From the NCBI RefSeq assembly GCF_006716185.1, contig NZ_VFOP01000001.1:2542001-2606000 (forward strand): a DNA stretch of 64,000 nucleotides, written 5' to 3'. Every line of letters begins with the position of its first letter. The stretch's first letter is position 1. The stretch comes from Ornithinicoccus hortensis (GTDB lineage: Bacteria > Actinomycetota > Actinomycetes > Actinomycetales > Dermatophilaceae). The notes beneath the pieces were generated by a model. That model was not told the origin of the DNA. It saw nothing but the letters and a program-made list of their open reading frames with translations, and made no database searches. Positions 1 to 64,000 of this stretch are shown here, in pieces. A program made the position numbers and the translations under genes.

Positions 1-198
1 GATCCGGTCGGTCCACCCCGAGCGACCGTGGTTGGGCAGGTCCACCAGCAGCGAGCTGAAGTCCGGTGCCAGCCCCTTGGCGATGGTGGTGAAGTTCTTC
101 CCCTGCCCGAACAGCCCGTGCAGGAAGACCACCCGCGGTCCGTCGTCGCCGACCCGGGTGGTGTGCAGGGTGAACTCCTCGTGCTCGGCCACGGCCAC
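1..198 (-). CDS. alpha/beta-hydrolase fold protein, N-terminal fragment
   Basis: This is the first 66 codons of a gene running off the left edge. The peptide carries the strand-turn motif VVFLHGLFGQGKNF (oxyanion-hole region) followed by LLVDLPNHGRS, the usual start of an alpha/beta hydrolase. The GTG at 198 is the furthest upstream start because an in-frame TAG lies just before it; the GTG at 192 is an alternative. It is divergent from rlmC with only 24 bp between start codons, so the two share a promoter region. The catalytic triad lies outside the window, so the substrate cannot be predicted. Confidence 0.75.
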   Translation of the reverse strand, partial: MAVAEHEEFTLHTTRVGDDGPRVVFLHGLFGQGKNFTTIAKGLAPDFSSLLVDLPNHGRSGWTDRI

Positions 199-209
199 AG
201 ACTACGCAC

Positions 210-215
210 TACCCT
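210..215 (+). promoter_or_regulatory. -10 box of a leaderless promoter for rlmC
   Basis: TACCCT lies 7 nt before the GTG at 223, which places the transcription start on or next to the start codon. The same TACCCT box precedes two other genes (2661-2666 and 7110-7115). No ribosome binding site is visible. The mapping is by sequence only. Confidence 0.55.
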
Positions 216-222
216 GGGCCGG

Positions 223-1371
223 GTGCCCGAGCCCTTCGTCCTGCAGTGCGCCTACCACGCAGCCGGGCGGTGCCGGTCCTGCACCCTCTTGGGCACGCCC
301 TACGACCGGCAGCTCGCGGACAAGCAGGCGCGCGCCGAGGCGGCCCTGGCGGGGCACCCGGTCGAGTGGGCGGCGCCGTTCGCCAGCCGGCCCGCGGCCT
401 TCCGGAACAAGGCCAAGCTGGTCGCCGGTGGGACCCGCGCACGGCCGACGCTGGGGATCCTGGACGGGCGGCAGCACGGCGTCGACCTGAGCGGGTGCGG
501 ACTCTACGAGGCCGGGCTGGACGAGGTGGTGGGGTCGCTCACCGACGTGGTCGGTGACCTCGGTCTGGTGCCGTATGCCGTGCCCGCCCGGTCCGGGGAG
601 CTCAAGCACGTCCTGGTGACCCACTCCCCCGACGGCGAGCTGATGCTGCGGTTCGTGCTGCGCTCGCACGGGCAGGTGGGGCGGATCCGGCGGCAGCTGC
701 CCGACCTGGTGGCGACGTACCCGGGCGCGCGGGTGGTCTCGGTGAACATCCAGCCGGCCCACGCCGCCGTCCTCGAGGGGCCTGAGGAGATCGTCCTCAC
801 CGGGGACCAGGAGCTCACCATGCGGGTCAACGGCGTGCCGTTGCGGCTGCGGCCCCGCAGCTTCTTCCAGACCAATACGGCCGTCGCTGCCGGGCTCTAC
901 CGGCAGGCGCGCAGCTGGGTGGACGAGGTGGACCCCGCCTCCCTGTGGGACCTGTACTGCGGCGTCGGCGGCTTCGCCCTGCACGCCGCGCTCCGGCCGG
1001 ACGGCACGGCACGCGAGGTCCTGGGGATCGAGTCCTCCGCCGACGCGGTCGACAGCGCCCGGGCGACGGCGTCGGCGCTGGGTCTGGCGGTGCGCTTCCG
1101 GGCCGCCGACGCCACCGGGTCCCTAGCCCACGGGGACGGGCCGGAGATGGTCGTGGTCAACCCACCCCGGCGGGGCATCGGCCCGGACCTGGCCCGACGG
1201 ATCGAGGCCTCGGGCGCCGGGCACGTGCTCTACTCCAGCTGCAACGTCGCCTCGCTGGCCAGGGACATCGCGGCGATGCCGGGCTTCGTCCCGGTCCGGG
1301 CGCGGGTGTTCGACATGTTCCCGCAGACCGAGCACCTCGAGGTGCTCACCCTGCTGCGTCGCCTGCCCTGA
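223..1371 (+). CDS. rlmC: 23S rRNA (uracil-C5)-methyltransferase RlmC/RumA family
   Basis: A 382-aa SAM-dependent rRNA uracil-5 methyltransferase. The N-terminus has the iron-sulfur cysteines (C9, then CRSC at about 17-20, and a fourth in SGCGLY near residue 87). The Rossmann part shows LWDLYCGVGGF (SAM loop), NPPRRG and the nucleophile motif YSSCN near the C-terminus. It lacks an N-terminal TRAM domain, which fits RlmC (U747) better than RlmD or TrmA. The reading frame is open upstream, but the family start and a -10 box 7 nt earlier support GTG 223. Its last 26 bases overlap the convergent ASCH gene. Confidence 0.85.
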   Translation: MPEPFVLQCAYHAAGRCRSCTLLGTPYDRQLADKQARAEAALAGHPVEWAAPFASRPAAFRNKAKLVAGGTRARPTLGILDGRQHGVDLSGCGLYEAGLDEVVGSLTDVVGDLGLVPYAVPARSGELKHVLVTHSPDGELMLRFVLRSHGQVGRIRRQLPDLVATYPGARVVSVNIQPAHAAVLEGPEEIVLTGDQELTMRVNGVPLRLRPRSFFQTNTAVAAGLYRQARSWVDEVDPASLWDLYCGVGGFALHAALRPDGTAREVLGIESSADAVDSARATASALGLAVRFRAADATGSLAHGDGPEMVVVNPPRRGIGPDLARRIEASGAGHVLYSSCNVASLARDIAAMPGFVPVRARVFDMFPQTEHLEVLTLLRRLP

Positions 1372-1936
1372 GGTGCCGGAGGACGGTCTGGCCGCGCGGG
1401 GAGAGCCGGTAGCCGGTCGGCAGGCTCTCGGTCAGCCCCAGCTCTTTGAGCCGGCGCACGTTGGCCTTGAACGGGCGCCGCTCGACGCCGATGGAGGCGC
1501 CGATGGTCTCGGCCAGCTCCGCGGGCCGGGCCTCGATCAGCTCGAGATAGCGGCGGGTCCAGGGCCCCTTCTGGCTGCGGGAGTCGATGCCCGCGAGGGT
1601 GGCCGCGAGCGCTGCCAGCTGCTCGGCGGACAGGTCGGCCTGCTCCCGCAGCGTCACCCGTTCGTCGGGCCCGGCCGGGCGCACCCCGACCCGGTATGCC
1701 GTGCCCTCCTTGCGGGTGAGGAAGCCCACGAGCGTCGCCCGGTCGCTCCGGGCCCGGCGTGCGTCCTCGTCCGTGATGTCCTCGAGCTCGACCGGCTCCA
1801 CGGAGGTGAACGCGATCACGCCCCGCGACGTGCGTTGCCGTCCGCCGGCCCGGTGCATCGGCCGCTTCCAGGTGCGGAAGACGACGTCGACCTCGCCGGC
1901 GACGATCCGGTCGAGGTCGACGTTGGAGAACATCAT
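1346..1936 (-). CDS. ASCH (PUA-like) domain plus winged-helix protein
   Basis: A 196-aa protein. Residues 1-80 look like an ASCH/PUA-like RNA-binding fold (FSNVDLDRIVAGEVDVVFRTWKRP, then a run rich in Val-Glu-Asp-Ile-Thr). Residues 110-190 look like a small winged helix with basic helices (RRPFKANVRRLKELGL, then YRLSPRGQTVL). Two adjacent ATG codons begin the frame. It lies 30 bp downstream of the YciO gene on the same strand and may be co-transcribed. The exact role is unknown; nucleic-acid binding is an inference from fold. Confidence 0.6.
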   Translation of the reverse strand: MMFSNVDLDRIVAGEVDVVFRTWKRPMHRAGGRQRTSRGVIAFTSVEPVELEDITDEDARRARSDRATLVGFLTRKEGTAYRVGVRPAGPDERVTLREQADLSAEQLAALAATLAGIDSRSQKGPWTRRYLELIEARPAELAETIGASIGVERRPFKANVRRLKELGLTESLPTGYRLSPRGQTVLRHLRAGDAAG

Positions 1937-1966
1937 GGTGGCCGCCTCCTCCGGGGCCGCACCTCC

Positions 1967-2587
1967 TCAGACGAAGATGCTGGTGTCCCCGGCGCCCTCG
2001 CGGGTCACCTGGGGCGTCCCGTCGGAGAAGTCGATGACGGTGGTCGGCTCGCTGCCGCTGACGTCACCGTCGATCACGATATCGACCTGGTGGTCCAGCG
2101 CCTCCTTGACGTCCCACCCCTGCTCCAGCGGCTCGTCGTGGTCGGGCAGCAACAGGGTGCTCGACAGGATCGGCTCACCCAGCTCGGCCAGGATCGCCTG
2201 GGTGATCCGGTGCTCGGGGATCCGCACGCCGACCGTCTTCTTCTTCGGGTGCAACAGCTTCTTGGGCACCTCGGGGGTGGCCGGCAGGATGAAGGTGTAG
2301 GGGCCGGGGGTGGCCGACTTGACGGCGCGGAAGACCGCGTTGTCCAGCTGGACGTACTGGCCGAGCTGGGCGAAGTCCCGGCAGACCAGGGTGAAGTGGT
2401 GCCGGTCGTCGAGGTGTCGGATGTCGATGATCCGCTGCCGCGCCGTGGGGTTGCCCACCTGGGCCCCGAGCGCGTAGCGGGAGTCGGTCGGATAGGCGAT
2501 CAGCCCGCCTTCGCGCAGCGCGGCCACGACCTGTTCCACCAGGCGTGGTTGCGGGTCGACGGGATGGATGTCCAGGAACTTGGCCAT
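1967..2587 (-). CDS. Sua5/YciO/YrdC-family protein (threonylcarbamoyl-AMP synthase fold)
   Basis: A 206-aa protein with the dsRNA-binding/nucleotide-binding Sua5 fold: GGLIAYPTDSRYALG near residues 27-41, the basic KPxx-type segment HPKKKTVGVRIPEH near 113-126 and LGEPILSSTLLLP near 135. The length and the TDSRYALG version of the motif match the E. coli YciO branch more closely than TsaC or Sua5, so it may not make tRNA t6A itself. Its start overlaps the region upstream of the divergent DUF1697 gene. Confidence 0.8.
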   Translation of the reverse strand: MAKFLDIHPVDPQPRLVEQVVAALREGGLIAYPTDSRYALGAQVGNPTARQRIIDIRHLDDRHHFTLVCRDFAQLGQYVQLDNAVFRAVKSATPGPYTFILPATPEVPKKLLHPKKKTVGVRIPEHRITQAILAELGEPILSSTLLLPDHDEPLEQGWDVKEALDHQVDIVIDGDVSGSEPTTVIDFSDGTPQVTREGAGDTSIFV

Positions 2588-2660
2588 GGATCACCCTAAC
2601 CACGCCACCCTCGCGTGCACGAGCACGGGCGGACGGTGTGTCCCCGTAACCGGGCGCGCC

Positions 2661-2666
2661 TACCCT
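2661..2666 (+). promoter_or_regulatory. -10 box of a leaderless promoter for the DUF1697 gene
   Basis: TACCCT followed by exactly 6 nt and the GTG at 2673. This decides the start: longer in-frame reading back to 2568 would include the promoter and overlap the divergent gene. Confidence 0.5.
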
Positions 2667-2672
2667 GGTGCC

Positions 2673-3242
2673 GTGCCCAGTCATCTCGCACTGCTCCGCG
2701 GCATCAACGTCGGGGGCCGCCACAAGCTGCCGATGGCGTCCCTGCGCGACCTGGCGACGGGCCTGGGTCACACGGATGTTGCCACCTACATCCAGTCCGG
2801 CAACCTGGTCATGACGCCCGCGCGCGGGGCGAGCCCGACCGTCCTGGGGGCAGAGTTGCAGGCCGCGATCGACGAGGAGTTCGGCTTCGCCCCGCTCGTC
2901 GTGGTGCTGACCGCCGACGAGTGGCGCCAGGTGGTCGAGGCCAACCCCTACCCCGACCCGCAGGAGCCGCGGCACCTGCACGCCTACGTCCAGCAGGAGG
3001 ACTTCACCGCTGAGCAGGTCACCGCCCTGGCACGACTCCGCGACGAGAGCCGGGAGGCCGGCGGCGCGGACGACCTCACGGTGCTGGGCCGTGTCTGCTA
3101 CCTGCACACCCCCGACGGGCTGGGCCACAGCGCGCTGGCCGAGAAGATGGCCAGGGTCAGGGCGGCGGGGCTGGATCGTGCCACGGCACGCAACTGGGCC
3201 ACCGTGCTCACCCTCCAGCAGACGCTGCAGCGGCACGACTGA
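2673..3242 (+). CDS. DUF1697 family protein
   Basis: A 189-aa cytosolic protein of unknown function. The family signature is clear: LLRGINVGGRHKLPM at the N-terminus, then YIQSGNLV near residue 40 and a conserved C-terminal helix (ARNWATVLTLQQ). The GTG start is set by the leaderless -10 box. It is a single-gene unit facing away from the YciO gene. Nothing in the sequence suggests a substrate. Confidence 0.8.
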   Translation: MPSHLALLRGINVGGRHKLPMASLRDLATGLGHTDVATYIQSGNLVMTPARGASPTVLGAELQAAIDEEFGFAPLVVVLTADEWRQVVEANPYPDPQEPRHLHAYVQQEDFTAEQVTALARLRDESREAGGADDLTVLGRVCYLHTPDGLGHSALAEKMARVRAAGLDRATARNWATVLTLQQTLQRHD

Positions 3243-3352
3243 CCTACTGTCCGTGGTCGACTCGGCCACCGGGCTGTCTGCGCCTGTCGGCGCTATCCCC
3301 TAGAGTGCTGGGTGGATCGGACGCAGGGGGCGTCCGCAGGAGGGGATAGAAG

Positions 3353-4021
3353 ATGAGGAACACCGACGGCGGGCCGGAGTCAGCCGAGCCGTGCCGGCGC
3401 CTGCCCGCGCTCGCGGTCACCGGCTCTCTGGTCGGCATCGTGCTGTGGGCGGTCGCCGGAGGTCTGGTCCGGCTGCGGTTCGGGGGCGGCTCCGAGCTGC
3501 CGTCGAACCTGCCGGCCATGGTCTTCGTCCTCGGACTGGCCCCGATCGTGGCGGTGGGGGGCCTGATCCACCAGGTGGTGGCGGACCGGGGGGTCCTCCA
3601 TACCTGGCTGATCGGCACCTTCGGCGGCGGGCTGCTCAGCGTCGGGGTCGGTTGGCTGGCCGCGGGCTCGATCGCGAGCAGACCGGCGCCCGGTGCCCCC
3701 TGGGACATCCTGGTCCTCGGCCTGGTCCTCACGGCATCGGCGGCGGCCCTGACCTTCCTCGACGTGCGACGAAGCCGCGCGAAACGGCGCACCGGACGTC
3801 ACGGGACCCGTGCCACGGGTCTGGTCACCCGGGTCCGCCTGCCCGATGACCATGCCCGGCCCAGGGCCGAGGTGACGGTCCGGTTCGTCGACGCGCAGGG
3901 CCAGGCGCGCTCGATCACCTGGGCGGCGGACGGGCACACCCCGGTGCCCGGGCAGCCGATCCCCCTGGTCTACGACCCCGACCGGCCCGACCGGACCGAG
4001 GCGATCCTGCTGGACCCCTGA
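3353..4021 (+). CDS. membrane protein with C-terminal DUF3592-like domain
   Basis: A 222-aa protein. Residues 15-140 hold four hydrophobic segments (two pairs of helices separated by short loops). The last 80 residues form a soluble beta-rich domain with AEVTVRFVDAQGQ and PLVYDPDRPD, typical of DUF3592 proteins. A strong site GGAGGGG lies 9 nt before ATG. A 6-bp hairpin (GGACGC / GCGTCC) sits immediately before that site, and a -10 like TAGAGT lies at 3302, so unlike many neighbours this gene has a real leader. Function unknown. Confidence 0.65.
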   Translation: MRNTDGGPESAEPCRRLPALAVTGSLVGIVLWAVAGGLVRLRFGGGSELPSNLPAMVFVLGLAPIVAVGGLIHQVVADRGVLHTWLIGTFGGGLLSVGVGWLAAGSIASRPAPGAPWDILVLGLVLTASAAALTFLDVRRSRAKRRTGRHGTRATGLVTRVRLPDDHARPRAEVTVRFVDAQGQARSITWAADGHTPVPGQPIPLVYDPDRPDRTEAILLDP

Positions 4022-4055
4022 CTCCCCGGTCCCGGTCGGGCGGTGCCCCCGCGGG

Positions 4056-4187
4056 TCACTCCTCGGCGGCCTCCTGGGCCTGGGCTTCTTCGCCGGGCTC
4101 GCCGTGAGTGCCCCAGTAGGGGTTCGGGACGGGTTTGCGGTCGTCCGGCGGAGGGTTCTCCGGGACGGGCAGTTTGTGGTCGGGCAC
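4056..4187 (-). CDS. small proline-rich hypothetical protein (43 aa)
   Basis: A short reading frame missed by length cut-offs. It begins with GTG at 4187, with a perfect AGGAGG site 6 nt upstream, and ends at TGA. The peptide starts VPDHKLPVPENPPPDDRKP and ends in an acidic, Ala/Glu-rich tail. Prolines are abundant before a central PNPYWGTHG. No membrane segment, no cysteine. It sits between the convergent-side ends of the DUF3592 gene and the glxA-like gene. The strong ribosome binding site is the main evidence that it is real. Confidence 0.6.
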   Translation of the reverse strand: MPDHKLPVPENPPPDDRKPVPNPYWGTHGEPGEEAQAQEAAEE

Positions 4188-4288
4188 GCTGGGCCTCCTG
4201 TTCGGGCGCAGGCGAAGACGCCTGCCTTCGGTCACCTTGACACACCTGAGGAGTCACCACCAGGGCGCCTGATACATCCGTGCCCCGG

Positions 4289-5269
4289 TCAGGACGCTGC
4301 GGCGGTTCCCCGGAATCGCTTCCGGTAGGCCAGCGGGGACAGTCCCAGGGACTCCCGGAGCCGCTGGCGCAGGGCCGCCGGCGTCCCGAACCCGGCCAGG
4401 TCCGCGACCTGGTCCACCGGGATGGCCGTGGTCTCGAGCAGTTCCTGGGCCCGGCGCAGCCGCTGCTGGGACAGCCAGGCGTGCGGGGACAGCCCGGTCT
4501 CGTCGCGGAACCGTCGGGCGAAGGTGCGCTCGCTCATCCTCGCGTGCTGCACCAGGTCGGCGACCCTGCGCACCTCGGCCAGGTGCGCGACGGCCCAGGT
4601 CCGGGTCGCCGCGGTGGAGGCCTCGTCGGTCGGCACCTGGGCCGGGATGAACTGCGCCTGACCGCCGTCCCGCCACGGCGCGACGACGCAGTACCGCGCC
4701 ACACGCGAGGCGACCGCGCTCCCGTGATCGCGCCGCACCACGTGCAGCGCCAAGTCGACCCCGGCCCCCAACCCGGCGGAGGTCAGCACGTCCCCGTCGT
4801 CGACGAACAGCACCTCGGGATCGACCTGCACGGCCGGGTACAGCCGGGCCAGGTCCTCGGCATGGGCCCAGTGCGTGGTGGCCCGCCGTCCGTCCAGGAC
4901 GCCGGCCGCTCCCAGCACGAACGCGCCGGTGCAGATCGACATGATCCGGGTGCCGGGACGGATCGACCCCCACGCATCGGCCAGCTCGGGCGGCAGCACC
5001 CCCTGGTGCCGGGGACCGGGCATCCGGGTGCCGGGCACCACGACCGTGTCCGCCCACGCGAGGGCCTCGGGGCCACGGGTCGGCACGATCGCGTAGCCGG
5101 TCCCGGTGCGGACCGGACCGTCCTGCACCCCACAGACCGTCACGTCATACAGACTCCGTCCCCGGTCGTCCTCGGCGGTGGCGAAGATCTGGGGCGCGAT
5201 GGCCAGGTCGTAGCCCACCGCCGGATCGAGGGCGAGGACGGCAACCCGGTGGGGCCGGTGCAAGGTCAT
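4289..5269 (-). CDS. GlxA-family transcriptional regulator (DJ-1/PfpI plus AraC HTH)
   Basis: A 326-aa regulator. Residues 5-180 form a DJ-1/PfpI-like domain with the sensor loop MSICTGAFVLGAAGVL, and the last 100 residues form an AraC double helix-turn-helix (MSERTFARRFRDETG, then IPVDQVADLAGFGTPAALRQRL). ATG 5269 is chosen over the longer frame because TACATT lies 6 nt before it. It is divergent from the MFS permease, which it probably controls. The ligand is unknown. Confidence 0.85.
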   Translation of the reverse strand: MTLHRPHRVAVLALDPAVGYDLAIAPQIFATAEDDRGRSLYDVTVCGVQDGPVRTGTGYAIVPTRGPEALAWADTVVVPGTRMPGPRHQGVLPPELADAWGSIRPGTRIMSICTGAFVLGAAGVLDGRRATTHWAHAEDLARLYPAVQVDPEVLFVDDGDVLTSAGLGAGVDLALHVVRRDHGSAVASRVARYCVVAPWRDGGQAQFIPAQVPTDEASTAATRTWAVAHLAEVRRVADLVQHARMSERTFARRFRDETGLSPHAWLSQQRLRRAQELLETTAIPVDQVADLAGFGTPAALRQRLRESLGLSPLAYRKRFRGTAAAS

Positions 5270-5275
5270 TGGCCG

Positions 5276-5281
5276 AATGTA
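5276..5281 (-). promoter_or_regulatory. -10 box of a leaderless promoter for the GlxA-type regulator
   Basis: TACATT on the minus strand with a 6-nt spacer to ATG at 5269. The divergent MFS gene begins at 5341, so both promoters and any operator lie within 5270-5340. Confidence 0.5.
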
Positions 5282-5340
5282 TCCCAAATGTGGCCTTTCC
5301 GCCACTAGTCGTGACGGGTCCCGTCGGGCACAGTGGTCCC

Positions 5341-6651
5341 GTGATGCCCCCTGTCGAGCACGGTCCGTCCCGTGCGGTCCCCCGGTCCGGCCTGCGCCAC
5401 CCCGCGTGGCTGATGGCCGGGGTCGCCTTCGTCGCGATCATCGGTGCGGCCGGTTTCCGGTCGGTGCCCTCCGTCCTCCTCGAGCCGCTGCACCACGAGT
5501 TCGGGTGGTCCCACGGCCTGATCGGCACGGCGGTCTCGGTCAACCTGGTGCTGTTCGGCCTGTTCTCCCCCTTCGCCGCCGCCCTGATGGACCGGTTCGG
5601 CATCCGCAGGGTCCTGGCCAGCGCCCTCCTGCTGATCAGCGCGGGCAGCCTGGCCACCATCTGGATGACCGAGCCGTGGCACCTGGTGCTGCTCTGGGGC
5701 GTCGTGGTGGGCATCGGCACCGGCTCCATGTCGATGGCCTTCATCGCCGTCCTGGTGTCCCGCTGGTTCGTCGCCCGCAAGGGCCTGGTCACCGGCATCC
5801 TCACCGCGGCCGGCGCGACGGGCCAGCTGATCTTCCTGCCGCTGGTCGCCCGCCTGGCCACCGACCACGGCTGGCGGCTGCCGAGCGTCGTGGTGGCCGC
5901 CTGCGCGCTGGCCGTCGTGCCGGTCGTGCTCGTCCTGGTGCGGGACCACCCGGAGGACGCGGGGGTGACCGCCTACGGCGCGACGCCGGAGGAGCCGGGC
6001 CTGCCCCGGACCGCACCGGTCGGCAGCTCCGCGGGCCGGGCGCTGCGGTCCCTGCGGGAGGCGGCCCGCACCCGGACCTTCTGGTTGCTCGCGGGTGGGT
6101 TCGCGGTCTGCGGGGCCTCCACCAACGGCCTGGTCGGCACCCACTTCGTGACGGCCGCCCACGACCACGGCATGCCGCCGACGACCGCGGCCGGGCTGCT
6201 GGCGCTGGTCGGGGTCTTCGACGTCGCCGGCACCATCGCCTCGGGGTGGCTCACCGACCGGGTCGACCCACGGCTGCTGCTGTTGGGCTACTACACCCTG
6301 CGCGGGTTGTCCCTGATGGTGCTCCCCAGCCTGCTCGCCCCCGGCGTGGAGCCGAGCCTGTGGGTCTTCATCATCTTCTACGGCCTCGACTGGGTCGCGA
6401 CCGTGCCGCCGACGGTGACCCTGTGCCGCGACCGGTTCGGCGAGGCCGGCGCCGTCGTGTTCGGCTGGGTCTTCGCCGCCCACCAGCTCGGGGCCGCGGT
6501 GGCCGCCAGCGGCGCGGGGTGGATCCGGTCGTCGCTGGGCAGCTACGACCTCGCCTGGTTCGCCGCGGGGGCGCTGTGCCTCGGTGCGGCGGTGATGTCG
6601 ATCGCGATCCGGCCGACCACGCCCCGCGTCAAGGTTCCTGTGTCCGCCTGA
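5341..6651 (+). CDS. MFS transporter
   Basis: A 436-aa major facilitator permease with about 12 hydrophobic helices. The loop between helices 2 and 3 has the MFS signature (ALMDRFGIRRVL), and a second half-signature appears in the mirrored position (GWLTDRVDPRLLLL). A tandem GTG-ATG gives two possible starts 3 nt apart. The pairing with a divergent GlxA-type regulator suggests an inducible transporter. The substrate cannot be read from sequence. Confidence 0.8.
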   Translation: MMPPVEHGPSRAVPRSGLRHPAWLMAGVAFVAIIGAAGFRSVPSVLLEPLHHEFGWSHGLIGTAVSVNLVLFGLFSPFAAALMDRFGIRRVLASALLLISAGSLATIWMTEPWHLVLLWGVVVGIGTGSMSMAFIAVLVSRWFVARKGLVTGILTAAGATGQLIFLPLVARLATDHGWRLPSVVVAACALAVVPVVLVLVRDHPEDAGVTAYGATPEEPGLPRTAPVGSSAGRALRSLREAARTRTFWLLAGGFAVCGASTNGLVGTHFVTAAHDHGMPPTTAAGLLALVGVFDVAGTIASGWLTDRVDPRLLLLGYYTLRGLSLMVLPSLLAPGVEPSLWVFIIFYGLDWVATVPPTVTLCRDRFGEAGAVVFGWVFAAHQLGAAVAASGAGWIRSSLGSYDLAWFAAGALCLGAAVMSIAIRPTTPRVKVPVSA

Positions 6652-6661
6652 CGGCGACCGA

Positions 6662-7084
6662 TCAGGAGATCTCGAAGGTCACCGGCGTCGGCAGCGCCAC
6701 CGTCCGGGAGACCGTGCACAGCCGGTCGCGGGACTTGGCGACCGCGTCCGGTAGCCGGTCCCGGGCCCGGTCACCGTCCTCCCCGTCGGGGAACCTGACG
6801 GTGAACTCGACCCGCACCGAGGCCAGGTGGCTCCCCTCCTCGTCGCGGACCTTCTCCCCCGCGGCGACGACGTCGAAGTCGGTGGGTTCGGCGAGCCGCG
6901 TGGTCAGCATGTCGACGTCGATGGCCGAGCAGCCGGCCGCGGCCGCCAGGAGGAGCTCGACCGGGGTGAAGTCGGCCGTCTCGCCCGAGCCGATGCGGAT
7001 CGCGCCGCCCCGGACGTTGGTGGCCTCGTATGCCGAGGCACCGGTGCGGGTCAGGTCGACCGTGCGCAGGTTTTCGGTGTTCAT
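6662..7084 (-). CDS. OsmC/Ohr family peroxide-reducing protein
   Basis: A 140-aa protein of the OsmC fold, which reduces organic hydroperoxides with a pair of cysteines. Both are present: AAAAGCSAIDVD near residue 52 and RDRLCTVSRT near 122, spaced as in the family. The central PVELLLAA helix is conserved. It faces the MFS gene tail-to-tail with a 10-bp gap and is divergent from the phosphatase gene. Confidence 0.85.
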   Translation of the reverse strand: MNTENLRTVDLTRTGASAYEATNVRGGAIRIGSGETADFTPVELLLAAAAGCSAIDVDMLTTRLAEPTDFDVVAAGEKVRDEEGSHLASVRVEFTVRFPDGEDGDRARDRLPDAVAKSRDRLCTVSRTVALPTPVTFEIS

Positions 7085-7109
7085 CGGGCCAGCCTGCCAG
7101 GTGGACCGC

Positions 7110-7115
7110 TACCCT
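7110..7115 (+). promoter_or_regulatory. -10 box of a leaderless promoter for the histidine-phosphatase gene
   Basis: TACCCT, 6 nt, then GTG at 7122. The same hexamer and spacing as at 2661-2666. Confidence 0.5.
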
Positions 7116-7121
7116 GCCCGG

Positions 7122-7742
7122 GTGACCCATCACACCGCCGCCGGTCCCGAGATCCCCTCCGGTCGCCTGGTCCTGGTCCGCCACGGCGAGACCGAGTGGT
7201 CGCGGACCGGGCAGCACACCGGGTTGACCGACCTGCCGTTGCTGCCGGAGGGAGAGGCGGACGCCTCCGCCCTGGTCGGACTGCTGGAGGGTTTCGACAT
7301 CCGGCACGTGCGGTGCTCACCCCTGCAACGGGCCCGCCGCACAGCCGAGCTCGCCGGCCTGCGGGTGGACGAGGTGGACCCCGACCTGCTCGAGTGGGAC
7401 TACGGCGGCTACGAGGGGTTGACCACCCGCGACCTGCGGGAGCGCCTGGGCTATCCGTGGACGGTCTTCGAGCACGGGGTCGTGCCGGGCGACACCTCGG
7501 GCGAGACCATCGAGGAGGTCGCGGCGCGCGCCAGCCGGGTCCTGGACCGGGTGCTCCCCCGGCTGTTCGAGGGGGACGTGGCGCTCGTCGGGCACGGCCA
7601 GGCGCTGCGCATCCTGACCGCCGTCTACCTGCGGCAGGCTCCCCGCTTCGGCGCCAACCTGACCTTCCAGGCCGGGGCGGTGGGCGTCCTGGCCCACCAC
7701 CACGAGGACCCCGTCATCGACGGGTGGAACCTCACCGGCTGA
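7122..7742 (+). CDS. histidine phosphatase (phosphoglycerate mutase-like)
   Basis: A 206-aa member of the histidine phosphatase superfamily. The phospho-acceptor motif LVRHGETEW is near residue 20, the second arginine is in CSPLQRARRTAEL, and the second histidine is in VALVGHGQALRIL. WDYGGYEGLT gives the acidic donor. Size and motif context fit broad-specificity phosphatases (GpmB or phosphoserine-phosphatase-like) rather than glycolytic mutase. It starts with GTG directly behind a leaderless promoter. Confidence 0.85.
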   Translation: MTHHTAAGPEIPSGRLVLVRHGETEWSRTGQHTGLTDLPLLPEGEADASALVGLLEGFDIRHVRCSPLQRARRTAELAGLRVDEVDPDLLEWDYGGYEGLTTRDLRERLGYPWTVFEHGVVPGDTSGETIEEVAARASRVLDRVLPRLFEGDVALVGHGQALRILTAVYLRQAPRFGANLTFQAGAVGVLAHHHEDPVIDGWNLTG

Positions 7743-7760
7743 GCAGGTGCGTGCGGACGG

Positions 7761-9314
7761 TCAGCCGGTGAGGACCGCGCCCGCGCCCGCCATGGCGGCG
7801 GACTCGCTCGCCGGGGCCGCCTCCGCCGTGGCCTCGGGCAACTCCCAGTCGTGGACCGGGATGTTCTGGTCCATGTTGTCGACGTACCCGGCAAACATCG
7901 CGGCGAGGGCGTCCGGGCGGGACATGCCGGAGGCCTCGAAACGCTCCGTGGCCGCCACCTGCCAGCTGGCCCCGTTGGTCTGGCGCCGGCAGCGCTGCTC
8001 GATAACGTCGAGGTAGTAAGCCCGCACCTCGCGGCGCAGCCCGAGCATCGACAGCCCCTCGTCGGCCAGCGGCAGCAGGTGCTCGGCGACCAATTCGGTC
8101 ACCGCCACCTTGCCCAGGGTGGGCCAGCTGAGGACCGCCTCGATGCCGTGCATGGCGGCCTCGTCGAAGTTGTCCCGGGCGTCGCTGAACGGCATCTTGG
8201 TCCAGATCGGCCGGCCGCTGCTGGTCATTTTCTCGAGCAGCCCGTAGTAGAAGCAGGCGTTGGCGACCATGTCGACCACGGTCGGACCCGCGGGCAACAC
8301 GCGGTTCTCCACGCGCAGGTGCGGCGTGCCCTGGGCGTTGTCGTAGATGGGCCGGTTCCAGCGGTAGACGGTGCCGTTGTGCAGCTTCAGCTCGCCCAGC
8401 GCCGGGGCGCCACCCTCCTTGAGCACGGCAACCGGGTCCTCGTCGGTCATCTCCGGCAGCAGCGCCGGGAAGCACCGGACGTTCTCCTCGAAGAGGTCGA
8501 AGATCGAGGTGATCCAATTGTCACCGAAGTAGGCCCGGGGGCGGACCCCCTGCGCCTTGAGCTCCACGGACCGGGTGTCGACCATCTGGCTGAACAGTGG
8601 CACCCGGGTCTCTGCCCAGAGCCGGCGGCCGAACAGGTACGGGGAGTTGGCGCCGACCGCGAGCTGGACCGCCGAGATCGCCGAGGCGGCGTTCCAGTAG
8701 GTCGGGAAGTCCTGCGGGGTGACCTGCTGGTGCAGCTGCACCGAGGTGCACCCGGCCAACGGCCCGATCGTCTCGAAGTAGCTGGACACCCGCTCCCCGG
8801 TGGGACCCTCGATGTCCAGCTCCAACCCCTCGCCGCGCTCGCGCAGGATGGCGTCGTTCAGGGCGAGGTAGCGCACCCCGAGGCTGAGCCAGTCGGAGTC
8901 GAACAGCTCGGGCTCCAGGGTGGGCACGATGCCGACGGCGGTCACCTGTGCGCCGTGCCGCCGGGCCGCGTCGCCGGCCATCTGGAGGGACTGCCGCAGG
9001 TAGCGCTCCAGCCGGTGCGCCTGGTCCCCGGCCATCGGCCGTGGGGGCACGTTCATCTCGATGTTGAACTTGGCGACCTCGGTCTGGAAGTCCGACCCGG
9101 AGATCGACTCCAGCACCCGGTCGTTGACCATCGCCGGCCGGAAGTTCTCATCGACCAGGTTCAGCTCGATCTCCAGCCCCATCTGCGGGCGGGTGAAGTC
9201 CCAGCTGCGCTCGGCCAGCATCCGTTCGAACACGTCGAGGTCCTGGTGGACCTTCTCCCGATAGCTCAGTCGCTCTTCCCGCGAGAATGCTGCCGAACTG
9301 ACCTCTTGTCCCAT
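7761..9314 (-). CDS. glutamate-cysteine ligase family 2 (GCS2) protein, long form
   Basis: A 517-aa ATP-dependent carboxylate-amine ligase of the GCS2 family. Visible features are MGLEIELNLVDENF near residue 45, FNIEMNVPPRP near 105, and the C-terminal HLRVENRVLPAGPTVVDM region that forms the active site. Members this long are common in actinobacteria that make mycothiol or ergothioneine; the true amide product is not settled by sequence. An AGGAG site lies 6 nt before ATG. The last 20 residues are Ala-rich and probably disordered. Confidence 0.75.
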   Translation of the reverse strand: MGQEVSSAAFSREERLSYREKVHQDLDVFERMLAERSWDFTRPQMGLEIELNLVDENFRPAMVNDRVLESISGSDFQTEVAKFNIEMNVPPRPMAGDQAHRLERYLRQSLQMAGDAARRHGAQVTAVGIVPTLEPELFDSDWLSLGVRYLALNDAILRERGEGLELDIEGPTGERVSSYFETIGPLAGCTSVQLHQQVTPQDFPTYWNAASAISAVQLAVGANSPYLFGRRLWAETRVPLFSQMVDTRSVELKAQGVRPRAYFGDNWITSIFDLFEENVRCFPALLPEMTDEDPVAVLKEGGAPALGELKLHNGTVYRWNRPIYDNAQGTPHLRVENRVLPAGPTVVDMVANACFYYGLLEKMTSSGRPIWTKMPFSDARDNFDEAAMHGIEAVLSWPTLGKVAVTELVAEHLLPLADEGLSMLGLRREVRAYYLDVIEQRCRRQTNGASWQVAATERFEASGMSRPDALAAMFAGYVDNMDQNIPVHDWELPEATAEAAPASESAAMAGAGAVLTG

Positions 9315-9424
9315 GATCGACTCCTGTCCGGTGGTGCCTGGACCGAGCCAACCACACCGGGACCCGGTGAGCCAACGGCACGCCGGGTCCCGGTGCGGTT
9401 CGACGGGACGTCAGGAGCGGACGG

Positions 9425-12358
<2,934 letters not shown>

Positions 12359-12381
12359 GAGGCTCCTTCAAGGGCGTGCAG

Positions 12382-12530
12382 GCTGCCTCCCCATCTGTCC
12401 GGATGTCGCGGGGTCCGCGACAGAGCCGTTCCAGATTTGCCTCCTCCGCGCGGTCCTGGCGCCTGAGAGCTTCTTGGGGAGTTTGCCCCTTCGGCGCCCC
12501 ACCCGGCAAACGGTGAGGACTCTCCCGCGC
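12382..12530 (-). ncRNA. glycine riboswitch upstream of gcvP
   Basis: On the minus strand the leader carries the gcvT-type aptamer core: GGGAGAG at the 5' end (12526-12520), then the signature GCGCCGAAGGGGCAA, then CTCTCAGGCGCCAGGACCG closing P1 and P3. The purine-rich tail GAGGCAAATCTGGA follows. A second complete core is absent: the next 50 nt form a GTCGCGG / CCGCGAC hairpin and end in GGACAGATGGGG, which resembles only the 3' part of an aptamer. It ends about 24 nt before the gcvP start. Confidence 0.9.
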
Positions 12531-12625
12531 GGCGTCGCTGGCAGGCACAACATATCAGCCTGCGCAGGGGGTGGTACGGCTCGCACGGCACGGTGCGATC
12601 GCACCGTGGCGCTCGGGTGGTCCGG

Positions 12626-13270
12626 TCAGCTGGAGCGGCGGGCCCGACGCCGCTGGGAGAGCTCGTCGCCGGGGTGGTTGGCCAGTGCGTCGGCGCGCTC
12701 GGAGGGCAACGTGGACAGCTGTCCCTCCACCTCGCGCCAGACGCTGCCGACGGCGATGCCGAAGACTCCCTGACCCCCGCGGACCAAGTCGATGACCTCG
12801 TCGTCGCTGGTGCACTCGTAGACGCTGGCGCCGTCGCTCATCAGCGTGATGTGGGCCAGGTCCTGGACGCCGCGCTCGCGCAGCTGGTTCACCGCGACCC
12901 GGATCTGCTGGAGGGACACCCCGGTGTCCAGGAGCCGCTTGATGATCTTGAGCACCAGGATGTCGCGGAAGCTGTAGAGGCGTTGGGTGCCCGAGCCGGA
13001 CGGGTTGCGCACGGACGGCTCCACCAGGCCGGTGCGGGCCCAGTAGTCGAGCTGGCGGTAGGTCACGCCGGCCGCGCCGCAGGCGGTCGGGCCGCGGTAG
13101 CCGATGCCTTCCTCCAGGGCCGGGACATCGTCGGTGAAGAGCAGTCCCTGGGCAGGGGCCGAGCCCTCATTGCCCTTACCACCGCGCACTTCGGCTCCCG
13201 TGCCCACAGCATCCTCCTGGATCGATGGAGCGGGCTTCGTGTCGGGCACCTGAGGGCACCGACCCCGCAC
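12626..13270 (-). CDS. MerR-family regulator (Rv1830-like)
   Basis: A 214-aa regulator with one MerR helix-turn-helix (residues 60-130: GVTYRQLDYWARTGLVEPS, then YSFRDILVLKIIKRLLDTGVSLQQI) and a C-terminal 80-residue domain without effector cysteines. In M. tuberculosis the gene at this position is Rv1830. The frame begins with GTG 13270; a second GTG at 13249 is equally plausible. The first 55 residues are poorly conserved-looking. It is transcribed towards gcvP from its own AT-rich promoter region (TATAAA at 13288-13293). Confidence 0.8.
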   Translation of the reverse strand: MRGRCPQVPDTKPAPSIQEDAVGTGAEVRGGKGNEGSAPAQGLLFTDDVPALEEGIGYRGPTACGAAGVTYRQLDYWARTGLVEPSVRNPSGSGTQRLYSFRDILVLKIIKRLLDTGVSLQQIRVAVNQLRERGVQDLAHITLMSDGASVYECTSDDEVIDLVRGGQGVFGIAVGSVWREVEGQLSTLPSERADALANHPGDELSQRRRARRSS

Positions 13271-13287
13271 AGATCACAACGTCAGTA

Positions 13288-13293
13288 TTTATA
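13288..13293 (-). promoter_or_regulatory. AT-rich -10-like element upstream of merR
   Basis: TATAAA on the minus strand is one of the few AT-rich stretches in this GC-rich window. It lies 17 nt before the GTG at 13270 and is followed by TACTGACGTTGTGATC, which may include regulator contacts. No clear -35 box was found. Confidence 0.4.
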
Positions 13294-13367
13294 GACGGTA
13301 TGCCCAGGTCAGGGCCACGTCAACGACCGACGCACCTTCCCGGGGCGCCGCCGGTGTGTCGCGGGTC

Positions 13368-13931
13368 TCATTCCCGGCCGGGGTCACCGCCGGTGCCGTC
13401 CCCCTGGTCCGACTCCTCCGGTGCGTCGGCGGAGGGGTCCGCGGGACCGCCCTCGGCGTCCTCCTCAAAGTCCTCGGCGGACACGTTGTCGAGGAACTCC
13501 CGGAAGCGTTCGACCTCGTCCTCGTCCTCGTCCTCCATCGCGAGGGTGACGCCGGCGGCGTCGAGGACCGAGTCGGTGGCCACGATCGGTGTCGCGGAGC
13601 GCAGGGCCAGGGCGATGGCGTCGGAGGGGCGGGAGGAGATCTCGGTCTTCCCGCCGTCCAGCACCAGCACGGCATAGAAGATGTTGTCCTCCATGGAGGT
13701 GATCTGCACCTGGTCCAGGGAGTGCCCGAGGGTCTGCAGCACGGTGACCATGAGGTCGTGTGTCAGCGGGCGCGGCGGGGTCACGCCCTGTTGGGCATAG
13801 GCGATCGCCGTGGCCTCCGGTGCCGCGATCCAGATCGGCAGGTAGCGCTGGCCGTCCCGCTCGCGCAGCAACACGATGGGATTGTTGGAGGGCATCTCCA
13901 CCCGGACTCCGAGCACATCGAGTTCCTTCAC
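13368..13931 (-). CDS. bifunctional nuclease (BFN/DUF151) family protein
   Basis: A 187-aa protein of the bifunctional nuclease family, the counterpart of M. tuberculosis Rv1829. The BFN domain fills residues 1-140 (PIWIAAPEATAIA, PLTHDLMVTVLQTLG, SSRPSDAIALALR). The tail is extremely acidic (a DEDEDE run, then Glu/Asp/Gly/Pro) and probably disordered. The start is GTG 13931 rather than the first GTG at 13940, because TAGCGT lies 7 nt before it and this start gives the family's usual 14 residues before the conserved proline. The cellular substrate is unknown. Confidence 0.8.
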   Translation of the reverse strand: MKELDVLGVRVEMPSNNPIVLLRERDGQRYLPIWIAAPEATAIAYAQQGVTPPRPLTHDLMVTVLQTLGHSLDQVQITSMEDNIFYAVLVLDGGKTEISSRPSDAIALALRSATPIVATDSVLDAAGVTLAMEDEDEDEVERFREFLDNVSAEDFEEDAEGGPADPSADAPEESDQGDGTGGDPGRE

Positions 13932-13938
13932 CCGAACC

Positions 13939-13944
13939 ACGCTA
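13939..13944 (-). promoter_or_regulatory. -10 box of a leaderless promoter for the BFN gene
   Basis: TAGCGT with a 7-nt spacer to GTG 13931. The box overlaps the earlier GTG at 13940, which argues against that codon as start. Confidence 0.45.
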
Positions 13945-13976
13945 CTCGGTGTTGCTGGGTCGTGGGGCCCGACCGG

Positions 13977-14717
13977 TCAGCGGCGGCGTTCCAGCCCGGC
14001 CCGCACCAGGGCGACGTGCAGCGCGATCGTGTGGGCGAGCAGCTCGGCCTGCACCTCGTCGGGGTCTCCCCCCTCGGCGCCACGGGCCCGGCGGCGCCGG
14101 ACCGGCTCCAGGATCTGCTCGGTCAGGCCGATCTCCCGGTCCGCCGCGACCCGGAAGAGCCGCAGGTGGCGGGCCTCCAGGCCGAAGGAGGCCAGGGCGG
14201 CGCACTGTCGCGCGATGTCCACGTCGTCCGCGCCGTGACGACCGGCGGCGTCGACGGCGAACAGTCCGTAGGCCTTGAGCGTGGCATAGCTGGCGGCGTC
14301 CAGCCCGCTCTGCTCGCGCAGCTCGGCGGCGCTGAGCCGGACCGACCGGCGCCGGCGCAGTTCCTCGGCGGTGGGCAGCGCCGCGGCGGGCGGGGCACCC
14401 CGCGAGGAGTCCGGCGGCACCGCGGTGGGCTTGTCCGGCTCGAGCCCCCGGTCCATCCGGTCCAGCGCGTCCTTGATCACCTTCAGCGGCCAGAACCGGT
14501 CGCGCTGCGCGCTGAGCACGTAGCGCAACCGCTCGAGGTCGTCCTCGGTGAACCTGCGCAGGCCGGACTCCCGGCGCTCCGGGCAGACCAGTCCCTCGGA
14601 CTCCAGATAGCGGATCTTTGACAGCGTCAGGTCCGGGAACTCCGGCTGGAGGCGCTTGAGGACGCGCCCGATCGTCATCCCCTGGTGGGCGTGCTGCCCT
14701 CCCCCGGCCAGTGTCAC
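13977..14717 (-). CDS. MerR-family regulator (Rv1828-like)
   Basis: A 246-aa regulator. The helix-turn-helix begins at MTIGRVLKRLQPEFPDLTLS and continues through RYLESEGLVCPERRESGLRR, the diagnostic MerR wing. The C-terminal half is a long helical region. GTG 14717 overlaps the garA stop as GTGA, so translation is probably coupled; ATG 14678 is the alternative. The paralogue two genes downstream (12626-13270) and the BFN gene between them form a conserved actinobacterial trio. Confidence 0.8.
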   Translation of the reverse strand: MTLAGGGQHAHQGMTIGRVLKRLQPEFPDLTLSKIRYLESEGLVCPERRESGLRRFTEDDLERLRYVLSAQRDRFWPLKVIKDALDRMDRGLEPDKPTAVPPDSSRGAPPAAALPTAEELRRRRSVRLSAAELREQSGLDAASYATLKAYGLFAVDAAGRHGADDVDIARQCAALASFGLEARHLRLFRVAADREIGLTEQILEPVRRRRARGAEGGDPDEVQAELLAHTIALHVALVRAGLERRR

Positions 14718-15169
14718 TGGCGACCGAGGTAGTAGACGAGCCGGAACTTGCCGATCTGCACCTCGTCGCCGGCCTCCAGGGTCGCCTGGTCGATCCGCTC
14801 CCGGTTCACGTAGGTGCCGTTCAGTGAACCGACGTCGCGGACCTGGTAGCCCTCGCCCTCCCTGGCGAAGACCGCGTGCCGCCGGGAGACCGTGACGTCG
14901 TCGAGGAAGATGTCGCTGTCCGGGTGACGTCCCGAGCTCACCTCCTCGGCGTCCAGCAGGAACCGGGCACCGGTGTTCGGCCCGCGCAGCACGATCAGGA
15001 GCGCCGTCCCCGGGCGCAGCGCCTCGACCGTGCGCTGGTCCTCGGTGGACAGCCGCGGCGGCTCGTCCTCGAAGGAGTGCTCCAGGGCAGGCACGTCCGT
15101 CCCGAGGGGGATCCGCGCGGTCGTCGGGTCCATACCCGGGTCGTGGTGCTCCCGCTCGCGATCGGTCAC
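14714..15169 (-). CDS. garA: GarA/OdhI-like FHA-domain regulator
   Basis: A 151-aa forkhead-associated protein. The FHA domain (residues 55-148) has SSGRHPDSDIFLDDVTVSRR and GSLNGTYVNRE, nearly the consensus for phosphothreonine binding. In relatives it inhibits 2-oxoglutarate dehydrogenase and glutamate dehydrogenase when its N-terminal ETTS threonines are unphosphorylated. Here that region reads MDPTTARIP: the two threonines (16 and 17) remain but the flanking Glu and Ser are missing. It follows gcvH and overlaps the next merR gene by 4 nt. Confidence 0.88.
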   Translation of the reverse strand: MTDREREHHDPGMDPTTARIPLGTDVPALEHSFEDEPPRLSTEDQRTVEALRPGTALLIVLRGPNTGARFLLDAEEVSSGRHPDSDIFLDDVTVSRRHAVFAREGEGYQVRDVGSLNGTYVNRERIDQATLEAGDEVQIGKFRLVYYLGRQ

Positions 15170-15236
15170 AACGCCCTACTTCCTGCCGGTTCGGGCCAGC
15201 TGGCCCATGCTGTCTGGTGGTCAAACTCTAGTCGAG

Positions 15237-15626
15237 TCAGTCGACGTGACCGCGGTATCCCTCCACATCCAGCAACCCGTCCACGGATCCACCGTCGGAG
15301 AGGCGCATCTCGAACATCCAGCCCTCGGCATACGGGTCGCTGTTGATCAGTTCCGGCGTCTCGTCCAGCGCACCGTTGACGGCCGTGACCTCACCGTCGA
15401 GGGGGGCGTAGATGTCGCTCACCGACTTCGTCGACTCGATCTCGCCGCAGGCGTCCCCGCTGGTGATGGTGTCGCCCACGGCGGGCAGGCTCACGTAGAC
15501 GACGTCGCCGAGGGCGTCCTGGGCGTAGGACGTTATCCCGATCCGCAGCACGCCGTCACCCAACTCCTTGACCCACTCGTGGTCGGTGGTGTAGCGCAGG
15601 TCCTCGGGATACTCCAGGTCGCTCAT
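15237..15626 (-). CDS. gcvH: glycine cleavage system H protein
   Basis: A 129-aa lipoyl carrier that shuttles the aminomethyl group from GcvP to GcvT. The lipoylated lysine is in GEIESTKSVSDIYAP near residue 64, and the N-terminal YTTDHEWV is typical. ATG 15626 is chosen because an AGGAGA site lies 5 nt upstream; the longer frame has no family similarity. It lies in the garA operon without its own riboswitch, unlike gcvP. Confidence 0.95.
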   Translation of the reverse strand: MSDLEYPEDLRYTTDHEWVKELGDGVLRIGITSYAQDALGDVVYVSLPAVGDTITSGDACGEIESTKSVSDIYAPLDGEVTAVNGALDETPELINSDPYAEGWMFEMRLSDGGSVDGLLDVEGYRGHVD

Positions 15627-15693
15627 TGGTCTCCTCATTCTGCCGTGACGGTTGCCGGGGTGGTCCCGGCCGGTGCTGTGCCGAGATGCCCCG

Positions 15694-16443
15694 TCAGGGT
15701 TCCTCGGATGGTATGGGCTGAGCGTAACGAGGCTCGTCAGGCTCGTGCAATGCATCGATGGTCAGCGTGGCGCTGTCGAGCACGGTGACGTCCCCACCGA
15801 CCCGCCGGACACTGTCGTTGAACCCGCCGGGAATGTTCATCGCGCCGGCCAGGGTGTGCGAGTCGCCGATCGCGGTGACCAGGTAGGGCGAGGTCAGCGG
15901 GACCCCCTCGACGGTGAGCTGGCCGTCCGGGGTGATCCCGACCCAGCTGGAGGCGACGACGCGCACCTCACCGACCTGGATCGCCTCGGCGCCGGCGTCG
16001 CGCAGCTCCTGGACGAGGTCGACCATCATCGTCGCGGTGACCGTGCGGTCCGGGTCCTCGACCAGGATCGTCACGCCCGGCCCCTGGACGGGGACGGTGC
16101 CGGCCAGCACCTGGTAGCTCTGCAGGCGGGCCTGGGCGGCCTCCCGGGCCGCGTCGTCCCCCGAGCCGTTGGCCAGCTGGTCCCGGTCCTGCTCGAGCTG
16201 GACGATCTCGTCCTCCAGGGAGTCGGCCCGGGTGGTCACGTCGTCGAGGAGGGCGATCAGGTCCGCCTCGCGCAGCTGCGAGAGGTCCGCCTCCTGGGTG
16301 GTCCGGACCTGGGCGACGAGGGCCAGCCCGAGGAGCAGGGTCAGCACGCCCACGAGGACGTTGCCGCGGGACAGCCTCAGCGACCGGTTCCAGGTGCGTC
16401 CCCCGGGCCGCTCGGGGGATGTGTCGTCGGTGGGCCTGGCCAT
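15694..16443 (-). CDS. DUF881 family membrane-anchored protein (copy 2)
   Basis: A 249-aa protein with one transmembrane helix (residues 29-47) and a heptad-rich stretch (55-95) that should form a coiled coil, followed by the DUF881 fold (GPGVTILVEDPDRTV, LRDAGAEAIQVG, TAIGDSHTLAGAM). The start shares one base with the stop of the small basic protein. A paralogue lies at 16772-17650. In M. tuberculosis the pair corresponds to Rv1823 and Rv1825. The function is unknown; similarity to FtsW/MreC-associated helpers has been suggested but is not shown here. Confidence 0.8.
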   Translation of the reverse strand: MARPTDDTSPERPGGRTWNRSLRLSRGNVLVGVLTLLLGLALVAQVRTTQEADLSQLREADLIALLDDVTTRADSLEDEIVQLEQDRDQLANGSGDDAAREAAQARLQSYQVLAGTVPVQGPGVTILVEDPDRTVTATMMVDLVQELRDAGAEAIQVGEVRVVASSWVGITPDGQLTVEGVPLTSPYLVTAIGDSHTLAGAMNIPGGFNDSVRRVGGDVTVLDSATLTIDALHEPDEPRYAQPIPSEEP

Positions 16444-16775
16444 CAGGCACCCAACAGGTGTCGCCGGATGGCGGCGACGTTGGAGAAGATCCGCAGGCCG
16501 AGCACCACGACCACGCCGGTCGTCAGCTGCGACCCGACGCCGAGCTGGTTGCCCAGGAAGACGATGAGCGCGGCAACGACCACGTTGCTCAGGAAGCTGA
16601 CCACGAAGATCCGGTCGTTGAAAATGCCCTCCAGCGCGGCGCGCACGCCGCCGAAGACGGCGTCCAGGGCGGCGATGACCGCGATCGGCAGGTAGGGCTC
16701 CAGCCAGGTCGGGACGCTGGGCTCCCAGATCAGTCCGGCCACGATGCCGACGACCAGTCCGAGCACGGGGATCAT
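16443..16775 (-). CDS. small basic protein family (DUF1290)
   Basis: A 110-aa protein with three hydrophobic segments (VLGLVVGIVAGLI, YLPIAVIAALDAVFGGV, FVVSFLSNVVVAALIVF). It matches the DUF1290 small basic protein that is found between two DUF881 genes across Gram-positive bacteria, often near division genes. It overlaps both neighbours (ATGA at its start, one base at its end), so all three are probably translated as a unit. Confidence 0.85.
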   Translation of the reverse strand: MIPVLGLVVGIVAGLIWEPSVPTWLEPYLPIAVIAALDAVFGGVRAALEGIFNDRIFVVSFLSNVVVAALIVFLGNQLGVGSQLTTGVVVVLGLRIFSNVAAIRRHLLGA

Positions 16776-17650
16776 GGGGTGTCCTCCTTGGTGGGCACGA
16801 CGGCCAGCCGCGTGGTGAGGCGGGTCGCCGCCGCGACGGTGACCTCGTCGGCGGTGGTGACCTCGACAGTCAGTTGGTACTCGTCGCGCAGCTCCGCGGC
16901 GTAGCGCCCGGTGGCGCCCTCGGTCATCTCCCGCTCCAGGGCCTCGGGGTCGCCGATGGCCGAGATGACGTAGGGACGGGTCATCCCGCGGAAGTCGATC
17001 ACGATCGCCTCGCCGGCGAACCGGATGGCGGACGTGGACGTCAACCGTTGGTCGTTGATCGAGATCGCCTCGGCGCCCTGGGCCCAGAGCCCGTTCACGA
17101 TCACCTGGAGGTCGCGGGCCATCACCCGCTCCTCGGCGTTGCCGTTGACCAGCGGGTCGCGGGAACTGGCGTCATCCATCGTGATCACGATCCCGGGGCC
17201 GACCAGGGCGCTCGCGCCGGCCTGCCGCTCGGCTGTCCGCAGCGACTCGGCCAGCTGGCTCCCGGCGGAGTCGTCCTCCAGGGCGCCCTCCTCCAGGCCC
17301 GCGACCTCGGCCCGCAGCGCCTCGATCCGGGCGACGCGCCGGTCGCCGAGGTCCTGTTGCGCCTCGACCCTGCTGACCAGCTCCAGGCGGGCGTCCGCGG
17401 CCGCGGGATCCGGCTCGCGGAGCGTCTGGGCGGCCACCGTCATCAGGAACCCCAGTAGCACGGAGGAGACGATCAGGATCAGGCTGCGGGGGCCGGTCGA
17501 CGCGGGCAGCCCGCGCTCGCGACGGGCCTGGGCCGCCGAGGCGTAGCCGGGGTCCAGGGGCCGGTCGCGCACCTCGGCCAGCAGGGCCATCGAGGCCGCC
17601 GGGTCGGGGTTCGGTCGGCCCATGCCGAAGCCGAGCCGGGGACGCTTCAT
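16772..17650 (-). CDS. DUF881 family membrane-anchored protein (copy 1)
   Basis: A 292-aa protein with a cytosolic N-terminus of about 55 residues, one transmembrane helix (SLILIVSSVLLGFLMTVAA), a coiled-coil segment (residues 85-125) and the DUF881 domain (GPGIVITMDDASSRDP, LWAQGAEAISINDQR, ISAIGDPEALE). It is 43 residues longer than its paralogue downstream, mainly at the N-terminus. ATG 17650 overlaps the phosphatidyltransferase stop as ATGA. Confidence 0.8.
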   Translation of the reverse strand: MKRPRLGFGMGRPNPDPAASMALLAEVRDRPLDPGYASAAQARRERGLPASTGPRSLILIVSSVLLGFLMTVAAQTLREPDPAAADARLELVSRVEAQQDLGDRRVARIEALRAEVAGLEEGALEDDSAGSQLAESLRTAERQAGASALVGPGIVITMDDASSRDPLVNGNAEERVMARDLQVIVNGLWAQGAEAISINDQRLTSTSAIRFAGEAIVIDFRGMTRPYVISAIGDPEALEREMTEGATGRYAAELRDEYQLTVEVTTADEVTVAAATRLTTRLAVVPTKEDTP

Positions 17651-18294
17651 GGTGCCTGCACCGCCCCCCACTGCCGCCGTCGTTGCGCCACCATATCCGC
17701 CACCTGCACGGCATACATCACGGCGCCGATCCAGTAGAGGACGGTGCCCCACCAGACGAAGGCCCACCCCACCGGTTGGGCGACCGCGGTGAGCCAGGAG
17801 TCGCCATAGCCGAGCAGCACCAGCGGAAAGGCATAGACCAGGTTGAACGTCGCGGCCTTGCCGACGAAGTGCACCGGCGGCGCGGGGAGCCGGTAGTAGC
17901 GGGCGACCGGGTACATCGCGGCGATGAAAGCGTCCCGCAGCACCAGCACGGCCACCAGCCACCAGGGGATGATCTCCCGCCACCCGAGCCCGAACAGGGT
18001 GGAGACGATGTAGAGGCGGTCGGCGATGGGGTCGAGGTACTGGCCGACCCGGGAGATCAGGCCGAACCTGCGCGCGATCTTGCCGTCCAGGTAGTCGGTG
18101 ATCCCGGAGAGCATGAGCACGATCAGCGCCCACCCGTCCTGGTGCGCCAGGATGAGCCACAGGAAGACCGGCACCCCCGCCACCCGGAGCACGGACAGCA
18201 CGTTGGGCACGGTCAGCCACTCGTCCCGCACCGGGACCACCTGGGGGACCCGGCGCGGTTCGTCCCTGGCGCCGCTCCCCTGGTCCGTGCTCAC
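17647..18294 (-). CDS. pgsA: CDP-alcohol phosphatidyltransferase (PgsA family)
   Basis: A 215-aa membrane enzyme that joins CDP-diacylglycerol to a polyol. The catalytic motif is seen as SGITDYLDGKIARRFGLISR followed by GQYLDPIADRLY, giving the D-D-G-A-R-G-D-D pattern. Several hydrophobic helices follow. It resembles phosphatidylglycerophosphate or cardiolipin synthases (PgsA2/PgsA3 type) rather than the inositol enzyme at 60777-61391. The GTG start has TAGGCT 6 nt upstream. It heads the DUF881 cluster. Confidence 0.85.
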   Translation of the reverse strand: MSTDQGSGARDEPRRVPQVVPVRDEWLTVPNVLSVLRVAGVPVFLWLILAHQDGWALIVLMLSGITDYLDGKIARRFGLISRVGQYLDPIADRLYIVSTLFGLGWREIIPWWLVAVLVLRDAFIAAMYPVARYYRLPAPPVHFVGKAATFNLVYAFPLVLLGYGDSWLTAVAQPVGWAFVWWGTVLYWIGAVMYAVQVADMVAQRRRQWGAVQAP

Positions 18295-18300
18295 GTGCCC

Positions 18301-18306
18301 AGCCTA
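18301..18306 (-). promoter_or_regulatory. -10 box of a leaderless promoter for the pgsA-DUF881 operon
   Basis: TAGGCT with a 6-nt spacer to GTG 18294. It would drive pgsA, DUF881, small basic protein, DUF881 and possibly gcvH-garA. Confidence 0.5.
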
Positions 18307-18353
18307 AGACGCCGAGGGTGCCCGGGATGACCAGCCACACCCGGCGGGCGTGA

Positions 18354-18473
18354 GCGCCTTCCTGCCCGGCGCGCGCCTTCCTGCCCCGGAGGCGGCAAAT
18401 GTCGCGATATTTGCCGCCTCTGGGGACGTATGCCGCGCGCCAGGACCTTTGCCGCTAAGGGGACGTATGCCGC
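18354..18473. repeat. palindrome-centred intergenic repeat cluster
   Basis: The 284-bp gap between pgsA and nhaA holds a 42-bp near-perfect palindrome (18384-18425, 17-bp arms with one mismatch around GTCGCGAT). It is flanked on the left by two direct copies of GCGCCTTCCTGCCCGG (18354-18369, 18373-18389) and on the right by two copies of a 26-27 bp unit containing TTTGCCGC and GGGGACGTATGCCGC (18410-18436, 18448-18473). The genes on both sides read outwards, so a terminator role is unlikely. Confidence 0.75.
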
Positions 18474-18578
18474 ACGTCACCTCCCCCGGACCGGTAGGGT
18501 GGGCGCTGGTGTGCCGGGAAGTCTGGTCGGCCGCCTGCCGGAGCGCCCGGCGGGTGTACTCGATGACGAGGTGCCCGC

Positions 18579-19862
18579 ATGACCGGATCCGACGGCACGG
18601 CCACACACCCCGACCTCCGCTCCCGGCTGGTGCGGCTGGTCGCCCAGGAGACGACGGCGGGGGCCCTCCTCTTCACCGCAGCCGTGCTCGCCCTGGTCTG
18701 GGCCAACTCCCCCTGGCGCGACGCCTACCAGTCGCTGTCCTCGACCGTCGTCGGGCCCTCCGCGCTCCACCTCGACCTGTCGCTGGCCACCTGGGCGGCC
18801 GACGGCGTGCTCGCCCTGTTCTTCTTCGTCGTCGGGCTGGAGCTCAAGCAGGAGTTCGTCTCCGGCAGCCTGAGCAACCTCACCGAGGCGGCGGTGCCGG
18901 TGCTGGCCGCGGTCGGGGGCATGGCGGTGCCCGCCGTGCTGTATGTCGTGCTGGTCACCGCGCAGGGTGACTCGGCGGCGCTGGGCGGCTGGGCGATCCC
19001 GACGGCCACCGACATCGCGTTCGCCGTCGCCGTGCTCGCGGTCTTCGGCCGCGGGCTGCCGGTCGGGCTGCGCACCTTCCTGTTGACCCTGGCGGTCGTC
19101 GACGACCTGCTGGCCATCGTGGTCATCGCGGTCTTCTACACAGCCTCGATCAACCTGGTGGCGCTCGCCGGGGCGATCGCGGTCGTGGTGGTCTTCGGGG
19201 TCGCCGCCCGGTCCGCACGGGTGCGGTGGTGGGTGCTGTTGCCGTTGGCGCTCGTCGCCTGGGTGCTGATGCACGAGTCCGGAGTGCACGCCACGATCGC
19301 CGGTGTCCTGCTCGGCTTCGCGGTGGCTGCCCGGCCGATCGGCGACGAGCACCATCCCCGGACCCACCAGTTCGTCGAGAAGCTGCAGCCGCTGTCGTTC
19401 GGGATCGCGCTGCCGGTCTTCGCGTTCTTCTCGGCCGGTGTCACCCTCGTCGACGGGGACGGTGTCGGTGCGGTCCTCGGCCAGCCCGTGGTCCCGGCCA
19501 TCGTGGTCGGCCTGCTCGCCGGCAAGGTGATCGGGGTGCTCGGCACCACGATGCTGGTCACCCGTCTGACCCCGATGCGGTTGCCCGGCGCCATCGCGGT
19601 GCGGGACCTGCTCCCCGTCGGCCTGCTCTGCGGCATCGGCTTCACGGTCTCGCTGCTGATCGCCGAGCTGTCCTTCCCGGACAGCGCGGAGCACCTGGCG
19701 GGCGCCAAGATCGGGGTCCTGCTGGCCTCCCTGCTCGCCGGTACCCTCGGTGCGGTGGCGCTGACCTGGGACTCCCGCCGGGCCCGGGCGGGCGACGGGG
19801 ACTCCGACGGCGGCACCGGTGCCCACGGCCCGCTCGTCGGGGAGGCGGGTCAGGATGGCTGA
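18579..19862 (+). CDS. nhaA: Na+/H+ antiporter NhaA
   Basis: A 427-aa inner-membrane antiporter that exports sodium in exchange for protons. Family landmarks are ALFFFVVGLELKQEFV, IPTATDIAFAVAVLAVFGRG and the essential aspartate pair in TLAVVDDLLAIVVIAVFY. The C-terminal helix has GIGFTVSLLIAELSF. About 11-12 transmembrane segments are visible. The final 30 residues are a charged tail. Its end overlaps the convergent ABC ATPase gene by 13 bp. Confidence 0.95.
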   Translation: MTGSDGTATHPDLRSRLVRLVAQETTAGALLFTAAVLALVWANSPWRDAYQSLSSTVVGPSALHLDLSLATWAADGVLALFFFVVGLELKQEFVSGSLSNLTEAAVPVLAAVGGMAVPAVLYVVLVTAQGDSAALGGWAIPTATDIAFAVAVLAVFGRGLPVGLRTFLLTLAVVDDLLAIVVIAVFYTASINLVALAGAIAVVVVFGVAARSARVRWWVLLPLALVAWVLMHESGVHATIAGVLLGFAVAARPIGDEHHPRTHQFVEKLQPLSFGIALPVFAFFSAGVTLVDGDGVGAVLGQPVVPAIVVGLLAGKVIGVLGTTMLVTRLTPMRLPGAIAVRDLLPVGLLCGIGFTVSLLIAELSFPDSAEHLAGAKIGVLLASLLAGTLGAVALTWDSRRARAGDGDSDGGTGAHGPLVGEAGQDG

Positions 19863-20665
19863 CGGGCCCGGGCCGTCCGCGCGCTCCAGCGGCCGTCGCG
19901 GTGCTCCACCTCGATGGGGTGGTCGAAGGCGGCGCTGACGTGTGGCCCGGTGATGACGTCCGTGACCGGCCCGGCCGCGGTGATCCGACCCTCGGCGAGC
20001 AACAGCGCATGGGTCGTCGACTCCGGCAGCTCCTCCAGGTGGTGCGTCACCAGGAGCGAGGTGAGGTCCGGGTGGGTCCGGGACAGCAGGTCGATGGTCT
20101 CCAGCAGCTGCTCCCGCGCGGCCACGTCGAGCCCGGTGGAGGGTTCGTCCAGTAGCAGCAGCTCGGGGTCGCCGGCCAGGGCACGTGCGATCAGGGTGCG
20201 CCCCCGCTCCCCCTGGGACAGGGTCGGCCACCGGTCCCCGGCGATCGTGGCCAGACCGAGGAGACCGGCCAGTTCCGCGGCCCGGGCCAGTTCGGCAGGG
20301 CCGGGCTCCCACCGCATCGGCAGCTCGATGGTGCCCGTGATGCCGGTGATGATGATCTCGGTGACCGTGAGCGGGGACCGCAGGGTGTGTCGGGGGTTGA
20401 CGTGTCCGATGTGGCGGCGGAGGGCCTGCAGCTCGACGCGGCCGAGCTGGTGCCCGAGGATCTGCACCGTCCCGGTCGTCGGGTGCGTCACCGCGCCGCA
20501 CAGGGCCAGGATGGTGCTCTTGCCGGCCCCGTTGGGCCCCAGCATGACCCAGTGATCCCCGCGCTGGACCCGGAACGAGATGCCCTGCAGGATCTCCTTG
20601 TCCTGGCGGCGGAAGGTGACCTCCGCCAGGTCGAGGACCACCGGGGAGGACACGTCGAGCACCAC
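19850..20665 (-). CDS. ABC transporter ATP-binding protein
   Basis: A 271-aa stand-alone ATPase. It has Walker A GPNGAGKST (residues 42-50), signature LSQGERGR, Walker B ELLLLDEPS and the switch histidine in LLVTHHLEEL. No permease gene is adjacent, and the C-terminal 50 residues extend past the ATPase fold. The domain type resembles the YlmA/ModF branch with a single ATPase domain. Several GTG codons could start it (20665, 20662, 20653). Confidence 0.85.
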   Translation of the reverse strand: MVLDVSSPVVLDLAEVTFRRQDKEILQGISFRVQRGDHWVMLGPNGAGKSTILALCGAVTHPTTGTVQILGHQLGRVELQALRRHIGHVNPRHTLRSPLTVTEIIITGITGTIELPMRWEPGPAELARAAELAGLLGLATIAGDRWPTLSQGERGRTLIARALAGDPELLLLDEPSTGLDVAAREQLLETIDLLSRTHPDLTSLLVTHHLEELPESTTHALLLAEGRITAAGPVTDVITGPHVSAAFDHPIEVEHRDGRWSARTARARQPS

Positions 20666-20698
20666 GAACCTACCTTCGCAGAGGCACCTCCCCGGCGG

Positions 20699-21256
20699 TC
20701 ACCCGGCCCGTCGGTAGTGCAGCAGCACCGCGCCGTTGGTCAGCGGGTCCGCCGAGACCAGGTCGAGGTGCCGGGTGCTGGGCAGCCCGTCCTGGTACAG
20801 CGTGGGGCCGTGCCCGGCGAGCACCGGGTGGACGAGGAAGCGGTACTCATCGATCAGGCCCAGCCGGTCCAGGGCGGTGGCGAGTCGGCCGCTGCCGAGG
20901 AGCACGCCACCGGGCATGCGGTCCTTGAGTTCCTGCACCGCCGGACCCAGGTCCCCGGTGAGGTGGTGGCTGTTGCTCCAGGGGAACTCCTGCCGGGTGG
21001 AGGAGACGACATACTTCGGCTTGGCCTCCAGCGAGCGCGCCCAGTCGCGCAGGGCCGGGCTCGCCTCGACGTCGCCGCGGGCGACCGCCGGCCAGTAGCC
21101 CTCCATCAGCTCGTAGGTGGTGCGCCCCCAGAGCATGGCGTCGTGCTCGTGCATCAGGTCTGTGAAGAGGGCGTGCGTCTCGTCGTCGGCGATCCCCTCG
21201 GCGTGGTCGACGCACCCGTCGAGGGTGATGTTGTAGCTGAACGTGAGCACACCCAT
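20699..21256 (-). CDS. dihydrofolate reductase-like (RibD C-terminal domain) protein
   Basis: A 185-aa NADPH-binding reductase-fold protein. It starts MGVLTFSYNITLDGCVDH, contains AMLWGRTTYELMEGYWP near residue 42 and SGRLATALDRLGLIDEYRFLVHP near 118, the usual YyaP/DHFR-like series. ATG 21256 is the family start; the longer frame runs through the tRNA terminator. It is 33 bp downstream of nothing else on the same strand, so probably a single gene. The substrate is not known. Confidence 0.8.
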   Translation of the reverse strand: MGVLTFSYNITLDGCVDHAEGIADDETHALFTDLMHEHDAMLWGRTTYELMEGYWPAVARGDVEASPALRDWARSLEAKPKYVVSSTRQEFPWSNSHHLTGDLGPAVQELKDRMPGGVLLGSGRLATALDRLGLIDEYRFLVHPVLAGHGPTLYQDGLPSTRHLDLVSADPLTNGAVLLHYRRAG

Positions 21257-21310
21257 GCGAGGAACCCTTCGGTCGCGGCACCGGAATGCCGGAGCCGTCG
21301 CAAAACGATG

Positions 21311-21346
21311 AAGCCTTGGCGGAGATGGTTCTCCACCAAGGCTTTT
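21311..21346. terminator. bidirectional Rho-independent terminator after tRNA-Pro
   Basis: AAGCCTTGG pairs with CCAAGGCTT, with GGAG / CTCC extending the stem around a short loop. A T-tract follows on the plus side and the complementary A-tract lies on the minus side. It lies directly 3' of the tRNA gene on the minus strand. Confidence 0.85.
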
Positions 21347-21348
21347 CG

Positions 21349-21422
21349 TCGGGATGACAGGATTTGAACCTGCGACCCCCTGACCCCCAGTCAGGTGCGC
21401 TACCAAGCTGCGCCACATCCCG
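21349..21422 (-). tRNA. tRNA-Pro (anticodon GGG)
   Basis: On the minus strand the gene folds with a 7-bp acceptor stem CGGGATG / CATCCCG, a D-loop with GGTAGC, the anticodon arm CCTGA-CTGGGGG-TCAGG (anticodon GGG at the centre) and a T-arm with GGTTCAAATCC. The discriminator base is A and CCA is not encoded. A possible upstream -10 (TAAGGT at 21531-21536) would give a leader of about 100 nt. Confidence 0.97.
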
Positions 21423-21598
21423 TTGTTCAGTTGTCGGCCTCCGGCCGCGGGCTCACGGATCCCCGGAGCAAGACACCTGTGAGAGCGTTGCACGTCCGGG
21501 AGGACTCGCGAGCGACCTGAACCTTATCGCACCGGATCGGGTGACTCCGAATCGGCGCCCCGCCACCGTGCCAAGCACGTCGACCTCGGCCGCAGATC

Positions 21599-23071
21599 TC
21601 AGCGGCGCCGCTTCTCCCGCACCCGGACGGAGATCTCGATGGGCGTCCCGGTGAAGTCGAACTGCTCGCGCAGCCGGCGCTCGATGAAGCGCCGGTAGCC
21701 ATGCTCGATGAACCCGCTGGCGAACACCACGAAACGCGGCGGACGGGTGTCGGCCTGGGTGGCGAACAGGATGCGCGGCTGCTTGCCGCCACGTACCGGG
21801 TGCGGATTGGCCGCGACGACCTCGCCGAGGAAGGCGTTGAGCTTGGCGGTCGGGATGCGCTGCTCCCAGGACTCCAGGGAGGTCTCCAGCGCGGGCACGA
21901 GCTTCTGCAGGTGGCGCCCGGTGAGTGCGGAGATGTTGACCCGGGGCGCCCAGGTGATCTGCACCAGGTCGCGCTCGATCTCGCGCTCCAGGAAGTACTG
22001 GCGCTCCTCGTCGACCTCGTCCCACTTGTTGTAGGCCAGCACCAGCGCGCGACCGGCGTCGATCACCTGCTGGATGACCCGGATGTCCTGCTCGGCGATG
22101 GAGGCGGAGGCGTCGACCAGGACCACGGCCACCTCGGCCTTCTCCAGGGCGGTCTGCGTGCGCAGCGAGGCGTAGAAGTCCGCGCCGCGGGTGTGGTGGA
22201 CCCGGCGCCGGATGCCCGCGGTGTCGACGAAGCGCCACACCTTGTCGCCGAGCTGGATCATCTCGTCCACCGGGTCGCGGGTGGTGCCGGCCACGTCGTC
22301 GACGACGACCCGCTCCTCCCCCGCGAGCTTGTTCAACAGGCTCGACTTGCCCACATTGGGGCGCCCGAGCAGGGCCACCCGCCGCGGACCGCCCCGGGCG
22401 TAGGCGCTGCCGACCGCCGACTCCTCGGGCAGCACGTCCAGCACGGCATCGAGCACGTCGCCGCTGCCGCGACCGTGCAGCGCGGACACCGGCCACGGCT
22501 GCCCCAACCCCAGGGACCACAGGGCGGCGGCATCGGCCTCCCCCTTCTGGTCGTCGACCTTGTTGGCCACCAGGACGACCGGCTTGCCGGACCGGCGGAG
22601 CAACCGCACGACCGCCTCGTCGGTGTCGGTGGCCCCGACGGTCGCGTCGACCACGAAGAGGACGGCGTCGGCCAGTTCGACGGCGACTTCGGCCTGCTCG
22701 GCGACCCGGAGGTGGATGCCGCTGGCGTCCACCTCCCACCCGCCGGTGTCGACGAGGGTGAACTCGCGCCCGGACCACTCGGCGTCGTAGGCGACCCGGT
22801 CGCGGGTGACGCCCGGCACGTCCTCGACGACCGCCTCGCGGCGGCCCAGGATCCGGTTGACCAGGGTGGACTTACCGACGTTCGGGCGGCCGACGACGGC
22901 GACCACGGGCCGGGTGGCGGGTGCCGACTCGGCCCGTTCGGCCAGGTCGCCGCCCTCGACGAGGGCCAGGTCCTCCTCGGAGAGCTCGAAGTCCGCCAAC
23001 CCGGCGCGCAGGGCGGTCTCGACGGCGCCCTCGTCCCCGGTGGGGGCGGTGGGGTCGTTCGGGTGGTTCAC
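21599..23071 (-). CDS. der: ribosome biogenesis GTPase Der (EngA)
   Basis: A 490-aa tandem GTPase needed for 50S subunit assembly. GTPase 1 has [19 protein letters not shown] and NKVD; GTPase 2 has [22 protein letters not shown] and NKWD; a KH-like domain ends in RVREKRRR. The first 55 residues are an acidic extension often seen in actinobacteria. The GTG start has AGGAGA upstream. It follows sufE by 10 bp at the end of a cmk-rhodanese-sufE-der unit. Confidence 0.95.
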
Positions 23072-23081
23072 GGGGGGTCTC

Positions 23082-23582
23082 CTACGTGGGGTCGCCGGCG
23101 GACGCCGGTGGGAGGCTGGTGCGGGCCCGCACCTGTCGCTTGATCCGGCCCAGCATGCCGACCATGCCCCGCATCCGCAGGGGGGACACGGCCTCGGCGA
23201 GGCCGAACCGGTAGGGGGCGTCGTCCGGGACACCGAGCACGTCCTGGGCGGGCAGACCGTCCAAGCTCTCGCGCAGGATCCCGGCGAAGCCCTTGGTGGT
23301 GGGTGCCTCGGCCGGTGCGTCGAAGAACAGGTGCACCGTGCGGGGGTCCTGGTCCTCCACCTCGACGGCGAGGAAGACCGGGGACTGGCACTCGTCCACG
23401 CGTTCCATCTGGTCCAGCTTCCCGGCATACCGCTCGGGCAGGTCCGGGAGTTCCTGGCTCAGCTCCAGGAGCAGTTGCAGCCGCTCCTGCTGGGTGACCG
23501 CGTGGAAGTCCTGTGCCAACTCGGCCATCGGCTCGGGGAGGTCGTCCAGGGCACCGGCGGTCCCGGCATACGGGCTGGTCAT
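23082..23582 (-). CDS. sufE: SufE-like cysteine desulfurase activator
   Basis: A 166-aa protein of the SufE fold. The sulfur-accepting cysteine is in [15 protein letters not shown] near residue 64. The typical [12 protein letters not shown] precedes it and [19 protein letters not shown] follows. Its start shares one base with the stop of the rhodanese gene, so the two sulfur-transfer proteins are probably made together, separate from the main suf operon. Confidence 0.88.
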
Positions 23583-24451
23583 CAACGCTCCACCGGGACC
23601 CGGACGGAGTTGCCCCACTCGGTCCAGGAGCCGTCGTAGTTGCGGACCGCGTCGAAGCCGAGCAGGTGGGAGAGCACGAACCAGGTGTGGCTCGACCGCT
23701 CCCCGATGCGGCAGTAGGCGACGGTCGGCTCGGCCGGGTCCAGCCCCTGCTCCTGCAGGTAGATGGCCTCGAGCTCGGCGCGCGACTTGAAGGTGCCGTC
23801 CTCGTTCGCGGCGCGGGCCCAGGGCACCGACTTCGCGCCCGGGATGTGGCCCCCGCGCATCGCGCCCTCCTGCGGGTAGTCGGGCATGTGCAGCAGGTCA
23901 CCGGAGAACTCGCCCGGCGAGCGGACGTCCACCATCGGCCCGCCGAGGTGCTCCAGCACGTCCTCCTTGAAGGCCCGGACGGTCCGGTCGTCACGCTCGA
24001 CGACCGGGTAGTCCACGGGGGTCACCTCCGGCACGTCGGTGGTCAGCTCGCGGCCCTCGGCGACCCACTTGGCGCGGCCCCCGTCGACCAGCCGCACGTC
24101 CTCGTGCCCGAAGAGCGTGATCACCCACAGTGCGTAGGCGGCCCACCAGTTGTTCTTGTCGCCGTAGATGACGATCGTGGTGTCCCGGCCGATGCCGCGC
24201 TCCCCCATCACCTGGGCGAACCGCTCGCCGTCCACGTAGTCGCGGGTCAGCGGGTCGTTGAGGTCGTTGTGCCAGTCCAGCTTGAGCGCGCCGGGGACGT
24301 GACCGGTGTCGTAGAGCAGGACGTCCTCGTCAGACTCGAGCACGACCAGTCCCGGATCGCCGAGGTGCTCGGCGAGCCACTGGGTCGACACGAGCCGCTC
24401 GGGGTGGGCGTACTCGGCGAACTCGGTCTGCGGGTCGGTCTGGGTCGTCAT
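23582..24451 (-). CDS. sseA: sulfurtransferase (tandem rhodanese, thiosulfate/mercaptopyruvate type)
   Basis: A 289-aa two-domain rhodanese. The N-terminal domain is inactive-like ([13 protein letters not shown] in place of the Cys loop), and the C-terminal domain has the active loop [12 protein letters not shown], where Cys is the sulfur carrier. The six-residue loop CRIGER fits thiosulfate sulfurtransferases. ATG overlaps the cmk stop (ATGA). It sits between cmk and sufE and may feed sulfur to SufE. Confidence 0.88.
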
Positions 24452-25179
24452 CGGTCTCCTCCATCGGGGGTCTGCTGGTCCTGCGGCGCCGCGCTGCGGG
24501 CAACGTCCAGGACCGCGGCTACTGATTGTGCGAACGTCAGGGACGAGGTGTCGATTCCGACCACCCCGTCGGCGGGCTCGAAGAAGGCCGAGACGGTCGC
24601 GTCGTCCTGGTCCCGGCGCACCACCAGGTCGTGCGTGGCGGCCAGCGCCTGGGCATCCGCCGTGTCGTAGAGCTCCTTGGCGCGCCGGGCCAGCCGGGCC
24701 TCCTCGGAGGCGGTGAGCAGCACCCGGACCTCGGCGTCGGGGGCGATCACCGTGGTGATGTCGCGTCCCTCCACGACGATCCCCGGGCCGGTCTCCCGGG
24801 CCTGCCGGATGAGGTCGCGCTGCAGTTCCCGGAGGACGGCGCGGACCCCGAGGTTGGTGGCCACCCGGGACACCACGGCGGAGACCTCCTGGGTGCGGAT
24901 GTCCGGTCCGACGTCGGCACCGGCCAGGTGCACCGCGGGCGCCGCCGGGTCCGTGCCCATCTCGAGCGGGAAGGTCCGGGACGCCTGTTCGACGGCGTCC
25001 TGGTCGGCCAGGTCGATCCCCTCGCGCACGCACCACAGGGCCAGGGCGCGGAACATGGCGCCGGTGTCCAGGTAGGTCAGCCCCAGCTCCCGGGCGACCG
25101 CCTTGGACACGCTGGACTTGCCCGAGCCGCTGGGCCCGTCGATCGCGATGGTGACGGGCGGTTCCAGCGGCTGGCTCAT
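24448..25179 (-). CDS. cmk: cytidylate kinase
   Basis: A 243-aa enzyme that phosphorylates CMP and dCMP. It starts [20 protein letters not shown] with the P-loop [10 protein letters not shown], and has [28 protein letters not shown] and the lid arginines RDQDD, as in the family. ATG 25179 is preferred over TTG 25188: TAGTCT lies 8 nt before it. It begins the operon running to der. Confidence 0.93.
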
Positions 25180-25187
25180 GGGGCACA

Positions 25188-25193
25188 AGACTA
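25188..25193 (-). promoter_or_regulatory. -10 box of a leaderless promoter for cmk
   Basis: TAGTCT with an 8-nt spacer to ATG 25179. It overlaps the alternative TTG start, which therefore is unlikely. Confidence 0.45.
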
Positions 25194-25230
25194 GGTGACC
25201 GGGGCGGGTGTCTCCGAACCCGTGAGCCGG

Positions 25231-26214
25231 TCAGAGTCCGGCGGCCCGGTAGAGCGCGCCGACCTCCTCCCGGCTCAGTGCCCGGGTCTTGCCGGGGCGC
25301 AGCTCCGCCAGACGCACCGGACCCACCTGCACCCTGGCCAGCGCCAGCACCGGGTGGCCGACCTCGGCCAGCAACCGACGGACGACGTGCTTGCGCCCCT
25401 CGTGCAGGATCAGCTCGACGATGGCCTTGCCCGGCTGGGAGTCGACCAGCTTGAACGAGTCGACGGTCACCGGGCCGTCCTCCAGCTCGACCCCGGCGCG
25501 CAGCCGCTTGCCGACGTCGCGCGCCACCGGGCCGGGCACCTTGGCGATATACGTCTTGGGGACGCCGTATGAGGGGTGCTGCAGCCGGTGCGCCAGCTCG
25601 CCGTCGTTGGTGAGCAGCAGCAGGCCCTCGGTCTCGGCGTCGAGGCGTCCGACGTGGAAGAGCCGCTCGGACCGGTTGCCGACGTAGTCGCCGATGGACG
25701 GCCGGCCACGGTCGTCGCTCATCGTGGAGACCACGCCGAGCGGTTTGTTGAACGCCAGGTAGATCTTGTCGGCCTCGAGCACGACCCGCGTGCCGTCCAC
25801 GTGCACGACCTGGTGGCCCGGGTCGATCCGGACGCCCAGCTCGGTGACGATCTGTCCGTCCACCTCGACCCGGCCCTCGGTGATCAGTCGCTCGCAGGTG
25901 CGCCGGCTGCCCCACCCGGCCGAGGCCAGGAGCTTCTGCAGCCGGACGCCGTCGGGGTCGTGGACGTCCACGTCCGGCACCGGTGGCTGCTGGCGGGCGG
26001 GCGGTCGACCACGGCCGCGCTGCGGGTTGGCCTTGCCGCCTCCTGGCGCGCCCTTGCCTCCCCGCGGCATGCTCCTGCCGCCCTGCGACGAGCCCTTGCC
26101 GGCTCGCGAGGAGCCGGAGCCACCGCGGCCTCCGGTCGCGCCGGATCCTCCCCGGCCCCCGGCCGGGCGGCCGGCGCCCCGACCGCCACCGCGGCTGTTC
26201 TCCCGAGGGCTCAT
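25231..26214 (-). CDS. rluB: 23S rRNA pseudouridine synthase (RluB/RsuA family)
   Basis: A 327-aa enzyme. The N-terminal 80 residues are a low-complexity basic tract of Gly, Ser, Arg and Lys with several RGG-like triplets, probably RNA-binding and disordered. An S4 domain follows ([21 protein letters not shown]), then the catalytic domain with the aspartate in [17 protein letters not shown] and KTYIAKV. The start overlaps the scpB stop. The position next to scpAB is conserved in many Gram-positives. Confidence 0.93.
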
Positions 26215-26864
26215 GCCTGTCCTTCCGCTGCCAGTTCGTCGAGCACTTCCTGGGACGGCAGGTACGGCGCGAGCGCCGGCAGGTCGTCCAGGCTGTCCAG
26301 CCCCATCCGTTGCAGGAAGAAGTCGGTGGTGCCGTAGAGCACCGCTCCCCCGCCGGACTCGCCCTCCTGCCCCACCTCCTGGACGAGGCCGCGCGCGACC
26401 AGGGTGCGCACCACGCCGTCCACGTTCACGCCGCGCACCACGCCGACCCGGGCGCGGGAGATCGGCTGCTTGTAGGCGATGACCGCCAGGGTCTCCAGGG
26501 AGGCCTGGGTGAGCTTTGCCTGCTGCCCGCCGAGCAGGAAGCGCTCGACCACCGGGGCATACTCCGGGCGGGTGTAGATCCGCCAGCCGCCGGCCAGTCG
26601 GCGCAGCATGAAGCCGCGCTCCTGGTCCCGGTACTCGGTCGCGAGCGTCTCGAGCAGGTCCACCACGTCGTCCACGGGCAGTTCCAGGGCCGAGGCGAGG
26701 GTGGCCTCCTCGATCGGCTCGTCGATCACCATCAGGATGGCCTCGACCGCCGAGCGGGCCCCGCCCGGGAAGTCGTTGATGTCGAAGGCGACCTGCTCGG
26801 TCTCGGCGTCACTGTCGGCGGGCGCCGCCCCGCCCTCCGGCTGCAGTGGTGGCTGGTCACTCAT
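26211..26864 (-). CDS. scpB: segregation and condensation protein ScpB
   Basis: A 217-aa winged-helix protein that bridges ScpA in the SMC complex. Typical segments are [33 protein letters not shown] (a near-invariant ScpB motif) and [23 protein letters not shown] 26864 is chosen by homology and overlaps the scpA stop by 8 nt; an upstream frame extension is weaker. The first 35 residues are acidic and variable. Confidence 0.92.
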
Positions 26865-27840
26865 CTGGGTCCTCGGGCTTCGGGTCACTCTCGGTGGGCT
26901 GGTCTTCGAACTCGTCCTCGATCTCCACGTCCCCGGAGTCGGGCCCCTCCCACTGGACGGTCAGCTCGCCCAGCGCCTCGTCCTGCTGGAAGGACAGCAG
27001 CGACTCCCGGAAGAGCTCGAGCAGGGCCAGGAACCGGGCGACGATGACCAGGGTGCTGTCGGCATCGGCGACCAGGTCCCGGAAGGAGGCATGGCGTCGA
27101 CCCCGCAACCTGTCGACGACCAGGGCGGCCTGCTCGCGCACCGACACCTGGGGGGCGTGCAGGTGGGTCAGCCCCACCGTGGGGGCGGGGCGCGGGATCA
27201 TCGCCCGGGCGGCGATCATCGCCAGCTGCTCCGGCATGATCCCGAGAACCAGCTCGGGCAGCAGGGTGGTGAACTGCTCCTCGATCCCCACGTCGCGCGG
27301 GAAGATCCGCCCGACCGTGGCCATCCGGGTGTCGAGCTCGTGGGCCACCTGCTTGAAGGCCCGGTACTGCAGCAGCCGTGCGAAGAGCAGGTCGCGGGCC
27401 TCGATCAGGGCCAGGTCCTCCTCGTCGTCCTCCCGTGTCGTGGGGAGCAACCGTGCCGCCTTGAGGTCCAGCAGGGTCGCCGCGACCAGGAGGAACTCCG
27501 AGGCCTGGGAGAGGTCCCAGTCGTCGTGCTCCTCCTGGGCGGTCCGCAGGAAGGCGATGAACTCGTCGGTGACCTTGGCCAGCGCGATCTCGGTGACGTC
27601 GAGCTTGTGCTTGGCGATCAGGCCGAGGAGCAGTTCGAACGGCCCGGAGAAGACGTCGAGGTGCACCTCGAACGGTGCCGCCCCACGGCGGGTCAGGACG
27701 CCGCCGGGCACGTTCTCCGACGGTTGGTCGGGTGCCTGCGCGCTGACCGACTCCTCCGGCCCACCGGCCGGCACCGGGTCGTCGGTCGCGACCGTGTCGT
27801 CGGGAGCGTCCCCCGCCGACTGGGACAGGGTCTGGTCCAA
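26857..27840 (-). CDS. scpA: segregation and condensation protein ScpA
   Basis: A kleisin of about 327 aa. The conserved N-terminal part FEVHLDVFSGPFELLLGLIA binds the SMC neck, and the helical RLLQYRAFKQVAHEL and C-terminal winged helix bind the SMC cap. The beginning is uncertain: TTG 27840 lies just after the parA stop, and GTG codons exist further in, near NVPGGV; the true start may be about 50 codons later. The C-terminus is strongly acidic. Confidence 0.88.
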   Translation of the reverse strand: MDQTLSQSAGDAPDDTVATDDPVPAGGPEESVSAQAPDQPSENVPGGVLTRRGAAPFEVHLDVFSGPFELLLGLIAKHKLDVTEIALAKVTDEFIAFLRTAQEEHDDWDLSQASEFLLVAATLLDLKAARLLPTTREDDEEDLALIEARDLLFARLLQYRAFKQVAHELDTRMATVGRIFPRDVGIEEQFTTLLPELVLGIMPEQLAMIAARAMIPRPAPTVGLTHLHAPQVSVREQAALVVDRLRGRRHASFRDLVADADSTLVIVARFLALLELFRESLLSFQQDEALGELTVQWEGPDSGDVEIEDEFEDQPTESDPKPEDPDE

Positions 27841-27842
27841 GA

Positions 27843-28808
27843 TCAGGGGGCGCCGCCGCGCGAGATCAACTCTCGGGCCAGCTGGCGGTAGGCCTCGGCC
27901 CCGCTGTGGGTGCTGGCGTAGGAGGTGATCGGCTCGGCTGCGAGGGTCGCGTCGGGGAACTTCACGGTGCGGCTGATGACCGTGTGGAAGACGGTGTCCT
28001 GGAAGTGGTCGACGACGCTGCGCACGACCTCCTTGGAGTGCAGGGTCCGGCTGTCGAACATCGTCGCCAGGATCCCGTCGATCTGCAGCCGCGGGTTGAG
28101 CCGCTCGGTGATCTTGTCGATCGTGTCGATCAGGAGGGCGACCCCGCGCATCGCGAAGAACTCGGTCTCCAGGGGCACGATCACGCCGTGGGCGCAGGTG
28201 AGCGCGTTCACGGTGAGCAGGCCCAACGACGGCTGGCAGTCGATCAGGACCACGTCGTAGTCGTCCATCACGGGTCGCAGCACCCGCATCAGCACCTGCT
28301 CGCGCGCCACCTCGCCGACCAGCTGCACCTCGGCCGCCGACAGGTCGATGTTGGCCGGGAGCAGGTCGAGGCCGTCGACGCGGGTCTCCTGGATCAGGTC
28401 GCGCACGTCGTGGCCGCGCTCGACCAACAGGTTGTAGACCGTGTGGTCCAGCTCGTGGGTGCGCACGCCGAGCCCGACGGACAGGGCACCCTGCGGGTCG
28501 AAGTCGACCAGGAGCACCTTGCGGCCGTACTCGGCCAGGGCGGCACCCAGGTTGATGGTCGTGGTGGTCTTGCCCACCCCGCCCTTCTGGTTGCACATCG
28601 CGATCACCCGCGCCGGACCGTGCCCCGTCAGGGGCTCGGGCACCGGGAAGTCGGGCATCGGTCGTCCCGTCGGGCCGATCTGGCCGGATCCGACCGTCTC
28701 GGTCCCCGGCAACCGGTCATGCTGCTTGCCGCCGCCCGCGCGCGCCGCGTCGTGGGTCGTCGCCTCCGATGTCACACTCACTCCGCCCTCACCTGTCGTG
28801 GTCGGCAT
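27843..28808 (-). CDS. parA: ParA/Soj-like chromosome-partitioning ATPase
   Basis: A 321-aa ATPase with the deviant Walker A motif CNQKGGVGKTTTTINLG (residues 73-89), switch I DFDPQGALSVGLG and Walker B VVLIDCQPSLGLL. It is the scpAB-linked ParA paralogue found in many actinobacteria, not the oriC-proximal parAB, because no parB is adjacent. The first 65 residues are a variable linker. ATG 28808 is the chosen start; GTG 28787 is possible. Confidence 0.88.
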   Translation of the reverse strand: MPTTTGEGGVSVTSEATTHDAARAGGGKQHDRLPGTETVGSGQIGPTGRPMPDFPVPEPLTGHGPARVIAMCNQKGGVGKTTTTINLGAALAEYGRKVLLVDFDPQGALSVGLGVRTHELDHTVYNLLVERGHDVRDLIQETRVDGLDLLPANIDLSAAEVQLVGEVAREQVLMRVLRPVMDDYDVVLIDCQPSLGLLTVNALTCAHGVIVPLETEFFAMRGVALLIDTIDKITERLNPRLQIDGILATMFDSRTLHSKEVVRSVVDHFQDTVFHTVISRTVKFPDATLAAEPITSYASTHSGAEAYRQLARELISRGGAP

Positions 28809-28985
28809 CCCGCCGATCGAGTCGACCCTAACCGCCCCGGGCACGACCGGCCAACGCCGGGCGCCTCACCTGCCGGGCTTCCCGGGTGCGGGCACCGCCC
28901 GGGCCGGCTCGCGGCATACGGGGAAATGCCCGACCGTGGCCGCACCGCGACGCCCACGGCACCACAGCACAGCGCCGGCGCCCGG

Positions 28986-29951
28986 TCACTGGGCCCTGGG
29001 GTGCGCCTGGGCGTAGACCTCGCGTAGGTGCCGGGCGGTGACCAGCGTGTAGATCTGGGTCGTGGTCACCGAGGCGTGGCCGAGCAGCTCCTGGACCACG
29101 CGGACGTCGGCGCCGCCGTCGAGCAGGTGGGTGGCGAAGGAGTGGCGCAGGGTGTGCGGGCTCAGGTGTCCGGAGAGGCCGGCCCGGTCCGCCGCGGCCT
29201 GGATGATGTTCCAGGCGCTCTGCCGGGACAGCCGACCGCCGCGCTGGTTGAGGAAGACGGCGGCAGTCCCCTTGCCCTTGGTGGCGAACGCCGGCCGTCC
29301 CCGCACCAGCCAGGCATCGAGCGCCTCCTGGGCGTACCGGCCGAGCGGGACGACCCGCTCCTTGTTCCCCTTGCCGAACAGGCGCACCAGGCCGGCGTCC
29401 TCCCCGTCGCCGGACACGACGTCGTCCATGTCCAGACCGATCGCCTCGCTGACCCGCGCCCCGCACCCGTAGAGGACCTCCAGGAGGGCACGGTCACGCA
29501 GCGAGGCCGGGGTGTCCCCGACCGCCGCGGCGTCCAGCAGCGCCTCGACCTGGTCGAGTGAGATCGCCTTGGGCAGCCGACGCGCCGGCACTGGCGGTGC
29601 CACCTCCCGGGCGGGATCGGCAGCAGTGTCCCCCTCCACGGCGAGGAACCGGTGCCAGCCCCGCACGGCGACCAGGGTGCGGGCCGCGGACGAGGCCGCC
29701 AACGGCGGGTGGGTCTCGCTGCCCTCCCGCAGGTGGGTGAGGAAGGCCGCGACGTTGGCCTCCCCCACGTCCTCGGGCCGCTCGATCCCCTGGGCCTCGA
29801 GGAAGGCGATGTACCGACGCAGGTCGCGCGAGTAGGCCTGTTGCGTGTGCTGGGAGACGCCACGCTCGACCCGCAGGTGGTCAATCCAGCCACGGGCAGC
29901 CCTGGCCAGCGCACTCTGGCGGGGCGTCGGCGTAGCGGTCTGGGTCGCCAT
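28986..29951 (-). CDS. xerD: site-specific tyrosine recombinase XerD
   Basis: A 321-aa recombinase acting at dif to resolve chromosome dimers. Catalytic residues are all present: Arg in [10 protein letters not shown], Lys in [12 protein letters not shown], HxxR in [15 protein letters not shown], His in [13 protein letters not shown] and the nucleophile Tyr at the end of that segment. The N-terminal SAM-like domain is complete. It is the housekeeping XerD by position (parA-scpAB neighbours), not an element integrase. CACAAT lies 6 nt before ATG. Confidence 0.93.
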
Positions 29952-29957
29952 GGGGCC

Positions 29958-29963
29958 ATTGTG
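29958..29963 (-). promoter_or_regulatory. -10-like box of a leaderless promoter for xerD
   Basis: CACAAT with a 6-nt spacer to ATG 29951. It is a weaker match than the TANNNT boxes elsewhere, but no ribosome binding site is present. Confidence 0.35.
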
Positions 29964-30020
29964 GAGTCAGCCACCGACAACGTGACCGAGACAGGCCGGT
30001 GGACCCAGAAGGAGGACACC

Positions 30021-30635
30021 ATGAAGTGGTATGCAGAGACGTCCGGTCGGCGAAGTCGCCAGATGGGCGGGGACCTCCTCCTGCTGGCGTGGGTCGCCCT
30101 GTGGATCCTGGTCGGGCGGGCCGTCTTCGGGGTCGTGCGACTCCTGGCGGCCCCTGCCGAGCCGCTTCAGGACGCGGGCTCGACCTGGTCGGGCCGAATT
30201 GAGGACGTCGCCGCGAACGCGGTCGAGATCCCGTTGGTGGGCAGTCGCCTGGAGGCTCCCCTGCTGGGCGCCGCCGGGGCCGGCGACCGGTTGGTGACCG
30301 CAGGACAACGGCTGGACGAGGGGGTCACCAGTCTTGCCTGGCTGTTGTCGGTCGCCGTGGCCGGGCTGCCGATCCTCCTCGTGGGCGGGCTCTACCTCGT
30401 CCTCCGGTTCCGCAGCGTCCGCCGTATGACGGCACTCGCCCGCTCGCGCGCCGTCGCCGGGGACCGTGAACTGCTCGCCCTGCGTGCCCTGGTGAACCAG
30501 TCACCCCGACGGCTCGCCGAGGTCGGCCCCGATGCTGCCGCGGGGTGGCGTGAGGGCGACCCCGAGGTCGTGGCGGCCCTCGCCTCGCTCGAGCTGCGAC
30601 GCGCCGGTCTCCTGCCGGCTCCACGTCCGGCGTGA
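30021..30635 (+). CDS. two-helix membrane protein of unknown function
   Basis: A 204-aa protein. Residues 19-45 form a hydrophobic segment (LLLLAWVALWILVGRAVFGVV), then an extracytoplasmic loop of 60 residues, a second helix (WLLSVAVAGLPILLVGGLYLVL) and a cytosolic tail with basic residues. A strong GGAGGA site precedes ATG by 5 nt. It is divergent from xerD. I do not recognise the family. Confidence 0.7.
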   Translation: MKWYAETSGRRSRQMGGDLLLLAWVALWILVGRAVFGVVRLLAAPAEPLQDAGSTWSGRIEDVAANAVEIPLVGSRLEAPLLGAAGAGDRLVTAGQRLDEGVTSLAWLLSVAVAGLPILLVGGLYLVLRFRSVRRMTALARSRAVAGDRELLALRALVNQSPRRLAEVGPDAAAGWREGDPEVVAALASLELRRAGLLPAPRPA

Positions 30636-30732
30636 CGGAGGCCTTGGCTGCGCGGTCTTCGGGGGCTGCTGCGTGCTGCTTTGGTGGCTCCCGAAAATTG
30701 TCGAACATTTTTTCGTCGAACGTATTGACGAG

Positions 30733-30754
30733 TGTCGGGTGGGTGAGTTAGATT
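30733..30754 (+). promoter_or_regulatory. PafBC-type (RecA-independent DNA-damage) promoter, candidate
   Basis: TGTCGGGT, exactly 8 nt, then the -10 box TAGATT. This fits the actinobacterial pattern TTGTCRGTG-N8-TANNNT closely, though not exactly. Two direct TCGAAC half-sites (30701-30706, 30716-30721) lie just upstream in an unusually AT-rich run. The promoter would serve the HNH gene, whose relatives in mycobacteria are damage-inducible. Confidence 0.5.
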
Positions 30755-30833
30755 AGGACAAAGATTCGATCAGGGTCCCGGGGAAGGGCGTTGGTCGGAG
30801 TGGCAGGTGGGATGCCGGAGGGTGGTGAGGGGC

Positions 30834-32318
30834 ATGGCGGTACAGCCGCAGGAGGAAGCGCCGATGGTGCTGCCCGGGGCGTCTCAGCTCGCCGGGCCGT
30901 CTCAGATCTCTGGACCCACCCAGGCCGCCCCGGGGCAGGGTGCCGACCCACTGCCGCATCCGGTGGAGGCGATGGTGGCGGGGGTGGAGGCCGCGCTGGG
31001 TGCGGTGTCGCGTCAGGCGTGGGCGGGGTTGGAGGCACCAGCGGTGCGGGCGTTGTATGCCCGGTTGTCGCGGGTGGCCGAGCAGGTCTCGGCACACAAG
31101 ATGGCCGCCGCACGGGTGTTGGAAACGGCCGGCACGGCGAAGGCGGAGGGCGCGGCCTCGACGGGGTCGTTACTCGGGGCCGACTTCGGCGGGGACCGGC
31201 GCGAGGGCGATGAACTGGTCCGGCTCGGCGACACCCTGCAGCAAGCACGCGCCGATGCGACCGAGGACGCGTTCGGTGCCGGGCAGATCACCCGGGCCCA
31301 GGCCGGGGTGATCGGCAAGATCCTCAAGGATCTGCCTCAGGACGTGACCCCCGAGGAGCGGGAGGCGGCTGAGACCACCCTGCTCGGCCAGGCCGGGACG
31401 ATGAGCCTGCGGGACCTGCGGGCCAGGGGCGACCGGATCAGCGAGGTCTTTAGGGCCACCCCGGAGCAGACCGATGCCGATGAGGAACAGATCGTGGCCC
31501 GTCGGGAACGCCGCGCCCGGTCCCTGACCACGTTCTGGATGCGCGAGACCGGTGAGGGCACCTACCAGGGCGGCTTCACGATCCCCACCGTCCAGGGCGA
31601 GCTCCTCAAGACCATCCTGGACGCGGTCGCCTCACCCCGCCGCAACCACCTCCACACCACCACCCCCACCGGCGGCCCCGGCGGCTCTGATGGTCCGGGT
31701 GGTCCGGGTGATGACCGGTCCTACCCGCAGAAACTGGGGCAGGCGTTCTGCGCGTTGATCGAGCACACCCCGACCGACGGGTTCGTCCAGTCCGGTGGCT
31801 CGACGGCCGTGGTCGCGGTCTCCCTGTCCCAGGAGAAACTAGCCACCGGGACCGGGTGCGGCACGACCTCCACCGGCATCCGGTTGACCGCCGGACAGAT
31901 CCGCCGGTTGGCATGCACCCAACAGATCCTGCCCCAGGTCTTCGACGGCAAGAGCCTGCCGTTGGACCACGGGACCCTGCGCCGGTTGTTCAGCAAGCAC
32001 CAACGGATCGGGATCGGGCAACGCGACCAAGGATGCGCCATGCCCGGCTGTGACCGACCCCCGGGGTGGTGTGAGTTCCACCACGCCGGCAACCCCTGGT
32101 CCACCGGGGGCGAGACGAACCTGGACCAGGGCGTGATGCTCTGCGCGTTCCACCACCACCTGATCCACGACCAACACTGGCAAATCAGATTCCACCCCGG
32201 CGACGGGATCCCCGAATTCCGGGCCCCCGGAGGCACCACCTGGGCCCGCAACACCCGATACCGACCACCCCGAGATCTCGGGGTGGCACCCACCCCAGCC
32301 CTGCTCAACCACCCATAA
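30834..32318 (+). CDS. DUF222 / HNH endonuclease (13E12-like repeat family)
   Basis: A 494-aa protein. Residues 1-300 belong to DUF222 (helical region including LSRVAEQVSAHKMAAARVLE) and the C-terminus holds a complete HNH nuclease with zinc knuckle: CAMPGCDRPPGWCEFHHAG, then TNLDQGVMLCAFHHHLIHD. These genes occur in many copies in actinobacterial genomes and were named REP13E12 in mycobacteria. ATG 30834 follows a GAGGGGC site; GTG 30807 is an alternative. A 17-bp tandem repeat follows its stop. It may be a mobile or repeat-associated nuclease. Confidence 0.85.
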   Translation: MAVQPQEEAPMVLPGASQLAGPSQISGPTQAAPGQGADPLPHPVEAMVAGVEAALGAVSRQAWAGLEAPAVRALYARLSRVAEQVSAHKMAAARVLETAGTAKAEGAASTGSLLGADFGGDRREGDELVRLGDTLQQARADATEDAFGAGQITRAQAGVIGKILKDLPQDVTPEEREAAETTLLGQAGTMSLRDLRARGDRISEVFRATPEQTDADEEQIVARRERRARSLTTFWMRETGEGTYQGGFTIPTVQGELLKTILDAVASPRRNHLHTTTPTGGPGGSDGPGGPGDDRSYPQKLGQAFCALIEHTPTDGFVQSGGSTAVVAVSLSQEKLATGTGCGTTSTGIRLTAGQIRRLACTQQILPQVFDGKSLPLDHGTLRRLFSKHQRIGIGQRDQGCAMPGCDRPPGWCEFHHAGNPWSTGGETNLDQGVMLCAFHHHLIHDQHWQIRFHPGDGIPEFRAPGGTTWARNTRYRPPRDLGVAPTPALLNHP

Positions 32319-32346
32319 CGCCGGACACCCGGACCCCAGATCGGGG

Positions 32347-32400
32347 CCCGGGACACCGGCACGCCCGGGACACCGGCACGCCCGGGACACCGGCACGCCC
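32347..32400. repeat. 17-bp tandem repeat (3.2 copies) downstream of the HNH gene
   Basis: The unit CCCGGGACACCGGCACG is repeated at 32347-32363, 32364-32380 and 32381-32397 with no mismatch, followed by CCC. Inverted echoes of its core (GGTGTCCCGGG at 32406-32416, then GGTGTCCGGG at 32432-32441) and a direct CCGGACACCCGG at 32321 make the whole 120-bp stretch able to fold back on itself. Confidence 0.85.
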
Positions 32401-32489
32401 AGGTGGGTGTCCCGGGCGGGGCCGCACGCCTGGTGTCCGGGTACGGCACGTGCGCCACGAGTTCGTGTCCGGTAGTGCAGGCTGTTCCC

Positions 32490-33530
32490 ATGGAACGGAG
32501 CGGGAGCCGCGGGGCGCGACAGCGGCAGCGGCAGCAGCAGGGTGAGGACATCGTGCGGCACGCGGTGCGTGACTACGCGGCGAGGTTCCCGGAGCTGTCC
32601 GAGGCCACCGAGCGGTTCACGTCGCTGATCACCCGGATGCTGGACGATGCCGGCATCAACTACCTCAGCGTCACCGGGCGGACCAAGAGCGTCGCCTCGT
32701 TCGCGGGCAAGGCGGTGCGGCAGGAGGACGGGGTGCCGCTCTACCGGGACCCGCTGCGGGAGATCACCGACCAGATGGGTGTCCGGGTGATCACGTACCT
32801 GGCCACGGACGTCGCGGCGGTCGCCGAGCTGGTGTCGGCCGAGCTCACCGTCCTGGACGACCGGGACATGGGCCGGGAGACCGCGGCGGAGGGCCAGTGG
32901 GGCTACAACAGCCGACACATCCTGGTCTCCCTGGACCCCTCGGCTGAGCTGGCGCCCGAGGACGAGATGTTGCGCGGTCGCAGCCTGTCGTTGCAGGTCC
33001 GGACGATCCTGCAGCATGCTTGGGCAGAGTTCGAGCACGACATCCGCTACAAGGGACACCTGCCCGAGGAGCACGCGCCCGACCTGAACCGCAGGTTCAC
33101 CCTGGCGGCCGGCCTGCTGGAGCTGGCGGACCGGGAGTTCACCGCCATCCGGGACCGGATCCAGGAGACGCTGACCGACCAGCAGAGCGAGCAGGACCCC
33201 AGCGACCCGCGGATCGGGGCGAAGGAGCTGGCGACCTTCCTGGCTGGGCAGTTCGCCGACGCTGGCTGGTCCAAGACCGACCACTACTCGTGGATCTCGG
33301 GACTACTGCTCGAGCTCGGGATCACCTCGCTCGAGGAGCTGAGCGGGCTGCTGGCCTCCGTGGACAGTGCCGCGATCACCGACCGGATGGGCTACCGCTA
33401 TCCCCCGGGTGCCGTGCGCAGGCTGGACGATGCGCTGCTCGCGGTGTTCGGCGCCCACTACGTGGCGCTGCACGGCAACGACGACCGACGACCGCTGCTC
33501 CAGGAGCGGCTGGACAAGCTCATCGGCTGA
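32490..33530 (+). CDS. small alarmone synthetase (RelA/SpoT synthetase domain) with C-terminal extension
   Basis: A 346-aa (p)ppGpp synthetase-like protein without hydrolase, TGS or ACT domains. Synthetase landmarks: GRTKSVASFAGKAV (residues 63-76), REITDQMGVRVITY with the catalytic Asp 94, WGYNSRHILV, and SLQVRTILQHAWAEFEHDIRYK (167-188). Residues 230-346 form an extra domain (GWSKTDHYSWISGLLLELGI, then GYRYPPGAVRRLDDALLAVFG). It sits beside the HNH gene, outside the rel-apt locus. A housekeeping role is likely, but toxic alarmone synthetases share this architecture size. Confidence 0.8.
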   Translation: MERSGSRGARQRQRQQQGEDIVRHAVRDYAARFPELSEATERFTSLITRMLDDAGINYLSVTGRTKSVASFAGKAVRQEDGVPLYRDPLREITDQMGVRVITYLATDVAAVAELVSAELTVLDDRDMGRETAAEGQWGYNSRHILVSLDPSAELAPEDEMLRGRSLSLQVRTILQHAWAEFEHDIRYKGHLPEEHAPDLNRRFTLAAGLLELADREFTAIRDRIQETLTDQQSEQDPSDPRIGAKELATFLAGQFADAGWSKTDHYSWISGLLLELGITSLEELSGLLASVDSAAITDRMGYRYPPGAVRRLDDALLAVFGAHYVALHGNDDRRPLLQERLDKLIG

Positions 33531-33560
33531 CGCGGGCCACCTCACCGGCCGCGCCGCACG

Positions 33561-34232
33561 TCACCGGCCGCGCGGCAGCCGGTGCCGGTCGCGGAGCACC
33601 TGCTCGACGTCCGACCAACCCAGACCGCGGCTACGGAGCAGCACCAGCAGGTGGTAGACGAGGTCGGCCGCCTCGCCGGTGAGGTCGTCGTCCTCCTGGG
33701 CGACGGCGGCCAGGGCCGTCTCGACGCCCTCCTCCCCCACCTTCTGGGCGATCCGGCGGGTGCCCGAGTCGAACAGCTCGGTCGTGTAGGAACCGTTGGG
33801 GCGTTCGGTATGCCGAGCGGCGACGAGGGCGTCCAGCTCGGCGAGGAAGTGGGCCGACGGTGCGGCCGACGGGGCGGAAGTTGCCGGAGCGCCCGGCTCG
33901 TCGAAGCAGCTGTCGGCACCGGTGTGGCAGGTCGGGCCCGCGGGCTCGGCGAGGATCAGCACGGTGTCCCGGTCGCAGTCGAGGTGGACCGAGCGGACGG
34001 TGAGGGTGTGGCCGCTGGTCTCCCCCTTGACCCACCGGGTGCCGCGGCTGCGGCTGAAGAAGGTGGCCAAGCCCGATTCGAGGGTTTCCTGCAGGGCTGC
34101 CTGGTCCTGGTAGCCGACCATCAGGACCTGCCCGGTGGTGGCGTGCTGCACGATGGCGGGGACGAGTCCGTCCTGCTTGGCGAAGTCGACGTCCTGGACC
34201 GTCGGGCCGCCGGGGTTGTTGAAGGCGGTCAT
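33561..34232 (-). CDS. hisIE: HisIE: phosphoribosyl-AMP cyclohydrolase / phosphoribosyl-ATP pyrophosphatase fusion
   Basis: A 223-aa bifunctional enzyme for steps 2 and 3 of histidine synthesis. The N-terminal HisI domain has [26 protein letters not shown] and the zinc cysteines in [12 protein letters not shown]. The HisE domain starts near residue 128 with [13 protein letters not shown] and contains [14 protein letters not shown] and [13 protein letters not shown]. Actinobacteria normally carry separate hisI and hisE genes; the fusion is a feature of enterobacteria, Xanthomonas and others. It ends the operon; ATG overlaps the hisF stop. Confidence 0.95.
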
Positions 34233-35053
34233 GCGCGGGCTCCCTCGGACTCCTGGGCGGGGCCACCGAGCGAGGGCGCAGCGGGGCGCACCTCGACGCC
34301 CTCTGCGGCCAGGTACCGCTTGAGGTCGGGGATCGGGATGGCGCCGGAGTGGAAGACGCTGGCGGCGAGAGCGGCGTCGACGTCGGCGGTGGTGAAGACG
34401 TCGCGGAAGTGTTCCATCGCCCCGGCGCCACCGGAGGCGACGAGGGGCACCGCGCAGACCTGACGGATGCTGGCGAGCTGCTCCACGTCATACCCCTGAC
34501 GGACGCCGTCGCTACCCATGCAGTTGAGGACCACCTCGCCGGCACCGAGTTCCTGGACCCGCTGGACCCAGTCCTGCGTGGTGACCTCGAGGGCCTGGGT
34601 CTGGTCCGGGTTGCCGGTGAACTGCCGGATGCGCCACTGCCCGTCGTCGTCGCGCAGGCTGTCGACGCCCACCACGACACACTGGACGCCGAACTCGCGG
34701 GCCAGCTCGCGGACCAGTTCGGGACGCTGGGTGGCGGGGGTGTTGACGGAGACCTTGTCCGCCCCGGCGTGTAGGACCGCGCGGGCGTCCTCGACCGAGG
34801 AGATGCCGCCGGCGACGCAGAACGGGATGTCGATGACCTTGGCCACGCGGCGGACCCAGTCGGTGTCGACGCGTCGTCCCTGCGGGCTGGCCGTGATGTC
34901 GTAGAAGACCAGCTCGTCGGCACCCTCGTGGCGGTAGCGGGTGGCGAGTTCGACGATGTCGCCGACGTCGACGTGGTCGCGGAACCGGGTGCCCTTGACG
35001 ACGCGGCCGTCGCGGACGTCGAGGCAGGGGATGATCCGGCGGCCCAGGGTCAC
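34229..35053 (-). CDS. hisF: imidazole glycerol phosphate synthase, cyclase subunit
   Basis: A 274-aa TIM barrel that closes the imidazole ring together with HisH. It has [15 protein letters not shown] with catalytic Asp 11, [21 protein letters not shown] and [10 protein letters not shown]. The segment between barrel strands ([20 protein letters not shown]) matches the gamma-proteobacterial form; actinobacterial HisF usually reads DGTKAGFDL there. The C-terminus has 20 extra residues. The GTG start overlaps the hisA stop as GTGA. Confidence 0.96.
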
Positions 35054-35799
35054 GCGACCTCCTCCTCGGCCACGGCGTCGGTGACGGTCAGCCGGCCCTC
35101 GAAGAGCGCCTTGCCGAGCACCGCGCCGGCGCAGCCGACCTTGCGGCAGCTGCGGAGGTCGTGGACGTGGCGCATCCCGCCCGAGGCCTGGATCTGCAGG
35201 TCGGGGACGGCGTGGGTCAGGAAGGTGTAGAGGTTGATGTTGGGCCCGCTCAGCGTGCCGTCCCGGCCGATGTCGGTGCACAGCAGGTGCCGGAGACCGG
35301 CCTCGGAATAGGTGTGCAACATGGTGGGCAGGTCCTTCTCCGCGACCGAGGTCCACCCGGAGATCGGCAGCACCCAGGCGCCGTCCTCGCTGGCCCGGGT
35401 GTCGAGGGCGACGGTGATCCGGTCCGGGCCGAACCGCTCCAGCCAGGTGGCGACCTCCTCGGACTCGCGGACCGCCATCGACCCGACCACGACGCGGGAC
35501 GCCCCGGCGTCGAGGAGCCGTTGCACGTCGTCGGCGGTGCGCACTCCCCCGCCGGTCTGCACCTGCAGGCCGGTGCGTTCGACGATCTGCTCGAGCCGTT
35601 CGGCCAGCGTGTAGCCACCGGCGCGGGCGGCATCCAGATCGACCAGGTGCATCCAGCGGGCGCCGGCCCGGGCATACCCGTCGGCCACGGCGACCGGGTC
35701 GTCGGAGTAGCGCGTCTCCTTCTCGTAGTCGCCCTTGTGCAGCCGGACGACACGACCGTCCAGGACGTCGATGGCCGGGTAGACGGTGAACTCACTCAT
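35050..35799 (-). CDS. hisA: ProFAR isomerase HisA (proteobacterial type)
   Basis: A 249-aa isomerase of step 4. It has [14 protein letters not shown] with the first catalytic Asp near residue 9, [21 protein letters not shown] and [17 protein letters not shown] with the second catalytic Asp. Most actinobacteria use the dual HisA/TrpF enzyme PriA here; this sequence looks like the mono-functional HisA of Xanthomonas ([12 protein letters not shown] and ISGWT). It overlaps hisH by 8 nt and hisF by 4 nt. Confidence 0.95.
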
Positions 35800-36403
35800 C
35801 GGGAACCTCCGACACGAAGTTTGTCAGGAGACGGGCGCCGACGTCGGCTGAACGCTCCGGGTGGAACTGGGCGCCCCACCAGTTGCCCCGCCGGGCGACG
35901 GCGGTCCAGCGGCCGGCGTGGGTGGTCGCCGCCACGGTGTCCTCGGTGACCGGTGCGGCATAGCTGTGCACGAAGTAGGCCCGTGAACCGGCCAGTATGC
36001 CGTGCAGGCTCGGGTCCTCGCGGAGGACGTCCAGGGTGTTCCATCCCATGTGCGGGACCCGCTCGCCGGGGGTCGCGGGGATCGGCACGACCTGGCCGGT
36101 GAGCAGCCCCAGGCAGGGCGTGCCGCCGTCCTCGGCCGAGGACTCGAAGAGCAGCTGCATGCCCAGGCAGACCCCCAGCAGGGGCTGCTCCAGGCCACGG
36201 AGCACCTCGACCAGGTCGGCGTCGTGGAGGCGGCGCATGGCCGGACCCGCGGCGCCGACACCGGGCAGGATGACCCGGTCGGCCGCGGTGATCGTGGCCG
36301 CGTCCGCGGTGAGGGCGGAGCGCACGCCGAGCCGGTCCAGGGCATACCGGACCGAGCCGATGTTGGTGCCGCCGGAGTCGACCAGGGCGACGCTGGTGGT
36401 CAC
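35792..36403 (-). CDS. hisH: imidazole glycerol phosphate synthase, glutaminase subunit
   Basis: A 203-aa class-I glutamine amidotransferase that supplies ammonia to HisF. The nucleophile is in [15 protein letters not shown], and the His-Glu pair is in [13 protein letters not shown]. It starts at GTG 36403 in GTGA overlap with the hisB stop. The N-terminus reads [18 protein letters not shown], which resembles Xanthomonas more than actinobacterial HisH (which begins with VVLDYGSGN). Confidence 0.95.
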
Positions 36404-37491
36404 AGGACGCCCTTGGTGGAGGGCAGCTCGGCGCCCTCCACGCGCAGCGCCTGGCGCATCGCGCGGGCGACCGCCTTGAACCCGGACTCGATGACGTGGT
36501 GGGCGTTGTCGCCGGTCACGCTCAGGTGCAGGTTGAGGCGGGCGGACTCGCACAGCGACCGCCAGAAGTGCTCGACCATCTCGGTCGGGAAGTCCCCGAC
36601 CCGCTCGCGGTCGAAGGTGCTCTCGAACTTCAGGTAGGGCCGGCCGGAGAAGTCCAGCGCCGCCTGGGCGTGGGCCTCGTCCATCGGCAGGGTGAAGCCG
36701 TAGCGACCGATCCCCCGTTTGTCGCCGAGCGCCTGGTCGAGGGCCTGACCCAGGGCCAGGGCGACGTCCTCGATGGTGTGGTGCTCGTCGATGTGGAGGT
36801 CGCCGTCGCAGTGCACCTTCAGCGAGAACCCGCCGTGCTTGGCGAGCTGGTCGAGCATGTGGTCCAGGAAGCCGACGCCGGAGGACAGTTCGATCGTGCC
36901 GGGCTTGTCCAGGTCGACCTCGACCCGGATCTGGGTCTCGCTGGTGTCGCGCTGGACGGTGGCGATCCGGGGACGGTCGACGAGGCGGTGCGCGATCTCG
37001 GCCCAGTCCAGCGTGTCGGTCGTCTCCTCCGTGGCCCGGCTGGGGACCAGGTATGCCGTGAGGCCCAGGTTGGCGGCCAGCTGGGCGTCGGTCTCCCGGT
37101 CCCCGACGACGACGCTGCGGTCCCAGTCGATGGTGCGGTCCTTGAGCAGGTCGGTGAACATCGCGGTGCCCGGCTTGCGGGTGGGGGCGTTGTCCTCCGG
37201 GCGGGTGCCGTCGATCAGTTGCGCGCGGAAGGTGATGCCCTGGCTGGCCAGGATCTGCAGCAACAGCTCGTGCGGGCCGTCGAAGTCGGCCTGCGGGAAG
37301 CTGTCGGTGCCCAGGCCGTCCTGGTTGCTGACCAGCACGAAGTCCCACCCGGCGTCGCGCAGCCGCAGCAGCGCCGGGATGACGCCCTCGACCAGGCGCA
37401 GCTTGTCGTAGGCGTCGACCTGGAAGTCCGCCGGCTCCTCGATCAGGGTGCCGTCGCGGTCGACGAACAGGACGGGGCGGGCGATGCTCAT
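36400..37491 (-). CDS. hisB: bifunctional HisB: histidinol-phosphatase (HAD) / imidazoleglycerol-phosphate dehydratase
   Basis: A 363-aa fusion for steps 7 and 9. Residues 1-165 form a HAD phosphatase ([13 protein letters not shown] with nucleophile Asp 10, [19 protein letters not shown]). Residues 172-363 are the dehydratase with [19 protein letters not shown] and [11 protein letters not shown]. The zinc cluster of the E. coli phosphatase (Cys-x-His ... Cys-x-Cys) is replaced by [15 protein letters not shown], as I recall for Xanthomonas HisB. Actinobacteria almost always have stand-alone dehydratase HisB, so the fusion is a marker of foreign origin. Confidence 0.96.
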
Positions 37492-38594
37492 GGCTTCCTT
37501 TGGGTTGTCGGGGCGGGGGTGAGGTGAAGGGCGCGGGCGACCTCGTCGAGCTCGGCGTCGGTGCCCACGCTGACCCGCACGGCGTCCTCGACCTGGTGGC
37601 GCATGTCGCGGACCACGATGCCAGTCCCGGCGAGGGTCTCCAGCAGCGGCCCCGCGGCGCCCCGGGCCAGGACGAAGTTGGCCTCGGAGGCGTAGACCTG
37701 CTCGACCAGGTCGCTGCGGTCCAGGAGGTCGCGGAGCCGGTCACGGCCCGCGATGGTGGCGACGACCCGGGCCGCGGTGTCGGACAGGGCGGACGGCTCG
37801 AGCGCGGCCAGGGCCAGGCGGGACACGGGCTCGGGCACCGGGTAGGGCGCCTGCACCCGGCGGAGCACGGCGGCCAGGTCCGGGTGGCCGATGGCGACGC
37901 CGACCCGGGCACCGGCGAGGGCGTGCGCCTTGGACAGGGTGCGAAGCACGACCAGGTTCGGGTGGTCACCCAGCAGGGTGATCGCCGAGGGGCCGGAGGC
38001 GAACTCCTGGTAGGCCTCGTCGACCACGACGACCGCCGACCGGGCCAGGTCGCTCGCCAGCGCCCCGATCGTCGCCAGGGGGACGGTGCTGCCGGTGGGG
38101 TTGCCGGGGGTGGTCAGGAAGAGCACGCGGGAGCCGGTCTCGCGGACCGTCCGGGTCAGGGCGTTGGCGTCGACCTCGAACCGGTCGCCGAGGTCGCGCT
38201 GTGGCACGTCGTGCAGCGGCACCCCGTGCAACCGGGCGCTCACGGCATACATCCCGAAGGTGGGTGAGGAGACCACGACGCCGTCCCCGCCCGGCCGGCA
38301 GAGGGCGCGGACCAGCAGCTCGATGGCCTCGTCACTCCCCCGGCCGACGACCAGGTCCGCCGGGTCCACGCCGTATGCCGAGGCGAGCGCGCGCACCAAC
38401 GGTGCCGGTTGGGGGTCGGGATAGCGGCGCAGGAGGTCCTCGGGGTCGGCGTGGTTGGCCCGGGCCGCCTCGTTGGCGTTCAGCCAGATCCGGGCGGTGC
38501 CCGCCCAGCTGGTGCGCGCCGAGGAGTAGCCGGCGAAGTCGCGCAGGTCCTCGCGGACCAGCTCGCGCGGGAACGGGGTGGCGGTCGCGCTCAC
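37488..38594 (-). CDS. hisC: histidinol-phosphate aminotransferase
   Basis: A 368-aa PLP enzyme of step 8. It has [12 protein letters not shown] (substrate clamp), [11 protein letters not shown], the PLP-binding LKxx lysine in [15 protein letters not shown], and [12 protein letters not shown] 38594 overlaps the hisD stop; ATGA links it to hisB. The NANEAA-type start motif (LNANEA) is the proteobacterial form; actinobacterial HisC usually shows LNTNEN. Confidence 0.94.
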
Positions 38595-39892
38595 GAGGGT
38601 CTCCGGGCCAGTCGCCGGGTCACGGCCGCCTGGTGGCCGATCAGGCCCTCGGCGCCGGAGAGTTCCACGGCGGACGGGCCGACCTCGGCGAGGCCGTCGG
38701 GGGTCACCGACTGCACCGTCATGGCGATCTGGAAGCTGGCCACGGCCACCCCGCCGGTCCACCGGGCGGCGCCGGCGGTGGGCAGCACGTGGTTGGTGCC
38801 GCTGCAGTAGTCGCCGAGGGTCTCCGGGGCCCAGTCCCCCAGGAAGACCGAGCCGGCGCGTTCCACCCGGTCCACCCAGGACCCGGGGTCGCGCAGCGCC
38901 AGGATGAGGTGTTCGGGGGCGTAGTCGTTGCTGATCGTGAAGGCCTCTGCGAGGTCCTCGGTCACGACCAGCCGGCTGGAGGCCAGCGCCTTGCGGGCGA
39001 TCTCGGCGCGGGGCAGTTGGTCGACCTGCTCCTCGACCTGGTCGGCGACGGCGCGGGCCAGGGCGGCGTCGTCGGTGAGGAGCAGCACCTGGGAGTCGGG
39101 GCCGTGCTCGGCCTGGGACAGCAGGTCGGCGGCGACGAACTCGGGGTCGGCCCCGGAGTCGGCGATGACCAGCACCTCGGACGGCCCGGCCGGCAGGTCG
39201 ATGCCGGGCCCGCCCTCGGCGGTAGACACTTGGCGCTTGGCCTCGGTGACGTAGGCGTTGCCGGGGCCGAAGATCTTGTCGCAGCGCGGGACCGACTCGG
39301 TGCCGTAGGCCAGCGCGGCGATCGCCTGGGCCCCGCCGGCGACCACGATCGTGTCGATGCCGCACTCGGCGGCGGCGGCCAGGACGCTGGCGTTGGGGCG
39401 GCCGTCGCGACCCGGCGGGGTGCACAGCACCACCTCGGGGCAACCGGCCAGCTGGGCGGGGATGCCGAGCATCAGCGCGGTGGAGGGCAGCGGGGCGGTG
39501 CCGGCCGGGACGTAGAGCCCGACCCGGCGGATGGGGCGGACGACGCGGCGGCAGGTGACCCCGGGGGCCGTCTCGACGGCGTAGTCGGACTGCATCCCGG
39601 CTTCGTGGAAGGCCCGGATCCGGGTCGCGGCCGCGGTGATCGCGGACCGCAACGGGGCCGGGACCGTGGCGACCGCCTCGGCGATCGCGTCCGCGGGCAC
39701 CCGCAGCCAGGGCGGGGTGACCCCGTCGAACCGGGCGCCGAGCTCCGCCAGGGCCGCGTCGCCCCGGGTGCGGACGGCCTGCACGATGTCGGCTACCGCG
39801 GCGGTGACCTCGGGGCCGGCGCCGGCGGTGGCCCGGCGCAGCGTCTCGGCGCGGGTGGCGGGGTCGAGCTCGGACCAGGTGGTGACGTTCAC
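38591..39892 (-). CDS. hisD: histidinol dehydrogenase
   Basis: A 433-aa zinc enzyme that oxidises histidinol to histidine in two NAD-dependent steps. Key parts are [53 protein letters not shown] and [13 protein letters not shown]. The start is GTG 39892 overlapping the hisG stop as GTGA. It is the second structural gene, as in E. coli. Confidence 0.96.
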
Positions 39893-40797
39893 GGCAGCAT
39901 CCCCTCGACCGGGAGCACCATCAGGGTGTGGGCGCCGGCGCGCTTGAGGTCCTCCAGGCGTTGCCAGGAGACCGCGTTGTGGCACAGCACCTGGACCGAG
40001 ACCTCGTCGCGGCCGTCGACCTGGAGCACCGTGGGTTCGCCGCCCTCGGGGAGCTTGCCCAGCACCTCGGGCAGCACGTCGCGCCCGGCGCGCAGCATGA
40101 GCAGGCGGGTCTCCTTCAGGCGGAGGGCGCCGTCCATCCGGCGCAGCAGCATGTCGGCGATGTCGGCCCGGCCATCCTCCAGGGGGTGGGTCGGTCCGGC
40201 GATGACGGCCTCGGAGTGCAGCAGCGTCTCGACCGGCTTGAGGTTGTTGGCGGCCAGGGTGCCCCCGGTCGAGACCAGGTCGCAGATCAGGTCCGCCTGG
40301 CCCAGGCGCGGGGCGATCTCCACCGAGCCGGACAGGGTGACGATGTCGGCCTCGACTCCACGCTCGGACAGCCACCGGCCCAGCGTGTGCGGGTAGGAGG
40401 TGGCGATCCGCTTGCCGGCGAGCTGCTCGGCGCCGGCCCACCGCTCGTCGTCGTTGATGGCGATGTCGAGGCGGCAGGTGCCCCAGCCCAGCTGGCGCCA
40501 CTCCTCCAGGGCGCCGGGTGCCCCGCCTGCCTGTCGCCCGAGGTCGTACTCGACCACGACGTTGCGTCCGACGATGCCCAGGTCGCAGACGCCGTCGGCG
40601 ATCAGGCCGGGGATGTCGTCGTCGCGGACCAGGAGCAGGTCGACCGGCAGGGACTCGCCGTAGCAGAAGAGCTTGTCGCGGCTCTCCCGCCAGGTGAGAC
40701 CGCAGCTGGCGAGCAGGTCGCGGGCGGGGTCGGCCAGGCGGCCGGACTTCTGGATGGCGACCCGGAGGCGGTCGCGGGTGATGGCAGGCGGGGTCAT
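39889..40797 (-). CDS. hisG: ATP phosphoribosyltransferase, long form
   Basis: A 302-aa first enzyme of the pathway. [16 protein letters not shown] opens the catalytic domain, followed by [38 protein letters not shown] and [18 protein letters not shown]. The last 75 residues are the ACT-like regulatory domain that binds histidine, so it does not need HisZ. The QKSGRL and RVRDDDIPG-type motifs follow the gamma-proteobacterial long form. ATG 40797 lies 101 bp after the regulator gene. Confidence 0.96.
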
Positions 40798-40821
40798 GAG
40801 ACCTTCCGTGGGGCTGGTGGG

Positions 40822-40841
40822 CCCGGTCCTCGACGACCGGG
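40822..40841 (-). promoter_or_regulatory. hairpin in the leader between the regulator and hisG
   Basis: CCCGGTC pairs with GACCGGG around a 6-nt loop, 25 nt upstream of the hisG start. There is no T-tract, and no His-rich leader peptide was found, so an enterobacterial-type attenuator is not supported. It could slow ribosomes or protect mRNA ends. Confidence 0.3.
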
Positions 40842-40898
40842 CGGCGGTGGCTGGCGTGCCGGAGCCGTGGTGGCTCGGCGGTCTGGGGTCGACGCTGG

Positions 40899-41228
40899 TC
40901 AGCCGGTGGCCGGCTGGGCGCCGCCGGTATGCCGGGACAACGCCGCGCGGTAGCCGCCGGCCCCGTGCTCCCAGCAGCGGGCCACCCGACCGATGGTGGT
41001 CACGCTCACCCCGGTCTCCTCGTGGATCTGCCGGTAGGGGGTCCCGTGCGCCAGCAGCGGCACGACGGCCCAGCGGTCGGCCAGGGCCTCCAGCTCGGCG
41101 GGGGTGCACAGGTCGTCCAGGAAGGCCGACATCTCGGCCGGGTCGCTGATGGCGCTCAGCGCCTCGGCGAGGAACTCGCGGGTCCGGGCGGCCCACTCGG
41201 CCTCACCCAGGTGTTCCCGTCGCTTCAT
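40899..41228 (-). CDS. TrpR/YerC-YecD family regulator, probable HisR-type repressor
   Basis: A 109-aa helix-turn-helix protein of the TrpR superfamily: [19 protein letters not shown] followed by [19 protein letters not shown] and [16 protein letters not shown]. In Xanthomonadales and some Firmicutes a protein of this family is the histidine-responsive repressor of the his operon, encoded in front of hisG, as here. It probably binds near its own promoter in 41229-41318, where GTTAGCGTGATAGCGC lies on the minus strand, but no exact operator can be defined from sequence alone. Confidence 0.85.
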
Positions 41229-41318
41229 CTGCGTGGCTCTCCCGTGTCATGACGTAACAGTGCGCTATCACGCTAACACACGATGGGGCGTGGTCAGACA
41301 CGTGGCGGGCAGGCCAGC

Positions 41319-42713
41319 TCAGGTGAGCTCGAGCGGCTGGGCCAGCTCGACCCGCAGCGCCCGGACCACCTCGTCCTGCGGGACCGAGAACTGGTCGGCC
41401 CGGCGCAGGTCCTTGACGGTCACGGTCCCGGCCTCGACCTCCTGGGGGCCCAGGATCGCTACGAAGCGGATGCCGGCGCGGTCGGCATACTTCAGCTGTT
41501 TGCCGAGCTTGCCGCCGTCCAGCACCGACTCGGTGTTGATCCCGCCCTGGCGCAGCTCGGTGGCCAGGGCGAGGGTCTGCGGGAGCAGGTCCGGGTCCAT
41601 CTGCGGGACCAGCACCTGCACGGTCGACTCGGCGGCGTGCACCAGGCCGGCCTCGCGCAGCTGCCAGAACAACCGGCTCAGGCCGATCGAGATGCCGACC
41701 CCGGGGAGCCGGGACTTGGTGTACTGCCCGGCCAGGTCGTCATACCGCCCCCCGGAGCAGATCGACCCGATCTCGGGGTGCTCGTCCAGGGTGGTCTCGT
41801 AGACGGTGCCGGTGTAGTAGTCCAGCCCGCGGGCGATCGAGAAGTTCAGCCGGTAGTCCCCCTCCGGCACCCCGAGGGCGCGGACCAGGTCCAGCACGAC
41901 CTTGAGCTCGGCGGCACCCTCGGCCAGCGCGGCGGAGCCCGCCGAGCGGGCGACCACGTCGTCCAGCCGGGCCAGCGCGTCCTCGTGCGAGGTGGACCGG
42001 ACGGCCACGAAGTCCAGGACCTGCTCGACGGCGTCGGCCGACAGCCCGAACCCCTCACCGGTGAGGGTCGTGCGCAGGTAGTCCGGCCCGCGCTTGTCCA
42101 GCTTGTCCACCTCGCGCAGCACCCGGGCCTGCAGGTCGCCGTCGGCGATGCCCAGGTCCTCGAAGAAGCCGCGCATCAGCTTGCGGTTGTTCAGCTGGAT
42201 GGTGAACGGGCCGATCGCCAGGTCGGTGAAGACCTGGTGGATTACGGCGGGGAACTCCGCGTCGTGCCGGGGGCTGAGCTCGTCCTTGCCGATGATGTCG
42301 ATGTCGCACTGGTAGAACTCGCGGTAGCGGCCCCGCTGGGCGCGCTCGCCCCGGTAGACCCGCTGCATCTGGTAGCGGCGGAACGGGAAGGTCAGCTGGT
42401 GCTCGTGCTCGGCCACGTAGCGGGCCAGCGGCACGGTCAGGTCGAAGCGCAGCGCCATCTCCGGCAGGCCGGTGGTCTCCCCCGCGGCCGACTTCTCCAG
42501 CGCGCCGGTGGACTGCACGAAGTAGACCTGGCGCTCGGTCTCCCCGCCGGTCTTGGTCAGCAGGACCTCGGAGAGTTCGTATGCGGGGGTCTCGATCGGC
42601 AGGAACCCGAACCGTTCGTAGGCCGAGCGGATCACGTCCAGCATCCGCTGGAAGGCGATCTGCTCGGCGGGCAGCAGTTCGAGGACCCCGGAGGGTGTGC
42701 GCGGCGTGATCAC
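41319..42713 (-). CDS. hisS: histidyl-tRNA synthetase
   Basis: A 464-aa class-II synthetase. Motif 2 is in [20 protein letters not shown], the histidine-A motif in [15 protein letters not shown], and the anticodon-binding domain begins near residue 370. Its N-terminus ([20 protein letters not shown]) and [17 protein letters not shown] look very close to Xanthomonas HisS. The GTG start is preceded by TAGACT at a 7-nt spacing. It heads the his cluster in the position next to the cyclophilin gene and rel, which is the native hisS place in actinobacteria. Confidence 0.95.
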
Positions 42714-42720
42714 GTCGGCG

Positions 42721-42726
42721 AGTCTA
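42721..42726 (-). promoter_or_regulatory. -10 box of a leaderless promoter for hisS
   Basis: TAGACT with a 7-nt spacer to GTG 42713. It matches the host-type leaderless promoters of rlmC and rel, indicating that the cluster is expressed by local signals. Confidence 0.55.
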
Positions 42727-42905
42727 ACGAGCGCGAAAGGTGCCGCCGAGCGCCGGGGCGCGGGACCAGAACAACGCCGGAAGTTACCTCATCCCGATCG
42801 TGTCCAAACCGCAATCCGCCCGTGACCCGACCCCCGAGTCCGGCTGCCTACACTGGCGGCCGACCACCGTCCCCCAGGTCAGCGATGGCTGCCGGAAGGA
42901 GATCC

Positions 42906-43631
42906 ATGACCCTGCGGCCACGTCGCGTGATGCGGGTCGTCGCGGTCGCCGCGATCGCCCTCCTGGCCGGGTGCGCCTCCGTGGACGCCGAGGGTGGGGA
43001 CGAGACCTCCGACGGTCAGGTCTCGGCCCCCGTGGTGAACACCGGCGAGTGCGTCGACCCGCCCGCTCTCCCCTCGACGGTGCCGACCTTCGGCACCCAG
43101 CAGGCCCCCTCGGCGACGGAGGGGACGGTGCACGGGGCGGTGCTGCATACCTCCTGCGGGGACATCGAGCTCGAGCTCTTCGGGGACAAGGCCCCCGTGA
43201 CGGTCGCCTCCTTCGACTTCTTGGCCGGTGAGGGCTACTGGGACGCCAGCCCGTGCCACCGGTTGACCACCGCGGGCATCTTCGTGCTGCAGTGCGGGGA
43301 TCCGACGGGCACCGGGCGGGGCGGACCGGGCTACACCTTCGGGCTGGAGAACGCCCCGGAGGACGGCCGTTACCCGCGCGGGACCGTGGCGATGGCCAGG
43401 AGCAACGACCCGAACAGCAACGGGGGGCAGTTCTTCATCGTCTTCGACGACACGGAACTGCCCGTGGCCGGGGGTGGCTACACCATCTTCGGTAGGGTCA
43501 CCAGTGGAATGGACGTCATCGACCACATCGCCGAGCAGGGCGTGGACGGTGGAGGAGCCGATGGGTTGCCCGTGCAGCCGATCAGCATCCTCTCGGTCGA
43601 GATCACCGAGGAGAAGGCACCGGATTCGTGA
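42906..43631 (+). CDS. lipoprotein peptidyl-prolyl cis-trans isomerase (cyclophilin)
   Basis: A 241-aa secreted cyclophilin. The signal peptide ends in the lipobox LLAGC (Cys 23), so it is tethered to the membrane. The PPIase domain starts near residue 75 and has PVTVASFDFL, NSNGGQFFIVF and GYTIFGRVTSGMDVI. The position of the catalytic Arg is CHRLTTAGIFVLQCGDP, as in bacterial PpiB. GGAGAT lies before ATG. A probable -10 (TACACT) is at 42849. DUF349 follows with a GTGA overlap. Confidence 0.9.
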   Translation: MTLRPRRVMRVVAVAAIALLAGCASVDAEGGDETSDGQVSAPVVNTGECVDPPALPSTVPTFGTQQAPSATEGTVHGAVLHTSCGDIELELFGDKAPVTVASFDFLAGEGYWDASPCHRLTTAGIFVLQCGDPTGTGRGGPGYTFGLENAPEDGRYPRGTVAMARSNDPNSNGGQFFIVFDDTELPVAGGGYTIFGRVTSGMDVIDHIAEQGVDGGGADGLPVQPISILSVEITEEKAPDS

Positions 43632-45004
43632 GTGAACAGCCCAAACCGCAGCCCAGGCCCCAGGCCCCGTCACCGGCGGCACTGGCCGGACGCAAGGCCG
43701 CGGTGCACCCTGTCGCACCCCCGGCCCCGGCGGCCGAACCGGTAAGCAACTCGGCCGAGTTCGGCCGCGTCGCCGAGGACGGCACCGTGTACGTGCGCAC
43801 CGATGACGGGGAACGTGCGGTCGGCTCCTACCCCGGGCAGCCGCCCGAGGAGGCCCTGGCCTACTTCGCGCGCAAGTACGACGAGCTCGCGGCCAACGCC
43901 GTGCTGCTGGAGCAGCGGGTCACCCAGACCGACCTGTCGGCGCACGACGCCCGGGAGTCCCTGGCCAAGCTGCGCGAGCAGATCGGCGAGGCCAACGTGG
44001 TCGGCGACCTGCCGGCGCTGGCCGCGCTGGTCGGCCGGATCGAGACCGCGGTGAGCGCCAAGCAGGCCGTCGAGACGCAGGCCCGGGCCGCCGCACGGGC
44101 CGAGGCCGGGGCGGCGCGCGAGGCCCTGGTGGTCGAGGCGGAGAAGCTGGCGGCCCAGGACCCGGCCAAGGTGCAGTGGAAGGCCGCCAGCACCCGGATG
44201 CGGGCGATGCTGGATGAGTGGAAGGGCATGCAGCGCTCCGGACCCCGCCTGGAGAAGGACGTGGAGAACGCCCTCTGGCAGCGGTTCAGCGGGGCGCGCA
44301 GCAGCTTCGACCGGACCCGGAAGACGTGGTTCAGCCAGCTCGACGAGGAGCATGCCGAGGCCAAGCGGGTCAAGCAGCGGCTGGTCGAGGAGGCCGAGAA
44401 GCTGGCCACCAGCAAGGACTGGGGACCGACCGCGGGGGCCTTCAAGCGGCTCATGCAGGACTGGCGGCGCGCCGGCCGCGCCCAGCGGGGCGACGACGAC
44501 GCGCTCTGGGAACGTTTCAAGACCGCCCAAGACTCCTTCTTCGCCGCCAAAGACGAGGTGGTGGCCGAGGAGAACAAGGCGTTCACCGCCAACCTGGAGG
44601 TCAAGGAGGCGCTGCTGGTCGAGGCCGAGGCCCTGCTGCCGGTCGACGCGGGCAACCTGGACGCGGCGAAGAACGCGCTGCGGGGCATCCAGGACCGGTG
44701 GGACGCGGCGGGCAAGGTGCCCCGCGAGGCGATGTCCCGCGTGGAGGGCCGGCTGCGCAAGGTCGAGCAGGCGGTGCGCGACGTCGAGGACCAGAAGTGG
44801 CAGTCCTCCAACCCCGAGGTCTCCGCCCGCGCCCAGTCGATGGTCGACCAGCTCGAGCGCGCCGTGCAGGGGCTGGAGCAGGACCTGGAGAGCGCCCGGG
44901 CCACCGGTGACGAGCGCAAGATCGCGGAGGCGGAGCAGGCCCTCGAGGCCCGTCGCACCTGGCTGGAGTCCGCCCGCGGCGGCCTGGCCGAGTTCGGCGG
45001 CTGA
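43628..45004 (+). CDS. DUF349 coiled-coil protein
   Basis: A 458-aa protein with at least four DUF349 helical repeats: for example VQWKAASTRMRAMLDEWKGM, then WGPTAGAFKRLMQDWRRAGR and LDAAKNALRGIQDRWDAAGK. Repeat helices carry regularly spaced Trp residues and alternating charges, typical of an elongated coiled protein. The first 60 residues are Pro/Ala-rich. It overlaps the isomerase gene by GTGA and is 4 nt before the aminopeptidase. The cellular role is not known. Confidence 0.8.
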   Translation: MSEQPKPQPRPQAPSPAALAGRKAAVHPVAPPAPAAEPVSNSAEFGRVAEDGTVYVRTDDGERAVGSYPGQPPEEALAYFARKYDELAANAVLLEQRVTQTDLSAHDARESLAKLREQIGEANVVGDLPALAALVGRIETAVSAKQAVETQARAAARAEAGAAREALVVEAEKLAAQDPAKVQWKAASTRMRAMLDEWKGMQRSGPRLEKDVENALWQRFSGARSSFDRTRKTWFSQLDEEHAEAKRVKQRLVEEAEKLATSKDWGPTAGAFKRLMQDWRRAGRAQRGDDDALWERFKTAQDSFFAAKDEVVAEENKAFTANLEVKEALLVEAEALLPVDAGNLDAAKNALRGIQDRWDAAGKVPREAMSRVEGRLRKVEQAVRDVEDQKWQSSNPEVSARAQSMVDQLERAVQGLEQDLESARATGDERKIAEAEQALEARRTWLESARGGLAEFGG

Positions 45005-45008
45005 GCCG

Positions 45009-46325
45009 GTGGTGCTGCAACGCTTCGACGTCGACGACGTCGCCACCGGGCTGTGCGCCTACCTGGACGCCTCCCCCTCCCCGTTCCACGCCGTCCGAGC
45101 CGCGGCCGAGCTGCTGGCCGGGCACGGATTCACCGAGGTGTCGGAGACCGATCCCACCCCGATGGAGCCGGGCCGCTACCTCACCGTGCGTGGGGGCTCG
45201 CTGGTGGCGTGGTCCTCGGAGTTCGCCGACGGTCCGGCGACGCCGTTCCGGGTGGTCGGGGCGCACACCGACTCCCCCAACCTGCGGGTCAAGCCGCAGC
45301 CCGACGGCACCAGCGCCGGCTGGCAGACCCTCGGGGTCGAGGTGTACGGCGGCCCGCTGCTCAACTCCTGGCTGGACCGTGACCTCGGGCTGTCCGGCCG
45401 TGTCGCGCTCCGGGACGGGGACGGCATACGCGAGCAGTTGGTCCGGGTGGACGACCCGGTGCTGCGGGTCTCCCAGCTGGCGGTCCACCTGGACCGCACG
45501 GTGAACACCGAGGGTCTGCGGCTCAACGCGCAACAGCACCTGGCCCCGCACTGGGGCCTGGGGACCGAGCCGGGCGACTTCCGCGGCTACCTGGCCGAGC
45601 TGGTCGGGGCCCGGTCCGCCGACGTGCTGGCCTGGGACGTGATGACGCACGACCTGACCCCGGCCCGTCGGATCGGGCGGGACGCCGACCTGGTCGCCTC
45701 GGCCCGGCTGGACAACCAGGCCACCTGCTACGCGGGCATCCGGGCCCTGGTGGACGCCGTGGAGCACCACGACGGCCCGGCGGTGGTGCCGGTGCTCGTG
45801 CTGTTCGACCACGAGGAGGTGGGCAGCACCTCCGAGCGGGGGGCGCAGTCCGGCTACCTCCCGGCGACCCTGGAGCGGATCGTGCTGGCGGCCGGCGGCG
45901 GCCGAGAGGACTACCACCGGGCGCTGGCCGGGTCGGTGGTCGCCTCCGGCGACATGGCGCACGCCACGCACCCGAACTACGCCGACCGGCACGAGCCGAC
46001 GCACCGGATCCGGATGAACGGCGGGCCGGTGCTCAAGGTGAACGCCCAGTTGCGCTACGCCACGGACTCCCGCGGCGCCGCCGCCTTCACCCAGGCCTGC
46101 CAGCGGGCGGGGGTCCCGGTGCAGACGTTCGTCTCGCGGACCGACCTGCCGTGCGGCTCGACCGTCGGGCCCGTCACGTCGGCGCTGACCGGGGCGACCA
46201 CGGTCGACTTCGGTGCGCCGACCCTGTCGATGCACTCCACCAGGGAACTGGCCGGCGTCGCCGACCAGGCGATGTATGCCGCGGCGCTGGCCGCCTTCCT
46301 GTCCCCGCCCTCGGCACGCGGCTAG
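45009..46325 (+). CDS. M18 family zinc aminopeptidase
   Basis: A 438-aa cytosolic metallo-aminopeptidase (aspartyl aminopeptidase family). Metal ligands can be seen in VVGAHTDSPNLRVK, ASARLDNQATCYAG, LFDHEEVGSTSERGA and SMHSTRELAGVAD. The GTG at 45009 or 45012 begins the frame 4 nt after the DUF349 stop. It faces rel tail-to-tail with an 8-bp gap. Confidence 0.9.
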   Translation: MVLQRFDVDDVATGLCAYLDASPSPFHAVRAAAELLAGHGFTEVSETDPTPMEPGRYLTVRGGSLVAWSSEFADGPATPFRVVGAHTDSPNLRVKPQPDGTSAGWQTLGVEVYGGPLLNSWLDRDLGLSGRVALRDGDGIREQLVRVDDPVLRVSQLAVHLDRTVNTEGLRLNAQQHLAPHWGLGTEPGDFRGYLAELVGARSADVLAWDVMTHDLTPARRIGRDADLVASARLDNQATCYAGIRALVDAVEHHDGPAVVPVLVLFDHEEVGSTSERGAQSGYLPATLERIVLAAGGGREDYHRALAGSVVASGDMAHATHPNYADRHEPTHRIRMNGGPVLKVNAQLRYATDSRGAAAFTQACQRAGVPVQTFVSRTDLPCGSTVGPVTSALTGATTVDFGAPTLSMHSTRELAGVADQAMYAAALAAFLSPPSARG

Positions 46326-46333
46326 GAGACCAA

Positions 46334-48655
46334 CTACGAGGCGTTGCGGCCTCGGCGCTCCGGGTCCGAGCTGGTCTCGGTGATCCGGTAGGCGTCCAGC
46401 ACGGCGTTGACCCGGCGCACGCCGCGGATGACGGACTCCAGGTGGCTGGGGTCGGCCATCTCGAAGGTGAACCGGGACAGCGCGACCCGGTCCCGGCTGG
46501 TCTGCACGCTGGCCGACAGGATGTTGACGTGGTGCTCGGTGAGCGCGCGGGTCACGTCGGAGAGCAGCCCGGGGCGGTCCAGCGCCTCCACCTGCAGCTG
46601 CACCAGGAAGACGCTGGACTCGGTGGGCGCCCACGCGACCGGGATGATCCGCTCGGGGTAGCGCTGCAGGCCCTCGACGTTGTTGCAGTCGGTGCGGTGC
46701 ACCGACACCCCGTTGCCGGTCGTGACGAAGCCCATGATCGGGTCGCCGGGCACCGGGGTGCAGCACTTGGCCAGCTTGACCCACACGTCGTCCGCCCCGA
46801 CCACGGTGACACCAGGGTCGACCGACTGCTGCTGCGGGCGGGCCCGCCGCGGGGTGGTCGCCTCGGCCAGGTCCTCGGTGGCCGCGTCCTCGCCGCCGAC
46901 GGTGGCGACCAGTTGCTTGACCACGTGCTCGGGCGAGACATGGCCCTCGCCGACCGCGGCATACAGCGCGTCGATGCTGTTGTGCCGGAGGTCGGAGGCG
47001 ACGGCCACCAGGGTCTCGTGGGTCATCAGCCGCTGCAGCGGGAGGTTCTGCTTGCGCATCGCCTTGGCGATGAGCTCCTTGCCGGACTCGATGGCCTCCT
47101 CGCGGCGCTCCTTGGAGAACCACTGGCGGATCTTGTTGCGGGCGCGGGCGCTGGTGACGAAGCCCAGCCAGTCCCGGCTGGGGCCGGCGCTGTCGGACTT
47201 GGAGGTCAGGATCTCCACCACGTCGCCGTTGACCAGCTTGCTGTCCAGCGGGACCAGCTTGCCGTTGACCCGTCCCCCGACGCAGTGGTGGCCCACCTCG
47301 GTGTGCACGGCATACGCGAAGTCGACCGGCGTGGCCCCCGACGGGAGCGCCATGACGTCCCCGCCCGGGGTGAAGACGTAGACCTCCGCGGCGCTGATCT
47401 CGAAGCGCAGCGACTCCAGGAACTCCCCGGGGTCGGAGGTCTCCCGCTGCCAGTCCAGCAGCTGGCGCAGCCACTCCATGCCCTCCATCGGGCCGGTGCC
47501 GCCGTCGGCGCCCGTGGTGATCTTGCCGCCGCTGGGACCGTCCTCCTTGTACTTCCAGTGCGCGGCGACGCCGTACTCGGCCCGCCGGTGCATCTGGTGG
47601 GTCCGGATCTGGATCTCGACCGGCTTGCCGTCGGGGCCGATGACCGTCGTGTGCAACGACTGGTACATGTTGAACTTCGGCATCGCGATGTAGTCCTTGA
47701 ACCGCCCCGGCACCGGGTTCCACCGGGCGTGCAGCGCCCCCAGCACCGCGTAGCAGTCCTGCACCGTGTCGACCAGCACGCGCACCGCGATCAGGTCGTA
47801 GATCTGCTCGAAGTCGCGGCCCCGCACGATCATCTTCTGGTAGACCGAGTAGTAGTGCTTGGGCCGGCCGGTGACCACCGCCTTGATCTTGGAGGACTTC
47901 AGGTCGGCCGAGATCTGCTGACGCACCTTGGCCAGGTACTCCTCGCGCGCCGGGGCGCGCTGGGCCACCATCCGGACGATCTCGTCGTACACCTTGGGGT
48001 AGAGCTGGGCGAAGGACAGGTCCTCCAGCTCCCACTTGATGGTGTTCATCCCCAGCCGGTGCGCCAGCGGGGCGTAGATCTCCAGGGTCTCGGCCGCCTT
48101 GCGGGCCGCGGACTCGGCCGAGACGTAGCGCCAGGTCCGGGCGTTGTGCAGCCGGTCGGCCAGCTTGATCACCAGCACCCGGATGTCCCGCGACATGGCC
48201 ACGATCATCTTCCGCACGGTCTCGGACTGGGCGGCCTCGCCGTACTTGACCTTGTCCAGCTTGGTCACCCCGTCGACCAGCATGGCGATCTCTTCGCCGA
48301 AGTCCTTGGTCAGGTCCTCGAGGGTGTATGCCGTGTCCTCCACCGTGTCGTGCAGCAGCGCCGCGGCGATGGTCGAGGGGGTCATCCCGAGCTCGGCCAG
48401 GATGGTGGAGACGGCCAGCGGGTGGGTGATGTAGGCGTCGCCGCTCTTGCGCAGCTGGCCGCGGTGCGCCTTCTCGGCCACCGTGTAGGCGCGCTCGATC
48501 AGTGACAGGTCCGCCTTGGGGTGGGTGGCCTTGACGGCGCGCAGCAGCGGCTCCAGCACCGGGTTGACCCCGGGGCGGGCCCCTCCCAGCCGGGCCAGTC
48601 GCGCGCGCACACCCGTGCCCTGGGAGGAGGTCGGGGAGACGCCGTCCTCACTCAT
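46334..48655 (-). CDS. rel: bifunctional (p)ppGpp synthetase/hydrolase Rel
   Basis: A 773-aa long RelA/SpoT homologue. The HD hydrolase shows [17 protein letters not shown] and [17 protein letters not shown], the synthetase shows [13 protein letters not shown] and [24 protein letters not shown], then a TGS domain ([24 protein letters not shown]) and a C-terminal ACT domain. Both activities look intact. ATG 48655 lies 6 nt after TAGAAT. apt lies immediately upstream on the same strand. A second synthetase-only homologue is at 32490-33530. Confidence 0.97.
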
Positions 48656-48661
48656 AGGGGG

Positions 48662-48667
48662 ATTCTA
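48662..48667 (-). promoter_or_regulatory. -10 box of a leaderless promoter for rel
   Basis: TAGAAT, close to the ideal sigma-70/SigA hexamer, then 6 nt and ATG 48655. It lies inside the short gap after the apt stop. Confidence 0.6.
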
Positions 48668-48682
48668 GGCCCGCTCCGCGGC

Positions 48683-49246
48683 TCAGTCGGTCAACAGTGC
48701 CGTGACGGGGTAGTCGCCCAGCCGGGAACGGCCGTCCAGGAAGCCCAGCTCGAGGACCACCTCGACCCCGACGACACTGCCGCCGCAGCGTTCCACCAGG
48801 TCGCAGGTGGCCGCCGCGGTGCCGCCGGTGGCCAGCACGTCGTCGACGACCAGCACCCGTTGTGCGGGCCGGATCGCGTCCTCGTGGACCTCGACCGTGG
48901 CGCTGCCGTACTCCAGGTCGTAGCTGACCGAGTGGGTCGCGCCGGGCAGCTTGCCCTCCTTGCGGACCAGGGCGAACCCGACCTCCAGCTCGTGCGCCAC
49001 GACGGCGCCGATGATGAAGCCGCGCGCCTCGATGCCGACGACGACGTCGACGCCGCCGCGGTGCCGCCGCACGACGTCCCGGACCACCCGGGTCCGCAGC
49101 GCCGGGTCCAGCAGCACCGGCGTGAAGTCCTTGAACACCACCCCGGGCTCGGGGAAGTCCGGGATGGAACGCAACGCGGCGTCCACGTCGCGGGCCAGCG
49201 ACTCGTCGTGGTGGGACTCCTGTCCCGCCTGGTCGGTGCTCGACAT
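48683..49246 (-). CDS. apt: adenine phosphoribosyltransferase
   Basis: A 187-aa purine salvage enzyme that makes AMP from adenine and PRPP. The PRPP loop is VLVVDDVLATGGTAAA, and VFKDFTPVLLD, VVVGIEARGFIIGA and VRKEGKLPG are conserved. ATG 49246 follows a GAGGAGC site. It lies 22 bp after secF, completing the secDF-apt-rel order. Confidence 0.95.
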   Translation of the reverse strand: MSSTDQAGQESHHDESLARDVDAALRSIPDFPEPGVVFKDFTPVLLDPALRTRVVRDVVRRHRGGVDVVVGIEARGFIIGAVVAHELEVGFALVRKEGKLPGATHSVSYDLEYGSATVEVHEDAIRPAQRVLVVDDVLATGGTAAATCDLVERCGGSVVGVEVVLELGFLDGRSRLGDYPVTALLTD

Positions 49247-49268
49247 CTCGCTCCTCGGCGCGTCCCGC

Positions 49269-50471
49269 TCAGCGCCGGGAGCGGGGGGCCCGCCGCGGCT
49301 GGTTGCGGGGTCCCCGCTGGGCCATCGGGTGGATCTGCCGGCCGGTGGTGCTCGGCTGACCCTCCGCACGGGCCGGGGAGCCGGCTTCCTCGTCCGCGCC
49401 GGTGCCGGCGACGTTGGCCGCGAGCGGGGCACCGACCTCGTCGACCTCCACCTCCGGGTCGGCCTCGACCGCGGGTTCGGGGTCCGGCTCGAGGCGGCGC
49501 TTGCGGGCCACCTTCTTGTCCAGGTCCTTGATCTCCTCCTCGTTCTGGCGCAGGTGCACCAGCAGCGGGGTGGCGATGAAGATCGAGGAGTAGGTGCCGA
49601 CCGCGATTCCGATGAACAACGCGGTGGACAGGTCCAGCAGCGTGCCCGGACCGATGAAGAAGATGCCGACCACCAGGATCGCGGCCACCGGCAGCAGGGC
49701 CACCACAGAGGTGTTGATCGACCGGATCATCGTCTGGTTGACCGCCAGGTTGGCCGCCTCGGCATACGTCTGCCGCTTGGTGTCGAAGGCGTGCTCGGTG
49801 TTCTCCTTGACCTTGTCGAAGACCACGATCGTGTCGTAGATCGAGTAGCCGAGGATGGTCAGGAAGCCGATCATCGACGCCGGGGAGATCTCGATGCCCA
49901 CCAGGGCGTAGATGCCGACGGTGAAGACCACGTCGTGCAGCAGCGCCACGAGCGCCGCGACCGCCATCTTCAGGGTGCGGAAGTAGAACGCCAGGACGAT
50001 GGTGACCAGCAGGAGGAAGACCACGAGGGCCTGGATGGCCTTGGTGGTGACGGTGTCACCCCACGACGGACCCACCAGCGAGCTGGTGACGTTGTCGCCG
50101 GGGACACCGAACTCCTCGGCCAGGGCGGCGGCGCTCTGGTTGGCCTGCTCCGGGGTCATCTCCCCGGTCTGGATCCGGATGGTCTCGGTGCCGATGGTGG
50201 TGGCGGCGACCTCGCCCGAGGAGGGCGCGATCTCGCTGACCACCTCATCGGACCGCGACTCGTAGTCCTCCATCTGGGAGACCCCGCCGACCCGCAGCTC
50301 GGTGCCGCCGGTGAACTCGATGCCGAAGTTGAGCCCCCGGCCGAAGATGCCGAGGAAGGAGACCACGAGCAGGATGCCCGCGATCCCGTACCAGACGTTG
50401 CGGCGGCCGACGACCGCCACCGACCGCTTGCCGGTGAACAGGTCGTTGCCGAGTTGGGCGAAACTGGCCAT
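49269..50471 (-). CDS. secF: protein translocase subunit SecF
   Basis: A 400-aa membrane protein, partner of SecD in proton-driven release of preproteins. It has the N-terminal helix GIAGILLVVSFLGIFGRG, then FGIEFTGGTELRV, followed by five helices containing GYSIYDTIVVFDKVKE. The last 90 residues are a hydrophilic tail rich in Glu and Pro that ends basic. The start shares one base with the secD stop. Confidence 0.95.
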   Translation of the reverse strand: MASFAQLGNDLFTGKRSVAVVGRRNVWYGIAGILLVVSFLGIFGRGLNFGIEFTGGTELRVGGVSQMEDYESRSDEVVSEIAPSSGEVAATTIGTETIRIQTGEMTPEQANQSAAALAEEFGVPGDNVTSSLVGPSWGDTVTTKAIQALVVFLLLVTIVLAFYFRTLKMAVAALVALLHDVVFTVGIYALVGIEISPASMIGFLTILGYSIYDTIVVFDKVKENTEHAFDTKRQTYAEAANLAVNQTMIRSINTSVVALLPVAAILVVGIFFIGPGTLLDLSTALFIGIAVGTYSSIFIATPLLVHLRQNEEEIKDLDKKVARKRRLEPDPEPAVEADPEVEVDEVGAPLAANVAGTGADEEAGSPARAEGQPSTTGRQIHPMAQRGPRNQPRRAPRSRR

Positions 50472-52381
50472 CAGACGATCCCTCCCTCGAGTTCCTCGCG
50501 GGTGTGCCGGGGTTTCTTGGGCTCGGGCGCGGAGAACCTGCCGCGCCCCAGGTAGGTGGACCGTTTGGCACCCAGTCGCTCCGGGTCCATCCCGGACCAC
50601 TTGTGGCCCTGCCCGAAGAACTCGGTGTTGGCCAGGATGCTGACGACCGGGTGGGTGAACATGATGACGACCAACAGGTCGATCACCGTGGTGAGGCCCA
50701 GCGTGAACGCGAAGGCCTTCACCCCGGCCTCGGACAGGAAGTACAGCACGCTGGCGGCGATCAGGTTGACCGCGTCGGAGATGATGATCGTGCCGCGGGC
50801 GCGCCGCCAGCCGGTGTCCACGGCATACCGCAGTGGTCGCCCGGCGCGGACCTCGTCTCTGATCCGTTCGAAGTAGACGATGAAGCTGTCCGCGGTCACA
50901 CCGATCGCCACGATCACACCCGTGACCCCGGCCATGGTGAGTCTGAAGTTGTGGGTCGTGCCGAGCAGTGTGATGGTCCCGTAGGTCAGCGCGGTGGCCA
51001 CGAGGAGCGAGCCGACGGTGACCAGGCCCAGGGCGCGGTACTGCAACAGCGAGTAGATGAAGACCAGCACCAGACCGATGATGCCGGCGATGATGCCCAG
51101 CCGGAGCTGCTCGCCGCCGAGGGTGGGGCTGATCTGCTCGCTGGTCTGGATGGTGAAGGACATCGGCAGCGCACCGAACTTCAGCTGGTTGGCCAGCAGC
51201 TCGGCGGACTCGTTGGTGAAGCCGCCGGCGATGCTCGCGGTGCCGTTCGGGATCGCCTCGTTGACTCCCGGCGCCGAGATCACCTCGCGATCCAGCACGA
51301 TCGCGAACCGGTTGCGAGCGTCCTGCTTGGAGATGGCGGCCAGCCGGGCCGTGATCTCGCGGAACGCCTCGGTGCCCTCGGCGTCGAAGGTGAGGCTGAC
51401 CTGCACCCGACCCGTCGGGCCGGCCTGGCCCATCTCCAGGCCGGAGGACGCGTCGGTCACCGACGCGCCGGTCACCTCGGAGGGGCCGAGGATGAACTTC
51501 TCCAGGCCGCCGGAGGAGCAGGCCACCGTCGCCACGGCGGGGTTCTCGCTGGTCGCGTCGTAGGCGGCCTCCGGGTCCGAGCAGTCCAGGTCCATGAACT
51601 CCTGCTGCAGCTCGGGGGTGACCCAGGCCAGGTCGCTGGCGTCCGTCGGGGTCGGCAGGTCCGTGTCCTCCGGGCCCTCGGTGGACACGGCGTCGTCGGT
51701 GGTCTGCTCGTCGTCGGCGCCGGTGGCCCCGGGGGCATCGGTGGCCGTGGCCTCGTCCGCCGCGTCACCGGCTGCGAGCAGGCCCTCGGGGTAGGCGCCG
51801 TCGGTGACGGTCGCGCCGTCCTCCCCGCTCCCCTCGGGCACGCTCACGGACGGTTCGCCGCCGGTCGCGTCGTCGGTGGCCTCGTCGCCGGTGGCCGCGG
51901 GGTCGTCGGTGGACCCGGTGGGCATCGGCAGCTCACGGGTGGGCGTCGGCGGGGTGGTCTCCATCGGCTGGGTGGCCTGCGCGACCAGGACCGCGCGGAA
52001 CTGCAGCTGGGAGGAGCGGCTCAACGCATCGAGCTGGTCCTGGGTGGGGTTGCCGGGGATCGCCACCGAGATGCTGGTGGCCCCCAGGCGGGACACCTCG
52101 GCCTCGGCGACGCCGTTGCCGTCGATCCGGCGCCGGATGATGTCGATGGCCTGGTCGACCGTCTCGGCACTGATGTCGGCATCGCCCTCCACGACCGGCT
52201 CCAGCACGATCTGGCGTCCGCCGGCCAGGTCCAACCCCAAGAGCGGGGTGAGCTGGCCCGGGGGGTTGCTCCACAGCTTGGCGGCACCGACGCCGCCGAA
52301 GACGAGGGCGATGATGAAGCCCAGGGCGATGATGGTCCTGATCGAGGTGCGGTTACGTCCGCTCTTGGTCTTCTTGGCCAT
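50471..52381 (-). CDS. secD: protein translocase subunit SecD
   Basis: A 636-aa RND-like membrane protein. Helix 1 is near residues 17-34, followed by GLDLAGGRQIVLEP, the head domain and five helices with ATALTYGTITLL and GVTADSFIVYFERIRDEVRAG (the Asp-bearing proton path). Residues 141-250 are an unusual insertion rich in Thr, Asp, Glu, Pro and Gly within the periplasmic part. ATG 52381 follows a GGAG-type site; TTG 52384 is an alternative. Confidence 0.95.
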   Translation of the reverse strand: MAKKTKSGRNRTSIRTIIALGFIIALVFGGVGAAKLWSNPPGQLTPLLGLDLAGGRQIVLEPVVEGDADISAETVDQAIDIIRRRIDGNGVAEAEVSRLGATSISVAIPGNPTQDQLDALSRSSQLQFRAVLVAQATQPMETTPPTPTRELPMPTGSTDDPAATGDEATDDATGGEPSVSVPEGSGEDGATVTDGAYPEGLLAAGDAADEATATDAPGATGADDEQTTDDAVSTEGPEDTDLPTPTDASDLAWVTPELQQEFMDLDCSDPEAAYDATSENPAVATVACSSGGLEKFILGPSEVTGASVTDASSGLEMGQAGPTGRVQVSLTFDAEGTEAFREITARLAAISKQDARNRFAIVLDREVISAPGVNEAIPNGTASIAGGFTNESAELLANQLKFGALPMSFTIQTSEQISPTLGGEQLRLGIIAGIIGLVLVFIYSLLQYRALGLVTVGSLLVATALTYGTITLLGTTHNFRLTMAGVTGVIVAIGVTADSFIVYFERIRDEVRAGRPLRYAVDTGWRRARGTIIISDAVNLIAASVLYFLSEAGVKAFAFTLGLTTVIDLLVVIMFTHPVVSILANTEFFGQGHKWSGMDPERLGAKRSTYLGRGRFSAPEPKKPRHTREELEGGIV

Positions 52382-52388
52382 CAACGCA

Positions 52389-52721
52389 TCACTCCGTGGG
52401 CTCGTTGTCGGTCCCCGCCTGGTCCGACATACCGGCCCGCGGGGAGCGCACGATCGCCCGGCGGTCCCACTCGAGCTGGACTCCGGGGGCGACCTCGAGC
52501 CGGACGACGCCGTCCTCCAACGCCGCGATCCGGCCGTAGAGGCCGGTGCTGGTCATCACCTCGTCGCCGACCTGGAACTCCGACTGCATCTGCTGCATGG
52601 CCTTGGCCTTGCGACGCTGGGAGAAGATCATGTAGGCGATGAGCAGCAGGGGCAGCGCCAGCAGGAGCAGCGTCCCGAAGCCACCCCCCTGCGGCGTGCT
52701 CGCCGCGGCCTGAAACGACAT
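52389..52721 (-). CDS. yajC: preprotein translocase accessory subunit YajC
   Basis: A 110-aa single-pass protein: helix LLLLALPLLLIAYMIFSQRR followed by the cytosolic motif FQVGDEVMTSTGLYGRIAAL. The end carries a 25-residue acidic tail. It starts a yajC-secD-secF unit. TTATAA with AAGGACC precedes the start, one of the most AT-rich spots in this region (52731-52737), likely its -10. Confidence 0.93.
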   Translation of the reverse strand: MSFQAAASTPQGGGFGTLLLLALPLLLIAYMIFSQRRKAKAMQQMQSEFQVGDEVMTSTGLYGRIAALEDGVVRLEVAPGVQLEWDRRAIVRSPRAGMSDQAGTDNEPTE

Positions 52722-52902
52722 GGTGGGTCCTTATAAACGTCCGTTGGAGCAGCACCCGTGGAGGGCCGCCAGGGGCACGCATCACACGGCGTGCACCCGG
52801 GGCAGTCTAGGTGAGCGACCGGGAGCCACCAAAGACGCCCCGCGGTTCGGCGGGTCTGTTGCCCGAATCGTGACCTGCCCGGATGCCGGTGCCCAGGGGC
52901 GG

Positions 52903-54051
52903 TCAGCCGCTGAACCGGCCGACGTCCCCGCTCAGCGGCAGCGTGTCCTGGCTGCCGGCGCCGGCGCCGGGGGAACCCTGCGGCGGGGTCAGGCCCAGGT
53001 GCTGCCAGGCCAGTGGCGAGGCGGCCCGCCCGCGCGGCGTGCGCACCATGAACCCCTCGCGGACCAGGAAGGGCTCGGCCACCGTCTCGACCGTGTCCGG
53101 CTCCTCCCCCACGGCGACCGCCAGGGTGCTCAGCCCGACCGGGCCGCCGCCGAACCGCTGGCACAGGGCCTCCAGGACCGCGCGGTCCAGGCGGTCGAGC
53201 CCCCGGGCGTCCACGTCGAACAGGTCCAGGGCTGCCTCGGCGGCGGGGAGGTCCACGACGTGCCGTCCGTGCACCTGGGCCCAGTCGCGCACCCGCCGCA
53301 GCAGCCGGTTCGCGATCCGGGGTGTGCCGCGGGACCGCGAGGCGATCTGCTCGACGCCGGCCGGGTCGGCCTCGATCTCCAGCAACGTGGCGTTCCGGGT
53401 CAGGATCTTGACCAGGTCCTCGGTGCTGTAGAAGTCGAGGTGTCCGGTGAAGCCGAACCGGTCGCGCAGCGGGGCCGGGAGCAGGCCGGACCGGGTGGTG
53501 GCCCCGACGACGGTGAAGGGTGGGAGCTCCAGCGGGATCGCGGTGGCGCCCGGCCCCTTGCCGACGATCACGTCCACCCGGAAGTCCTCCATCGCCAGGT
53601 AGAGCATCTCCTCCGCGGGCCGGGACATCCGGTGGATCTCGTCGAGGAAGAGCACCTCCCCCTCACTCATCGAGGAGAGCACGGCCGCCAGGTCACCGGC
53701 GTGCTGGATGGCCGGTCCGCTGGTGATCCGGATCGGCTGCTCCAACTCGGCCGCGATGATCATCGCCAGCGTGGTCTTGCCCAGCCCGGGCGGGCCGGAC
53801 AGCAGGACGTGGTCCGGCGGTGCCTGGCGGCGCCGGGCGGCCTCCAGGACCAGGCCCAGCTGGTCGCGGACCCGCTGCTGGCCCGGGAAGTCGGTCAGCC
53901 GGCGGGGCCGCAGCGCCGCCTCGATCCGGCGCTCCTCCTCGCTGGAGTCGGCATCCACCACGCGCGCCGTCGCGTCCAGCGACCCGTCGTCCCAACCGCC
54001 GTCGCTCCCCCACCGGTCGTCGCCGGGGCCCTCCGGCACACCCCCGGTCAC
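52903..54051 (-). CDS. ruvB: Holliday junction branch-migration ATPase RuvB
   Basis: A 382-aa AAA+ motor. Walker A is [14 protein letters not shown], Walker B is [12 protein letters not shown], sensor 1 is [12 protein letters not shown] and the arginine finger sits in PLRDRFG. The N-terminal 45 residues and the C-terminal Gly/Ser-rich 35 residues are extra. GTG overlaps the ruvA stop. It ends the SOS-controlled ruvCAB unit. Confidence 0.96.
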
Positions 54052-54653
54052 CGGCCGAGCTCCCGCAACGCGGCGCGCAACAGCTCGGAGACCTGGGTGG
54101 GCGCGTCCGGACCCGCGGCAACGCGGCCGAGGGCGTCCTCGGCCTGCTTGGCGCTCCAGCCGAGGCCGACCAGCGCCTCCCGCACCTGCTCCTGCGCGGC
54201 GCCCAGGGCGGCGGCTGGGGTGGCTGCCGGGGCACCCTCGGGCTGGTCGACGCCGACCATGATCTTGTCGCGCAGCTCCAGGACGAGCCGCTCGGCACTC
54301 TTCTTGCCGATCCCGGGGACCTTGGTCAGCGCGGCCAGGTCGCCGGTGGAGATGGCCCTGCGGACCTCCTCGGGGGCGTGCACCGACAGCATCGCCAGCG
54401 CGAGCCGGGGTCCCACCCCGGAGACCGTCTGCACCTGCTCGAAGAGGGCGCGACCCTCCGCCCCCGGGAAGCCGTAGAGCGTCAGCGACTCCTCCCGGAC
54501 GACCAGGGTGGTCGCCAGGCGGGCCTCCGTGCCGGTGCGGCACTCCGCCGCGGTGGCCGGGGTGGTGTGGACCTGCAGGCCGACGCCGCCGACCTCGATC
54601 ACCACGTGGTTGAGTCCGACGTGCAGGACGGTGCCTCGCACCGAGGAGATCAT
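54048..54653 (-). CDS. ruvA: Holliday junction DNA helicase subunit RuvA
   Basis: A 201-aa protein. The OB-fold domain starts [20 protein letters not shown], the helix-hairpin-helix motifs are [13 protein letters not shown] and [13 protein letters not shown], and the C-terminal UBA-like domain binds RuvB ([17 protein letters not shown]). ATG overlaps the ruvC stop as ATGA. Confidence 0.96.
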
Positions 54654-55396
54654 CGGGTCGTTCCGTTCTTGCCCTGGGTGGGCCGGTCGGTGGTGGGGCG
54701 CGGTCGCGCCGTCGCGGACGGGGTGGTCGGGGTGGTGGTCCGGGGGTACACGACCCGGCCGGCGACGGCGGCCCCCGCGCGCGTGGAGCTGCCTGGCACC
54801 GGGCGCTGGGCGGAGCGGGCCTGGGCGTGCAACTGGGCCAGCCGGTTCGGGCCGGCCGCGGCGGCCTGCTGCTGGGCCCGCACCATCAGGTCGGAGGCCG
54901 CCGCGGCGTGGCGGCGGTCGTGGGCCTCGCCACGCCATACGTGGCAGATCGCCAGGGCGAGGGCGTCCGCGGCGTCCGCGGGCCGGGGCGCGACGTCCAG
55001 TCCCAGGATCCGGGTGATCATCGAGGTGACCTGGGCCTTGTCGGCCCGACCGTTGCCGCTGACCGACGCCTTCACCTCGGTGGGGGTGTAGAGCGCGAGG
55101 GGCAGCCCCAGCCGGGCGGCGGCCAGCATCGGGACGGCCGAGGCCTGGGCGGTGCCCATGATCCCCTTGATGTTGGCCTTGGCGAAGACCCGCTCGACCG
55201 CGACCGCGTCGGGCCGGTGGTCGGCGAGCCACTGGTCGATCTCGGTCTGCAGGCTGAGCAGGCGTTCCTGCGGGTCGTCCGAGACCGGGGTGCGCACGAC
55301 GCCCACGGCGACCATCCGCAGCGGGCGACCTGCCCGCCCCTCGACCACACCCAGGCCGCAACGGGTCAGGCCCGGGTCGACTCCGAGGACGCGCAC
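54650..55396 (-). CDS. ruvC: crossover junction endodeoxyribonuclease RuvC
   Basis: A 248-aa Holliday junction resolvase. The acidic catalytic residues are in [13 protein letters not shown] (Asp 7), [13 protein letters not shown] (Glu), and [12 protein letters not shown] (Asp pair). Residues from about 175 on form a long basic tail rich in Pro, Thr and Arg, absent from E. coli RuvC. GTG follows a GGGAGG site. A LexA-type operator lies 33 nt upstream. Confidence 0.95.
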
Positions 55397-55428
55397 CTGG
55401 TTGCCTCCCTCGTCCGGCGTTGTCTCCT

Positions 55429-55444
55429 GCGAACACCTGTTCGC
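55429..55444. promoter_or_regulatory. LexA (SOS) operator upstream of ruvCAB
   Basis: GCGAACACCTGTTCGC is a perfect 6-bp dyad (GCGAAC-N4-GTTCGC) in the form of the actinobacterial SOS box TCGAAC-N4-GTTCGA. It lies between ruvC and yebC and reads towards ruvC. Confidence 0.85.
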
Positions 55445-55501
55445 AGGTCACAACGTTACGTCAGCGGGGCCGGAAGACGGCGGCGCGACGCGCCGGGCGG
55501 C

Positions 55502-56260
55502 TCAGTCCTCCTCGTCCAGCTGGGCCAGCACCTCGTCGCTGATGTCGCCGTTGGCGTAGACGTTCTGCACGTCGTCGCAGTCCTCGAGGGCCTCGATCAC
55601 GCGGAACATCTTCTTGGCGCCCTCGAGGTCCAGGGGCACCTCGACGCTGGGCAGGAACTGCTGGTCGGCGGAGTCGTAGTCGATCCCGGCGTCGACGAGC
55701 GCCGTGCGCACGGCCACCATGTCGCCCGCCTCGCTGACGATCTCGTAGGACTCACCGATGTCGGTGACCTCCTCGGCCCCGGAGTCGAGCACCACCTCGA
55801 GGATGTCGTCCTCCGAGCGCCCCTCCTTGGCCACCAGGACCACGCCCTTGCGGTTGAACAGGTAGGACACCGACCCGGAGTCGGCCATGGTCCCGCCGTT
55901 GCGGGTCAGCGCGGTGCGGACCTCCATCACGGCGCGGTTCTTGTTGTCGGTCAGGCACTCGATCAGCAGGGCGACGCCGCCGGGGGCATACCCCTCGTAG
56001 GTCAGCGCCTGCCAGTCCGCACCACCGGCCTCGGCACCGGAGCCGCGCTTGACGGCGCGCTCGATGTTGTCGTTGGGGACGCTGGTCTTCTTGGCCTTCT
56101 GGATCGCGTCGTACAGCGTCGGGTTGCCGGCCGGGTCGCCCCCGCCGGTGCGCGCCGCGACCTCGATGTTCTTGATCAGCTTGGCGAACAGCTTGCCGCG
56201 CTTGGCGTCGATCGCTGCCTTCTTGTGCTTGGTGGTCGCCCATTTGGAATGGCCGCTCAT
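55502..56260 (-). CDS. yebC: YebC/PmpR family protein (translation/transcription factor)
   Basis: A 252-aa protein starting [20 protein letters not shown], the unchanging YebC motif. Later parts include [18 protein letters not shown] and the domain with GPGAVALLIE-like [13 protein letters not shown]. The family helps translation of proline-rich stretches or acts as a regulator. The start shares one base with pdxT. It is in the yebC-ruvCAB order found widely. Confidence 0.95.
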
Positions 56261-56943
56261 CAGTCTCCCTTGCTCCTGCTGGTGCTCGGTCCGGATCGGT
56301 CCCCGATGCTACCTGCCTGCTCGCGCACCATCTGCACGAACAACTCGTGGACCCGCGCGTCCGGGGTCACCTCGGGGTGGAAGGAGGTGGCCAGGACGGG
56401 TCCCTGGCGGACCATGACGACCCGTTCGGCGCCGTCGTGCTCCACGGTGGCCAGGACCTCGACCCCGGGGCCCACCCGCTCGACCCACGGGGCGCGGATG
56501 AAGACCGCGCGGAAGGGCCCCTCGTCGGCGCGGGGCAGCGCGGCGATCTCCAGGTCGGCCTCGAAGGAGTCGACCTGGCGTCCGAAGGCGTTGCGGCGCA
56601 CCGAGATGTCGAGGGCAGCCAGGCAGCCCTGGTCGGTCCGTCCGTCGAGGACCGCGCTGCCCAGCATGATCATGCCGGCGCAGGACCCGTATGCCGGCAT
56701 GCCCGCCCGCAGGCGCGCGCGCAGCGGCTCGGCCAGGTCGAAGATGCGCAGCAGCCGGTCGATCGTGGTGGACTCACCGCCCGGGAGCACCAGCCCGTCG
56801 ACCTCGGCGAGTTCCTCGGGGCGGCGCACGGTGCGCGCGTCCACACCGAGGGCGTTCAGCACCCGCAGGTGGTCCGCGACGTCTCCCTGGACGGCGAGCA
56901 CCCCGATGCGTGGCCGGGGCGAAGTCACCAGCATGTCCTCCAT
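56260..56943 (-). CDS. pdxT: pyridoxal 5'-phosphate synthase glutaminase subunit
   Basis: A 227-aa class-I glutaminase that feeds ammonia to PdxS. It has [33 protein letters not shown], the nucleophile in [10 protein letters not shown] and the His-Glu in [13 protein letters not shown] 56943 and ATG 56934 are both possible. It is separated from pdxS by 107 bp. Confidence 0.94.
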
Positions 56944-57050
56944 CTCATCGGCTCGTCCTGACGAGCCTCGTCAACTCCTGGCGGTCGGACGCCCCCTCCC
57001 GATCCCGGTGAGGGCCGCTGGGCGCCGCGCCGGGTCGGCGGTGCCGGGGC

Positions 57051-57959
57051 CTACCAGCCGCGCTCGGCCAGCCGGTGCGGCTGTGGGATGTCGTCGACGT
57101 TGATCCCGACCATCGCCTCGCCGAGGCCGCGCGAGACCTTGGCGATGACGTCGGGGTCGTCGTGGAAGGTGGTGGCCTTGACGATGGCCGCGGCCCGCTC
57201 GGCCGGGTTGCCCGACTTGAAGATGCCCGACCCGACGAAGACGCCCTCGGCGCCCAGCTGCATCATCATGGCGGCGTCGGCCGGCGTGGCGATGCCCCCG
57301 GCGGTGAACAGCACGACCGGCAGCTTGCCCTGGAGCGCGACCTCCTTGACCAGGTCGTATGGGGCCTGGAGCTCCTTCGCGGCGACGTAGAGCTCGTCCT
57401 CGGACATGCTGGTCAACCGGCGGATCTCGGCCCGGATGGACCGCATGTGGGTGGTCGCGTTGGACACGTCACCGGTGCCGGCCTCGCCCTTGGAGCGGAT
57501 CATCGCCGCGCCCTCGGTGATCCGGCGCAGCGCCTCGCCCAGGTTGGTCGCGCCGCAGACGAAGGGCACGGTGAAGGCCCACTTGTCGATGTGGTTGGCG
57601 TAGTCCGCCGGGGTGAGCACCTCGGACTCGTCGACGTAGTCGACACCGAGGGACTGGAGCACCTGCGCCTCGACGAAGTGTCCGATCCGGGCCTTGGCCA
57701 TCACCGGGATCGACACGGCCTCGATGATGCCGTCGATCATGTCCGGGTCGCTCATCCGGGAGACCCCGCCCTGCGCCCGGATGTCGGCCGGGACCCGCTC
57801 GAGGGCCATGACCGCGACGGCGCCGGCGTCCTCGGCGATCTTGGCCTGCTCGGCGGTGACCACGTCCATGATCACCCCGCCCTTCAACATGTCGGCCATC
57901 CCCCGCTTGACCCGGGTCGTCCCGGCCTGGTGCTGGTCGGTGGTGTCGTGGGTGCTCAT
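57051..57959 (-). CDS. pdxS: pyridoxal 5'-phosphate synthase, lyase subunit
   Basis: A 302-aa TIM-barrel that makes PLP from ribose 5-phosphate, glyceraldehyde 3-phosphate and ammonia. [41 protein letters not shown] and [15 protein letters not shown] are conserved, with the active Lys in PVMAKARIG. The 20-residue start is variable. It lies in the pdxS-pdxT-yebC order. Confidence 0.96.
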
Positions 57960-58046
57960 GCTCGTGACGTCCTTCGGTGACAGGGGGTGATCGTGGGCTT
58001 CGTGGGGCGTATGCCGAGTGGCGCCGTTGCGGACGTCCTCGGGTGC

Positions 58047-58610
58047 TCAGTCTACGGCGATCTGGGGCCAGGCATCCTCGAAGGTCACCGGCTGGGGCAT
58101 CCGGGCGTGCCCGGCCAACCGGAACCACCGCACGACCCAGCTGCCGCGCAGCGCGGTCACGTCCCGGACCGCCTCGTTGTGGAAGCGTCGGGCGAGCTGC
58201 ACCCGGACGCCGGCGCCCCGCAACCGGTCGAATCCCTCGACCGCCCCCTCGTCCTCGTGCTCCTGCAGCGTCTCCAGCGTGGTGGACGCGGCCTGCAGCA
58301 CCCCGGTGAGCTCGGACTCGGCCGCGGCGCGCTCGGGGGTCCACGCCCCGCCGGCGCCCATCACCGCGTTGGCCGCGGTCGCCAGCAGCGTGGCCGTGGC
58401 CGGGTCGAGGTGCCCGCCCAGGGCCACCTCGAGCGCGGCGTCGGCCCGGCGGACCAGCTGGGCGTCCAGCGCCGCCGCGGTCGCCTGGATCCGGTGGTGC
58501 AGCCGGTCCAGCCGGACCGCGGTGTAGGACAGGAACCAGCCGACGGCGAGCACCACGGCCAGGATGAGCCCGGCATACATCAGTGCCTCGGTGACCGGGG
58601 AGACCTTCAT
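58047..58610 (-). CDS. LemA-like membrane protein
   Basis: A 187-aa protein with one N-terminal transmembrane helix (EALMYAGLILAVVLAVGWFL), then a helical LemA-type segment: DRLHHRIQATAAALDAQLVRRA, then LTGVLQAASTTLETL. ATG 58610 overlaps the pimA stop. The last 45 residues include aromatic and basic clusters. The placement directly after pimA suggests a link to envelope functions, but no role is shown. Confidence 0.65.
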   Translation of the reverse strand: MKVSPVTEALMYAGLILAVVLAVGWFLSYTAVRLDRLHHRIQATAAALDAQLVRRADAALEVALGGHLDPATATLLATAANAVMGAGGAWTPERAAAESELTGVLQAASTTLETLQEHEDEGAVEGFDRLRGAGVRVQLARRFHNEAVRDVTALRGSWVVRWFRLAGHARMPQPVTFEDAWPQIAVD

Positions 58611-59779
58611 CGGCGCCACCACCCGGACCAGGGACGGGCGCTGCGCTCGAGCTCCACCGTGGCCAGGTCCGCGGGCCGCACTGACTCGTAGACGGCCAGC
58701 ACCTGCTCACCCACCCTGGACCAGTCGAAGGCCCACGCCCGTGCGGTCCCGGCCTCGGCCACCCGGCGCCGGCGTTCGGGATCGTCCAGCAGACTGCATA
58801 CCTGGGAGGCGAGGGCGGCGCCGTCCCCGACCGGGAAGGTCAGGCCGGCGCGGCCGTGGTCGAGCACCGCGGTGAAGGCGTCGAGGTCCGAGGCCACGAC
58901 GGGCGCCCCGGCGGCCATCGCCTCGACGAGGATGATGCCGAAGCTCTCCCCGCCGGTGTTGGGTGCCACGTAGACGTCGGCGCCGGCCAGGAGGGACACC
59001 TTGTCCTCGTGGCTGAGCGCGCCCAGGAAGCGCATCGCCTTGGCCACGTCGTCGGGCAGCGCCCGGGCCCGCTCCGCGACGTCCCCCGGGCCGGCGACCA
59101 GGATCTGCGCGTCCGGGTGCGCCCGCAGGATGGACGGGACCGCCTCGGCCAGGACGTGCAGGCCCTTGCGGGGCTCGTCGAACCGGCCCAGGAAGACCAC
59201 CCGCGGGCCGTCGGTCCGGGAGCCCCAGCGGCGCTGGTCCGTGGGGTCTGGGCGGAAGTCCTTGACGTAGACCCCGTTGGGGATGACCACGGTCGTGCCC
59301 CCGACGTGGGCGGTGACCGTCTTGCGGGCGGCCTCGGAGACGGCGATCCGGGCCGACAGCTTCTCCAGGCTGGGCCGCAGGATCGGGTTGGCCATCCGCA
59401 TCGCCCGGGACTTCAGGGTGGCCGTGTGGAAGGTCGCCACGACCGGCCCCTGGGCGGCCCAGAGCGCCAGCAGCGAGACGCTGGGGCTGGCCGGCTCGTG
59501 GATGTGGATGACGTCGAACCTGCCCTCGGCCAGCCAGGCGTCGACCCGCGCGGACACCTGAGGGCCGAAGGCGAGGCGGGCCACCGAGCCGTTGTAGCGC
59601 ACCGGGACGGCGCTGCCGGCGCTGACCACGAAGTCGGGCAGGGGGGTGTCGTCCTCGGCCGGCGCCAGGACGCTGACCTGGTGGCCCCGGCTGATCAGCT
59701 CGGTGGCCAGGTCCTTGACGTGCAGCTGGACACCGCCGGGGACGTCGAAGGAGTACGGGCTGACCAGTCCGACCCTCAT
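58607..59779 (-). CDS. pimA: phosphatidylinositol alpha-mannosyltransferase PimA
   Basis: A 390-aa GT-B glycosyltransferase that adds the first mannose from GDP-mannose to phosphatidyl-myo-inositol. MRVGLVSPYSFDVPGGVQLH is the PimA start, HIHEPASPSVSLL contains the conserved His, VVIPNGVYVKDF and FLGRFDEPRKGLHVL bind the nucleotide sugar, and the catalytic EX7E is in GGESFGIILVEAMAAG. ATGA overlap with patA. Confidence 0.95.
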   Translation of the reverse strand: MRVGLVSPYSFDVPGGVQLHVKDLATELISRGHQVSVLAPAEDDTPLPDFVVSAGSAVPVRYNGSVARLAFGPQVSARVDAWLAEGRFDVIHIHEPASPSVSLLALWAAQGPVVATFHTATLKSRAMRMANPILRPSLEKLSARIAVSEAARKTVTAHVGGTTVVIPNGVYVKDFRPDPTDQRRWGSRTDGPRVVFLGRFDEPRKGLHVLAEAVPSILRAHPDAQILVAGPGDVAERARALPDDVAKAMRFLGALSHEDKVSLLAGADVYVAPNTGGESFGIILVEAMAAGAPVVASDLDAFTAVLDHGRAGLTFPVGDGAALASQVCSLLDDPERRRRVAEAGTARAWAFDWSRVGEQVLAVYESVRPADLATVELERSARPWSGWWRR

Positions 59780-60780
59780 GGGGCCGCTCCGGTCGCGGGA
59801 GCGGGGCCGTCGCCGGCGGAGGGTCCGTCGGCGACGAACACCCGCTGCATCATGTGCCAGTCCTCGGTGTGCGCCCGCACGGCGCCGGTCAGGTAGTCCG
59901 CGCACTGCTGGGTCAGGTCCTGCACCTGCTCCGCGCGCGGCGCCTCCGGCTCCCGCGGGGTGAGCGGGGCGCCGAACGCGATCACCAGCTGGTGCCCGCC
60001 GGCCCCCGGTCGGGGCGACGGGTCGGGTTCGTAGTAGGTGGCGACGGGGTACAGCGGCGCCCCCGTCGCCAGGGCGAGCGAGGCGGGGCCGGCGGCCATC
60101 CGGGCCGGGTGGCCGCAGAAGGTCACGGTCAGCCCCGAGTCGGTGAGGTCCCGGTCGGCCAGGAGGGGGACGAACCCGCCGTCGCGGACCGTCCGGACCA
60201 GCTCCCGGAAGGGCGGCGCCCCACCGGTCAGCGGCAGGATCCGCATCCCGAGCGCCTCCCGGTAACGGACGAACTCGTCATACAGCTCCTCCGGGCGCAA
60301 CCGCTCGGCGACCGTGGTCACCGGGGCCAGGTGGTGGGTGGCCCATGCGCCCGCGGTGTCCCAGTTGCCCAGGTGCCCGAGGAAGCAGACGCCGCCCCGC
60401 CCCCGCGCCAGGGCCTCGCGGACCGGGCCGTCGCCCTCGACCCGCACCGTGCGGGCCAGTTCGTCGGCCGTGCGGTCCGGCAGCCGGAAGGACTCGCACC
60501 AGTAGCGGAAGTAGGAGGCCACCCCGGACCGGACCAGTGCCTCGAGCGCGGCGTCGTCCAGGTCGGGGCGGACCCGCCGGTAGTTGTCGCGCATCCGCTG
60601 CACGTCCTTGCCCTGCCGCCGGTAGACCGCCGCGGCGATCCCGTCGAACAGCCGGTAGGCCGCCCCTGCCGGCAGCACCCGCACGGCCCGCCACCCGACG
60701 CGGAACGAGGCGAGGGAGGCGACCTCCGAGGCCCGCCCGGCCACGGACCTGGCGGCGGCGACCGGGTCGGCCAGCGTCAC
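59776..60780 (-). CDS. patA: phosphatidylinositol mannoside acyltransferase
   Basis: A 334-aa membrane-associated acyltransferase of the LpxL/PatA family. The HX4D catalytic motif is visible in CFLGHLGNWDTAGAW, and LADRDLTDSGLTVTF and TGAPLYPVATYYEPD follow. It acylates the first mannose. It starts at GTG 60780 in GTGA overlap with the phosphatidylinositol-phosphate synthase gene. The C-terminal 25 residues are Pro/Ala-rich. Confidence 0.92.
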   Translation of the reverse strand: MTLADPVAAARSVAGRASEVASLASFRVGWRAVRVLPAGAAYRLFDGIAAAVYRRQGKDVQRMRDNYRRVRPDLDDAALEALVRSGVASYFRYWCESFRLPDRTADELARTVRVEGDGPVREALARGRGGVCFLGHLGNWDTAGAWATHHLAPVTTVAERLRPEELYDEFVRYREALGMRILPLTGGAPPFRELVRTVRDGGFVPLLADRDLTDSGLTVTFCGHPARMAAGPASLALATGAPLYPVATYYEPDPSPRPGAGGHQLVIAFGAPLTPREPEAPRAEQVQDLTQQCADYLTGAVRAHTEDWHMMQRVFVADGPSAGDGPAPATGAAP

Positions 60781-61391
60781 GGCATACCCGCCCTGGCCTG
60801 TTGGCGCACGGTGAGGATCCGCTGGGCGACGGTGATCACGCCCGCCACGACGAGCAGGGCGAGCACCACGGTGAGCACCCAGGTGGGCAGGAACAGTCCG
60901 ACGAACCCGGTCGTGACCAGCACGGCGACCAGCCGGTCCGCGCGTTCGGCGATGCCGACGTCCGCCGTCATGCCGAGGCCCTCGGCGCGGGCCTTGCTGT
61001 AGCTGGTGACGAAGCCGAGCACCAGGCAGGCCAGGGCCAGGACCGCGGACAGGTCGTCGTCGCCGACACCGGTGAAGTAGAGGATGAGGCCGCCGAAGAC
61101 CGCGCCGTCGCCCAGCCGGTCCATCGTCGAGTCCAGGAACGCGCCCCAGCTGCTGGTGCGGCCCGACATCCGGGCCATGGTGCCGTCGATCAGGTCCGTG
61201 AACACGAAGCAGGTGATCACGATGGTGCCCCACCACAGTTCCCCGCGCGGGTAGAAGGCCAGGGCGCCGGCGCAGACGCCGAGCGTGCCCACCAGGGTGA
61301 CGGCATCAGGACTGACCCCCAGCCGCAGCAGAACGCGGGCGATGGGGGTGAAGATGGCCGTGAAGAACGCACGGGCGTATCGGTTGAGCAT
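60777..61391 (-). CDS. pgsA1: phosphatidylinositol phosphate synthase (CDP-alcohol phosphotransferase)
   Basis: A 204-aa membrane enzyme that joins CDP-diacylglycerol with inositol 1-phosphate. The signature is complete: DLIDGTMARMSGRTSSWGAF then LDSTMDRLGD. Six helices can be traced. It begins the lipid part of the PIM operon (pgsA1, patA, pimA), preceded 30 bp upstream by the HIT gene. Confidence 0.93.
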   Translation of the reverse strand: MLNRYARAFFTAIFTPIARVLLRLGVSPDAVTLVGTLGVCAGALAFYPRGELWWGTIVITCFVFTDLIDGTMARMSGRTSSWGAFLDSTMDRLGDGAVFGGLILYFTGVGDDDLSAVLALACLVLGFVTSYSKARAEGLGMTADVGIAERADRLVAVLVTTGFVGLFLPTWVLTVVLALLVVAGVITVAQRILTVRQQARAGMP

Positions 61392-61421
61392 GGCGGGGAC
61401 AGCGTAACGGGCGCCGGACGC

Positions 61422-61976
61422 TCAGGCGGTCGGCCACGCGGCGATGAGCCGGGTCCGCACGTCTTCCAGCAGCTGCGGCAGCGCTTTGGTCTGCGCGATG
61501 ACCGGCAGGAAGTTGCTGTCGCCCTCCCAGCGGGGCACGACGTGCTGGTGCAGGTGGGCCGCCACGCCGGCGCCGGCGACCGCGCCCTGGTTCATCCCGA
61601 TGTTGAAGCCCGCCGGGCCGGACGCCTGCCGGAGCGCGGCGATCGCGGCCTTGGTCAGGGCCGTGAACTCCTGCGTCTCGGCGTCGTCCAGCTCGGTGTA
61701 GAGGGGCACGTGCCGGTAGGGACAGACCAGCAGGTGCCCGGGGTTGTACGGGAACAGGTTGAGCACCACGTAGCAGTGCTCCCCCCGGTGCAAGATCAGG
61801 CCCTCCGCGTCGCCCTTGCCCGGTGCGTCGCAGAACGGGCAGCCCTCCCCCGCGTCGCTGGGCGGCCGTTCCCCCTGCACGTAGACCATCCGGTGCGGGG
61901 TCCAGAGGCGTTCGAACCCGTCGCCCACCCCCACGAAGCCGGCCGCGTCCTCCACCCGGTCCTCACCCTGCGCCAT
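61422..61976 (-). CDS. HIT-family nucleotide hydrolase/phosphorylase (Ap4A-type)
   Basis: A 184-aa histidine-triad protein. The triad is HLHQHVVPRW, with the zinc-binding Cys pair in CPFCDAPGKGD and a His in LHRGEHCYVVLNLFPY. The M. tuberculosis orthologue (Rv2613c), in the same position before pgsA1, is an Ap4A phosphorylase. The ATG at 61976 has TAAGAT 7 nt before it. Confidence 0.9.
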   Translation of the reverse strand: MAQGEDRVEDAAGFVGVGDGFERLWTPHRMVYVQGERPPSDAGEGCPFCDAPGKGDAEGLILHRGEHCYVVLNLFPYNPGHLLVCPYRHVPLYTELDDAETQEFTALTKAAIAALRQASGPAGFNIGMNQGAVAGAGVAAHLHQHVVPRWEGDSNFLPVIAQTKALPQLLEDVRTRLIAAWPTA

Positions 61977-61983
61977 GCCCCTG

Positions 61984-61989
61984 ATCTTA
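61984..61989 (-). promoter_or_regulatory. -10 box of a leaderless promoter for the HIT-pgsA1-patA-pimA operon
   Basis: TAAGAT, 7 nt, ATG 61976. Repeat copy A starts only 13 bp upstream, so a -35 region would have to lie inside the repeat. Confidence 0.5.
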
Positions 61990-62001
61990 GGGGCTGGGGG
62001 G

Positions 62002-62084
62002 CTGCAGGATTATCGGGTCGCCCGATAATCCTGCGCTTCGTAGGAGAAGCTTCCCGGTCGATAGCGCCACGTTCCGGGGTGAAG
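62002..62084 (+). repeat. 83-bp palindromic repeat, copy A (inverted pair with copy B)
   Basis: The copy starts with a perfect 14-bp hairpin (GCAGGATTATCGGG / CCCGATAATCCTGC, 3-nt loop) at 62004-62034. Then come GCTTC / GAAGC arms and GGTCGATAGCGCCA. It matches the reverse complement of 63188-63270 at 79 of 83 positions, and identity stops sharply at both ends. It lies 34 bp after the nuclease stop codon. Confidence 0.9.
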
Positions 62085-62118
62085 GTGGGTCGGGCGGCCT
62101 TCCAGCGGCCCAGTCTAG

Positions 62119-63072
62119 TCAGGCGGCGATCGCCATGGCCGCGCGGATGCGCGCGAACAGTTGCTGCGGTCGGTCCAGGTCGGCCCAGGTCACCCGGATG
62201 ACGATGTACCCGAGTTCACGCAGGCGGTCCTCGCGCCGTTTCTCGGCCCAGAGGACGGAGGGGTCGCCGGTGTCGTACTTGACCTTGCCGTCGAACTCGA
62301 GGGCGATCTTCGTCCCCTTCAGGAGGAAGTCGACCCGGGCAACGAACACCCCGTGCTCGTCGCAGATCCGGACCTGCGGGACCAGTTCGAACCCGGCCAC
62401 GGTCAGGCAGACCCGGCAGCGTGACTCGCCGGGGCTCTCGGAGGAACCGTCGGCAAGCTCCAGGGCGGCGCCGACCGCCGAGGAATCGGGCCACCCGGAC
62501 ACGACTCGGGCCGCCGCCGCGAGGTCCGCCTCCGTGAAGACTCCGTGGTGCAGGCCGTGGTCGGCCGCGATCACCCCGCTGACCAGACCCCGCACCCGGG
62601 TCGTCTGCACGACGGCGACGGCGGGCTCCACCGCCGGGCCGGCCCGGGTGGGCACGGGGACAGCCGGTGTCGGCGCCGCGTCCGCCCCCTCGCGGTCGTC
62701 GGGCATGGCCATCCACCACGGGTCGATGACGAAGCTTCCCCGTCGCACCTGGTGCTGGACCGGGCGCTGCAGGTGGACCACGGACGGGTTGATCCGCCAC
62801 ACCGGGAAGCCGTGGGCCAGGAGGGCCGACTCGTGGCTCAACGCGGCATCGGGATAGAGCAGCAGGCCCCCCCTGGCCAGTTGCAGGTGGGCCGTCTCCG
62901 GCTCCACGGCCTGGTGGGAGCCGAGGACATACAGGCCCCGGGTCAACCGCACGCACTCCCCCGTCTTGCGCAACCGCAGCAGGCTCCGATCATCCAGCCC
63001 CACGGCATACGCCTGCTGGGTTGTGAAGAGCACTTCCCCCTGCTCCTCCAGGAGCCTCAATGCCTCATTCAT
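62119..63072 (-). CDS. AbiEi-type winged helix plus DUF559 (PD-(D/E)xK) nuclease protein
   Basis: A 317-aa protein. Residues 1-50 look like the AbiEi antitoxin-type winged helix (EVLFTTQQAYAVGLDD, then VRLTRGLYVL). The centre resembles the AbiEi C-terminal region (ALSHESALLAHGFPVWR). Residues 220-317 are a DUF559/Vsr-like nuclease: VDFLLKGTKIALEFDGK gives Asp 248, Glu 259, Asp 261 and Lys 263, and EKRREDRLRELGYIVIRVTW follows. There is no AbiEii toxin beside it. Inverted 83-bp repeats flank the gene on both sides. The role is unknown. Confidence 0.8.
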   Translation of the reverse strand: MNEALRLLEEQGEVLFTTQQAYAVGLDDRSLLRLRKTGECVRLTRGLYVLGSHQAVEPETAHLQLARGGLLLYPDAALSHESALLAHGFPVWRINPSVVHLQRPVQHQVRRGSFVIDPWWMAMPDDREGADAAPTPAVPVPTRAGPAVEPAVAVVQTTRVRGLVSGVIAADHGLHHGVFTEADLAAAARVVSGWPDSSAVGAALELADGSSESPGESRCRVCLTVAGFELVPQVRICDEHGVFVARVDFLLKGTKIALEFDGKVKYDTGDPSVLWAEKRREDRLRELGYIVIRVTWADLDRPQQLFARIRAAMAIAA

Positions 63073-63187
63073 GCTCCTACGCTGGCACCGACGCCTGGCC
63101 CGTGGGCGGCCTCCGACGGATCTGTGGATAACCCGATGGGCGGCCGGCCACGAGCCAAGAGCGGCCCGCAGGGCGGCGTCGGCCTCG

Positions 63188-63270
63188 CTTCACCCCGGAA
63201 CCTGGCGCTATCGACCGGGAAGCTTCTCCTACGAAGCGCAGGATTCTCGGGTAACCCGATAATCCTGCAG
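63188..63270 (-). repeat. 83-bp palindromic repeat, copy B (inverted pair with copy A)
   Basis: The reverse complement matches copy A with 4 mismatches. Its hairpin (63238-63268) has one mismatch in 14 pairs and loop TAA. It lies 115 bp before the nuclease start codon, between this gene and the divergent deazaflavin nitroreductase gene, and both repeats point their hairpin outwards from the gene. Confidence 0.9.
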
Positions 63271-63321
63271 GGGGCAACCCAGGGCGGAAGAAGGCGGGGG
63301 GGTGCGGTGGTTGACGCAACC

Positions 63322-63768
63322 ATGACGCACACCGACGAGTACATCCAACCGGCCCAGGGCTGGGTCAAGAAGCAGCTGGAGGCCATCGACGCGGCGGGGA
63401 CGACGGACGCCGCGCAGGTGCACGACCGCGCGGTGGTCGTGGTGACGATGCGGGGGGCCAGGAGCGGCAGGTTGCGCAGGGTGCCGCTGATGCGGGTGGA
63501 GCACGGGGGCACCTACGCGGCCGTGGCGAGCAAGGGCGGCAGCCCGGAGGACCCGGTATGGGTGCACAACCTGCGGGCGCACCCCGACGTGGCGGTGCAG
63601 GACGGGACGGAGCACCACGCGGGGCTGCGGGCCCGCCTGGCCGAGGGGCCGGAGCGCGAGGAGTGGTGGGAGCGGTCGGTGGCCGCCTTCCCGCCCTACG
63701 CGGAGTACCAGGAGAAGACGGACCGGCAGATCCCGGTCTACCTGTTGGAGCCGGTCAAGCCCGCCTGA
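63322..63768 (+). CDS. deazaflavin-dependent nitroreductase family protein (Ddn/Rv-type)
   Basis: A 148-aa split-barrel protein. Typical features are AVVVVTMRGARSGRLRRVPL near residue 35, then YAAVASKGGSPEDPVWVHNL and AHPDVAVQDGTE, as in F420-dependent Ddn homologues. ATG 63322 is chosen; GTG 63307 in frame is possible. A strong terminator follows. Confidence 0.85.
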   Translation: MTHTDEYIQPAQGWVKKQLEAIDAAGTTDAAQVHDRAVVVVTMRGARSGRLRRVPLMRVEHGGTYAAVASKGGSPEDPVWVHNLRAHPDVAVQDGTEHHAGLRARLAEGPEREEWWERSVAAFPPYAEYQEKTDRQIPVYLLEPVKPA

Positions 63769-63801
63769 CGCCGGGACGGCGAAGACGACGAGAGCGACGA
63801 A

Positions 63802-63836
63802 GTGGGGCCCCGGTCGACCCGGGGCCCCACCTTTTG
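63802..63836. terminator. Rho-independent terminator
   Basis: A 12-bp GC-rich stem (GTGGGGCCCCGG / CCGGGGCCCCAC) with a 5-nt loop, followed by CTTTTG. It sits between the deazaflavin-type nitroreductase and the convergent nitroreductase gene and can serve the plus strand best. Confidence 0.85.
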
Positions 63837-63846
63837 CGTCGCAGGG

Positions 63847-64000
63847 TCAGAGTGCGGTGACGACCTCGTCGAAGTCCAGCCGCGGCAGCCGCTGCATCCA
63901 GGCACCCTCGCCAGGGTGGCCCAGGTTCACCACGACCAGCACCTCGTGGTCGCCGTCGGGGAAGAACTCGGCGCTCACCGCGTCGACGTCGAACCCGGTC
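63847..64000 (-). CDS. nitroreductase family protein (malonic-semialdehyde-reductase-like), C-terminal fragment
   Basis: The last 50 codons of a gene cut by the right edge: FDVDAVSAEFFPDGDHEVLV, then VNLGHPGEGAWMQRLPRLDF and DEVVTAL. The NLGHPGE and RLPRLDFDEVV segments are typical of RutE/HadB-type FMN reductases. Only the end is visible, so the substrate is undetermined. Confidence 0.65.
   Translation of the reverse strand, partial: TGFDVDAVSAEFFPDGDHEVLVVVNLGHPGEGAWMQRLPRLDFDEVVTAL

Follow-up and report, generated by a model that had tools for sequence, protein, structure and literature searches.

A ten-gene histidine block of probable Lysobacterales origin in Ornithinicoccus hortensis and the altered native PriA at the old histidine locus

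How did a complete set of histidine genes arranged as in Lysobacterales come to lie among the native genes of an actinobacterium? A stretch of 64,000 nucleotides from the genome of Ornithinicoccus hortensis (hereafter, the window) contains ten such genes, all on the minus strand from 33561 to 42713, in the order hisS-hisR-hisGDCBHAF-IE, where hisR encodes a regulator of the TrpR family. Beyond the carriers of this block, the only group in which this order was encountered is Lysobacterales (4 loci). Several questions follow. Did the ten genes arrive together? What became of the histidine genes that the host family already had? Why does the host genome hold a second PriA?

Gene content, composition and spread of the block

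All ten products are named by NCBIfam models, each above its curated cut-off, on gene calls in which the start codons of five genes are our own choice. From the upstream end, hisS of Lysobacterales type (41319..42713, GTG start; TIGR00442, 392.5 against a cut-off of 287) is followed by hisR, for a regulator of the YerC/YecD type (40899..41228; TIGR02531, 64 against 42; PF01371, 88 bits), by hisG in the long form with a C-terminal domain (39889..40797; TIGR00070 and TIGR03455), hisD (38591..39892, GTG start; TIGR00069) and hisC (37488..38594, GTG start; TIGR01141), by hisB for a fused histidinol-phosphatase/IGP dehydratase (HisNB; 36400..37491; NF003937, 525 against 443; TIGR01261), and by hisH (35792..36403, GTG start; TIGR01855), hisA of the monofunctional type (35050..35799; TIGR00007, 241.0 against 229), hisF (34229..35053, GTG start; TIGR00735) and hisIE for a fused PRA-CH/PRA-PH (33561..34232; NF002747, 264.8 against 187 bits; Pfam PF01502 and PF01503). 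On the PriA model TIGR01919, HisA of the block reaches 167 bits, far below the cut-off of 306. The eight structural genes overlap at 7/7 junctions, by 4 bp at six of them and by 8 bp between hisA and hisH; gaps of 101 bp and 90 bp separate hisG from hisR and hisR from hisS, respectively. No RNA leader or T-box was matched above the Rfam gathering score between 33000 and 49000 of the window. A preliminary description of this DNA had recognized ten same-strand genes, the order G-D-C-B-H-A-F-I with overlapping structural genes, the fused HisB and HisIE, the long HisG and a TrpR-family regulator ahead of hisG, and it is borne out in all of these by the coordinates and model scores.

The composition of the block (GC 70-76%, GC3 92-98%) is host-like, since it resembles that of the window (GC 71.9%) and of rel (GC3 97.8%), as expected from the earlier remark that its GC content is now local. 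The native flanks named in the same description, both on one side of the block, are confirmed by domain matches: a cyclophilin gene (42885..43631, plus strand; PF00160) and rel (46334..48655, minus strand; HD_4, RelA_SpoT, TGS and ACT domains). The possibility, also raised there, that the arrangement is ancestral in the family can be dismissed: a fused HisB above cut-off occurs in 33 of 186 family genomes, comprising 31/31 of the host genus group (Ornithinimicrobium/Serinicoccus) and two of one other genus, and in none of the remaining 153, while a phylum-wide draw yielded it in one of 396 genomes, the window's own.

Binning or assembly contamination, which would make the block an artifact, was considered and rejected; nothing speaks in its favor, and its probability is practically nil: the window comes from a single-contig genome (completeness 100%, contamination 0.11%), the fused HisB is present in all 31 genomes of the genus group, several of them single-contig, and the block has native neighbors and host-like GC3.

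Foreign origin of the block

In trees of HisS, HisG, HisD, HisC, HisB, HisH, HisA and HisF, the block joins Lysobacterales (support 86-100) and not the family's own proteins; a fifth Lysobacterales row falls outside the carriers-plus-Lysobacterales grouping in the HisC and HisF trees. The HisIE tree places the block only among gammaproteobacterial-type sequences, and weakly, and the HisR tree, whose set is without a native actinobacterial row, puts Woeseiaceae nearer the carriers (84); neither singles out Lysobacterales. Except for HisA, the single-gene trees were made by a quick method with no bootstrap, the careful trees being those of HisA and of the ten-gene concatenation. In the former, the imported HisA is nested in Lysobacterales (imports plus Lysobacterales, 100/99) and the second PriA of the carriers (PriA2; 14 of 33 rows) groups with native PriA (100/100). 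In the latter, the block is nested inside Lysobacterales (100/99); a single Lysobacterales row, carrying no more than six of the ten genes, branches outside. HisS of the block shares 68-71% identity with its counterparts from four Lysobacterales, compared with 43-46% for six native family HisS. For the trees, 27 non-carrier loci were drawn from a pattern-based list of at least 80 loci, rows below 45 bits were dropped and 12 of the 20 examined carrier loci were used (for the ten-gene tree, 10 of 20, to which the window and the two rows from the second genus were added); the HisF set was cleared of eight PriA rows, and the rooting of the HisS tree means little because the branches of its outgroups (plasmid and E. 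coli) are very long. The donor branch inside Lysobacterales is not placed, because the donor side is sampled by only five Lysobacterales loci and one Woeseiaceae locus. The ten-gene block is thus foreign and very probably derived from Lysobacterales. The Xanthomonadales-like origin proposed earlier is supported by eight of the ten gene trees and by the ten-gene tree, and in the eight resolved trees, made with family and gammaproteobacterial proteins as that description had advised, the block does not group inside Actinomycetota.

Did the two genera acquire the block independently, from different Lysobacterales? A free search with HisA leaves the two carrier groups unjoined, they are not shown joined for HisB, HisG, HisH and HisF either, and the block sits elsewhere in the second genus. 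However, the carriers of both genera form one clade in the ten-gene tree (100/100) and are joined in the trees of HisS, HisD and HisC (96-99), HisIE (93) and HisR (87), joined carriers are acceptable to HisA (p-AU 0.51), and the priA locus is scarred alike in both genera. Independent imports are therefore quite improbable. A tree of neighboring genes of the carriers has no outgroup and so is silent on a sister-group position of the second genus.

Does the regulator have a site of its own? The gene hisR is the sole PF01371 match in the host genome, and its product, which scores 25.8 on the model of TrpR itself (cut-off 67), is encoded by the first gene of the his operon in the window. In described HisR regulons, the his operon likewise begins with the gene of a TrpR-family HisR and is preceded by a palindrome, whose proteobacterial motif is TGTAnTArnnnnyTnTTACA (PMC9413887). 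A site common to Lysobacterales, Woeseiaceae and the carriers lies upstream of hisR, and the donor sites are close to this motif. Aligned with that site by eye, the predicted operator of the window (41253..41279, minus strand) is weak, its best score being 12 of 18, in a shifted register, and matched by 3 of 200 shuffles. Against the donor consensus, the upstream regions of 23/23 carrier hisR genes score 12-17 of 18, equalled by 0-5 of 200 shuffles, which are first-order Markov samples and not exact dinucleotide shuffles; like the window, loci L230 and L246 have their best scores in a shifted register. To judge from these sequences, the operator was probably imported along with the block. The earlier statement that Actinobacteria have no TrpR-like gene was too strong, as HisR is present in Coriobacteriales and Eggerthellales (PMC9413887); these are the only actinobacterial orders listed in the available part of that paper, and their motif is different, whereas the predicted site of the carriers would be of the proteobacterial type.

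Loss of native genes and the site of insertion

In native relatives, the locus reads hisD-hisC-hisB-orf-hisH-priA-sseB. At the priA locus of 33/33 carriers, no match to hisD, hisC, hisB or hisH was found and orf-priA-sseB remain (one carrier contig begins at orf, the part upstream lying outside the data); each of the four genes was matched at 8/8 native loci. Native hisG, hisE and hisI gave no match at their syntenic place in 5/5 carrier loci examined, and in the window's genome the pnuC frame and the PH-domain frame stand 9 bp from each other. The searches for these seven native genes (for hisB, its dehydratase) covered the native loci only. The match list of the host genus group holds no native-like hisF, and no second hisS match above about 325 bits is among the matches listed.

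In 6/6 loci of relatives examined, native hisS and the cyclophilin gene are close neighbors, about 1 kb apart, which leaves room for one gene. The earlier proposal that the import replaced native hisS in place is thus supported by position, but the site has since been rearranged: 13 of 20 carrier loci from the host genus group have hisS and hisR on either side of the cyclophilin gene, and two genomes of the other genus, where the block is elsewhere, gave no rel or cyclophilin match in the stretches examined around it. In that genus, an unrelated opposite-strand frame is seen between hisS and hisR.

Could hisS have been transferred alone or earlier, and the hisR-hisGDCBHAF-IE operon separately? 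Besides the intervening cyclophilin gene, a large gene lies between hisS and hisR in four Lysobacterales loci (identified as an aromatic amino acid lyase in those tested), and the gaps of nine loci (four Lysobacterales, both of the other genus and three of the host genus group) share no gene between donors and carriers; since no relative of the large gene was found in the compared carrier gaps, hisS may have arrived apart from the other genes. Against this, no more than about 5 kb separates hisS from hisR in 23/23 carrier loci (the window, 20 of the genus group and two of the other genus) and in 4/4 Lysobacterales, and the HisS tree gives the same grouping as the operon genes, which makes two transfers unlikely.

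The retained PriA and its probable specialization

A search for a second priA, recommended in the preliminary description, yields one outside the window (G000:C1:2234051-2234764). What that description missed is that this is the native PriA, now altered and still in place at what remains of the old his locus; tree position and locus both mark it as an orthologue. The ProFAR-binding residues R85, T105, W145 and T170 are changed in 33/33 PriA2 and conserved in 38/38 native PriA, and the catalytic Asp11 and Asp175 are retained in 33/33 PriA2 (positions were assigned by motif and are numbered as in the papers). On TIGR01919, PriA2 of the window's genome scores 208.4 bits, below the curated cut-off of 306.45, which is exceeded in 0/33 carriers versus 147/153 other family genomes. 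Identity of PriA is 47.1% between carriers and natives and 80.7% within natives; for glnA of the same locus the values are 75.6 versus 80.3 (13 rows from the host genus group and 8 from natives, or 4 from natives in the case of glnA). In E. coli complementation with genes of O. murale, HisA rescues only a hisA mutant and PriA only a trpF mutant; TrpF is reported absent, and PriA of this type has been named SubTrpF2 (PMC13055916, 2026). The SubTrpF2 and HisA of Ornithinimicrobiaceae described there are the same genes of the same lineage as here, and PriA2 of the window's genome would likewise be TrpF-only. The native PriA of the family is assumed to be bifunctional from its family model.

What caused this specialization? 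The available text of PMC13055916 infers that hisA was duplicated within the family and that one copy became a TrpF-only PriA at a new physiological locus, in an unreported context, and reserves horizontal transfer for other subfamilies. Co-occurrence of both genes in every lineage genome searched and the strong divergence of PriA2 speak for duplication. However, constraining PriA2 and the lineage HisA to be monophyletic lowers the log-likelihood by 104.7 units (p-AU 2.7e-9), the two proteins fall with native PriA and inside Lysobacterales, respectively, and the PriA2 locus is the family's own his locus minus hisD, hisC, hisB and hisH in 33/33 carriers. Duplication is rejected by the AU test and by synteny, and we regard it as extremely improbable. 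Wholesale import is the better cause: hisA came with nine other genes, and the context of PriA2 is the old his locus of the family.

Import of the block from Lysobacterales, loss of the native his genes and specialization of PriA to TrpF-only constitute the best explanation, which we hold to be very probable. The common ancestor of Ornithinimicrobium/Serinicoccus and one further genus would have acquired hisS-hisR-hisGDCBHAF-IE from a gammaproteobacterium of the order Lysobacterales, the HisR operator probably included. The block would have settled near native hisS, and the duplicated native genes would have been lost from separate places (hisD, hisC, hisB and hisH; hisE and hisG; hisF; hisI; hisS). 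Loss of native PriA would not have been possible, because it was also the only TrpF of the cell; trpF has no match in 31/31 genomes of the host genus group, with a positive control in 14/14. The imported HisA would have relieved PriA of the histidine reaction, and PriA would have lost its ProFAR-binding residues to become TrpF-only at the ruined his locus. The data show the foreign origin, the spread, the excision scars, the residue losses and a common site ahead of hisR; we infer a single event, this order of events and the import as the cause of the specialization.

The reason for keeping TrpF is incomplete, because a canonical TrpE is lacking from tryptophan synthesis in the host genus group. 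PF00218 is missing in one of the 31 genomes of that group, a draft that is 84% complete. Tentatively, and with some doubt, it may be suggested that the import rewired two amino acid pathways: PriA would have been freed to be TrpF-only, clearance of hisI would have removed the adjoining trpE, and TrpF, trpC, trpB and trpA would have been kept, with anthranilate coming from another chorismate enzyme (e.g., a fused PabAB or a PhzE-like protein) or from outside the cell.

Known cases resemble this one in part. For SubHisA of Corynebacterium (Noda-Garcia 2013, as cited in PMC13055916), horizontal transfer relieved PriA of one reaction, and specialization followed. The present case is its mirror image, as PriA became HisA-only there and an imported his block left it TrpF-only here. 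The Corynebacterium import was reportedly a trp operon. PriA of Actinomyces (SubTrpF) rescues trpF but not hisA mutants and lacks both the Trp of loop 5 and the second-phosphate-site Arg (PMC5404923); PriA2 resembles it, but the change was driven by gene loss there and by replacement here, with histidine synthesis kept. Whole his operons containing hisNB have likewise moved across phyla, from Gammaproteobacteria to Campylobacter and Bacteroidetes, HisNB being given for 0 of 36 histidine-making Actinobacteria in the available part of that survey (PMC1963479); here the recipient is actinobacterial, hisS, the regulator and probably the operator are included, and native genes were lost from scattered places. 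A whole essential pathway, probably with its regulatory switch, and an aminoacyl-tRNA synthetase would thus have moved across phyla as one block.

The import supplies a cause for the recent biochemical finding of a TrpF-only PriA, in place of the one proposed. It also amounts to a natural experiment: the trigger is known, 33 genomes descend from the event, relatives still have the ancestral PriA and the scars can be seen. How a two-job enzyme changes after loss of one job is therefore open to testing one residue at a time. Changes at R85, T105, W145, T170 and loop 1 distinguish the two kinds of PriA; position 19 is removed as a discriminator, as Gln is found there in 38/38 native family PriA and the change from Arg19 to Gln described in PMC13055916 is not specific to the carriers. 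A further enzyme may show an effect of the import: HisN is matched in every genome, below cut-off in 33/33 carriers and above it in 124 of the 153 others, and the weak scores of the carriers would fit relaxed constraint after import of the phosphatase half of HisB.

The imported block and its closest relatives

The O. hortensis genome (G000) is a single contig of 3,935,242 bases, in which the window spans 2542001-2606000. All ten genes of the imported block (hisS, the TrpR-family regulator gene hisR, hisGDCBHAF and hisIE; window 33561..42713, minus strand) score above curated NCBIfam cut-offs, every one of the seven junctions among the eight structural genes overlaps by 4 or 8 bp, and the GC3 of these eight resembles that of the neighbouring rel gene. 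Fused HisB (HisNB) exceeds its cut-off in 33 of 186 family genomes, here called carriers: all 31 of the Ornithinimicrobium/Serinicoccus genus group and both of another genus. Weaker matches only are present in 52 further family genomes, and among 396 genomes drawn across the phylum the single one over cut-off is the window's own. HisS bit scores divide the family likewise. Among the matches listed, 29 genomes of the genus group score 384-403, the pair from the other genus score 378-379, and no remaining family genome exceeds 349; the last two of the 31, G113 and G128, gave weaker or fragmentary matches only.

Some neighbouring genes are also recorded. A second RelA_SpoT-domain protein (375 aa, PF04607; window 32403-33530, plus strand) adjoins the end of hisIE on the strand opposite to the his operon, and a DUF222 protein (PF02720), of a family repeated in many actinobacteria, lies at window 30807-32318, plus strand. 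In 13 of the 20 carrier loci (L232, L235, L237, L239-L244 and L247-L250), hisS and hisR are separated by the cyclophilin gene, which lies beyond hisS, as in natives (family members without the block), in the other seven and the window.

Relatives of HisB were sought by a pattern-based search of one genome per species (84,980 species). Closest among the matches listed are Ornithinimicrobium and Serinicoccus (64-70%) and then Lysobacterales (59-66%), followed among full-length matches listed by Woeseiaceae, Enterobacterales, Pasteurellaceae and a few other groups, none above 56%. The order hisS, hisR, hisG, hisD, hisC, hisB, hisH, hisA, hisF, hisIE is found in four Lysobacterales loci, where roughly 2 to 4 kb separate hisS from hisR; one more Lysobacterales contig, the fifth, begins at hisC. 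Between hisS and hisR these bacteria have a large gene (L005:2123-4135, with homologous frames in L008, L009 and L046), and the L005 copy, the sole one tested, encodes an aromatic amino acid lyase (PF00221). According to PMC1963479, the HisNB fusion arose in Gammaproteobacteria and spread to other phyla with the operon; that study reports it in none of 36 histidine-making Actinobacteria surveyed.

In the HisA tree, built by a careful method, imported HisA joins Lysobacterales (100/99), and native PriA joins the altered carrier PriA (PriA2; 100/100). Quick trees join carriers and Lysobacterales for HisS (99), HisD (92), HisB (91), HisG (100), HisC (95), HisH (86) and HisF (86), with one Lysobacterales row falling outside the group for HisC and HisF. 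The HisIE tree resolves carriers no further than gammaproteobacterial-type sequences, with weak support. HisR places Woeseiaceae nearer to carriers than Lysobacterales (84), in a comparison set of Lysobacterales and one Woeseiaceae alone. In the ten-gene tree, under sparse donor-side sampling, carriers form one clade (100/100) within Lysobacterales, with one Lysobacterales row having six of the ten genes outside (100/99).

Remains of the native his loci

The native locus reads hisD, hisC, hisB, orf218, hisH, priA, sseB in all eight relatives read; glnE lies ahead of hisD in four and was not found in the stretches read of the other four. At the priA locus of all 33 carriers, hisD, hisC, hisB and hisH have no match, while orf218, priA and sseB persist. 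glnE precedes orf218 in 32 of them, the 33rd being a short contig that begins at orf218. In G000, 9 bp separate the end of the glnE frame from orf218, which overlaps priA by 4 bp. The ten-gene tree together with this shared scar leads us to infer a single event for both genera. orf218 itself (L120:8899-9555) is conserved between hisB and hisH in relatives and was kept beside priA after the loss of hisDCB and hisH; its G000 copy has neither a Pfam nor an NCBIfam match.

A second native region, in one relative, comprises pnuC, hisE, hisG and a PH-domain gene, with hisF further along and hisI adjoining trpE, upstream of trpC. No match to hisE, hisG, hisI or trpE was found there in the five carriers read, and in G000 the pnuC and PH-domain frames are separated by 9 bp. 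According to the PF00977 match list, the genus retains no native hisF: the list comprises imported hisA and hisF, one more gene per genome (priA), fragments from two genomes and some hits of at most 24 bits. HisN is under cut-off in 33/33 carriers and over it in 124 of 153 other family genomes, as if constraint had eased after arrival of the HisB phosphatase half.

Specialisation of PriA and the duplication account

Against the bifunctional model, PriA falls below cut-off in 33/33 carriers and above it in 147 of the 153 other genomes; of the remaining six, three have no match and three only weak ones. Its identity is 47.1% between carriers and natives, 80.7% among natives and 61.4% among genus carriers, the values for glnA, at the same locus, being 75.6, 80.3 and 86.6. 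R85, T105, W145 and T170, invariant in 38/38 native sequences, are altered in all 33 carriers: T170 has always become Ala, and R85 and W145 have been replaced by a variety of residues. All 33 retain D11, D130 and D175; Ser replaces D171 in both genomes of the other genus. Loop 1 is shorter by 5 to 7 residues in the seven carriers compared. An Arg19 change of PriA is listed in the literature; carriers and 38/38 natives alike have Gln at position 19, as assigned by motif, and thus this change is older than the specialisation.

PMC13055916 describes HisA and divergent PriA in all Ornithinimicrobiaceae, with TrpF absent, and, by complementation with O. murale genes, HisA-only and TrpF-only activities. 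We likewise found no TrpF match (PF00697) in the 31 genus genomes, with 14/14 positive controls. The paper proposes that a hisA duplication within the lineage gave rise to priA, and terms the priA neighbourhood previously unreported. However, a clade of PriA2 with the lineage's HisA is rejected (p-AU 2.7e-9), and the PriA2 neighbourhood is the family's own his locus. As to import of the block, every one of the 33 fused-HisB genomes carries the altered PriA, which is seen in none of the other 153, six of these having no PriA over cut-off; from this co-occurrence we infer that import preceded and caused the specialisation. A literature search, poor in subscription journals, found no publication on import of the his block.

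The predicted HisR operator and the tryptophan side

A palindrome upstream of hisR at all five donor-side loci is, by eye, near the proteobacterial HisR motif published in PMC9413887. The consensus was taken from four donor-side sites, so that donor scores are not a test and carrier scores are. In 23/23 carrier upstreams (the window, 20 genus loci and two of the other genus) the best match covers 12 to 17 of 18 positions, equalled by 0 to 5 of 200 shuffles; its register is shifted in three, the window included. Since carrier upstreams match the donor consensus, HisR and its predicted site probably moved, and were retained, together.

Of the 31 genus genomes, 30 have TrpC, and trpC, trpB and trpA are adjacent in G000. 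The native trpE of one relative scores 555.9 bits on TIGR00564, whose cut-off (517.7) is exceeded in none of the 31 genus genomes; the best match in G000 is a fused PabAB (TIGR00553, 340.5; cut-off 328.4). A canonical anthranilate synthase was not found (region L260:8117-9144, G000:C1 2335616-2336643), and G000 still has trpC, trpB, trpA and a TrpF-type PriA despite the missing canonical TrpE. Candidate alternative chorismate enzymes in G000 (L276:784-2979 and L296:1235-3220) are the fused PabAB, above the PabB cut-off, and a chorismate-binding protein of 661 aa whose C-terminal part is of amidotransferase type; the latter, whose best model is PRK13566, far below its cut-off, is presumably PhzE-like.
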